Source: an uncultured bacterium
GTDB taxonomy: Bacteria > Patescibacteriota > Minisyncoccia > Phycocordibacterales > UBA9973
Direction: 5' to 3'
Assembly: GCA_903904195.1 (NCBI GenBank)
Contig: CAIVBM010000026.1
Coordinates: 1 to 34,142, forward strand
Length of the DNA: 34,142 nucleotides
Shown: piece after piece, positions 1-34,142 of the stretch
How positions within the stretch are numbered: the first letter of the stretch is position 1
Layout: each line of letters begins with the position of its first letter
The notes under the pieces: model-generated
The model's database searches: none
What the model saw: only the letters and a program-made list of their open reading frames with translations
Told to the model about the DNA's origin: nothing
Position numbers and translations under genes: made by a program

Positions 1-1
1 A

Positions 2-124
2 AAGAAATTGAAAAGATGGAATATATATTACAACAATCTAGAACATTGCGGTTTAAACGGCAAAACACCAAACGAATTTTTGCTGAATTATCAATTAATT
101 AAACCGCCAAATGTCTGTGCCTAA
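2..124 (+). CDS. 3' end of an IS-type transposase (integrase catalytic domain), truncated by the window edge
   Basis: Reading frame 2 is open from the first complete codon to a TAA at 122-124 and gives 40 residues. It contains the ending W-N-x-Y-Y-N-N-L-E-H-x-G-L-N-G-K-T-P-N-E-F, which is typical of the C-terminal end of the DDE integrase core in IS3/IS481-type transposases (usual form WxxxYNxxRPHxxLxxxTPxEF). The start lies outside the window, so I cannot say whether the full gene is intact. The position of Arg-Pro-His in the usual motif is Glu-His-Cys here. An inverted repeat overlaps the stop codon and may be the end of the element. Family assignment is from the motif only. Confidence 0.72.
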   Translation, partial: KKLKRWNIYYNNLEHCGLNGKTPNEFLLNYQLIKPPNVCA

Positions 125-136
125 AACATTTGGGCG
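105..136. repeat. Inverted repeat at the end of the transposase gene (possible IS end or terminator)
   Basis: CCAAATGT at 107-114 is exactly complementary to ACATTTGG at 126-133, with an 11-nt loop holding the transposase stop codon. Two more pairs form outside a one-base bulge. IS481-type ends often begin TGT and the transposase can read into them, so this could be the right end of the element; it could equally act as a terminator hairpin, although no T-run follows. The left end is not in the window. Confidence 0.4.
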
Positions 137-151
137 ATATAGTTAAAATAC

Positions 152-180
152 TTGTTATTTAATCGTTTTTTACCTATAAT
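152..180 (+). promoter_or_regulatory. Sigma70-type promoter for the tRNA cluster
   Basis: TTGTTA at 152-157 and TATAAT at 175-180 are separated by 17 nt. The predicted start point, about 187, lies four bases before the mature 5' end of tRNA-Leu at 191. Spacing and the perfect -10 make this one of the best promoters in the window. Confidence 0.7.
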
Positions 181-190
181 CTATTTTGTT

Positions 191-272
191 GCCCGAGTGG
201 CGGAACTGGTATACGCGCACGACTTAAAATCGTGTCTCGCAAGGGATGTGGGTTCGATTCCCACCTCGGGCA
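191..272 (+). tRNA. tRNA-Leu (anticodon UAA)
   Basis: Seven-base-pair acceptor stem GCCCGAG/CTCGGGC with discriminator A at 272. Anticodon stem CACGA/TCGTG encloses loop CTTAAAA, giving anticodon TAA. The variable region is long, as expected for class II tRNA-Leu, and the T-arm contains GGTTCGATTCC. The 3' CCA is not encoded, so it must be added enzymatically. It is first in a four-gene tRNA cluster on the same strand. Confidence 0.95.
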
Positions 273-318
273 CTGGGAGTTATGTAAGAGATAAGTTGCT
301 TAAAATTAAATATTATAT

Positions 319-391
319 GCGCCCATAACTCAGCTGGTAGAGTAGCTCCCTCTTAAGGAGAATGTCGCAGGTTCGATCCCTGCTGGGCGCA
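319..391 (+). tRNA. tRNA-Lys (anticodon CUU)
   Basis: Acceptor GCGCCCA pairs with TGGGCGC, discriminator A at 391. The anticodon loop is CTCTTAA, anticodon CTT, closed by CTCC/GGAG; the first position of the five-pair stem is a G-A mismatch. The T-arm is CGCAGGTTCGATCCCTGCT. The 73-nt length is normal. CCA is not encoded. A short perfect hairpin follows immediately. Confidence 0.93.
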
Positions 392-392
392 C

Positions 393-412
393 AAAGCTAA
401 TCACTTAGCTTT
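393..412 (+). other. Hairpin immediately 3' of tRNA-Lys
   Basis: AAAGCTAA at 393-400 and TTAGCTTT at 405-412 pair perfectly over 8 bp with a TCAC loop. Only three T residues end the hairpin (411-413) before GCG, so it is weak as a Rho-independent terminator and may instead mark the 3' processing boundary of the tRNA precursor. Confidence 0.5.
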
Positions 413-442
413 TGCGAGGCGGAGCGCGACGGCGCGAGCCAG

Positions 443-567
443 GGTCGTGCAAGTTTTCAACAGAAAACTATGCCTGACCACAAAGTATGAAATCATTGAG
501 GCAAGGTCATGAAATTTTTTGAGCGACGGCGAGAAAAATATTCGGGACCACAAAGTGCGATTGCATT
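443..567. repeat. Two-unit imperfect tandem repeat (about 62 bp) between tRNA genes
   Basis: Unit 1 (443-504) and unit 2 (505-567) each begin GGTCRTG followed by A/T-rich sequence and each contain GACCACAAAGT followed by a GA.ATCATTG-like end. Between the shared ends each unit carries its own self-complementary middle: AGTTTTC/GAAAACT with an AACA loop in unit 1, and an A/T stem around GAGCGACGGCGAG in unit 2. A related G/C-rich stretch containing GAGCGCGACGGCGCGAG precedes unit 1 at 422-438. The base composition differs strongly from the AT-rich surroundings. I see no open reading frame; function unknown. Confidence 0.5.
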
Positions 568-649
568 GGGCGAGTGGCGGAACTGGTATACGCGTTAGTC
601 TTAGGAACTAATGTCGCAAGACTTGAGGGTTCAAATCCCTCCTCGCCCA
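568..649 (+). tRNA. tRNA-Leu (anticodon UAG)
   Basis: Acceptor GGGCGAG/CTCGCCC with discriminator A at 649. Anticodon stem TTAGT/ACTAA encloses CTTAGGA, anticodon TAG. The D-arm sequence GTGGCGGAACTGGTATACGC is identical to that of the tRNA-Leu at 191, so the two are probably paralogues. It has a long variable arm and no encoded CCA. Confidence 0.95.
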
Positions 650-655
650 CAATAC

Positions 656-715
656 GGCCTGGTAGCTAAGTGGCATGAGCATAGCGAATATGTCATTCCT
701 CTGTGCAGAGGTTAT
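656..715 (+). pseudogene. Decayed tRNA-Cys copy lacking the 3' half
   Basis: The stretch opens GGCCTGGTAGCTAAGTGG, which matches the start of the intact tRNA-Cys at 753 with one change, and later has CATTCCTCTGTGCAGAGG against CATTCCTCTGCAAAAGG in the functional gene. About 15 extra bases interrupt the D-arm region, the anticodon loop is altered, and there is no T-arm and no CCAGGCC acceptor partner. It cannot fold into a cloverleaf. It lies 97 bp upstream of the intact gene, which suggests tandem duplication followed by decay. The end coordinate is approximate. Confidence 0.6.
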
Positions 716-752
716 AATAGACAAATCGTTTAGTATAAATAAAAATATATAT

Positions 753-824
753 GGCCTGGTAGCCAAGTGGTAAGGCATTCCTCTGCAAAAGGAATATACG
801 GCGGTTCAATTCCGCCCCAGGCCT
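753..824 (+). tRNA. tRNA-Cys (anticodon GCA)
   Basis: Acceptor GGCCTGG/CCAGGCC with discriminator T at 824. Anticodon stem TTCCT/AGGAA around CTGCAAA gives GCA. The T-arm is GGCGGTTCAATTCCGCC. Uridine at the discriminator position is a known CysRS identity element. No CCA is encoded. It is the last gene of the plus-strand tRNA cluster and converges with rbfA 16 bp away. Confidence 0.95.
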
Positions 825-840
825 CAAGTTTAAAGCTTTA

Positions 841-1161
841 TTATTCTCTTAATAGTTCGTCAATTTTCTGTCTGTGTTTTTCTCCTAAATCAATAGCAAT
901 ATCAATAAAAGGTATATTTTTTGTGGTCATAACTTTTTTAAGGAATTCTCGTAGTTCTCCTCTTTTTCTTTTTGCAAATTCTAATGCTGTCTTTTCTTTT
1001 TCTATTGGGAATACCGTGATGAATATAGTCGCACGTTTTAGGTCAGGGGAACAAGTGGCAGAAGTCACAGTGATGAGTGAGGTTCTATTATTTTCTCGTC
1101 CCAAAAATTCTGCAGTAAGCTCTTTTAGATAATTTGCGACTTTTTCTTTTCTTTCACTCAT
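841..1161 (-). CDS. rbfA: Ribosome-binding factor A
   Basis: RbfA binds the immature 30S subunit near the 16S rRNA 5' helix and acts in its maturation. The 106-residue product has the single KH-like fold layout of the family: N-terminal helix, a strand around SLITVTSATCSPDLKRATIF, and a C-terminal stretch with the conserved PFIDIAIDLGEKHRQKIDELL (usual PxLxFxxDxxxxxxxxIxxLL). The length is normal or slightly short for RbfA. It starts one base after the infB stop on the same strand, the usual infB-rbfA order, so the two are almost certainly co-transcribed. No Shine-Dalgarno sequence is seen. Confidence 0.92.
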   Translation of the reverse strand: MSERKEKVANYLKELTAEFLGRENNRTSLITVTSATCSPDLKRATIFITVFPIEKEKTALEFAKRKRGELREFLKKVMTTKNIPFIDIAIDLGEKHRQKIDELLRE

Positions 1162-1162
1162 T

Positions 1163-2704
1163 TTATTTCTGTGCTATGGAGAATAATTCTATAATGTCGC
1201 CTGAAGCAACTTCAATCTTTGATTCAATCATCATACCAAACTCAAATCCTTCTTCTACGATGCTGGTTTTTACTTTATTTTTTTCAAGGTTCACTATTTT
1301 TCCTCGGCCGATTTCAAATTCTCGACGCATGATTTTAACTGTTCCGTTTAAAAGCATACGACCCTCTATTACTTTTCCGCCTATTATTTGGCGTTCTTTG
1401 GTACGGCTAAAAGCTCTGATTATCTTTGCTCGGCCTGTCGTTTCTACTGTTTCTACTCTTGGTCTTCTTTTTTCCATTTCTTCTTCAAGCCATTCAGTCA
1501 TTTTATAAATAATGTCAAAAAAGGAAATAGTTATACCTCTTTTCTTTGCTATCTCAAAGGCGCTTTTGTCGGTTTTTACATTAAATCCAATCATTATTAC
1601 GTTTTCACTATCAGATATGTTTTTAATATCTGACTCAGAAATTGGGCCCACGCCTTTTGATATTATTTTAAACTCAGCGCTATCTACTTCGCCTTTGCAT
1701 TTTATCTTTGCTATTTCTTTTTCAATAGCTTCTAGAGATCCAGAAACATCAGCTTTTAGTAATATTGGGATTATCTTTTTATTTTCATTTATTTTAGAAG
1801 CAGAAACGGTATTTTTTATTTTAACAGCTCCATTTGATTTTTTTGTTTTTAATTCTTCTACATATAACAATGCGTCTTTTTTGTTTTTAAAAGTTTCAAA
1901 TCTAGCTCCAACTTTCGGTATTTTATCAAAACCACAAAGTCGTATTGGGGAAGAAAAGGATGCATTCTCTATCATAGATCCTTTAAAATCTTGGATTATG
2001 CGTGTGGAAGTTATGCTGTCTTCTACGGCTACAGTCATGCCTTTTTTGATAGTTCCATTTTTTATAATTAAAGTAGCTTGGATGCCTCGTTTTGAATCAA
2101 GGTCAGATTCTATTACAAATCCAGAAGCATTTTCTTCGGCATTTCCAGTAAAGTTTTCCATTTCAGATAAAATTAAAATCAATGATAGAAGGCTATCAAT
2201 TCCTGCACCAGTTTTTGCGGAAATTTCAACAAAAGGAATTTTCCCTCCATAGTTTTCCAAGTAGATTTCATTTTCTGCTAATTCTATCTTGGTTTTTTCT
2301 ATATTAGCATTTGGTTTATCTATCTTATTTATTGCGACAATAGAGGGAAGTTTCATCTCATTTATCGTTTTCCATGCCTCAATAGTTTGAGGTTTTACCC
2401 CGTCTTCTGCGGAAACTATCAAGATAGCTATGTCAGCGATGAGGGCTCCACGTTCACGCATTTTTGAAAAGGCTTCGTGTCCGGGTGTGTCTAGGAAAGT
2501 TATTTTTCTGTCTTTGCCTTCTTCGTCTTTGTGCAATACTTCATATGCAGAAATATTTTGAGTAATTCCTCCAGTTTCACTTTCTGTCACATTTGTTTTT
2601 CTAATATAATCGAGCAAGGTGGATTTACCATGGTCAATATGACCCATGATGACTACGACAGGTGGGCGGGGGATTATTTTGTTTTCTTTCTTTTCTGTTT
2701 TCAT
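1163..2704 (-). CDS. infB: Translation initiation factor IF-2 (short form)
   Basis: A GTPase that delivers initiator tRNA to the 30S subunit. G1 is GHIDHGKS (residues 21-28), G3 is DTPGHEAF with the catalytic His, and G4 is NKIDKP. It is followed by domain II, the linker helix and the C-terminal fMet-tRNA-binding region (GGKVIEGRM...FEFGMMIE). At 513 residues it lacks the several hundred N-terminal residues of the Escherichia coli protein and begins almost directly at the G domain, as is common in reduced genomes. Switch I reads [12 protein letters not shown] where most IF-2 proteins have GGITQHIGAYxV. It lies between the DUF4446 gene (16-bp gap) and rbfA. Confidence 0.97.
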
Positions 2705-2720
2705 ATATGTGAATTTTCTT

Positions 2721-3191
2721 TTATTTAATTCTTGCTTTATTTAGAGCTTCTCTTTCTTCGTTGCTTAATTCAAATTCTGATTTGTTGTTTTTGATGGGTT
2801 TGGCAAATATACTCATCCTATCACGGTAGTACAAACTTGAAAGAACTAGACCGTCTCCTTCTTCGTCTAACATTCCTATTGCAAAGCTTTGATTGCTACC
2901 TTGATCAGAGAAAGGATTAAAACGAATAGTCTCAAGCCCACGAATACTCTTTTTGAGTTTTGTATTTATTGTGATAATGTCTTTTTGTATATTTTCTCTG
3001 GATTTCTTTAGGTCAGAAATATCTTTTTCTAAGTTGATGATAGTATCTTCTAGATCTTTTGCTTTTTTACCAAGGAAAAATCTTTTCAAACGCTTTTCAG
3101 TAATGAAAATCCAAACAGCGCCAATCAAAATAGCGATAAAAACAAAAACAAAAAAGGCCAAGATAAAAATATTGTCGAGCTTTATATTCAT
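2721..3191 (-). CDS. DUF4446 family membrane-anchored protein
   Basis: 156 residues: a single N-terminal membrane helix (about 8-30), a charged coiled-coil segment (about 43-85), then the domain with FNPFSDQGSNQSFAIGMLD and GDGLVLSSLYYRDRMSIFAKPI. Those two blocks are the hallmark of DUF4446. The function is unknown. It is first in the minus-strand DUF4446-infB-rbfA group. A -10-like TATTAT (3203 to 3198) ends 6 bp before its ATG, which predicts a leaderless transcript. Confidence 0.85.
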   Translation of the reverse strand: MNIKLDNIFILAFFVFVFIAILIGAVWIFITEKRLKRFFLGKKAKDLEDTIINLEKDISDLKKSRENIQKDIITINTKLKKSIRGLETIRFNPFSDQGSNQSFAIGMLDEEGDGLVLSSLYYRDRMSIFAKPIKNNKSEFELSNEEREALNKARIK

Positions 3192-3215
3192 GTATTCATA
3201 ATATATACTATTTTT
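3192..3215. promoter_or_regulatory. Back-to-back divergent promoters in a 24-bp gap
   Basis: On the plus strand TATACT at 3204-3209 is followed by 6 nt and then the ATG of the cysteine desulfurase (3216). On the minus strand TATTAT at 3203-3198 is followed by 6 nt and the ATG of the DUF4446 gene (3191). The two -10 hexamers abut, so RNA polymerase could not open both at once. The -35 regions would lie inside the opposing genes; a TTGATT lies on the minus strand at 3228-3223. Confidence 0.55.
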
Positions 3216-4469
3216 ATGCCCAAATCAAACAAAGGGTCCCAAAAAAGAGTAGATAATATATATATGGATTATGCTGCCAGTGCAGAGGCGAATCCGAGTT
3301 CAATACATTCTATGGGAGTAAGTGCAAAAATGAAGCTACAAAATGCGCATAAAGATGTCGCTAAAGTTTTAAGTGCTCACTCTGATGAAATAATATTTAC
3401 GAGTGGGGGAACAGAGAGCAATAATCTTGCTATACAGGGTGTTTTGCTTGCGGTAAAGGAGCAAATGCCACATATCATAACTACAAACATAGAGCATCCA
3501 TCAGTGCTTGAGACTTTTAGACTTATGGAAAAAAGAAAGCTCGCAGAGATTTCTATCGTGCCAGTTGAATCAAACGGAATAGTAGACCCAAAAAAAATAA
3601 AAAAAGAAATAAAGAAAAATACTATACTCGTCTCTGTAATGTATGCGAATAATGAAATAGGTACGATACAGCCAATCAGAGAAATAGCAAAAGAAATCAG
3701 ACACTGGAAGAACCTCACCCGCTTTCAGCACCCTCTCCTTAATAAGGAGAGGGCTAGGGAGAGGTGTATTTTTCCTCTTTTTCATACTGATGCAGTGCAA
3801 GCAGTAAATTATTTGGATTTAAATGTAGAAAAGCTTGGTGTTGATTTGCTTTCATTGTCTGGATCAAAGATAGAAGGATCGGGGAGGGTGGGAGTTCTTT
3901 ATAAAAAGAAAAACGTTCAATTGGTAAATATATTTGGCGGGGGAAATCAAGAATTGGGACTGCGTCCAGGGACAGAAAATCTGCCGGAGATTTTAAAATT
4001 CTCAAAAGCTTTAGAGTTTACGCAGGAAATAAAAGAAAAGGAAAAAAAACGTTTAACAAAATTGCGAGATTACTTTACAGCAAAACTTCTTCGAATTTTT
4101 TATCCCCGAGGGTCCCACTCCGAAGGAGAAGGGCGCAGGGGGAAAAAATTTGAAGAAGTGAAGCTTTTATTTAATGGTGATTTAGAAAACAGATTGCCCA
4201 ATAATATAAATATAACGATTCCAAATATTCCGAGTGATCTTTTAGTTATAGAATTATCAGCTAATGGAGTAATGGTTTCTGAAAAGAGCGCTTGTGAGTC
4301 TGGCGATGGAAAAACTTCGTATGTTATAAAAGCAATTCGTCCAGACACAAAAGAAACAGATGGCTCTTTGAGGTTTTCTTTGGGTAGGGAAACAACAAAA
4401 AAAGAAATTATTTACACTATTAAAACTTTGTCTATTATTTTGAATAAACTAAAAAAGTGGTATAATTAA
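3216..4469 (+). CDS. Cysteine desulfurase (NifS/IscS-like) carrying two in-frame palindromic inserts
   Basis: A PLP enzyme that moves sulfur from cysteine to a protein persulfide. Visible motifs: FTSGGTESNN (61-70), the His of NIEHPSVLE (H94), HTDAVQA (190-196), the PLP lysine in SGSKIEGSG (K218), GGGNQELGLRPGT, and the catalytic cysteine in SEKSACESG (C360). After YMDYAAS it jumps to ANPSSIHS, so about 17 residues usually found in between are missing. Two stretches (about 166-186 and 294-313) have no counterpart in the family and coincide with palindromic DNA. No IscU-like scaffold gene is nearby; mnmA lies 17 kb away, so tRNA thiolation is a plausible use. The start ATG follows a -10 box by 6 nt; an alternative ATG lies 16 codons later. 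Confidence 0.88.
   Translation: MPKSNKGSQKRVDNIYMDYAASAEANPSSIHSMGVSAKMKLQNAHKDVAKVLSAHSDEIIFTSGGTESNNLAIQGVLLAVKEQMPHIITTNIEHPSVLETFRLMEKRKLAEISIVPVESNGIVDPKKIKKEIKKNTILVSVMYANNEIGTIQPIREIAKEIRHWKNLTRFQHPLLNKERARERCIFPLFHTDAVQAVNYLDLNVEKLGVDLLSLSGSKIEGSGRVGVLYKKKNVQLVNIFGGGNQELGLRPGTENLPEILKFSKALEFTQEIKEKEKKRLTKLRDYFTAKLLRIFYPRGSHSEGEGRRGKKFEEVKLLFNGDLENRLPNNINITIPNIPSDLLVIELSANGVMVSEKSACESGDGKTSYVIKAIRPDTKETDGSLRFSLGRETTKKEIIYTIKTLSIILNKLKKWYN
3711..3769 (+). repeat. Palindromic insert A, in frame in the cysteine desulfurase gene
   Basis: The core is CCCTCTCCTTA at 3731-3741, a central A, and its exact complement TAAGGAGAGGG at 3743-3753. Outer arms CCTCACCC (3713-3720) and GGGAGAGG (3757-3764) pair with one mismatch. 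The segment codes for about 20 residues (KNLTRFQHPLLNKERARERC) between two conserved blocks, EIxxEIR and LFHTDAVQA, where homologues have only a few. It has no stop codon in this frame, so the enzyme reads through. It is more G/C-rich than its host gene. Confidence 0.75.
4086..4158 (+). repeat. Palindromic insert B, in frame in the cysteine desulfurase gene
   Basis: The left arm 4086-4107 (CTTCTTCG, AA, six T, AT bulge, CCCC) pairs with the right arm 4139-4158 (GGGG, six A, TTT, GAAGAAG) over 20 bp, including one G-T wobble and a 2-nt bulge. The inside, 4108-4138, is G/C-rich and contains CTCCGAAGGAG. It codes for about 20 residues (FYPRGSHSEGEGRRGKKFEE) placed before VKLLFNGDLENRLPNN, the equivalent of the conserved VxLNGxxxxRxPxxxN block. 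Reading frame is preserved. Confidence 0.7.
4440..4466 (+). promoter_or_regulatory. Extended -10 promoter for the pseudo-protease/clpB pair, predicted leaderless
   Basis: TGGTATAAT ends at 4466 and the ATG of the next gene is at 4473, so a transcript starting 7 nt after the -10 would begin at the start codon itself. A weak TTGAAT lies at 4440-4445. The promoter lies in the last codons of the cysteine desulfurase gene. Confidence 0.6.
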
Positions 4470-4472
4470 ACC

Positions 4473-5294
4473 ATGGACATGAAAGATCTAAATAAATCAC
4501 AATTAATACTCCTAGCAGTTCTTCTTTCCTTTGTTACTTCTATAGCCACAGGTATAACCACCGTGACTTTGATGCAACAAGCACCTGCGTCTTTTACTGT
4601 TCCTGTAAATCGTGTCATCAAACAAACAGTTGAAAAGATACAGCAAGTGGAAGGCAAGACTACTGTTCAAACAGTGATAGTAAAAGAAGAAGATTTAGTG
4701 GTGGATGCTATCGCTAAAAACAAATCTGCTGTTTTTAATATAATTAAAGAAGTTATTGATCCATACGGAAAAATTACTGAAGTAAGTGCTGGATTAGGAT
4801 TTGGTATTTCCACTACTGACAGTGTTGTCGTAGTAGATGCTACTCTTGTTCCAGATAAAGGAACTTATTATTATGTAAAAAATGATAGTGGAAAATTTAG
4901 AGCAGATTTTATGTCTACAGATAAGGCAGGATTTTCTTTGTTGAAAATAGGGGATCCAGTAGATGGTAAAAGTAAAGTTTCTTTTACAGTCCCAGCTTTT
5001 GGAGATATGAGTAAGATGAAAGCCGGACAAAAGATTTTAGTATTAGGTAATTCTATTTCTTCTTTTATTTTTGATGGAAATAAAGATTTAAAAATGAATG
5101 TATTAAAATCAAATGCAGGAGCGATGGTCTTAGACCTTGATGGAAATGTTTTAGGTATTGCTTTATCTGGAGACAATTCTTCTTTTGCACCAATAGATGC
5201 TATTACCAATGCATACAAGCCTTCTACTGATTCTTCAAATACCTTACCTGCTAGTCCTATACTCGCGCCAACTGGGGGAACTACTCAACCGTAA
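4473..5294 (+). CDS. Membrane-anchored trypsin-fold protein without catalytic triad (HtrA-like pseudoprotease)
   Basis: 273 residues. A hydrophobic segment at about 9-33 is a signal anchor; the rest should be outside the membrane, ending in a Ser/Pro/Thr-rich tail. The middle can be laid over the HtrA/DegP protease core: SAGLGFGISTTDSVVVVDATLV (105-126) matches the SGSGFII...VVTNxHVV block but has no His; DKAGFSLLKI (150-159) matches DLAVLKI but has no Asp; SNAGAMVLDLDGNVLGI (213-229) matches GNSGGPLLDxxGxVIGI with Ala at the serine position. All three catalytic residues are therefore absent, so a binding or scaffolding role is likelier than proteolysis. Its stop is immediately followed by the clpB ATG, suggesting co-expression with a protein quality-control chaperone. 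Fold assignment is inference from motif spacing. Confidence 0.65.
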   Translation: MDMKDLNKSQLILLAVLLSFVTSIATGITTVTLMQQAPASFTVPVNRVIKQTVEKIQQVEGKTTVQTVIVKEEDLVVDAIAKNKSAVFNIIKEVIDPYGKITEVSAGLGFGISTTDSVVVVDATLVPDKGTYYYVKNDSGKFRADFMSTDKAGFSLLKIGDPVDGKSKVSFTVPAFGDMSKMKAGQKILVLGNSISSFIFDGNKDLKMNVLKSNAGAMVLDLDGNVLGIALSGDNSSFAPIDAITNAYKPSTDSSNTLPASPILAPTGGTTQP

Positions 5295-8018
5295 ATGCCA
5301 CCATTAAATAAATTTACAACTAAATCAAAGGATGCAATTAAAAAGGCTCATGAGTTGGCTATTGAGCGTGGCGTTAACCATGTTTCTGCACTTCATTTAC
5401 TAGCTGCACTTCTTTTACAAGAGGAAAGCATGGTGAATTCTATTTTAGATAAATTGGAAATAGATACGATGCTTTTGACTGATACTGTTTTGGAATTGAT
5501 TGAATTACCAGAGTCTAGAAATACTGTTTCTCCTTCGTATCAGATATATTTAAATCCTGATCTCGCACAAGTAATAGAGCAGTCAGCTAAATTAGCAGAA
5601 TCAATGAAAGATGAATTTGTTTCTACTGAGCATCTTTTTATTGCAATATTAGAAGTTACGTCTGAAGCTCGTGAGACTTTGGCGCGATTTAGAATTCACA
5701 AAGATTCAGTTGTAAAAGTTTTAGAAGAATTACGTCGTCAAAATATTACTGATTCTTCAGAACCAAAAAAGTTTAAATTACTTTTGAAATACACCAGAAA
5801 TCTTACTAAATTAGCAAAAGAAGACAAGCTCGATCCGGTTATCGGCCGAGATACTGAAATAACTCGCATAATGCAGATTCTTTCTAGAAGGACAAAGAAT
5901 AATCCTATTTTGATCGGTGAAGCTGGCACGGGGAAAACTGCGGTGGTGGAAGGTCTCGCTCAAATGATTATAAAAGGCAATGTTCCTGAATCTCTAAAAG
6001 ACAAAGAGCTCGTTTCGCTTGATTTAGGTTTGCTTGTGGCTGGTACAAAATATCGCGGAGAATTTGAAGAAAGATTAAAAGGCATTATGAAAGAGATAGA
6101 AAGGTCAGATGGCAAAGTAATTCTTTTTATTGATGAGATTCATACCATCGTCGGTGCTGGAGGTGCAGAGGGAACGATGGATGCTTCAAATATGTTAAAG
6201 CCAGCATTGTCTCGTGGAGAATTGCGGGCTATCGGCGCTACGACTTTGCGAGAATATCAAAAGCATATAGAGAAAGATCCAGCTCTGGCTCGTCGTTTTC
6301 AGCCTGTTTATATAGATGAACCAGGAACTGAAGACGCTATTGCGATACTTCGTGGTTTGAAAGAAAAGTACGAACTTTTTCATGGTGTGCGGATTACTGA
6401 TGATGCTATTATCGCAGCAGTAAATCTTTCTGCTCGTTATATCACCAATAGATTTTTGCCAGATAAAGCTGTTGATTTGATAGATGAAGCTTCTTCTTCT
6501 TTAAAGATAATGCTTGAAAATAAACCTCCAGTTTTAGAAGACGCACATAGAAAAGTGATGCGACTTGAGATTGAAAAAGAAGCGTTAAAGAAAGAGATCG
6601 CTAGTTTGAATTCAAATGTAGGAAAAGATAAAGAAGAAAAAGCAAAAGCAAAAGAAAAGCTTGGAGAAATAAAGAGTAGATTAAAAGATGTAGAAAGTGA
6701 AATAGGTAATTTGCACGAAAAAACAAAAGAGCTTGAACTCAAGTGGCAAAATGAAAAAGCTATAGTTATTGAAATTCGTGCTATTAAAAAAGATTTGGAA
6801 AGTTTACGTTTAGAAGCCGAGAGCGCTGAGATGCGAGCAGACCTTTCAAATGCAGCAGAGATACGCTATGGCAAAATACCTACCTTAAAAAAAGAATTAG
6901 AGACAAAACTTTTACGATTAAAGAAATTGCAAAAGTCTCGCAGAATCTTGAAAGAGGAAATTACTGCTGAGGACATAGCTGAAGTAGTGGCTCGTTGGAC
7001 TGGCATACCTCTTACTAAAATGCTGGAGGAAGAACGTGAGAAGCTCGAGAAAATGGAAATGGAATTAAAGAAACGAGTCATCGGTCAAGATGAAGCTATT
7101 TCTCGTGTTGCTGATGTCATAAGACGTTCTCGCGCAGGTATCGGAGATCCAAACAGGCCAATAGGTTCATTTATCTTTTTGGGTCCGACGGGAGTAGGAA
7201 AAACAGAGCTCACAAAAACTCTCGGGCAGTTTATGTTTAATGATGAAAAAGCAATCATTCGTGTAGATATGTCTGAATATATGGAAAGACATTCTGTTTC
7301 AAAACTTATTGGTTCTCCTCCAGGATATGTCGGTTATGATGAAGCCGGACAATTGACGGAAGCAGTCAGACACAGACCATATGCTGTGATACTTTTTGAT
7401 GAGATAGAAAAGGCTCATCCAGAGGTTTTTAATATGCTTCTTTCTGTTATTGATGAAGGTAGATTGACAGATGGCAAAGGCCGAGTCGTGAATTTCAAGA
7501 ATACAATCATCATCCTTACTTCAAACATTGGTTCACAGTTTGTGGAAAAAATGGAATCAATTGGATTTTCAAATAATTCTAAAAAAGAAGATTATGGAAA
7601 TATGAAAGAAAAAGTTTTAGAGGCGTTGAAAGATAATTTCCGCCCAGAATTTTTGAATCGTTTGGATGAAATAATTGTCTTTGATATTTTGAGTGAGGAA
7701 GCCATAAAAGGAATAGTTGATTTGAGAATAAAAGTAGTAAAGGATCGTTTAGCTTCTAAGGGTATAGGTTTGGAAATAAATGAAGAAGCATTGTCGCTCT
7801 TGGCAAAGGATGGATATAATCCGCACTATGGCGCGAGACCTCTCAACCGTTTAATACAAAGTAAGATTTTAAATCCAATCGCATCTTACATTATTGGAAA
7901 TGGAATTAAAAAAGGAGACGCTATAAGTGTGTCAGTAAAAGAAGGCGAGCTCGCTATTGAAGCGAAAAAATCTAAAGTTAAAAGTTCTATTCGTATTAGA
8001 TCTCGTTCTGAAGTTTAG
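5295..8018 (+). CDS. clpB: ClpB-type AAA+ disaggregase with a ClpP-loop-like IGF tripeptide
   Basis: 907 residues. N-domain with two Clp repeats (about 1-145); first AAA+ module with Walker A GEAGTGKT (208-215) and Walker [11 protein letters not shown]; a long coiled-coil middle domain (about 400-545) including the ClpB-typical [20 protein letters not shown] and [20 protein letters not shown]; second AAA+ module with GPTGVGKT (630-637) and [15 protein letters not shown]-terminal D2-small domain ([14 protein letters not shown]). The full-length middle domain places it with ClpB rather than ClpC. Unusually, between [12 protein letters not shown] and [20 protein letters not shown] it has IGF (756-758), where ClpC carries its ClpP-docking tripeptide and E. 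coli ClpB has none. The ATG touches the preceding stop codon. Confidence 0.9.
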
Positions 8019-8027
8019 ATTACTTTG

Positions 8028-8110
8028 TGCGTCGAGAGGGATTCGAACCCCCGAAGCCCGAAGGCAACACGTTTACAGCGTGTCGTATTTGACCACTCTA
8101 CCATCGACGC
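8028..8110 (-). tRNA. tRNA-Tyr (anticodon GUA)
   Basis: Read on the minus strand: acceptor GCGTCGA/TCGACGC with discriminator A (complement of 8028). Anticodon stem ACACG/CGTGT encloses CTGTAAA, anticodon GTA. The long variable arm TGCCTTCGGGCTTCGGG makes it class II, as bacterial tRNA-Tyr is. No CCA is encoded. It lies convergent to clpB, alone on this strand. Confidence 0.94.
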
Positions 8111-8155
8111 ATTCATTTAAATTAACATAAAAAATACTTTTTTGCATCTTTATTA

Positions 8156-8184
8156 CTTCATGAAATTTTCACTTATACTATAAT
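8156..8184 (+). promoter_or_regulatory. Predicted response-regulator box 1 plus -10 element, ahead of the flavin operon
   Basis: CTTCATGAAATTTTCACTT at 8156-8174 contains TTCA at 8157-8160 and again at 8168-8171, an 11-bp period typical of OmpR/PhoB-family direct-repeat sites. TATAAT at 8179-8184 follows, with the box occupying the -35 position; the ATG is at 8198. The same 19 bases occur at 10977-10995 in front of the response-regulator gene. Confidence 0.65.
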
Positions 8185-8197
8185 AAGATAGATAAAT

Positions 8198-8713
8198 ATG
8201 AAAAAATTCGTTTTATCTTTATTTGTTATAGTGTCTTTTGGATTTTATGTTATCTACCAAAACATGGGTAATTCTTCTGTTAGTTTTACAGCGCCAGTTG
8301 TTGCAAATAATACTACAAAAAAGCTTTCTAAAAAAACTATTGCAAATACTTCATCCGTTCCTGTTCAAGATAATTCTTCTACACAAGTTGCTGTTGTCCC
8401 AGTTATTACTCCATCTAAAAAAACAGGAATATATAATGACGGAGAATATATCGGTGATTCAGTAGATGCATATTATGGATATGTTCAAGTCAAAGCTGTG
8501 ATTACAAATGGCAGGCTTACGGATGTGGTTTTTTTAAACTATCCGCAAGATAGAAGTACTTCAGTTCGTATTAACTCACGCACTATGCCGATTTTGAAAC
8601 AAGAAGCCATAACTGCGCAAAGTGCAAATGTGAATGGTGTTTCTGGGGCATCTGAAACCAGCCCAGCCTTTATGAAATCTTTAGCATCTGCTTTGAGTCA
8701 GGCGAAAGTTTAA
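8198..8713 (+). CDS. Membrane-anchored FMN-binding domain protein
   Basis: 171 residues. N-terminal membrane helix (about 4-20), a Ser/Thr/Val-rich linker (about 25-75), then an FMN_bind domain (about 80-168) of the NqrC/RnfG type: DGEYIGDSVDAYYGYVQVKAVITNGRLTDV, and the flavinylation motif GVSGAS (147-152), whose last Ser/Thr position accepts FMN through a phosphoester bond in the family (Ser152 here; Thr is commoner). It is expected to carry covalent FMN and pass electrons outside the membrane. It is followed 7 bp later by apbE, the enzyme that attaches the FMN, then by a membrane reductase. A predicted OmpR-type box precedes it. Confidence 0.85.
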   Translation: MKKFVLSLFVIVSFGFYVIYQNMGNSSVSFTAPVVANNTTKKLSKKTIANTSSVPVQDNSSTQVAVVPVITPSKKTGIYNDGEYIGDSVDAYYGYVQVKAVITNGRLTDVVFLNYPQDRSTSVRINSRTMPILKQEAITAQSANVNGVSGASETSPAFMKSLASALSQAKV

Positions 8714-8720
8714 AAACATT

Positions 8721-9464
8721 ATGAAAGAAATTAGAACGATAATGGGAATGCCTGCAAAGATAGAAATCATAGATTCAAATGCGACTAAAGAAGTCTTTGA
8801 AGAGATTTTTAATTACTTAATTTCTATTGATGAACATTTTAGTACATATAAGAAAAATAGTGAGATAACTTTATATAATGAAGGAAAAATTGCTGAAAAA
8901 GATTTAAGTAGTGATATGAAAAAAGTTTTCAAACTTTCGCAAGAAACCAAAGATCAAACTGATGGTTTTTTTGACATTAAATATAATGGCAAGATTGATC
9001 CCTCTGGGTTAGTAAAGGGTTGGGCTATTTATAATGCTTCCGAAATTTTACGTAAGAAAGGATTTAAGAATTTTTATGTAGAAATAGCGGGCGATATTGA
9101 AGTTGTAGGATTAAATAATGAAGGTGAGAAATGGGCCATCGGTATACGTAATCCATTTAATAAAAAAGAAAATGTGAAAATAGTTTATTTGAGTAATTGC
9201 GGAATAGCTACTTCTGGCACTTATGAAAGAGGAGATCACATTTATAATCCTAAAGAAAAAAAGTTGGCGAAAGAAATAGCTAGTCTGACTATAATTGGGC
9301 CAAATATTTATGAGGCGGATAGGTTTGTCTCAGCTTGTTTTGCGATGGGTAAGGCCGGGGTTTATTTCATTGAGAAATTGTCAGGTTTTGAAGGATATAT
9401 GATTGATCATGACGGTATCGCTACATTTACAAGTAATTTTGAAAAATATGTTAAAAATAATTGA
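8721..9464 (+). CDS. apbE: FAD:protein FMN transferase (ApbE)
   Basis: Transfers FMN from FAD to a Ser/Thr of FMN_bind domains. Motifs: MGMPAKIEI near the N-terminus (usual MGTxxxIxV), IDPSGLVKGWAI (flavin site, usual LxGIAKGxA), IATSGTYERGDHIYNP (usual SGxYxRxxxHIxDP), and EADRFVSACFAMG (metal-binding ADxxxTxxFxxG region with Ser where Thr is usual). At 247 residues it is shorter than the roughly 300-350 typical of lipoprotein ApbE and has no signal peptide or lipobox, so by sequence alone it is cytosolic. It ends at TGA, which shows UGA is a stop in this genome. The next gene begins inside its 3' end. Confidence 0.88.
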   Translation: MKEIRTIMGMPAKIEIIDSNATKEVFEEIFNYLISIDEHFSTYKKNSEITLYNEGKIAEKDLSSDMKKVFKLSQETKDQTDGFFDIKYNGKIDPSGLVKGWAIYNASEILRKKGFKNFYVEIAGDIEVVGLNNEGEKWAIGIRNPFNKKENVKIVYLSNCGIATSGTYERGDHIYNPKEKKLAKEIASLTIIGPNIYEADRFVSACFAMGKAGVYFIEKLSGFEGYMIDHDGIATFTSNFEKYVKNN

Positions 9465-10968
9465 TGATTTTTTAAATAGAACGACGATGTATAAAGTGGT
9501 GTTGTATTACCTCTTGGCTCTTTGGGTGATAGCATTTGTATTTTCTTTTGTTGGTATTTTGCCTTACACGCCATTTTCAATGGTTATTTCTCTTTTTATT
9601 TTACTGGGAGTTTCATGGGCTACGAATAATATTTTCTCTTATGTTTTTGAAGTTCCAGCTAACATTGAATCAATTTATATTTCTGTTTTTATTTTAGCTT
9701 TAATCATCACTCCAGCCCTTACTCCCTCTGAATATATCTTTTTAGGCTGGGCGGGGATTTTAGCAATGGCTTCAAAATATATTTTTGCCATTAAACATAA
9801 ACACATATTTAATCCAGTGGCTTTTTCTGTTGCTGTCACTGCTTTTTTCTTAAATCAAGGCGCCAGTTGGTGGGTGGGGACTGTTGCAATGGCTCCGTTT
9901 GTCCTTGTGGGTGGATTAATGATTGTGAAAAAAATAAAAAGAAAAGATCTCGCTCTTAGCTTTTTTATTGTTGCTCTTATTACTATTTCTTTTTTTACTT
10001 TATTAAATAAAGGAAACATTTTTAATTCTTTATATAATGCTTTATCCTATTCACCAATTTTGTTTTTTACATTTATTATGATTACCGAACCGCTCACCAC
10101 TCCGCCTTCTTCATTTTTGCGAATTTTATATGGGACGCTCGTTGGATTTTTATTTGCGCCACAAATACACATCGGGACATTTTATTTAACTCCCGAACTT
10201 GCTCTATTGTTCGGAAACATTTTCTCGTATTTAGTTAGTCCAAAGAAAAGATTAACCTTAAAACTTAAAAGGGCTGTGCAGATTGCTCCAGATACGGCTG
10301 AATTTATTTTTACTCCAGATTCTAAATTGAATTTTAAGCCAGGACAATATCTGGAGTGGACATTGGGTCATGAAAAAGTAGATAGCAGAGGTAATAGGCG
10401 ATATTTTACGATCGCTTCTTCTCCCACAGAAAAGGAATTACATTTAGGTGTTAAATTTTATCCAAATGGAAGCAGTTTTAAAAAAGCATTAGCATTTATG
10501 GAAGATGGCGACAAGATTATCGCTTCACAACTCTCTGGAGACTTTGTATTGCCAAGAAATAGAAAAAAGAAATTAGTATTTATCGCTGGTGGTATTGGTA
10601 TTACTCCTTTTAGAAGTATGATTCAGTATTTGATTGATACAAAACAAAAAAGAGACATTGTTCTCATCTATTCTAATAAAACAAAAATAGACATTGTGTA
10701 TAAAGATATTTTTGATAAGGCTAAAGATTGTTTTAATTTTAAAACAGTTTATACATTGACTGATTTGAAAGATGGACAAACAAACTGGATGGGTAGGAAG
10801 GGATATGTAGATGGAAAAATGATTTTAGATGAAGTAAAAGATTGGGATGAAAGAACTTATTATATTTCTGGTCCACCTTCTATGGTTTCTGGAACTGAAC
10901 AGGTAATTAAAAACTTAGGTCTTAGTAGTAGGCATATCAAAACCGACTTTTTCCCCGGATTTGCATAG
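9448..10968 (+). CDS. NqrB/RnfD-like membrane domain fused to a ferredoxin-NADP reductase-type module
   Basis: 506 residues from the ATG at 9448, chosen because the earlier in-frame ATG (9403) lies 62 bp inside apbE. About 8-9 membrane helices (residues about 15-265) include KHKHIFNPVAFS and MITEPLTTPPSSFLRILYG, both resembling NqrB/RnfD. The C-terminal half is an FAD/NAD(P) reductase: FKPGQYLEW and RRYFTIASSP (FAD binding), FIAGGIGITPFRSMI (nucleotide binding, GGxGxTP) and YYISGPPSMV. It can be read as one polypeptide taking electrons from NAD(P)H to membrane flavin, and on to the flavinylated protein of the same operon. A comparable layout is known in flavin-based extracytosolic electron transfer systems; the substrate here is unknown. 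Confidence 0.85.
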   Translation: MLKIIDDFLNRTTMYKVVLYYLLALWVIAFVFSFVGILPYTPFSMVISLFILLGVSWATNNIFSYVFEVPANIESIYISVFILALIITPALTPSEYIFLGWAGILAMASKYIFAIKHKHIFNPVAFSVAVTAFFLNQGASWWVGTVAMAPFVLVGGLMIVKKIKRKDLALSFFIVALITISFFTLLNKGNIFNSLYNALSYSPILFFTFIMITEPLTTPPSSFLRILYGTLVGFLFAPQIHIGTFYLTPELALLFGNIFSYLVSPKKRLTLKLKRAVQIAPDTAEFIFTPDSKLNFKPGQYLEWTLGHEKVDSRGNRRYFTIASSPTEKELHLGVKFYPNGSSFKKALAFMEDGDKIIASQLSGDFVLPRNRKKKLVFIAGGIGITPFRSMIQYLIDTKQKRDIVLIYSNKTKIDIVYKDIFDKAKDCFNFKTVYTLTDLKDGQTNWMGRKGYVDGKMILDEVKDWDERTYYISGPPSMVSGTEQVIKNLGLSSRHIKTDFFPGFA

Positions 10969-10976
10969 GGTATGTG

Positions 10977-11009
10977 CTTCATGAAATTTTCACTTTTAGG
11001 TGATATCAT
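10977..11009 (+). promoter_or_regulatory. Predicted response-regulator box 2, ahead of its own gene
   Basis: CTTCATGAAATTTTCACTT at 10977-10995 is identical over 19 bases to 8156-8174. The TTCA half-sites are at 10978-10981 and 10989-10992, 11 bp apart. A -10-like TATCAT lies at 11004-11009 and the ATG at 11016. Chance identity over 19 bases at two operon starts 2.8 kb apart is very unlikely, so a shared regulator is the simplest reading. Confidence 0.65.
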
Positions 11010-11015
11010 ATAAAT

Positions 11016-11684
11016 ATGAAAATATTAGTAGTTGAAGATAATAAAAAATTAGCGGAAAATTTGAAACAAGGCCTTACCCAAGAAGGTTATGCTGTTGATG
11101 TGATAGAAGATGGAATTTCTGCGGAGCGTAGGATTTTGATAAATCGTGATGAATACGATTTGATCATTTTAGATAGATTGCTTCCTGGAAAAGACGGAGT
11201 TTCTGTTTGTAATAATTGGCGAGAGAATAGTGTAGTTATTCCTATATTAATGCTTACGGCGCTGGACACTATAGATGACAAAGTGGTCGGTCTTGAAGCA
11301 GGGGCAGATGATTATTTGGCAAAACCATTTGCTTTTAAAGAACTTCTCGCCCGTATTCATGCTCTTCTTCGTCGTCCAAAACAGACTTCACCTATTGTGC
11401 TTGCTTCTGGTAATATCAATATGAATACGACAAACAGGACGGTCACTTATAAAAATAAAACAATTTCTCTCACCCTAAAAGAATTTATGGTGCTAGAATA
11501 TTTGATGCGTAATCCAGGTAAGGTAATAACACGAGATGAACTTTATTCTCATGCTTGGGACTTTGCGGATTCGTCATTTAGTAATACTGTGGATGTACAT
11601 ATAAAGAATTTAAGAAGAAAAATTAATGATAATGCAAAAATTATACAAACAATTCGTGGAGTCGGTTACAAAATGGAAAACTAG
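11016..11684 (+). CDS. OmpR/PhoB-family response regulator
   Basis: 222 residues. Receiver domain 1-120 with acidic pair E7/D8, phosphoacceptor D53 in DLIILDRLLPGKDG, and the conserved Lys in LAKPFAFKEL. Winged-helix DNA-binding domain about 128-222 with the recognition-helix region SFSNTVDVHIKNLRRKI and the terminal IRGVGYKME. Its 3' end overlaps the sensor kinase gene by about 59 bp, so the two are translationally linked. It likely binds the TTCA-N7-TTCA boxes at 8157, 10978 and 12651, controlling the flavin operon and itself. The stimulus is unknown. Confidence 0.95.
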   Translation: MKILVVEDNKKLAENLKQGLTQEGYAVDVIEDGISAERRILINRDEYDLIILDRLLPGKDGVSVCNNWRENSVVIPILMLTALDTIDDKVVGLEAGADDYLAKPFAFKELLARIHALLRRPKQTSPIVLASGNINMNTTNRTVTYKNKTISLTLKEFMVLEYLMRNPGKVITRDELYSHAWDFADSSFSNTVDVHIKNLRRKINDNAKIIQTIRGVGYKMEN

Positions 11685-12657
11685 TTATCGTGTTGATGAG
11701 TTTTTTATCGCGCGAATTAGGCTAACTTTTTATTACTCTATTATTGCAGTATTTATTTTGGGCGGTTCAAGTATTGTGCTTTATAACACAATACTTTTTA
11801 ATCTTACACAATCAATTTTAGAGCAAGACATACTTGACCCACAAATTTCTCAAGCAATCATAGACAGAACTCAAGATATATTACTCAATCGTTTTATGAC
11901 TATAGATTTAATCATCATATTTTTTATAGTTATATTAGGATTTTTTCTTACTCACAAAACATTACAACCGATTCAGTCCAATATGAAAAAGCAAAAGAGG
12001 TTTATCGCTGATGCGTCTCACGAACTTCGCACTCCGATAGCAGTTATTATTTCTGGTCTTGAAGTAAATTTAAATAATAAAAAATTAGATCTTGGTGGAG
12101 CGAAATTAACTTTAGAAAAAACTTTAGATGAAATGAGGGAATTTTCAAAACTTAGCAATAGTTTGCTTGATATATCAAAATACGACACTCAAATACAAAT
12201 ACAATACGAGTCCATAGCTATAAATGAATTGATAAAGAACATTATAGAAAAGAATAAAAATTTAGCTCAAAACAAGCAGATAAATATTGAAACAAAAATA
12301 GAATCAATGGCCGTTGTGATGGGGAATAGTATTGAGTTAAGTCGTGTATTTTTTAATATTTTAGATAATGCTATAAAATACACCAAATCAGGTGGATCAA
12401 TAGTTATATCAGATAAAATTAATTCTAATAAATATGTAGTGACTATCAGCGACACTGGCATCGGTATTCCAAAAGATGTTATCGGTAAAATTTTCGATTC
12501 ATTTTTTAGGGGCGATGTTGCGCGTAGCACAGAAGGCGCAGGGCTTGGGCTTACTATATCAAAAAAGATTATAGAAAATCATAAAGGAACTATTTCCATA
12601 AAAAGTCAGGTAAATAAAGGGACAGAAGTGATAATTTCATTACCTATTTCTTCATAA
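11626..12657 (+). CDS. Sensor histidine kinase
   Basis: 343 residues. Two membrane helices (about 35-57 and 92-110) flank a short outer loop of about 35 residues, too small for a large ligand domain, so it may sense through the membrane or a partner. HisKA: FIADASHELRTPI with H132. HATPase: N box NILDNAIKYT, G1 ISDTGIGIP, F box DSFFRGD, G2 GAGLGLTISKKI. No full HAMP domain is evident, only a short linker after TM2. The first ATG (11626) is deep in the regulator gene; ATG at 11632 is an equally possible start. The stop codon lies within predicted box 3. Confidence 0.93.
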   Translation: MIMQKLYKQFVESVTKWKTSYRVDEFFIARIRLTFYYSIIAVFILGGSSIVLYNTILFNLTQSILEQDILDPQISQAIIDRTQDILLNRFMTIDLIIIFFIVILGFFLTHKTLQPIQSNMKKQKRFIADASHELRTPIAVIISGLEVNLNNKKLDLGGAKLTLEKTLDEMREFSKLSNSLLDISKYDTQIQIQYESIAINELIKNIIEKNKNLAQNKQINIETKIESMAVVMGNSIELSRVFFNILDNAIKYTKSGGSIVISDKINSNKYVVTISDTGIGIPKDVIGKIFDSFFRGDVARSTEGAGLGLTISKKIIENHKGTISIKSQVNKGTEVIISLPISS

Positions 12658-12668
12658 AGATTTCATTT
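12651..12668 (+). promoter_or_regulatory. Predicted response-regulator box 3 (degenerate), ahead of the secreted-protein gene
   Basis: TTCATAAAGATTTCATTT keeps the TTCA-N7-TTCA layout (12651-12654 and 12662-12665) and matches boxes 1 and 2 at 14 of 18 positions. It overlaps the kinase stop codon. A TACTAT lies at 12677-12682. The gene it would control starts at 12737. Confidence 0.5.
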
Positions 12669-12684
12669 ATTTAATTTACTATGT

Positions 12685-12714
12685 ACTTATACATTATGGT
12701 CATAATGTATAAGT
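12685..12714. promoter_or_regulatory. Perfect 14-bp inverted repeat between kinase and secreted-protein gene
   Basis: ACTTATACATTATG at 12685-12698 and CATAATGTATAAGT at 12701-12714 are exact complements around GT. As RNA it would be a hairpin with a GGTC loop and an A/T-rich stem, with no T-run straight after it. As DNA it is a 30-bp operator-like palindrome just downstream of box 3. Either reading is possible; nothing else in the window matches it. Confidence 0.5.
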
Positions 12715-12736
12715 ATTATTATTAATTTTATTATTT

Positions 12737-13201
12737 ATGAAATATAAGAAACAAATAGCTACTGGCGCACTCGCAATATCTTTGTTGGTGGGAGGTTCTA
12801 GCGTTTTTGCTTCATCTCCTCAAGATATAGGTATTAAAAATGTTCAACCAACTTATCAAAAGCAAAATAAGAATGAAAAAAATTCTAATGCCACAAATAA
12901 GGCAAACGGTAGCGTAGTTGGGACCATTGGAGCAATTACAAGCACAGGTTTTACTGTAGAAGTAAAAGATTTGAAGAAAAAGGCTGTTTCTGAAGTAAGT
13001 GTCACAACAAATGCTTCAACTACTTATAGTAAAAATGGTGCTAGTGCTACAGCATCTGATTTAGCTGTTGGACAAAAGGTAATTGTCTCTGGCAATTTAG
13101 ACAAAACAACAAATACTATAACTGCTAAAACAGTAAAAATAGTTATCGCTGTTGCTTCTAAAAAAACATCTACAAAAGCAAATATAAAAACAAACAAATA
13201 A
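12737..13201 (+). CDS. Secreted beta-rich protein resembling DUF5666
   Basis: 154 residues. Signal peptide about 1-25 ending in SSVFASS, an Asn/Lys-rich linker, then one OB-like repeat unit: GTIGAITSTGFTVEVK, VTTNASTTYSKNG, DLAVGQKVIVSGNLDKTTNTITAKTVKIV. That pattern (a strand pair, TxxT.y..., a DLxVGxxVxVxG block) is characteristic of DUF5666-type domains. The tail is Lys/Thr-rich and ends without an anchor. The function is unknown; an exported, wall-associated protein is likely. Box 3 and a palindrome lie upstream, and a strong terminator directly downstream, so it is a monocistronic unit probably under the adjacent two-component system. Confidence 0.65.
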   Translation: MKYKKQIATGALAISLLVGGSSVFASSPQDIGIKNVQPTYQKQNKNEKNSNATNKANGSVVGTIGAITSTGFTVEVKDLKKKAVSEVSVTTNASTTYSKNGASATASDLAVGQKVIVSGNLDKTTNTITAKTVKIVIAVASKKTSTKANIKTNK

Positions 13202-13226
13202 AATAGATAAATTTTTATTTCGTTTG

Positions 13227-13272
13227 AAACAAAAACTGACAAAACTTAAGGGTCAGTTTTTGTTTTTATTTT
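13227..13272 (+). terminator. Rho-independent terminator after the secreted-protein gene
   Basis: The core AAAAACTGAC (13231-13240) pairs with GTCAGTTTTT (13252-13261), and pairing extends outward to 14 bp (13227-13240 with 13252-13265), with an 11-nt loop. The T-rich tail TGTTTTTATTTT follows. The A-rich left flank makes it symmetrical, but no minus-strand gene ends here. Confidence 0.85.
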
Positions 13273-13341
13273 AGCTTGAAATATAAAGCACAAAATAAGA
13301 AATTTGAGGATATACCAAAAATATGATATATTTATTTGTAT

Positions 13342-14409
13342 ATGATACACAAACACATTAAATCGTTACCGCATCATCCTAAAAGAGTAGTTATTATATC
13401 TTTGGTTGTTGCTGTTCTTGTTGGTTTTGGTGGATATATGGAAATTAATAAAAAAATATTAAGTCCTGAAATTATACCGAGCTTTGATACGGTAAATTCT
13501 TTGACTTCTCATGATCTATCACTTGGTTTTCTCGCTGGTGGTAGAATCAAAACAGTTTCAGTCAAAGCTGGAGATAAGGTAAAGACTGGCCAAGTACTCG
13601 CAGCCCTTGATGCTGGGAATACAGAAGGCGCATTGTCTCAAGCAAAGGCTGCTTATGAAACAGCTGAGGCTAATTATTTGAAAGTTGTAAATGGAGCTAC
13701 GAGTTCTGCTATTGATGTGGCAAAAGCTGCAGTAAATACAGCACAAGTTAATCTAGATGGAATTACCAAACAACAAGCACAGCTTGTTCAAAACGCTCAT
13801 AAAAATTTATTAAATTCCACTCCTGAAGCATTACCAATTTCTGGAAATAGTGATTCTTCTGCTCCGACAATAAGCGGTAATTACAATTTAGATACCGAAG
13901 GTCAGATAGTTATCTCTGTTTATTTTACTGGAAATGGTACTGGTTTTAGTGCGAGCGGTATCGTGAGTGGTAGTGGAATTGTTGCTACATCAACACCTCA
14001 ACCAATAGGGAATTCTGGACTTTATATTAAATTTCCAAGTACTAGCAACATAAGTATTACTGAATGGACTATTGATATTCCAAACAAGAAAGCTTCAAAT
14101 TATTTAACAAATTACAATGCTTATCAATCTGCTCTACAGATGCAAAGTCAAGCAGTTGCTGGTGCTCAAGCTCTTCTTGATCAAGCCCAGGCTTCTTTAG
14201 CTGCTCTTGTTTCAACCGCTCGTCCAGAGGACATAGCGATAGCTAAAGCTCAAGTAGACAATGCAGCTGGCGCCGTACAGATAGCTTTGGCTGCTTATAA
14301 CAACACTGTTATCACCGCTCCTTCTGACGGTACCATATTATCAGTCGCTATTACTCCTGGACAAATTGCAACACCAAATACTCCAGCAATAGAATTTATA
14401 AGTAACTAA
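13342..14409 (+). CDS. HlyD-family membrane fusion protein with a long hairpin and a central insert
   Basis: 355 residues from ATG 13342 (a TTG two codons earlier is also in frame). One membrane helix (about 15-35), first half of a lipoyl-like barrel (GGRIKTVSVKAGDKVKTGQVLAALD), an Ala/Gln-rich coiled hairpin (about 95-150 and 255-320), and the second lipoyl half (NNTVITAPSDGTILSVAITPGQIATP). Between the hairpin helices lies an insert of about 90 residues rich in Ser/Gly/Thr (PISGNSDSSAPTISGNYNLD...), with beta-strand character, that ordinary HlyD/EmrA proteins lack. It is first of a three-gene efflux operon. Confidence 0.82.
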   Translation: MIHKHIKSLPHHPKRVVIISLVVAVLVGFGGYMEINKKILSPEIIPSFDTVNSLTSHDLSLGFLAGGRIKTVSVKAGDKVKTGQVLAALDAGNTEGALSQAKAAYETAEANYLKVVNGATSSAIDVAKAAVNTAQVNLDGITKQQAQLVQNAHKNLLNSTPEALPISGNSDSSAPTISGNYNLDTEGQIVISVYFTGNGTGFSASGIVSGSGIVATSTPQPIGNSGLYIKFPSTSNISITEWTIDIPNKKASNYLTNYNAYQSALQMQSQAVAGAQALLDQAQASLAALVSTARPEDIAIAKAQVDNAAGAVQIALAAYNNTVITAPSDGTILSVAITPGQIATPNTPAIEFISN

Positions 14410-14419
14410 ATAAAATAAT

Positions 14420-15070
14420 ATGGAAAATAAAGTAGAAGAGAAAAAAGAAAAAGAGAGTATCTTTAAAAAGCCATGGGTGCGTAGTTTGGTGTATTTTATT
14501 GTTATATTTGGAGCACTTTTTGTATTTTTATTTTGGCAAGTAAACAAAGACACTGTTTTCATTGAGAATTCTCTCTTGGATGCGCCAATCATAAATCTTT
14601 CTCCGACATTACCAGGGACATTAAATGCTTTATATGTAAAAGAGGGGGATCATGTTCTTGCAAATTCAGAAATAGCGCTTGTTGGATCTCAAATTATTTA
14701 TACCAAAGATGGTGGTATAGTGTCTTTCGCTCCGGATGTTTTGGGTTCTTATTTTTCTCCTGGTCAGACAGTAGTTTCTATAGTTAATGTTAATGAGATG
14801 AAAGTTGTGGGCCAAATAGAAGAAACAAAAGGATTGAGTAGTCTAAAAGCGGGTCAACGTGCGACATTTACGGTAGATACTTTTTCAGGTAAAAATTATG
14901 AAGGTATAGTAGATCAAATAAGTCCGGTTTCAAGCAATACTGGTGTCGTTTTTTCTATTTCAGACAAGCGTCCTGTACAGAAATTTGATGTTAAGGTCCG
15001 TTTTAATGTTGCAGATTATCCTGAATTGAAGAGTGGAATGTCCGCAAAAATAACTGTTCACACTAAATAA
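14420..15070 (+). CDS. Second, short HlyD/EmrA-like adaptor
   Basis: 216 residues. A cytosolic charged N-terminus, one membrane helix (about 26-42), a lipoyl-like segment (PTLPGTLNALYVKEGDHVLANSEIALVG directly followed by GGIVSFAPDVLGSYFSPGQTVVSIV) and a beta-barrel (VVGQIEETKGLSSLKAGQRATFTVDTFSG...). The coiled-coil hairpin that normally separates the lipoyl halves is reduced to almost nothing. It lies 10 bp after the first adaptor and 5 bp before the MFS pump. The pair may make a mixed adaptor complex, or the two may serve different partners. Confidence 0.8.
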   Translation: MENKVEEKKEKESIFKKPWVRSLVYFIVIFGALFVFLFWQVNKDTVFIENSLLDAPIINLSPTLPGTLNALYVKEGDHVLANSEIALVGSQIIYTKDGGIVSFAPDVLGSYFSPGQTVVSIVNVNEMKVVGQIEETKGLSSLKAGQRATFTVDTFSGKNYEGIVDQISPVSSNTGVVFSISDKRPVQKFDVKVRFNVADYPELKSGMSAKITVHTK

Positions 15071-15075
15071 TAAGT

Positions 15076-16578
15076 ATGGAAGAAAATGGTAACGGTAAGG
15101 GTTCGAGCTTGCGTTGGTGGATATTGCTCACAGTTATAGTGGGGACTTTTTTAGGGCGTTTAGACCAGACGATAGTCAACCTCGCTCTTCCAAAAATTAT
15201 TAATGATTTCAGCATCACTGTCACGGCTGCAGGGTGGATTGCCACTGCTTATATTTTAGCGAATGCTGTCTTTGTCCCGATCTGGGGAAAGTTGGGAGAC
15301 ACTATTGGAAGAAAAAAGGTTTACATTTTAGGTTTTGCTATTTTTATTTTAGGTTCAGTTCTGGCTGGGCTTTCTTGGAATCTTTCATCTATGATAGTTT
15401 TCCGTATTATTCAAGCGATAGCTGGTTCGGCTGATTATCCCACAGCGATGGCCATCTTGGCTGTTACTTTTAGAGAAGGAAAGGAACGCGCACAAGCGCT
15501 TGGTATTTGGTCCTCATCATTTGCCGCAGCGATAGTTTTCGGACCACTTTTAGGAGGACCTTTGATTGATAATTTTGGTTGGCGTTCGGTTTTTCTTATA
15601 AACCTTCCTATAGGTATTTTGGGTATTTTGATGGCTTTGCGTTTCATAAATGAATCACGTGATGAATCATTGGCTCAAAAAGATAATAATTTTGATTGGT
15701 GGGGCGCAATTACTTTGGGAGCCATGTTGTCTGCCCTTGTTTTGGTTTTAGACAGGGGGTCTGATTGGGGATGGCTTTCAGCTGGAAGCATGATTTGTTA
15801 TTTTTCAATTATTACTTTTCTTGGTCTATTTATTAAGATTGAGCATAAAGCACTTGAACCTATTGTTGATCTTAAATTTTTCAGAATTCCTGCATTTGTC
15901 AATGCGCTCGTAAATAATTTCGTTGTTTTCATGGGTATGATGGGTGGAGTATTTTTGATACCGGTTTTTGCCCAAACATTTTTAGGATATACTGCCACTG
16001 AGTCAGGATATCTTTTTATGCCTATAGCCGTGGCGATAATGATTGCCTCTCCGCTTGGAGGAATGCTTTCCGGAAAAGTGCAATCTAAATATGTGATATT
16101 CGTAAGCACACTCGTAGCGGCGCTGGGTATTTATCTTTTTACAGGACTTGATGCAAGATCAACTGCTTTTGACATCATGATTCCTTTGACAGTTATGGCA
16201 TTTGGCCTTGGTTTTGGTATGGCTCAGCGTACCAACATTGTTGCATCGGTTGTTCCAGAAAGTGAAATAGGTATAGCTTCATCTATTCTTGCTTTAGTAA
16301 GAAATATTGCAGGAGCATTTGGTATAGCTATTTTTGCCACAATATTAACCAATAGAATTGATACTAACGTTCTTGTGATTAATGGTTTTAGTAAACTTTT
16401 TTCTCATGTTCCTTTAGTAATTCAAAAATATATTGTTCTTATAACACTAAAAGCTCAGATAGATGCATATAATTATGTATTTCTTATTGCCTCAATTATT
16501 GTCTTTATTGGATCATTTACAATACTATTCATGAAGTTGGAAAAAGAACGAACAGATATCAAGGTGCAGGTAGAATAA
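15076..16578 (+). CDS. DHA2-family (EmrB/QacA-type, 14-TM) MFS drug transporter
   Basis: 500 residues. Starts VGTFLGRLDQTIVNLALPKI, the TM1 motif D1 of DHA2 pumps with its membrane Asp. Motif A GKLGDTIGRKKVY lies between TM2 and TM3, motif C GPLLGGPLIDNFGWRSVFLINLP in TM5, a feature of drug/proton antiporters. Hydrophobic segments fit 14 helices. The operon of two periplasm-type adaptors and this pump is the EmrAB layout, although no outer-membrane channel is present and these bacteria are usually regarded as lacking a classical outer membrane. Substrate unknown. Confidence 0.92.
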   Translation: MEENGNGKGSSLRWWILLTVIVGTFLGRLDQTIVNLALPKIINDFSITVTAAGWIATAYILANAVFVPIWGKLGDTIGRKKVYILGFAIFILGSVLAGLSWNLSSMIVFRIIQAIAGSADYPTAMAILAVTFREGKERAQALGIWSSSFAAAIVFGPLLGGPLIDNFGWRSVFLINLPIGILGILMALRFINESRDESLAQKDNNFDWWGAITLGAMLSALVLVLDRGSDWGWLSAGSMICYFSIITFLGLFIKIEHKALEPIVDLKFFRIPAFVNALVNNFVVFMGMMGGVFLIPVFAQTFLGYTATESGYLFMPIAVAIMIASPLGGMLSGKVQSKYVIFVSTLVAALGIYLFTGLDARSTAFDIMIPLTVMAFGLGFGMAQRTNIVASVVPESEIGIASSILALVRNIAGAFGIAIFATILTNRIDTNVLVINGFSKLFSHVPLVIQKYIVLITLKAQIDAYNYVFLIASIIVFIGSFTILFMKLEKERTDIKVQVE

Positions 16579-16646
16579 GAGCTTGTTATTTATTAAAAAT
16601 AATGTTATTATTAAAAGACGCTCAGAATTCTTTTGGGCATTTTTTT

Positions 16647-18458
16647 ATGGAAATTAGAAACATAGCAATAATAGCTCACGTTGACCACGGCAAGACCACT
16701 CTGACCGATGCTTTAATGAAGCAAAACGGAGGACTTTTAGCTGAAGGAGTTTCAATGGATTCAAATGCCCTAGAAAAAGAGCGAGGTATTACTATATATT
16801 CAAAAAATACTTCTATCTACTATAAGGATACCAAGATAAATATCGTTGATACCCCTGGCCACGCTGATTTCGGAAGTGAGGTAGAGCGTGTCTTGCGCGC
16901 TGTGGATTGTGTTCTTTTGCTCGTAGATGCAGTAGAAGGCCCAATGCCCCAGACTAGATTCGTTTTAAAGAAGTCTTTAGAGCTCGGACAAAATCCGATA
17001 GTGGTTATAAATAAGATAGACAAGCCTGCTTCTGATCCCCACAGAGTTCACGAAGAGATTTTGGAATTGTTTTTTGAATTAGGCGCATCTGAAGAGCAAG
17101 CAAATTTTGAAACAATCTATGCTATCGGACGACAAGGAACAGCTTTCAAAAAACTTGGAGATGATTCAAAAGATCTTTCTCCTCTTCTTGATTTAATTCT
17201 TGAAAAAGTTCCTCCAGCCTCTACTAAACAAGATGCAAAAATGTCAGCACAAGTTTTTAACCTTGGCTATGATAATTTCTTAGGAAGAATGGCGGTGGCT
17301 AGAATTTATTCTGGGACGATTTTATCTGGAAGCACTATTTTTATCAAAGGAGAAAAGGAAATACGTAAAGGAAAGATAACAAAACTCTTTACTTTTGAAG
17401 GTATCAATAGAAAAGAAGTAGAAAAAGCCACATCAGGAGACATAGTTCTCTTGGCTGGAATTCCAGACATATATATAGGAGAGACATTATGTGAAGACGA
17501 GAGCGTAGAACCTTTACCACATATTGCTATTGATGAGCCGACACTTTCTTTAAACTTTTTGGTTAACGATTCTCCGTTTGCTGGTAAAGAAGGCAAGTAT
17601 GTGACTTCTAGACAAATCAAAGAAAGACTTGAAAAAGAACTTGAAGTCAACGTCGGCCTGAAAGTTGATTTCACCCCGGATCAGGGAGAGAAGAAATCAG
17701 GACCTAGTTTTTTTAAAGTGTACGGTAGGGGTGAACTTCACATCGCTATACTTTTGGAATATATGCGTCGAGAAGGATTTGAAATGCAAGTTTCTCAACC
17801 CGAAGTTATCATCAAAGAAAAAGATGGAATAAAGACAGAACCATACGAAGAACTTGTGATAGATGTTCCGATGGAGTCTTCTGGTGGTGTGATTGAAAAG
17901 ATAGGCAAGAGACGAGGTATAATGAAAGACATGGTGGAAAAGCAAGGTATTGCAAGGATTATTTTTGATATACCTACACGTGGATTACTCGGATATCGTG
18001 GTGAATTCATTATTGATACAAAAGGAGAGGGAATCATGAGTTCTAGAGTTACTGGTTTTCGAGAATATGCCGGAGAAATAAAAAGACGAGAGTATGGAGC
18101 TATGACTTCGATGGTTTCTGGCAAGGCAGTAGCCTTTGCGCTTGCAAATTTACAGGAACGTGGTATACTTTATGTAGGTCACGGAACGGAGGTTTACGAA
18201 GGTATGGTGGTTGGCAATGTTTTGAAGGGGGATGATATGGCAGTGAACCCCACAAAAGGAAAACAGCTTACCAACATGCGAGCTTCCGGCACTGATGAAG
18301 CAATAGTTTTGAATCCTGTATTTAGTTTGAACATAGAGCGAGGTCTTGAGGTAATGAATGAAGACGAATATCTTGAAATTACTCCTAAATCTGTCCGACT
18401 TCGCAAGAAATATCTTACTGAGTTGGATCGAAAAAAGAGTTTTATGCAGCAATTTTAA
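16647..18458 (+). CDS. typA: Ribosome-associated GTPase TypA/BipA
   Basis: 603 residues from ATG 16647; an in-frame ATG 15 codons upstream is rejected because [18 protein letters not shown] is the universal start of the family. G1 AHVDHGKT, switch [13 protein letters not shown]3 DTPGHADF, G4 NKID, then the EF-G-like domains III and V and the BipA-specific C-terminal domain ([14 protein letters not shown]...; [34 protein letters not shown]). It binds the ribosome in stress and cold and helps 50S assembly. The length matches the family. It lies just after the efflux operon and 21 bp before the sigma4-HARE gene. Confidence 0.97.
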
Positions 18459-18479
18459 AAAATATTAAACAAAGCTATT

Positions 18480-19508
18480 ATGTCAACAATAACTTTCAAA
18501 CCAAAAAAAGTAACTAAAAAAATAATTTCAGAACTTGCACCTCGTACATACGATGTGATAATGAATCGTTTTGGTTTGACCCCAGATGGAAAGAGAAAAA
18601 CTCTCGAAGAGATTGGTGACAAATACAACATCACCAGAGAGCGTGTTCGTCAGATTGAAGACTCAGCTCTATCTTCCATTAAAAAATCTGGTGCATACAA
18701 AGCAGAACAATTAGTCTTTGAAGAACTCAAACAACTAATGCACAAGCTCGGCTCAATCGTAGCAGAGCATGAACTTTTGCCATACATTTCAAAAGACAAA
18801 GCAACTCAGAACCATATTCACTTTTTCCTTACGCTGGGAGATTCTTTCAAGAAACATCGAGAAGATGATCATTTTCATACTAGATGGAGTGTTGACGATG
18901 GGATGGCTGATAAAGTACACGATTCATTAAAAAAGCTTTATGCTGGTTTAAATGACGAAGATCTTATTCCTGAAACAGAGATGATAAAGAAATTCCTTGA
19001 ACATATGAAGGATACAGCTGAAGAATTTAGAGATGAAGAGATGGTAAAAAGATGGCTCTCTATGTCAAAGACTGTGGCTAAAAATCCTCTGGGTGAATGG
19101 GGTAAAGCCTCATCTCCAAATATCAGAACTCGTGGAGTAAAAGACTATGCTTTCTTAGTCATGAGACGTCATGGCTCACCTATGCACTTTAGAGAAGTCG
19201 CTGATTCTATTTCAAAAACTTTTGATAAGAAAATACATTACGCTACTTGTCACAATGAACTCATAAAAGATCCTAGATTTGTGTTAGTAGGCAGAGGAAT
19301 GTACGCTCTTTCTGAATGGGGCTACAAGAAAGGTATTGCACGAGAAGTTATTGCTGATATTTTAAAGCGTGAAGGTCCTCTAGGGAAAGACGCTATAGTA
19401 GAAAAAGTAAATAAAGAAAGATATTTCAAAAAGAACACTATTTTGGTTAATCTTGCAAATCCAAAGTATTTCAAGAAGAACAAAAGTGGACTTTACACTA
19501 CAGTTTAG
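18480..19508 (+). CDS. Sigma-70 region 4 plus HARE-HTH winged-helix protein
   Basis: 342 residues. Residues about 15-70 are a sigma region 4-like helix-turn-helix: LAPRTYDVIMNRFGL, KTLEEIGDKYNITRERVRQIEDSALSSIK, as in primary sigma factors. There is no region 2 or 3, so it cannot melt a promoter by itself. After a charged helical middle come a HARE-HTH-like winged helix (about 219-282, VMRRHGSPMHFREVADSI...GRGMYALSEWG, similar to the fold of the RNA polymerase delta subunit) and a second winged helix (about 285-342). It may bind -35 DNA or the beta flap and modulate transcription. Function not established. Confidence 0.8.
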   Translation: MSTITFKPKKVTKKIISELAPRTYDVIMNRFGLTPDGKRKTLEEIGDKYNITRERVRQIEDSALSSIKKSGAYKAEQLVFEELKQLMHKLGSIVAEHELLPYISKDKATQNHIHFFLTLGDSFKKHREDDHFHTRWSVDDGMADKVHDSLKKLYAGLNDEDLIPETEMIKKFLEHMKDTAEEFRDEEMVKRWLSMSKTVAKNPLGEWGKASSPNIRTRGVKDYAFLVMRRHGSPMHFREVADSISKTFDKKIHYATCHNELIKDPRFVLVGRGMYALSEWGYKKGIAREVIADILKREGPLGKDAIVEKVNKERYFKKNTILVNLANPKYFKKNKSGLYTTV

Positions 19509-19521
19509 ATAAAATAGAAGT

Positions 19522-20820
19522 ATGGTTAATGCAGTGCTAGATTTTATCTATAAAGTTATCGTGACTATTTTGCCGTTCTTCGGTGTCTTATTGCTGGGAC
19601 GTATTGCATGGATATGGTGGGTTCATTATATACAACAGGATTTTATCTCTGGTATTGATTTTGTTTTACTTGAAATCACACCACCTCGTGATGTCTTACG
19701 CAGTCCCAAGGCCATGGAGCTTTTCTTAACTAATGCTCTTTATCATTGGAGTATGAAAGGAGGTAAAGAAGAATATTGGCAGGGAGCAGTTTGGTTTTGG
19801 TTTTCTTTGGAAATTGCTTCTATTGATGGGCAAGTGCATTTTTATATTCGTACACCGTCGCGTATTAGGGGGTTGATTGAGACTCAGATGTATGCGCAAT
19901 ATCCTCAGGCGCAGATAAAATTAGTGGAAGATTACACTTTGGCAGTTGATAAGATTACTCCAGATAGCGCCTGGAATGGTTGGGGTTGTGAATTTAAATT
20001 AGTAAAGCCTGAAGCTTATCCATTAAAAACTTATGTGAATTTTGGATTAGATAAAGATCCAAAAGAAGAATTTAAAGTTGACCCTATTTCTCCAGTGGTA
20101 GAACTTTTTGGTTCTCTTCAAAAAGGAGAGCAGATGTGGATGCAGATTGTCATCACACCTTCAAAGAAAACATGGCATACTCATGGCACTTGGTTTGGGC
20201 ATCATGACTGGGTAGAGGAATCAAAACAAGAGGTGATGAAAGTTTTAAGGTTGTACAGACGAACAAATGAAGATAAAAGTCATCCTGGAACATTTAGTTA
20301 CGAATATCGTGTCCCAGACTTTTTGAAAAATTCGGTTACAGCTATGAATCTTAAAACTGCAAAAATAGGCTTTGAGGCCGGTGTTAGAGTATTTTATGCA
20401 GCCAAGAAAGAAGTGTTTAGTATGAGTAGCAGAAGGAATCTTCGTCTTATCTTTCGTCAATATGCCATGCCTGATTGTAATCAATTAATGCGTTTTAATT
20501 CAACCCAAGGAGATGCTTTTGGTGGAGTCTTTATGATTTCTAAAGAAACAATTATGCTTTTAGCCGATAGAATGCTCAATGAATTTAGGGAACGTTCATT
20601 TTTTCACGAATCTTTAAGACAGAAAATTCTCTCTCAACACACTGTTCCTTGGCCATTTTCTAGCATGTTTCATCCAGTCTTTTTTCATCCCTTAACTTTT
20701 GTTTTAAATGTTGAAGAAATAGCAACTATGTGGCATTTTCCAGGTCAGATACTCAAAGTTCCTACTTTGGAACGTATCGAATCAAAAGAAGCTGCTCCAC
20801 CTACGAATTTGCCTATATAA
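19522..20820 (+). CDS. Membrane-anchored DUF8128-like protein
   Basis: 432 residues with a single N-terminal membrane helix (about 8-32) followed by a large soluble part. I recognise the blocks FVLLEITPPRDVLRSPKAMELFL, YAQYPQAQIKLVEDYT and the C-terminal VEEIATMWHFPGQILKVPTLERIESKEAAPPTNLP as those of a Patescibacteria family (DUF8128) that often accompanies conjugation-type ATPases. No such ATPase is here: the next gene is mltG, 6 bp downstream. The function is unknown; a role in an envelope DNA- or protein-transfer machine is possible. The family name is from memory of the motif. Confidence 0.55.
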   Translation: MVNAVLDFIYKVIVTILPFFGVLLLGRIAWIWWVHYIQQDFISGIDFVLLEITPPRDVLRSPKAMELFLTNALYHWSMKGGKEEYWQGAVWFWFSLEIASIDGQVHFYIRTPSRIRGLIETQMYAQYPQAQIKLVEDYTLAVDKITPDSAWNGWGCEFKLVKPEAYPLKTYVNFGLDKDPKEEFKVDPISPVVELFGSLQKGEQMWMQIVITPSKKTWHTHGTWFGHHDWVEESKQEVMKVLRLYRRTNEDKSHPGTFSYEYRVPDFLKNSVTAMNLKTAKIGFEAGVRVFYAAKKEVFSMSSRRNLRLIFRQYAMPDCNQLMRFNSTQGDAFGGVFMISKETIMLLADRMLNEFRERSFFHESLRQKILSQHTVPWPFSSMFHPVFFHPLTFVLNVEEIATMWHFPGQILKVPTLERIESKEAAPPTNLPI

Positions 20821-20826
20821 AATATT

Positions 20827-21729
20827 ATGGATTTTTTTAGAGCCAACAGAAATTTTTTTTATACAATTGGCGTAATCTTTTTTTTAGTATTTTTTTATTA
20901 TTTCTTTTTCAATGCGCCAGCAGATTTTCCAGTTGGAACAACTATTAACATAGGTGAGGGCTTAAGTTTGCATAGTGTGTCTTTAGAATTAAAAAATGCG
21001 CATATCATACGATCTCGATTTGTATTTGAAACATTTGTATTTATTTTAGGCAGACAAAGGCATTTAATAGAAGCAGATTATTATTTTGAAAATAGGCTTC
21101 CGGTTTTTGAAATTGCAAGACGCATATTAAAAGGTGAACGACACATCGCACCTGTTTCTGTCACTATTCCAGAAGGATTTAATAATACTGAAATTGCAGA
21201 TGTCTTCGCTTCTAAACTAGCAAATTTTGATAAAAATAAATTTTTAGCTCAAGTTAAAGAACTACAAGGATATCTTTTTCCGGACACTTATTTATTTCTT
21301 ACTACTGACACAGAAGTGGAAGTGGTAAAGTCAATGAGTGAAAATTTTAATAAAAAGATTTCGCCCGTTATTTCCGAGATTATTCAATTACAAAATACAA
21401 CAAGGAGAACAGAGAAAGAAATCATAACAATGGCTTCAATAATTGAGGCAGAAGCAAAAGGTGATGCAGACAGGGGATTTATTTCTGGAATTTTATGGAA
21501 AAGATTAAAAATAGGTATGCCACTTCAAGTGGATTCTGCGCCAGATACTTATAAAACAAAAGGTTTACCTAAGAGTCCTATTGGGAATCCTGGAATAGCT
21601 GCTATAAAAGCTGCGATGTATCCGCAAAGTTCACCTTATTTATATTATCTTCATGATAAAAGTGGAAACATACACTATGCTAAAACATTCGCACAACACC
21701 AAGAGAATGTGCTAAAGTACCTAAAATAA
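20827..21729 (+). CDS. mltG: Endolytic peptidoglycan transglycosylase MltG (compact)
   Basis: 300 residues. Membrane helix about 11-28, LysM-like N-terminal domain, then the YceG/MltG catalytic domain: LQGYLFPDTYLF, ASIIEAEA with the catalytic Glu at 207 (usual ASIVExE), LQVDSAPDTYKTKGLPKSPIGNPGIAAIKAAMYP. It cuts nascent glycan strands at the membrane. Homologues have about 20-25 more residues between LQxDPTV and the SPYNTY-GLPPGPI block; here these are fused as DSAPDTYKTKGLP, so a surface segment has been lost. It precedes mnmA by 4 bp. Confidence 0.92.
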   Translation: MDFFRANRNFFYTIGVIFFLVFFYYFFFNAPADFPVGTTINIGEGLSLHSVSLELKNAHIIRSRFVFETFVFILGRQRHLIEADYYFENRLPVFEIARRILKGERHIAPVSVTIPEGFNNTEIADVFASKLANFDKNKFLAQVKELQGYLFPDTYLFLTTDTEVEVVKSMSENFNKKISPVISEIIQLQNTTRRTEKEIITMASIIEAEAKGDADRGFISGILWKRLKIGMPLQVDSAPDTYKTKGLPKSPIGNPGIAAIKAAMYPQSSPYLYYLHDKSGNIHYAKTFAQHQENVLKYLK

Positions 21730-21733
21730 TTTT

Positions 21734-22891
21734 ATGAAGAAAAAAGTAGTGTTTGTCGGGCTTTCAGGAGGGGTAGACTCTGCTGTCAGTGCGGCTTTAT
21801 TAAAAGAACAGGGCTATGAGGTTGTCGGAGTTTTTATTAAAACTTGGCATCCAGATTTTTTAGCTTGCAATGAAGGGGAGGAAAGGTTGGACGCTATGAG
21901 AGTCTCTGCGTATTTAGATATTCCATTTTTAACTTTTGATTTTAAGGATATTTATAAAAAAGAAGTTGCAGATTATATGATTAGTGAATATAAAGTTGGT
22001 AGAACTCCAAATCCTGATGTGATGTGTAATAAGGAAGTAAAATTTGGTGCGTTTTTGAAAAAGGCTATTTCAATGGGGGCAGATTATGTCGCAACGGGGC
22101 ATTATGCTATTTCAAATAGTGGGCTTGTCTTTTTTGGGTCGCTGTCTCCGCGTGTTCGCGGAGCGCTGCCTCTCGGCCCGTCGGCCTGCGAGACACCCAA
22201 AAAAGACAAGCCCACTATTTTTTTATTAAAAGGTGTTGATCCTTCAAAAGATCAAAGTTATTTTCTTTGGACACTAAAACAAGAGCAATTGAATAAAATT
22301 TTATTCCCAGTCGGTCATTTAAAGAAGACAGAAGTTAGAAAGCTAGCAGATAAATTTGGTCTTCCAGTAGCAGAGAAAAAGGACAGTCAGGGTATATGTT
22401 TTTTGGGTGATATAGATTTAAAAGAGTTCTTGAAACATTACATTAAATCTAAAAAAGGGAAAGTGTTAAATGAAAAAGGAGAAGAAATCGGATATCATAA
22501 TGGCGCAGTTTTTAATACTTTAGGAGAACGTCATGGTTTTACTGTCACTAAAAAAGGTCCGACAGATGGGCCATATTATATTGTTGGTAAAGATATTAAG
22601 AAAAATATTTTGTTTGTAAAACAGGGGACTCACAGCTCCCTAAATTCTTCAAATTCTATTCTTGCCCTTAAAGATGTGAATTGGATTTTTAAAACTCCAG
22701 AATTAAACAAAAAATACACAGCACAAATTCGTTATCATGGAGAATTTTTATCATGTACAATAAAAGCTGAAGGCCTTGAGCAAAAGCGAAGGGCGGAAAT
22801 AATATTTGATAAGCCGGTTTTAGTCGCTTCTGGTCAGTCTTGTGTTATATATGATAAAGATGTTTGTCTTGGTGGTGGAGTTGTAATTTAA
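21734..22891 (+). CDS. mnmA: tRNA-specific 2-thiouridylase MnmA with an in-frame palindromic insert
   Basis: 385 residues. PP-loop GLSGGVDSAVSA (9-20), NPDVMCNKEVKFG with C98, TGHYA (121-125), GVDPSKDQSYFLWTL, KKDSQGICFLGD with C222. The two cysteines carry out sulfur transfer and activation of U34 in Lys, Glu and Gln tRNAs, using sulfur from a cysteine desulfurase such as the one at 3216. Between TGHYAIS and LLKGVDPSKDQ, where homologues have about 8-10 residues, lies a stretch of about 36 (127-162) encoded by a large palindrome. The catalytic core is otherwise complete. Confidence 0.95.
   Translation: MKKKVVFVGLSGGVDSAVSAALLKEQGYEVVGVFIKTWHPDFLACNEGEERLDAMRVSAYLDIPFLTFDFKDIYKKEVADYMISEYKVGRTPNPDVMCNKEVKFGAFLKKAISMGADYVATGHYAISNSGLVFFGSLSPRVRGALPLGPSACETPKKDKPTIFLLKGVDPSKDQSYFLWTLKQEQLNKILFPVGHLKKTEVRKLADKFGLPVAEKKDSQGICFLGDIDLKEFLKHYIKSKKGKVLNEKGEEIGYHNGAVFNTLGERHGFTVTKKGPTDGPYYIVGKDIKKNILFVKQGTHSSLNSSNSILALKDVNWIFKTPELNKKYTAQIRYHGEFLSCTIKAEGLEQKRRAEIIFDKPVLVASGQSCVIYDKDVCLGGGVVI
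22114..22220 (+). repeat. Palindromic insert C inside mnmA: perfect 26-bp arms closing two inner hairpins
   Basis: The left arm 22114-22139 (begins AAATAGTGGGCTTGTC, ends TTTGGGT) is the exact reverse complement of the right arm 22195-22220. Inside are CTCCGCG-TGTT-CGCGGAG (22146-22163) and a second stem with TCTC/GAGA and GGCC/GGCC around CGTC (22171-22194). The whole folds as a three-way junction. It is rich in G/C compared with mnmA and is read through in frame as about 36 residues (SGLVFFGSLSPRVRGAL...). Confidence 0.85.
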
Positions 22892-22895
22892 ATTT

Positions 22896-23357
22896 ATGAA
22901 ATTAATCTCAATTAATATAGAAATAAATAGGCATTACGATACAGTTTTAAATTTTCTTAAAAAAGAAAAGCCTGATGTTGTTTGCCTCCAAGAAGTTTTA
23001 GAAGATGATCTTCCATTTCAGGTTGTGGATTTTTTGTTAAAATCTCTAGATTCTATGCCAGAGTTTGTTCTTTGCGGTGATACAAATGCTCCTCGTGGAA
23101 ATGAAACATTTAGTCGTCTAGCAACAAAATATAAAGATAATATTCCCGCAGAATATAAAACCAGTATTGATCAAAAATTACATAGAGTTAAAGGCATAAT
23201 GTTTATGGTAGATGGGCTTTTTACAACTTCTTCTTGTATTGCTTCAAACGTTAGATTGCAGGATGGAGTGAGTGATCATATGGCTGTCTTGGCTGAAATT
23301 GAAAAAAGTAGTATTTGCTTCTCTTTTTGTTATTTTTATTATAGAATATCTATATGA
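22896..23357 (+). CDS. Endonuclease/exonuclease/phosphatase-family protein with a large internal deletion
   Basis: 153 residues. It starts MKLISINIEINRHYDTVLNFL and KPDVVCLQEVLEDD, the first EEP block with the metal-binding Glu, then passes straight to VDFLLKSLDSMPEFVLCGDTNAPRGNETFSRL, the block with the catalytic GDxN, and ends with KGIMFMVDGLFTT...DGVSDHMAVLAEIE (SDH motif). Full EEP proteins have about 230-260 residues; the roughly 90-100 residues between the first and the GDxN blocks, including beta strands and active-site residues, are missing, with the joint near 23015-23035. The last 17 residues (SSICFSFCYFYYRISI) look like non-homologous read-out. It may be a decaying gene. The stop overlaps the mgtC-like start (ATGA). 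Confidence 0.7.
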   Translation: MKLISINIEINRHYDTVLNFLKKEKPDVVCLQEVLEDDLPFQVVDFLLKSLDSMPEFVLCGDTNAPRGNETFSRLATKYKDNIPAEYKTSIDQKLHRVKGIMFMVDGLFTTSSCIASNVRLQDGVSDHMAVLAEIEKSSICFSFCYFYYRISI

Positions 23358-23824
23358 ATGAATTTTTTACACAAAATGGTGAGGTTATTATAAGGTTAGT
23401 AATAGCAGTAGTTTGTGGATTAATAATAGGCGCAGAAAGGCTTTTGGTGCACAAGGAAGCTGGCATGAAAACGCATGCACTCGTAGCTATGGGCTCGGCT
23501 GTATTCGTTTTGATTTCTGAAGCCTTGGTGCAAAAGTATATAAACTTACCCGGATTAAATCCTACGATGATTCCTTCACAAATAATAGTTGGTGTTGGAT
23601 TTTTGGGTGCTGGGGCAATAATGCTTCAGGACTCTAGGTTAAAAGGTCTTACCACTGCTGGTGGGCTTTGGGTTACAGCTGGTATAGGTATGGCAGCTGG
23701 ACTTGGCTTTTTTAATTTAGCTTTAATTTCCACAATACTTGTATTGTTTGTTTTAATTATTGTTTATAGATTTGAAGGACCGATTAAAAAGATTTCCAAT
23801 GAGATAGATCCGAGTGAAAAATAA
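23354..23824 (+). CDS. MgtC/SapB-family membrane protein
   Basis: 156 residues with four hydrophobic helices. It shows the family core: RLVIAVVCGLIIGAERLLVHKEAGMKTHALVAMGSAVFVLIS, then QIIVGVGFLGAGAIMLQDSRLKGLTTAGGLWVTAGIGMAAGLGFF. These are the ExR, thR and GLTTAA-like motifs of MgtC/SapB; here TTAGG replaces TTAA. Only the membrane domain is present, without the C-terminal ACT-like domain of the pathogen MgtC. In the family, roles in Mg2+ limitation, membrane potential and ATP synthase control are reported; none can be assigned here. Overlaps the EEP stop by 4 bp. Confidence 0.92.
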   Translation: MNEFFTQNGEVIIRLVIAVVCGLIIGAERLLVHKEAGMKTHALVAMGSAVFVLISEALVQKYINLPGLNPTMIPSQIIVGVGFLGAGAIMLQDSRLKGLTTAGGLWVTAGIGMAAGLGFFNLALISTILVLFVLIIVYRFEGPIKKISNEIDPSEK

Positions 23825-23833
23825 TTAAAAAAA

Positions 23834-25474
23834 ATGGATTCCAGTGAGATTAGATCAAGATTTTTAAAATTTTTTGAAAAACGAGGGCATAAAATAATTC
23901 CTTCGTCTTCGCTTGTACCCGGAGATCCGACAGTTTTATTTACGACTGCAGGGATGCAACAGTTTAAGCCTTACTATACAAATCCAAAAGACGCAGACAA
24001 AGATTTTGGTAGTAGAAACATTACTACTGTTCAGAAATGCATTCGCACGGGGGACATAGATGAAGTGGGTGACGCTACGCACCTTACATTTTTTGAAATG
24101 TTGGGTAATTTTTCTTTTGGCGGATATGATAGAGGTGATGCTATTACTTATGCTCATGATTTTATTACAAAAGAATTAGGATTAGAAATTTCCTATGTGA
24201 CTTTTTATAAAGGTGAAGGTGTCGTACCGAGAGATGAAGAATCAAAAGGTATTTGGACTTCGCTAGGGGTAAAGGATATACGAGAAGATGGTAAAGACGT
24301 TTTTTGGGGGCCGACAGGGGGCTCTGGTCCATGTGGTCCAACGACTGAAATTTATTGCAAAAATGCAGATGGTCAAGATGTGGAAATTTGGAATATTGTT
24401 TTTAATGAATATTTTTGTGATGGTTCAAGAGAGAAATTAGACAAAGGTGAAGCTAAACTGAAAAAATTAGATGTGCTAGGTATTGATACTGGTATGGGTT
24501 TGGAAAGATTGCTTGCAACTGCTCAGAAAAAGAAAAATGTTTATGAGACTGATTTATTTAATAATGAGCAGGCCAAGGATGAACGCATTGTGGCTGATCA
24601 TATCAAGGCCGCATTATTTATGATTTCTGATGGAGTAATACCAGCAAATACAGGCCGAGGATATATTTTGCGAAGATTAATCAGACGAGCAGTTAGATTT
24701 TCTAAGCAATCGTTGGTTCAAGAAATTGAAAAAATTAAAAAAATATATAAAGGCGTTTATGAATTAAATGATAAGGGAGAGATAGAAAAAGAGGAAAGCA
24801 AGTTCAGAGAGACGTTGAATAAAGGATTAAAAGAATTTGAAAAGAATACTGATCCTTTTGTTTTATTTACTACTTACGGTTTTCCTATAGAACTAACTCT
24901 TGAACTTGCAAAAGAAAAAGGCAAGACAATTGATCTTGAAGATTTTAATAAAAAAATGGCTGAACACCAAAAACTATCCCAGACATCTTCTGCTGGTATG
25001 TTTAAAGGTGGCATGGCAAATCATAATGAAAAGACCATTAGACTTCACACTGCGCATCATCTGCTTTTGGCTGGATTACAGTCAGTTGTCGGTTCAAGTG
25101 TAAAACAAAAAGGAAGTAATATTACCGAAGAACGTTTACGTTTAGATTTTCTTTTTGATCGTAAATTAACTGATGAAGAAAAGAAGAAAGTTGAAGATTT
25201 TGTTAACGAAAAGATAGGACAGGGTTTAGATGTTGTACGAAAAGAAATGCCACTAGAAGAGGCAAAGAAAATAGGAGCAGAAATGGAATTTGGAGCAAAA
25301 TATCCAGATATTGTGTCCGTTTATTTTATAGAAGATAAGGATGGAAAGTCTGTTTCTAAAGAATTTTGTGGTGGTCCACATGTTAAAAGTACCAAAGAAT
25401 TAGGTCATTTTAAGATTCAAAAGGAAGAAGCCGTCGCAAAGGGGATAAGACGCATAAAAGCTGTACTCATATAA
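23834..25474 (+). CDS. alaS: Alanyl-tRNA synthetase lacking the C-terminal domain
   Basis: 546 residues against about 875 in E. coli. The class II catalytic core starts at SSEIRSRFLKFFEKRGH and includes FTTAGMQQFKPYY, GDATHLTFFEMLGNFSFGGY, GPTGGSGPCGPTTEIY and GIDTGMGLERL. The tRNA-recognition part is shortened (VADHIKAALFMISDGVIPANTGRGYILRRLIRRAVR). The editing domain is present with HTAHHLL and CGGPHV zinc/editing motifs, then the protein stops; the oligomerising C-Ala/DHHA1 part is absent. The protein looks intact otherwise, so this is a compact natural form and not a frameshift: no C-Ala reading frame follows. Confidence 0.96.
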   Translation: MDSSEIRSRFLKFFEKRGHKIIPSSSLVPGDPTVLFTTAGMQQFKPYYTNPKDADKDFGSRNITTVQKCIRTGDIDEVGDATHLTFFEMLGNFSFGGYDRGDAITYAHDFITKELGLEISYVTFYKGEGVVPRDEESKGIWTSLGVKDIREDGKDVFWGPTGGSGPCGPTTEIYCKNADGQDVEIWNIVFNEYFCDGSREKLDKGEAKLKKLDVLGIDTGMGLERLLATAQKKKNVYETDLFNNEQAKDERIVADHIKAALFMISDGVIPANTGRGYILRRLIRRAVRFSKQSLVQEIEKIKKIYKGVYELNDKGEIEKEESKFRETLNKGLKEFEKNTDPFVLFTTYGFPIELTLELAKEKGKTIDLEDFNKKMAEHQKLSQTSSAGMFKGGMANHNEKTIRLHTAHHLLLAGLQSVVGSSVKQKGSNITEERLRLDFLFDRKLTDEEKKKVEDFVNEKIGQGLDVVRKEMPLEEAKKIGAEMEFGAKYPDIVSVYFIEDKDGKSVSKEFCGGPHVKSTKELGHFKIQKEEAVAKGIRRIKAVLI

Positions 25475-25482
25475 TTCAGCTA

Positions 25483-25491
25483 TGGTATAAT
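25483..25491 (+). promoter_or_regulatory. Extended -10 promoter, predicted leaderless
   Basis: TGGTATAAT (25483-25491) lies just after the alaS stop, and the next ATG is at 25499, 7 nt further on. The nonamer is identical to that ahead of the pseudo-protease gene (4458-4466). Confidence 0.6.
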
Positions 25492-25498
25492 TAACTAG

Positions 25499-26683
25499 AT
25501 GAGATTTTTTTCGAAGGGAAAAAAGAAAGATAAGTTAATTTTGATTTTTGATGTAGGTTCTTCATCAGTAGGAGGGACGATTTTTTGGGCACAGAAATCA
25601 GGAATTCCTAAAATAGTTTTTTCAATACGTGAACCGATAGCTTTAGAAGACAATATTGAAGCAACTAGGTTTTTGTATTTAACTATGAAGTCTCTAGAGG
25701 TGGTCGCCAATAAAGCCCACAAGTCCGGTATTGGAGCACCAGATTCCATTTATTGTATTCTTTCCTCACCTTGGCATGTTTCTCAAACTAGAGTTATTAG
25801 GGTTGAGAAAAATACACCTTTTACATTTACTCCAAAGCTCGCTGTTGATTTGATAAATAAAGAAATATCTCTTTTTGAAAATGAATATTCCGCAAAATAT
25901 AATGACAATGGAAGTTCTGTCAGATCAATTGAATTTAAAAATATTAAAACTATGTTAAATGGCTATGAAACATCAAAGCCATTAGATCAAAAGACTAAAG
26001 AATTAGAAATGACGATTTTTGTTTCAATAAGTCCAGAACAAGTTCTTAAAAAAATAGAAAATACGATAATAAAATATTTTCATACCAAAGAAGTAAAGTT
26101 CTCTTCTTTTACATTGACTTCCTTTGCTATCGTTCGTGATATTTTTGTAAATCAAGAGAACTTTCTTTTGGTTGATATTGATGGGGAGATGACCGACATC
26201 TCAATGGTAAAAAATAACATATTACATGAATCAATTTCTTTTCCTTTAGGTCTTAATTTTATGGTGCGTAAAATTGCTGCTACATTTCATAGTTCACTTG
26301 ATGAAGCTAAATCCATTATTTCTCTTTTTAAAGATGGACATGCGACGCTGTCTGAAGTAAAGAAACTCTCACCTATTATGGAAAGTTTAAAACAAGAATG
26401 GCTAATAAAATTTCAAGAATCTTTGGCTAGTCTATCCAAAGACATTTCTGTTCCCGCAAATATCTATCTTGTGTCTGATAAAAAGATGGCTGATTTCTTT
26501 TCTGAAACAATTAAAACAGAACAGCTCAACCAATACACCCTCACTGAATCAAAATTTAAAATTGTCTTTTTAGACACAGAAATTTTCCACGAAATGGCAA
26601 CATTTAAAGGTGATATAACTCGTGATCCTGGTTTAACTATTGATTCCATTTATATTAATAGATATTTGGTTAATCCAGTCTAG
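25499..26683 (+). CDS. Actin-fold protein of the FtsA/PilM type
   Basis: 394 residues. ILIFDVGSSSVGGTIF (about 13-28) is the phosphate-1 loop and FLLVDIDGEMTDISMVKNNIL (about 221-241) the phosphate-2 loop of the actin/HSP70 superfamily; in between is a helical segment with several conserved hydrophobic positions. No C-terminal amphipathic FtsA helix is obvious. Divergent FtsA/PilM-like proteins of this kind in Parcubacteria come before a membrane-anchored protein, as here, recalling the PilM-PilN order. A cytosolic ATP-binding partner of an envelope assembly is likely. The adenosine-binding motif is not clear. Confidence 0.65.
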   Translation: MRFFSKGKKKDKLILIFDVGSSSVGGTIFWAQKSGIPKIVFSIREPIALEDNIEATRFLYLTMKSLEVVANKAHKSGIGAPDSIYCILSSPWHVSQTRVIRVEKNTPFTFTPKLAVDLINKEISLFENEYSAKYNDNGSSVRSIEFKNIKTMLNGYETSKPLDQKTKELEMTIFVSISPEQVLKKIENTIIKYFHTKEVKFSSFTLTSFAIVRDIFVNQENFLLVDIDGEMTDISMVKNNILHESISFPLGLNFMVRKIAATFHSSLDEAKSIISLFKDGHATLSEVKKLSPIMESLKQEWLIKFQESLASLSKDISVPANIYLVSDKKMADFFSETIKTEQLNQYTLTESKFKIVFLDTEIFHEMATFKGDITRDPGLTIDSIYINRYLVNPV

Positions 26684-26705
26684 TTTTGTTACTAAATAAA
26701 ATATT

Positions 26706-27998
26706 ATGTCAAAAAAATTACTGCAAGATATGGTAAAAGTGAAAAGTGTCAGTCGTAAAGTACAAGCTATTCCTAAAAGAGAAGCTGATGTTTCTTCAGA
26801 AAAAAGCTATGAACCTAGCATTGTATATAATATTTCAAACAAAAAGAAAAAGGGTGGATCCAGATATATGCTTTGGCTCGTGGCTTTTGTGTCTATATTA
26901 TTTTTTCTTTATAGTATTTCTCTTCTTTTTTCAAATGCAGAAATAGTAGTAAATCCAAAAATTAAAGATGTAACTTTAAATGAAAATCTATCCGCTGTAA
27001 AAAATGCTAGTGGAGAGGCTTTGCCTTTTGATTTGGTAATGTTGTCAGGTGAAGAAACAAAGACAGTAGTCGCCACAGATAGTAAAGATTTATTTTTAAG
27101 TTCAAAAGGAAAAATTTTACTTTACAATAATTTTAGTGCTACTCCTCAAAAACTCAACATAAATACTAGACTAGAGGGTTCAAATGGAAAAATTTATAAA
27201 ACATTATCAGCTGTAAATATCCCAGGGAAGGTTGGGAATATCCCAGGTAAAGTAGAAGTAGGAATATATGGTGCAGTGCCTGGTGTAGAATACGATAGTA
27301 CGCCACTTGATTTTAAGGTTTTGGGATTTAAAGGAACTCCTAAATATTTAAAGTTCTTTGGAAGAGGGGAAGGTAATATCTCCGGTGGCTTTAAGGGTAA
27401 ATCTCCTGTAGTTTCAGACGCTATAAAAATAAGCACGTTTACAGAATTAAAGGCATCATTAATGGTAAAACTTCTACAAAAGGCCACAGCCCCTGGCTTT
27501 ATTCTATTTAAAGATGCAGCTTTTTTGAACATAGATGGAGAAGATGTTCCTTTTGTTACTGGTGGTTCTACTAGTGTGCCCATAACTTTAAAAGGTACTC
27601 TGTATGGTTTCCTATTAAATGAAAATAAGTTAGTAAATAAAATAGTTACAGACAATATAGATAAATATGATGGTAGTGATGTATATATACAAAATATTAA
27701 TAATTTAACTTTTTCTCTAACATCTCCTCAGATAGATTTTTCTGCTAAAGATAATTCTTCCATTTTAAATTTACAAAATATAAATTTTAGTTTATCAGGT
27801 ACTGCAAAGATTGTTTGGAAAATAGACGAAAACAAACTCATAAATGATCTTCTTGGTAAATCAAAAAAAGATTTTAATCAGGTATTATTACAATACCCAA
27901 ACATCAGCTCAGCGCAGTCTACTTTTAGTCCTTTCTGGAGAATGTCTTTTCCTGATAAGAGTAAGAGTATAAAAGTGATAACAAACTATCCTCAGTAA
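26706..27998 (+). CDS. Bitopic membrane protein with a beta-rich outer region, partner of the actin-fold protein
   Basis: 430 residues: a cytosolic basic N-terminus (1-50), one membrane helix (about 53-74), then about 350 beta-rich residues outside. Blocks include NINTRLEGSNGKIYKTLSAV, a tandem NIPGKVG-NIPGKVE, EVGIYGAVPGVEYDSTPLDFKVLGFKGTPKYLKFFGR and GNISGGFKGKSPVVSD. The order strand-IPG-GxxEVxIxAxxPGxxYN resembles baseplate J-like domains, but I am not certain. It follows the actin-fold gene by 22 bp, so they probably form one operon. I do not recognise a named family. Confidence 0.5.
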   Translation: MSKKLLQDMVKVKSVSRKVQAIPKREADVSSEKSYEPSIVYNISNKKKKGGSRYMLWLVAFVSILFFLYSISLLFSNAEIVVNPKIKDVTLNENLSAVKNASGEALPFDLVMLSGEETKTVVATDSKDLFLSSKGKILLYNNFSATPQKLNINTRLEGSNGKIYKTLSAVNIPGKVGNIPGKVEVGIYGAVPGVEYDSTPLDFKVLGFKGTPKYLKFFGRGEGNISGGFKGKSPVVSDAIKISTFTELKASLMVKLLQKATAPGFILFKDAAFLNIDGEDVPFVTGGSTSVPITLKGTLYGFLLNENKLVNKIVTDNIDKYDGSDVYIQNINNLTFSLTSPQIDFSAKDNSSILNLQNINFSLSGTAKIVWKIDENKLINDLLGKSKKDFNQVLLQYPNISSAQSTFSPFWRMSFPDKSKSIKVITNYPQ

Positions 27999-28025
27999 TA
28001 TGACTTATTTCCCGTCTCTATAAAT

Positions 28026-28054
28026 TTGACATTATCACTTTATTTTACTATAGT
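28026..28054 (+). promoter_or_regulatory. Strong sigma70 promoter for infA and the following ribosomal genes
   Basis: TTGACA at 28026-28031 and TATAGT at 28049-28054 are separated by exactly 17 bp. The predicted start point is near 28061, only about 4 nt before the infA ATG (28065), so the transcript would have almost no leader. Confidence 0.75.
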
Positions 28055-28064
28055 TATATTCTAA

Positions 28065-28319
28065 ATGAGCGATCTAAAAAATGAAAAATTATTGACGGCG
28101 AGGGGAGTTATCACTGAAGCGTTGCCTTCTACCTTGTTTAGAGTAAAAATACCTGCCTCGACGCAAGGTGGGGAAGACAAAAATGAAGGAGAAAAGGAAA
28201 TTTTGGCATATTTGGGTGGAAAAATGCGTATGCATAGAATAAAAGTTTTAATAGGTGACAGTGTTGAAGTTGTGCTTGATCCATATGGAGGAAAAGGTAG
28301 AATTATAAAAAGGTTATAA
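28065..28319 (+). CDS. infA: Translation initiation factor IF-1 with a loop insertion
   Basis: 84 residues against the usual 71-73. The OB fold is visible: ARGVITEALPSTLFRVKI, EILAYLGGKMRMHRIKVLIGDSVEVVLDPYGGKGRIIKRL. Between strands 2 and 3, where most IF-1 proteins have ENGHxV, lies PASTQGGEDKNEGEKE, an acidic extension of about 10 residues. IF-1 sits in the 30S A site and aids IF-2 and IF-3. The gene starts the infA-rpmJ-rpsM-rpsK-rpsD-rpoA-rplQ cluster, the usual bacterial order. Confidence 0.95.
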   Translation: MSDLKNEKLLTARGVITEALPSTLFRVKIPASTQGGEDKNEGEKEILAYLGGKMRMHRIKVLIGDSVEVVLDPYGGKGRIIKRL

Positions 28320-28325
28320 AGGGGG

Positions 28326-28438
28326 TTGTCTTTTATTTAATAATAGTGTATTATAGTCATACGGTTTGAAAAAAGGAATATGTTGAAAAATAAGGGTTTT
28401 TTCCTTGTTTTTTTCTTTCGTTAAGTATTTTAAATAAT
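28326..28438 (+). promoter_or_regulatory. Promoter and T-rich hairpin leader ahead of rpmJ
   Basis: TTGTCT at 28326-28331 and TATTAT at 28349-28354 (17-bp spacer) predict a start near 28361, which leaves a leader of about 78 nt, the longest in the ribosomal cluster. Within it AAGGAA and TTCCTT can pair, and AAGG/CCTT closes an alternative small hairpin; both are followed by GTTTTTTTC. This resembles an attenuator, a possible feedback site for the ribosomal-protein operon. Structure is predicted by eye only. Confidence 0.4.
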
Positions 28439-28549
28439 ATGAAAATTAGATCAGCAGTAAAAAAAATTTGTGATAATTGTAAAATGGTAAGGCGTAAAAG
28501 GCACTTAAGGATAACTTGTTCTAACCCTAAACATAAACAAAAACAATAA
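28439..28549 (+). CDS. rpmJ: Ribosomal protein bL36
   Basis: A 36-residue frame: [20 protein letters not shown] and then [16 protein letters not shown]. The zinc ligands C11, C14, C27 and H32 are in the usual C-x2-C-x12-C-x4-H spacing of the zinc-bound form. The protein binds 23S rRNA in the 50S subunit. It lies in its normal place between infA and rpsM, 4 bp before the latter. Confidence 0.95.
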
Positions 28550-28553
28550 TTAA

Positions 28554-28934
28554 ATGAGAATACTTGGAATCACAATACCAAATGAAAAAAGACTTGAAAT
28601 TGGCCTAACCTGCCTTTATGGAATAGGTATTCCTCGTGCTCGTAAGATTCTAGACCAAGTCGGTATCGAACGTGGTAAGAAAGCAAAGGATTTGACCTTG
28701 GATGAAGAGAATAAAATCCGCGTAGTTATCGAAGGATTTTTAATAGAAGGAAACTTAAAGCGAGAAATTTCTGCAAACATCAAAAGATTGAAAGATATAA
28801 AGAGTTACCGAGGCATCCGTCATATGAAGAGGCTCCCAGTTCGTGGACAAAGAACAAAGACAAATTCTAGAACAGTCAGAGGTAATGTCAGAAAGACAAT
28901 GGCATCAGGTAAGAGAAAAGAAAGTAAGACATAA
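28554..28934 (+). CDS. rpsM: Ribosomal protein uS13
   Basis: 126 residues. Starts MRILGITIPNEKRLEIGLTCLYGIG, includes the GIPRARKIL helix-hairpin, and ends with the conserved SYRGIRHMKRLPVRGQRTKTNSRT block and a basic tail that reaches into the decoding region. It contacts 16S rRNA in the head, uS19 and the P-site tRNA. No Shine-Dalgarno sequence; the ATG follows AATAATTAA. Length typical. Confidence 0.97.
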   Translation: MRILGITIPNEKRLEIGLTCLYGIGIPRARKILDQVGIERGKKAKDLTLDEENKIRVVIEGFLIEGNLKREISANIKRLKDIKSYRGIRHMKRLPVRGQRTKTNSRTVRGNVRKTMASGKRKESKT

Positions 28935-28939
28935 AAAAA

Positions 28940-29374
28940 ATGGCAAAAGAAAAAACAGAAATTAAAAAAGAAGAAATCGTAGCAGAAGTAGACACAAAAA
29001 AAGCTGCTCCAAAAACTCCTAAGAAGAAAGTGACTTCAGGTATTCTTTCTATCGAAGCTACCTTCAATAATACAAAAGTTCTTTTTTCGGACAAAGGAGG
29101 TAACACATTATTTTGGTCAAGCGCAGGAAGTTTAGGATTTAGAGGTGCAAAAAAGGGAACACCATTCGCAGCTTCAAAAGTTGGCGACATAATCGGAAGC
29201 AAGGCAGCAGTATTAGGAGTAAAAGACGCAGATGTTGTGGTGTTAGGAGTTGGATCTGGTCGTGAACCCGCAATCCGAGCATTTATGGCTCATGGGATTG
29301 AAATCACTTCCGTTGCTGATGCGACACCAGTTCCACACAATGGACCACAAGCTAAAAAGCCACGAAGAGTATAA
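28940..29374 (+). CDS. rpsK: Ribosomal protein uS11
   Basis: 144 residues. A Lys/Glu/Ala-rich N-terminal extension of about 32 residues precedes the conserved domain (GILSIEATFNNTKVLFSD, SAGSLGFRGAKKGTPFAA, GVGSGREPAIRAFMAHGIEI, TPVPHNGPQAKKPRRV). Usual uS11 has about 129 residues. The usual PHNGCRPPKKRRV ending is PHNGPQAKKPRRV here. A platform protein of the 30S subunit. It follows rpsM by 5 bp. Confidence 0.97.
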   Translation: MAKEKTEIKKEEIVAEVDTKKAAPKTPKKKVTSGILSIEATFNNTKVLFSDKGGNTLFWSSAGSLGFRGAKKGTPFAASKVGDIIGSKAAVLGVKDADVVVLGVGSGREPAIRAFMAHGIEITSVADATPVPHNGPQAKKPRRV

Positions 29375-29389
29375 TAATTTTTTAATATT

Positions 29390-29992
29390 ATGATATCTAA
29401 ACCAAAGTTTAAAATTTGTAGAAGATTAGGTCCTGGAGTTTATGACAAATGTCAGACTTCAAAGTTTAAAGCTTCCACAGCTAGTGGAGCACCAGGCGCA
29501 CGCCGACCAAAGGCTCCTTCTGAATACGGAGCACAACTTTTTGAGAAACAAAAGATTAGATTTTCTTATGGTATAACCGAACGCCAACTTTCAAATTATG
29601 TTAAAAAGGCTTCCTTGGTAAAGGGTGCAGGTACAGCAGAAAGATTCTTTGAAGAGCTAGAATCCCGTCTTGATAACGTAGTTTATCGTATGGGTCTAGG
29701 AGTCAGCCGTAGAGCAACCAGACAAATGGTCTCTCATGGACACTTTGTTGTAAATAATAAAAGAGTCACTATTCCTTCATATGAATTGAAATCCGGAGAC
29801 ATCATCAAGATTCGTGAAGGTTCAAAAGGAAAAGGAGTTTTTAGTAATCTAGCAGAAAAAATTAAAGATTATAATCCTCCAGCATGGTTGAAATTTGATG
29901 TCAGTACTATGGAAGGTCATATTCTAGATAAGCCAAAGAATACAGAGAGTTTTATTGATTTAAATGCAGTGCTTGAGTTTTATAGTCGTTAA
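29390..29992 (+). CDS. rpsD: Ribosomal protein uS4
   Basis: 200 residues. KFKICRRLG near the start, then the S4 domain RLDNVVYRMGLGVSRRATRQMVSHGHFVVNNKRVTIPSYELKSGDII and the C-terminal block NPPAWLKFDVSTMEGHIL. The N-terminal zinc finger found in some uS4 proteins is reduced to two cysteines (in ICRRL and DKCQT), so zinc is unlikely to be bound. It starts assembly of the 30S body and binds 16S rRNA. Standard order after rpsK. Confidence 0.97.
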   Translation: MISKPKFKICRRLGPGVYDKCQTSKFKASTASGAPGARRPKAPSEYGAQLFEKQKIRFSYGITERQLSNYVKKASLVKGAGTAERFFEELESRLDNVVYRMGLGVSRRATRQMVSHGHFVVNNKRVTIPSYELKSGDIIKIREGSKGKGVFSNLAEKIKDYNPPAWLKFDVSTMEGHILDKPKNTESFIDLNAVLEFYSR

Positions 29993-30030
29993 ATTTTATT
30001 AAAATTATTAAAAACTAATTTTTTAAAAAT

Positions 30031-31023
30031 ATGTCTGAATATAATATAGTTATGCCTTCAAAGCCAAGAATCGTTTTAGAAGAGGGCAATAAAGGAGTAT
30101 TTGAAATAGACGGTCTATCTCCAGGATATGGCCACACACTAGGAAATTCTCTAAGAAGAATCATTCTTTCTTCTTTGCCGGGCGCTTCTATAACATCTAT
30201 CAAAATTGATGGCGTGAGTCATGAATTTCAGACACTTGAAGGTATCAAAGAAGACGTAATCGTGATGATTCTCAATCTCAAAAAGGCACGCTTCAAGATG
30301 CTTTCTGATGAGCCTCAGACTGTCAGCCTTTCTATCAAAGGACCAAAAGAAGTCACAGCAGCAGACATAAAAATAGGTGGACAAGTAGAGATCTTGAATC
30401 CAGAGCTTCACCTTGCTGAAGTCACAGGTAAGATTAATTTAAATATTGAAATGAAGATTGAAAAAGGTCTTGGATTTATTTCCAAAGAAGCTTTTCAAAA
30501 AGAAAAAGTTGATGTCGGTACTATCGCTGTGGATGCTATCTTCACACCTATCCGCCGAGTTTCTTACGAAGTTGAAAACATGCGTGTCGGAGACAAGACC
30601 AACCATAACCGTCTTCGAATCGCCATTGAAACAGATGGTACTTTGACTGCACGTGAAGCTCTTTCTAGATCAATTGAAATCATGATAAATCAATTAAAAG
30701 CAATCATTGATTTTAAAGAGCCTGAAGTTTCAGAAGAAAAAGACGTTGAAGTTAAGGTGGGAAAAGAAGAAAAAGGCAAGAAAGATGAAGAAGGAGAAGA
30801 TAAAAAAGGATCTGATTTTGCTGATGTATTAAAAACTCGAACAGACAGTCTAGATCTTTCCACTAGAACATTAAATGCTTTGACTGGTGCAAATATCCGC
30901 ACATTGGGTGGTCTTGCTCGAAAAAAGAGAGAAGATTTGCTCGAAGTTGAAGGAATCGGAGAAAAAGGAATTTCTGAAATTAAAAAAGTTCTTGGTAAAT
31001 TCGGCCTTAATTTAAAAGATTAA
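30031..31023 (+). CDS. rpoA: RNA polymerase alpha subunit
   Basis: 330 residues. The N-terminal assembly domain has PGYGHTLGNSLRRIILSSLPG, the FxTLEGIKEDVxxIxLNLK block and PxRRVxYxVExxRVG. The C-terminal domain (about 260-328) has LDLSTRTLNALTGANIRTLGGL and LLEVEGIGEKGISEIKKVLGKFGL, with helix-hairpin-helix for upstream DNA. The linker (about 232-262) is unusually charged and Lys/Glu-rich. It forms dimers that nucleate polymerase assembly. Flanked by rpsD and rplQ as usual. Confidence 0.97.
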   Translation: MSEYNIVMPSKPRIVLEEGNKGVFEIDGLSPGYGHTLGNSLRRIILSSLPGASITSIKIDGVSHEFQTLEGIKEDVIVMILNLKKARFKMLSDEPQTVSLSIKGPKEVTAADIKIGGQVEILNPELHLAEVTGKINLNIEMKIEKGLGFISKEAFQKEKVDVGTIAVDAIFTPIRRVSYEVENMRVGDKTNHNRLRIAIETDGTLTAREALSRSIEIMINQLKAIIDFKEPEVSEEKDVEVKVGKEEKGKKDEEGEDKKGSDFADVLKTRTDSLDLSTRTLNALTGANIRTLGGLARKKREDLLEVEGIGEKGISEIKKVLGKFGLNLKD

Positions 31024-31026
31024 TAT

Positions 31027-31380
31027 ATGAGACACGGAAATAATAAAAGAAAATTCGGCAGAGTTAGAAAAGTCAGAAAGGCATTGATGAATTCTTTGGC
31101 TCTCAATTTGATTATACGTGGAAAGATTAAGACCACAGAACCAAAAGCAAAAGAATTACGTCCATTTATAGAAAAGCTCGTAACTGGAGCAAAAAAGGGT
31201 GACATGGCTACTCGTCGTTTGATAATCGCTAAACTTAGCAACAGACGTCCTGAAATCAAAAAGCTTTTTGATATAATCGCGCCAAAATACAAGAATACAA
31301 AAGGAGGATACACAAGGATATTAAAATTAGGCGCCAGAAAGGCTGATGGAACTCCTATGGCAGTAATAGAATTTATATAA
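31027..31380 (+). CDS. rplQ: Ribosomal protein bL17
   Basis: 117 residues. Starts MRHGNNKRKFGRVRKVRKALMNSL, the L17 signature region, and has KIKTTEPKAKELRPFIEKLVTGAKKG and the ending YTRILKLGARKADGTPMAVIEFI. It sits near the peptide exit tunnel of the 50S subunit. Normal length. It starts 3 bp after the rpoA stop. Confidence 0.97.
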   Translation: MRHGNNKRKFGRVRKVRKALMNSLALNLIIRGKIKTTEPKAKELRPFIEKLVTGAKKGDMATRRLIIAKLSNRRPEIKKLFDIIAPKYKNTKGGYTRILKLGARKADGTPMAVIEFI

Positions 31381-31382
31381 TT

Positions 31383-31760
31383 ATGAAAAAAGAAGTGAAA
31401 CAAGTTAAAAAAACAGAAGTAAAAGTGATAGATGCACAAGGTAAGATCTTGGGCCGAGTAGCGTCAGAGGCTGCTATGACTTTGATGGGTAAGACCAAGG
31501 CTTCTTTTGAGCGAAATACATATTGTGGTTTCCCTGTAAAAATTATCAATGCTTCAAAACTCAGCATCACTCCTAAAAAATTAACACAAATATATCACAC
31601 CAGATATTCAGGTATTCCAGGAGGATTGCGTGTTTTACCAGGTACAGAAACAGCGATGAAGAAAGGATTGAAAGAATTGATAAAGCTTGCAGTTTACAAA
31701 ATGTTGCCTTCAAATAAACTACGAAGGACAATGATGAAGAGTTTAAAGATAACAGATTAA
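31383..31760 (+). CDS. rplM: Ribosomal protein uL13
   Basis: 125 residues against about 142 in E. coli. A basic N-terminus (MKKEVKQVKKTEVKVIDA) leads into GKILGRVASEAAMTLMGKTKASF and NASKLSITPKKLTQIYHTRYSGIPGGLR, then VYKMLPSNKLRRTMMKSLKI, matching the KMLPKNxLGRxMxxKLKVY block. It is one of the first proteins to bind 23S rRNA. Its Zn/His-rich loops are reduced. It comes with rpsI as in most bacteria, here fused to the alpha operon. Confidence 0.95.
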   Translation: MKKEVKQVKKTEVKVIDAQGKILGRVASEAAMTLMGKTKASFERNTYCGFPVKIINASKLSITPKKLTQIYHTRYSGIPGGLRVLPGTETAMKKGLKELIKLAVYKMLPSNKLRRTMMKSLKITD

Positions 31761-31769
31761 TAATATTTT

Positions 31770-32195
31770 ATGGATAAAGAAACAAAAGGAAAATACATAG
31801 AGGCTATAGGAAGACGCAAGACTTCAACTGCACGAGTTCGTATTTCAGAGTCTTCAAAGGCTAGTTTTAAGGTGAACGACATGGACAGCAAAGAATACTT
31901 TAAAACCGAAGGGGAGCGTCGTTTGATTTTAGACCCTATGGTAAAAGGACAAAAGACTGGCGAAGGTAAAGTCGCTTTGAAATGGAATGTTGAAGTGCAT
32001 GTTGTCGGTGGAGGAGTCCATAGTCAGGCTGAAGCTATCCGTCACGGACTTGCTCGTGCTCTTGCAGAATTTAATCCAGAAAACAGAGCTGAGCTTAAAA
32101 CTTTAGGATTCCTAAAACGTGATCCAAGAGCAAAAGAAAGACGCAAATTCGGTCTCAAAAAAGCCCGCAAGGCACCACAGTGGTCAAAAAGATAA
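31770..32195 (+). CDS. rpsI: Ribosomal protein uS9
   Basis: 141 residues. Starts YIEAIGRRKTSTARVRI and includes VHVVGGGVHSQAEAIRHGLARAL, ending LKTLGFLKRDPRAKERRKFGLKKARKAPQWSKR. The C-terminal Ser-Lys-Arg reaches the P-site tRNA in the 30S subunit; the typical KxRRxxQFSKR tail is KARKAPQWSKR here. It follows rplM by 9 bp and is the last gene before a palindromic element. Confidence 0.97.
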   Translation: MDKETKGKYIEAIGRRKTSTARVRISESSKASFKVNDMDSKEYFKTEGERRLILDPMVKGQKTGEGKVALKWNVEVHVVGGGVHSQAEAIRHGLARALAEFNPENRAELKTLGFLKRDPRAKERRKFGLKKARKAPQWSKR

Positions 32196-32205
32196 AATAA
32201 ATTCA

Positions 32206-32281
32206 ACCCCCTATAATCCCCCTTGTCAGGGGGATTTGGTTTTTCTCCCCTGCTAAGGGGAGATGCAAGAGGGGTCTTTTT
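32206..32281 (+). repeat. Palindromic element D between rpsI and grpE, likely acting as terminator
   Basis: Outer ACCCC (32206-32210) and GGGGT (32271-32275) enclose two hairpins: AATCCCCCT-TGTC-AGGGGGATT (32215-32236) and TCTCCCCT-GCTA-AGGGGAGA (32244-32263). The layout, arms plus two inner hairpins, is that of insert C. TCTTTTTA follows the right arm, so it can end transcription of the ribosomal operon. The sequence is G/C-rich in an AT-rich context and similar in style to insert A (CTCCTTA/TAAGGAG core). Confidence 0.65.
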
Positions 32282-32282
32282 A

Positions 32283-32291
32283 TGTTATATT
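32283..32291 (+). promoter_or_regulatory. Extended -10 promoter for grpE, predicted leaderless
   Basis: TGTTATATT ends at 32291 and the chosen grpE ATG is at 32298, 6 nt later. This matches the spacing seen at 3209/3216 and 4466/4473. It starts right after the terminator-like element. Confidence 0.5.
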
Positions 32292-32297
32292 TTATTT

Positions 32298-32897
32298 ATG
32301 CCCGACGACGAAACCAAAAAACCCATTGAAAACATTGAACCAAAACCAGATACCTCTGAGGTTCTTGAATTTGAATTCAACGAAGATGGCGAAGAAGATT
32401 TAAAGAAGACTTTAAAGAAATTAAGGGAGGATTTAAAGGTGTGCAAGAAAGAAAAGGAAGAATACTTACTTGGCTGGCAAAAGGAACGAGCCGAGTTCGC
32501 TAATTATAAAAAAGGAGAAGACAGCAGAAAGGCGATGTTTTCAGAATCAATGCGGGAAAGAATCTTGACCCGTTTTTTGACCGTGCTTGATAGTTTCAAT
32601 ATGGCTTTTGCAAATAAAGAAGCTTGGGAAAAAGTAGATGAAAACTGGAGGCGTGGAGTGGAATATATTTACGGTCAGATGAATACAGTTTTTGAAGAAT
32701 ACGGAGTAAAAGAAGTAGGCGTAGTGGGAGAAATTTTTGATCCAAATATTCATCAATCTATTGAATTAGTGCAAACAGATAAAAAAGAATTAAACCACAC
32801 AGTTTCAAATGTCATTCAAAAAGGATACAAGTTGGGTGATCGAGTAATCCGAGCCGCCCGTGTCAATGTTTATGAATACAAAGAATCAGGAAATTAA
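32298..32897 (+). CDS. grpE: Nucleotide exchange factor GrpE
   Basis: 199 residues from ATG 32298. A TTG 25 codons upstream is in frame but lies inside the palindromic element, so it is rejected. The acidic N-terminus is followed by a long helix (DLKKTLKKLREDLKVCKKEKEEYLLGWQKERAEFANYKKG), a four-helix segment (RFLTVLDSFNMAF) and the C-terminal beta domain with the signature FDPNIHQSIELVQTDKKELNHTVSNVIQKGYKLGDRVIRAARVNV. It releases ADP from DnaK. dnaK and dnaJ are not in the window; instead a Cys-rich gene overlaps its 3' end by 26 bp. Confidence 0.95.
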   Translation: MPDDETKKPIENIEPKPDTSEVLEFEFNEDGEEDLKKTLKKLREDLKVCKKEKEEYLLGWQKERAEFANYKKGEDSRKAMFSESMRERILTRFLTVLDSFNMAFANKEAWEKVDENWRRGVEYIYGQMNTVFEEYGVKEVGVVGEIFDPNIHQSIELVQTDKKELNHTVSNVIQKGYKLGDRVIRAARVNVYEYKESGN

Positions 32898-34142
32898 AAA
32901 TTGTGTTAACTGTAAGAAAGACTTTACAATTGAGCCGGATGATTTTGGTTTTTATGAAAAAATAAAAGTTCCTCCGCCAACTTTTTGCCCTGAATGCAGG
33001 CTAAGAAGGCGTTTGACATGGAGAAATGAAAGAATTTTATATCGTAAAGAATGCAAATTATGCGGAAAAAATACGTTGACCACATTTAACTCCGACGATA
33101 TCACCACATATTGCCAGTCGTGCTGGTGGAGCGATGAATGGGATCCATTATCTTATAAACTTGATTATGATTTTTCTAAAACATTTTTTGAACAATTCAA
33201 AAATCTTATTTCTAAAGTTCCTTTTTGCGGCCTATTTAATTTGAATTATGTTAATAGTGATTATTGCAACTATACATTTGAATCAAAAAATTGTTATCTG
33301 AATTTTGCCAGCGACATGAACGAGGATACGGGATTTCTATATCACTCGATAGAGAATAAAAATTCTTTTGATATGCTTGGCTCCCGAAAAAACGAAAATT
33401 GCTATGAACTCATAGATTGTGAAAAATGCTACGGAAGCAGTTATTTGTCGCTTTGTGAAGGGTGCGTAGATTCTAAATATTGCTATGACTGCCACAATTG
33501 CTCTGATTGCGTTGGCTGTTTTGGGCTAAGAAATGCAAAATATCATATTTTTAATGAAAAATATTCTCCTGACGATTATAAGAAAGAAATTCTTAAGTTT
33601 GATTTGAATAAACACGCTAATAATTCAAAAATCGGTGAATCCTTTAAAGAATTACTAAAAAAATATCCTAGAAAGTTTTTTAATTCTCGCCACGCGGTCA
33701 ATTGCACCGGTGATTATATTAAAAATGCGCAGAATTGCATAAATTGTTTTGATATTGAGGGTCCGGCAAAAGATCTGAAATATGCAATTTATGCGGTTAC
33801 AAACATACACGGTTCGCAAGATATTTATGCATTTGGTGTAAACGTTGAAAATTGTTATGAATTTCTTGGGGGCGGTGATGGTATTCAAAATATATATTTT
33901 TCCATGTATGTTTTTAATGGTTGCTACGATTGTAATTACTCATATTATTTAAATAGTTGTTCCAATTGTTTCGCCTGCATTGGTTTAAGAAATAAAAGCT
34001 ATTGTATTTTAAACAAGCAATATACGAAAGAAGAATATGAGGAATTGATACCAAAAATAAAAAAGCATATGGATGAAATGCCTTACGCAGACAAAAAAGG
34101 ACTAATATATAAATATGGAGAATTTTTCCCATCAGAATTAAG
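32872..34142 (+). CDS. Cys-rich double zinc-ribbon protein, open at the window end
   Basis: The frame from ATG 32872 has no stop up to 34142 (423 codons visible). Two zinc-ribbon-like pairs come first: C11-x2-C14 with C39-x2-C42 (CPECRLRRR) and C61-x2-C64 with C81-x2-C84. The rest contains many aromatic-plus-Cys repeats (NCYELIDCEKCYGSSY, YCYDCHNCSDCVGC) with two copies of one module: CVGCFGLRNAKYHIFNEKYS-PDDY and CFACIGLRNKSYCILNKQYT-KEEY. This reads as a solenoid of short Cys/Asn/Tyr repeats. I recognise it as a hypothetical family frequent in Parcubacteria without a known function. It starts inside grpE, so they may be translationally coupled. Confidence 0.75.
   Translation, partial: MNTKNQEIKNCVNCKKDFTIEPDDFGFYEKIKVPPPTFCPECRLRRRLTWRNERILYRKECKLCGKNTLTTFNSDDITTYCQSCWWSDEWDPLSYKLDYDFSKTFFEQFKNLISKVPFCGLFNLNYVNSDYCNYTFESKNCYLNFASDMNEDTGFLYHSIENKNSFDMLGSRKNENCYELIDCEKCYGSSYLSLCEGCVDSKYCYDCHNCSDCVGCFGLRNAKYHIFNEKYSPDDYKKEILKFDLNKHANNSKIGESFKELLKKYPRKFFNSRHAVNCTGDYIKNAQNCINCFDIEGPAKDLKYAIYAVTNIHGSQDIYAFGVNVENCYEFLGGGDGIQNIYFSMYVFNGCYDCNYSYYLNSCSNCFACIGLRNKSYCILNKQYTKEEYEELIPKIKKHMDEMPYADKKGLIYKYGEFFPSEL

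Follow-up and report, generated by a model that had tools for sequence, protein, structure and literature searches.

A nested palindrome of a dispersed repeat family lies in frame within a cysteine desulfurase gene of an uncultured Patescibacteriota bacterium

How does a conserved cysteine desulfurase gene come to carry a nested palindrome within its open reading frame, and does the encoded peptide have to be of any use to the protein? The question is raised by a nifS-like gene of an uncultured bacterium of the Patescibacteriota, located in contig CAIVBM010000026.1, where the whole stretch analysed, of 34,142 nucleotides, is referred to here as the window. The host ORF matches cysteine desulfurases in NCBIfam (TIGR03402, E 4.6e-97), in Pfam (PF00266, E 2e-51) and among PDB structures (E 1.7e-64). 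The features of the window are collected in Table 1.

Table 1. Features of the window, with positions counted from its first nucleotide.
Feature	Position	Strand	Basis or remark
Host gene, NifS/IscS-type cysteine desulfurase, 417 aa, intact	3216..4469	+	NCBIfam, Pfam and PDB matches; single open frame
Insert A, nested palindrome, 54 bp, encodes (N)LTRFQHPLLNKERARER(C)	3712..3765	+	Inverted repeats, folding, open frame
Insert A, outer left arm CCTCACCC	3713..3720	+	Arm kept among family copies
Insert A, inner left arm CCCTCTCCTTA	3731..3741	+	Inverted repeat, family pattern search
Insert A, inner right arm TAAGGAGAGGG	3743..3753	+	Inverted repeat, family pattern search
Insert A, outer right arm GGGAGAGG	3757..3764	+	Arm order compared with consensus in PMC4666352
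Insert B, in frame, same nifS	4085..4159	+	Second dispersed palindrome family, unrelated to insert A; about 7 copies in genome
Third in-frame palindrome, in mnmA (tRNA 2-thiouridine synthase)	22114-22220		26-bp perfect arms, 55 nt apart
Hairpin array downstream of rpsI	32207-32271		Separate repeat family CTCCCCT...AGGGGAG; 3 copies in genome

Insert A runs from A3712 to T3765 with the layout ACCTCACCC-GCTTTCAGCA-CCCTCTCCTTA-A-TAAGGAGAGGG-CTA-GGGAGAGGT. Its inner stem is perfect over 11 of 11 base pairs, with a single A between the arms, and seven of the eight positions of the outer arms pair, just as a first-pass annotation of the sequence had described. RNA folding of the insert gave a z of -4.41, none of 200 shuffles being equally stable, and its core, searched as CTCCTTA-N0-20-TAAGGAG, has one match in the window, the nifS copy itself, and none in 100 shuffles. 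Its length is a multiple of three, corresponding to 18 codons, and the reading frame used stays open across it. In the protein, the insert falls between the helix IREIAKEIRH and the strand FPLFHTDAVQ, in a loop whose surface position is taken from its alignment with known structures, since a single-sequence model reached a pLDDT of 31 and was left unused. The annotation had counted about 20 additional residues here, which is nearly right with respect to the nearest solved structures, where the loop is 19 residues shorter, but too high with respect to the shortest homologues, whose 11-12 residues against the 26 found here leave an excess of 14-15.

The genome-wide search for further copies proposed in that annotation was carried out over 679 kb in 54 contigs. 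The pattern CCTCTCCN{0,20}GGAGAGG gave 19 forward matches, reducing to about 17 distinct copies, against a single match for the reversed pattern; the shuffles and the reversed-pattern controls rule out a chance origin of insert A. Ten of the 17 copies are intergenic and seven lie in frame within ORFs, as assigned by an ORF-length rule and not from curated genes, which agrees with the dispersed family, settling both in genes and between them, that the annotation had suspected. Of the seven ORFs that carry a copy, six are conserved genes, namely nifS, lepA, tsaD, dnaX, comF and purL, with the lepA/EF4 host matching TIGR01393 at E 5e-218. Copies in ORFs use all three frames, encoding peptides of the PLLNKER, PLSLIRRG and PSPYKGEG types, and this use is limited solely by the frames that the core leaves open. 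The outer arms are conserved among the copies and the ends read ACCTC...GAGGT; neither a target-site duplication, as in classical MITEs, nor a clear target motif was seen by eye in the copies displayed. A coding density near 90% is usual in such genomes and, if it applies here, the copies would be depleted in genes, a result that purifying selection would give.

The core of insert A had also been compared with the element downstream of rpsI, a resemblance that turned out to be superficial. The rpsI-downstream hairpin (CCCCCTATAATCCCCCTTGTCAGGGGGAT...CTCCCCTGCTAAGGGGAG...AGAGGGGT) is built on a different core with copies of its own, and the search for the insert-A core in the window returns the nifS copy alone, so that kinship between the two elements is ruled out.

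Homologous genes provide the empty counterparts of these filled sites. Among 30 NifS sequences, comprising that of this genome and those of relatives from the genus and the order, 12 have at this position a loop of 11-14 residues whose DNA is without structure, these empty sites being read from homologues of which the nearest is about 70% identical to the host NifS. Empty sites are thus present in nifS-like genes of sister genomes, where the annotation had advised looking for them, and distant homologues likewise do without the loop. In 13 of the 30 sequences the same loop carries strong palindromes (z from -4.4 to -13.5) belonging to eight families, one relative (G034, L039) having the insert-A family at the same site. 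The others have the look of incomplete or degraded inserts; in the NifS of L033, for instance, an outer-arm-like sequence is kept and the inner hairpin is gone. At least 12 changes are needed to place the strong inserts on the NifS tree. Because relatives either lack an insert there or carry quite different ones, this loop seems to be a site where small mobile palindromes land again and again. In LepA, a short loop (e.g., IPEPKETYKGDDSLRAL) occupies, in most of 29 relatives, the position of IPAPTSPLTPLLTGEGGQRSGEVLRAL in this genome, and seven relatives have a palindrome insertion at a second site. The tsaD gene of this genome (L069:1924-3201) seems to hold, besides its copy of the insert-A family, three more odd in-frame loops: KPASTRTSLGG, LIPLLRGGFCNQ and TPSPSLKRRGG.

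The closest known relative of insert A is the intrastrand triplex motif (TM, or TMECO in Escherichia coli), known from E. coli, Enterobacter and cyanobacteria (PMC4666352, PMC2869309), with a CCCTCTCCC-GGGAGAGGG palindromic repeat reported in Enterobacter sp. 638 (PMC2869309). Both share the arm order CCCTCNCC / GGNGAGGG / N3 / GGGNGAGG and the presence of many copies per genome, about 17 in 679 kb in our case. Written in TM order, positions 3731-3764 of insert A read CCCTCTCC-TTAATAA-GGAGAGGG-CTA-GGGAGAGG, which agrees with the TM consensus CCCTCNCCC-N3-6-GGGNGAGGG-N3-GGGNGAGGG in the 8-nt arms and the N3 spacer. However, T/A stands in place of the C/G on the loop side, the loop is longer (TTANTAA) and there is an extra left arm, CCTC(A/T)CCC, making insert A a close variant rather than an exact match. 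Both are abundant in cyanobacteria and lack a known associated transposon. The E. coli copies described by Holder et al. (2015, PMC4666352) sit exclusively between genes, and no mobile element was found to go with them, whereas about a third of the copies of the insert-A family are in frame in ORFs. Triplex formation by TM is a wet-lab property, assessed by CD and NMR, whereas insert A is likened to TM by its sequence.

Two other groups of repeats are comparable in their behavior. Rickettsia palindromic elements (RPE) also occur in frame in proteins, with an unknown mechanism of movement (PMC2229807, PMC10969869), and resemble the insert-A family in entering unrelated conserved protein genes and leaving the host gene intact. 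However, RPEs are given as 105-150 bp or 105-146 bp long and each has a conserved encoded peptide, as opposed to 54 bp and three frames here, and their sequences are unrelated. GTAG/CGTC REPs, in turn, are short palindromes some of which lie within ORFs, some families having no dedicated transposase (Di Nocera et al. 2013, PMC3733652); the insert-A family is likewise partly intragenic but has neither a GTAG nor a CGTC tag and forms a nested double stem. A literature search, thin on subscription papers, found no report of such repeats in CPR/Patescibacteria. Both a widespread REP-like palindrome and in-frame palindromes are therefore already known, and the interest of the present case is the frequency and the repeated targeting of conserved proteins.

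With all this, insert A is very probably an in-frame copy of a short mobile REP-like palindromic repeat that landed in the nifS loop. It would be an element of the triplex-motif kind, CCTC(A/T)CCC...CCCTCTCC...GGAGAGGG...GGG(A/T)GAGG, inserted in frame into the loop between the helix and the strand that runs into HTDAVQ. Movement would take place in the form of a folded, single-stranded hairpin, on which an HUH/Y1 transposase (RAYT, IS200-like) would probably act in trans. Copies breaking the frame or entering a protein core would be purged, and those remaining would be translated, nearly neutral loops of 18 codons, for which no host function need be assumed. Y1 enzymes could plausibly mobilize the element in trans: Y1_Tnp genes are present in all 21 genus genomes with at least 12 matches and in 23 of the remaining 39 (P 4e-4). 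One RAYT gene of this genome (L064) appears to have its own flanking palindrome twice in frame inside the ORF (GTPTTK), indicating that palindromes of that type enter coding sequence here. Across the genus, copy number correlates weakly with Y1 count (Spearman 0.36), and one genus genome without Y1 has 11 matches.

A narrower version of this explanation, in which one resident RAYT/Y1 transposase would mobilize the element specifically, as in a REP/REPtron system, is possible but doubtful. Y1 genes are present in all copy-rich genomes and every Y1 gene checked has flanking palindromes, as seen at the five Y1/RAYT-like genes of this genome (L061-L065), four of which have the same palindrome on both sides. 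However, REPtrons have their Y1/RAYT gene flanked by the very palindrome in question, and at these five loci the flanking palindromes are all other sequences, the insert-A family being found beside none of them; nor does the family have the GTAG tag.

Insert A could instead have arisen in place, through fold-back template switching, or through slippage, at a quasi-palindrome of a rapidly evolving loop, without any insertion. Other palindromes in the NifS loop that reach into host-like flanks (L035, L043, L046 and L053) point in this direction, as does the insert-B family, whose copies (4085-4159; L283-L288, L292-L296) share a conserved tip (CCGAGGGTCCCA...AGGGCGCAGG) and are bounded, in every case within this genome, by a copy-specific inverted repeat with 21-27 of 28 positions complementary, compared with a random mean of 11 and maximum of 19. 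An origin in place is nevertheless improbable for insert A, whose sequence is found again, almost unchanged, at about 17 unrelated sites of the genome and in other phyla, and whose family has no inverted extension of its flanks, with the exception of one copy (L081). As for insert B itself, comparison by eye shows paired, compensating changes between the orthologous copies that L292 and L293 carry within a gene, and a sister genome (G025, L296:1327-1364) has a copy at the same second nifS site in the opposite orientation.

The insert could also have been selected, either as a useful NifS loop for partner binding or as an mRNA hairpin regulating expression, and both the repeated targeting of this loop and the very stable RNA hairpin computed for the element would suit such a role. 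However, the NifS inserts come from at least eight unrelated families, 12 of the 30 homologues have none, and the same element is found in unrelated genes in all three frames, a picture that fits tolerated rather than selected insertions and makes selection very unlikely. Programmed bypassing, by which the ribosome would skip the mRNA hairpin and never make the loop peptide, is extremely unlikely: even though a strong hairpin separates two coding parts, the frame is open and in phase across the whole insert, so that no bypass is needed, and no matching take-off and landing codons were noticed.

The insert-A family extends to the relatives of this genome. Named contigs whose genes reach 83% identity to those of sister genomes carry the label Candidatus Nomurabacteria, which suggests a Patescibacteria (CPR) lineage. 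Two sister genomes have 9 of 23 and 5 of 22 copies in ORFs, e.g., in atpG, trmD, rsmA and pnp, so that, with this genome included, 21 of 62 copies in three genus genomes lie in ORFs. A wider pattern gives a mean of 10 matches in 60 genus genomes versus 0.4 in 40 other families of the order (P 1e-8), the latter figure being background, similar to the control. The surprising aspect is the frequency and the number of palindrome families entering conserved Patescibacteria proteins, together with the repeated targeting of one loop. More tentatively, such insertion would be a genus-wide and continuing process that involves many unrelated families and uses preferred loops as landing sites, with at least one family, that of insert B, entering by fold-back template copying that leaves copy-specific inverted flanks, a route distinct from the known transposition reactions.

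A repeat that is widespread, and that in E. coli is described from intergenic sites, is thus tolerated in frame in conserved proteins of ultra-small bacteria, where the 30 NifS and 30 LepA genes, with their filled and empty alleles, form a natural set for studying how protein sequence is gained from short mobile DNA. A further consequence is the warning that odd short loops such as PLLNKER, PLSLIRRG and PSPYKGEG in Patescibacteria proteins are repeat-derived.

Outside the genus, the exact 23-mer core occurs, among the matches listed, in cyanobacteria, mostly Nostocales, and in several other groups of Patescibacteria. Among these same matches, and by the same ORF-length rule, 6 of 100 cyanobacterial copies lie in ORFs versus 5 of 17 in other Patescibacteria (Fisher P 0.01), and the share in the three genus genomes likewise exceeds the cyanobacterial one (P 6e-6). 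Some of the cyanobacterial in-ORF copies (L096, L167 and L182) are in very large ORFs and share similar surroundings, ...IPNPF...SPLLTKERG...KLYKTGD..., which gives the appearance of a single recurrent loop in peptide-synthetase-like proteins.
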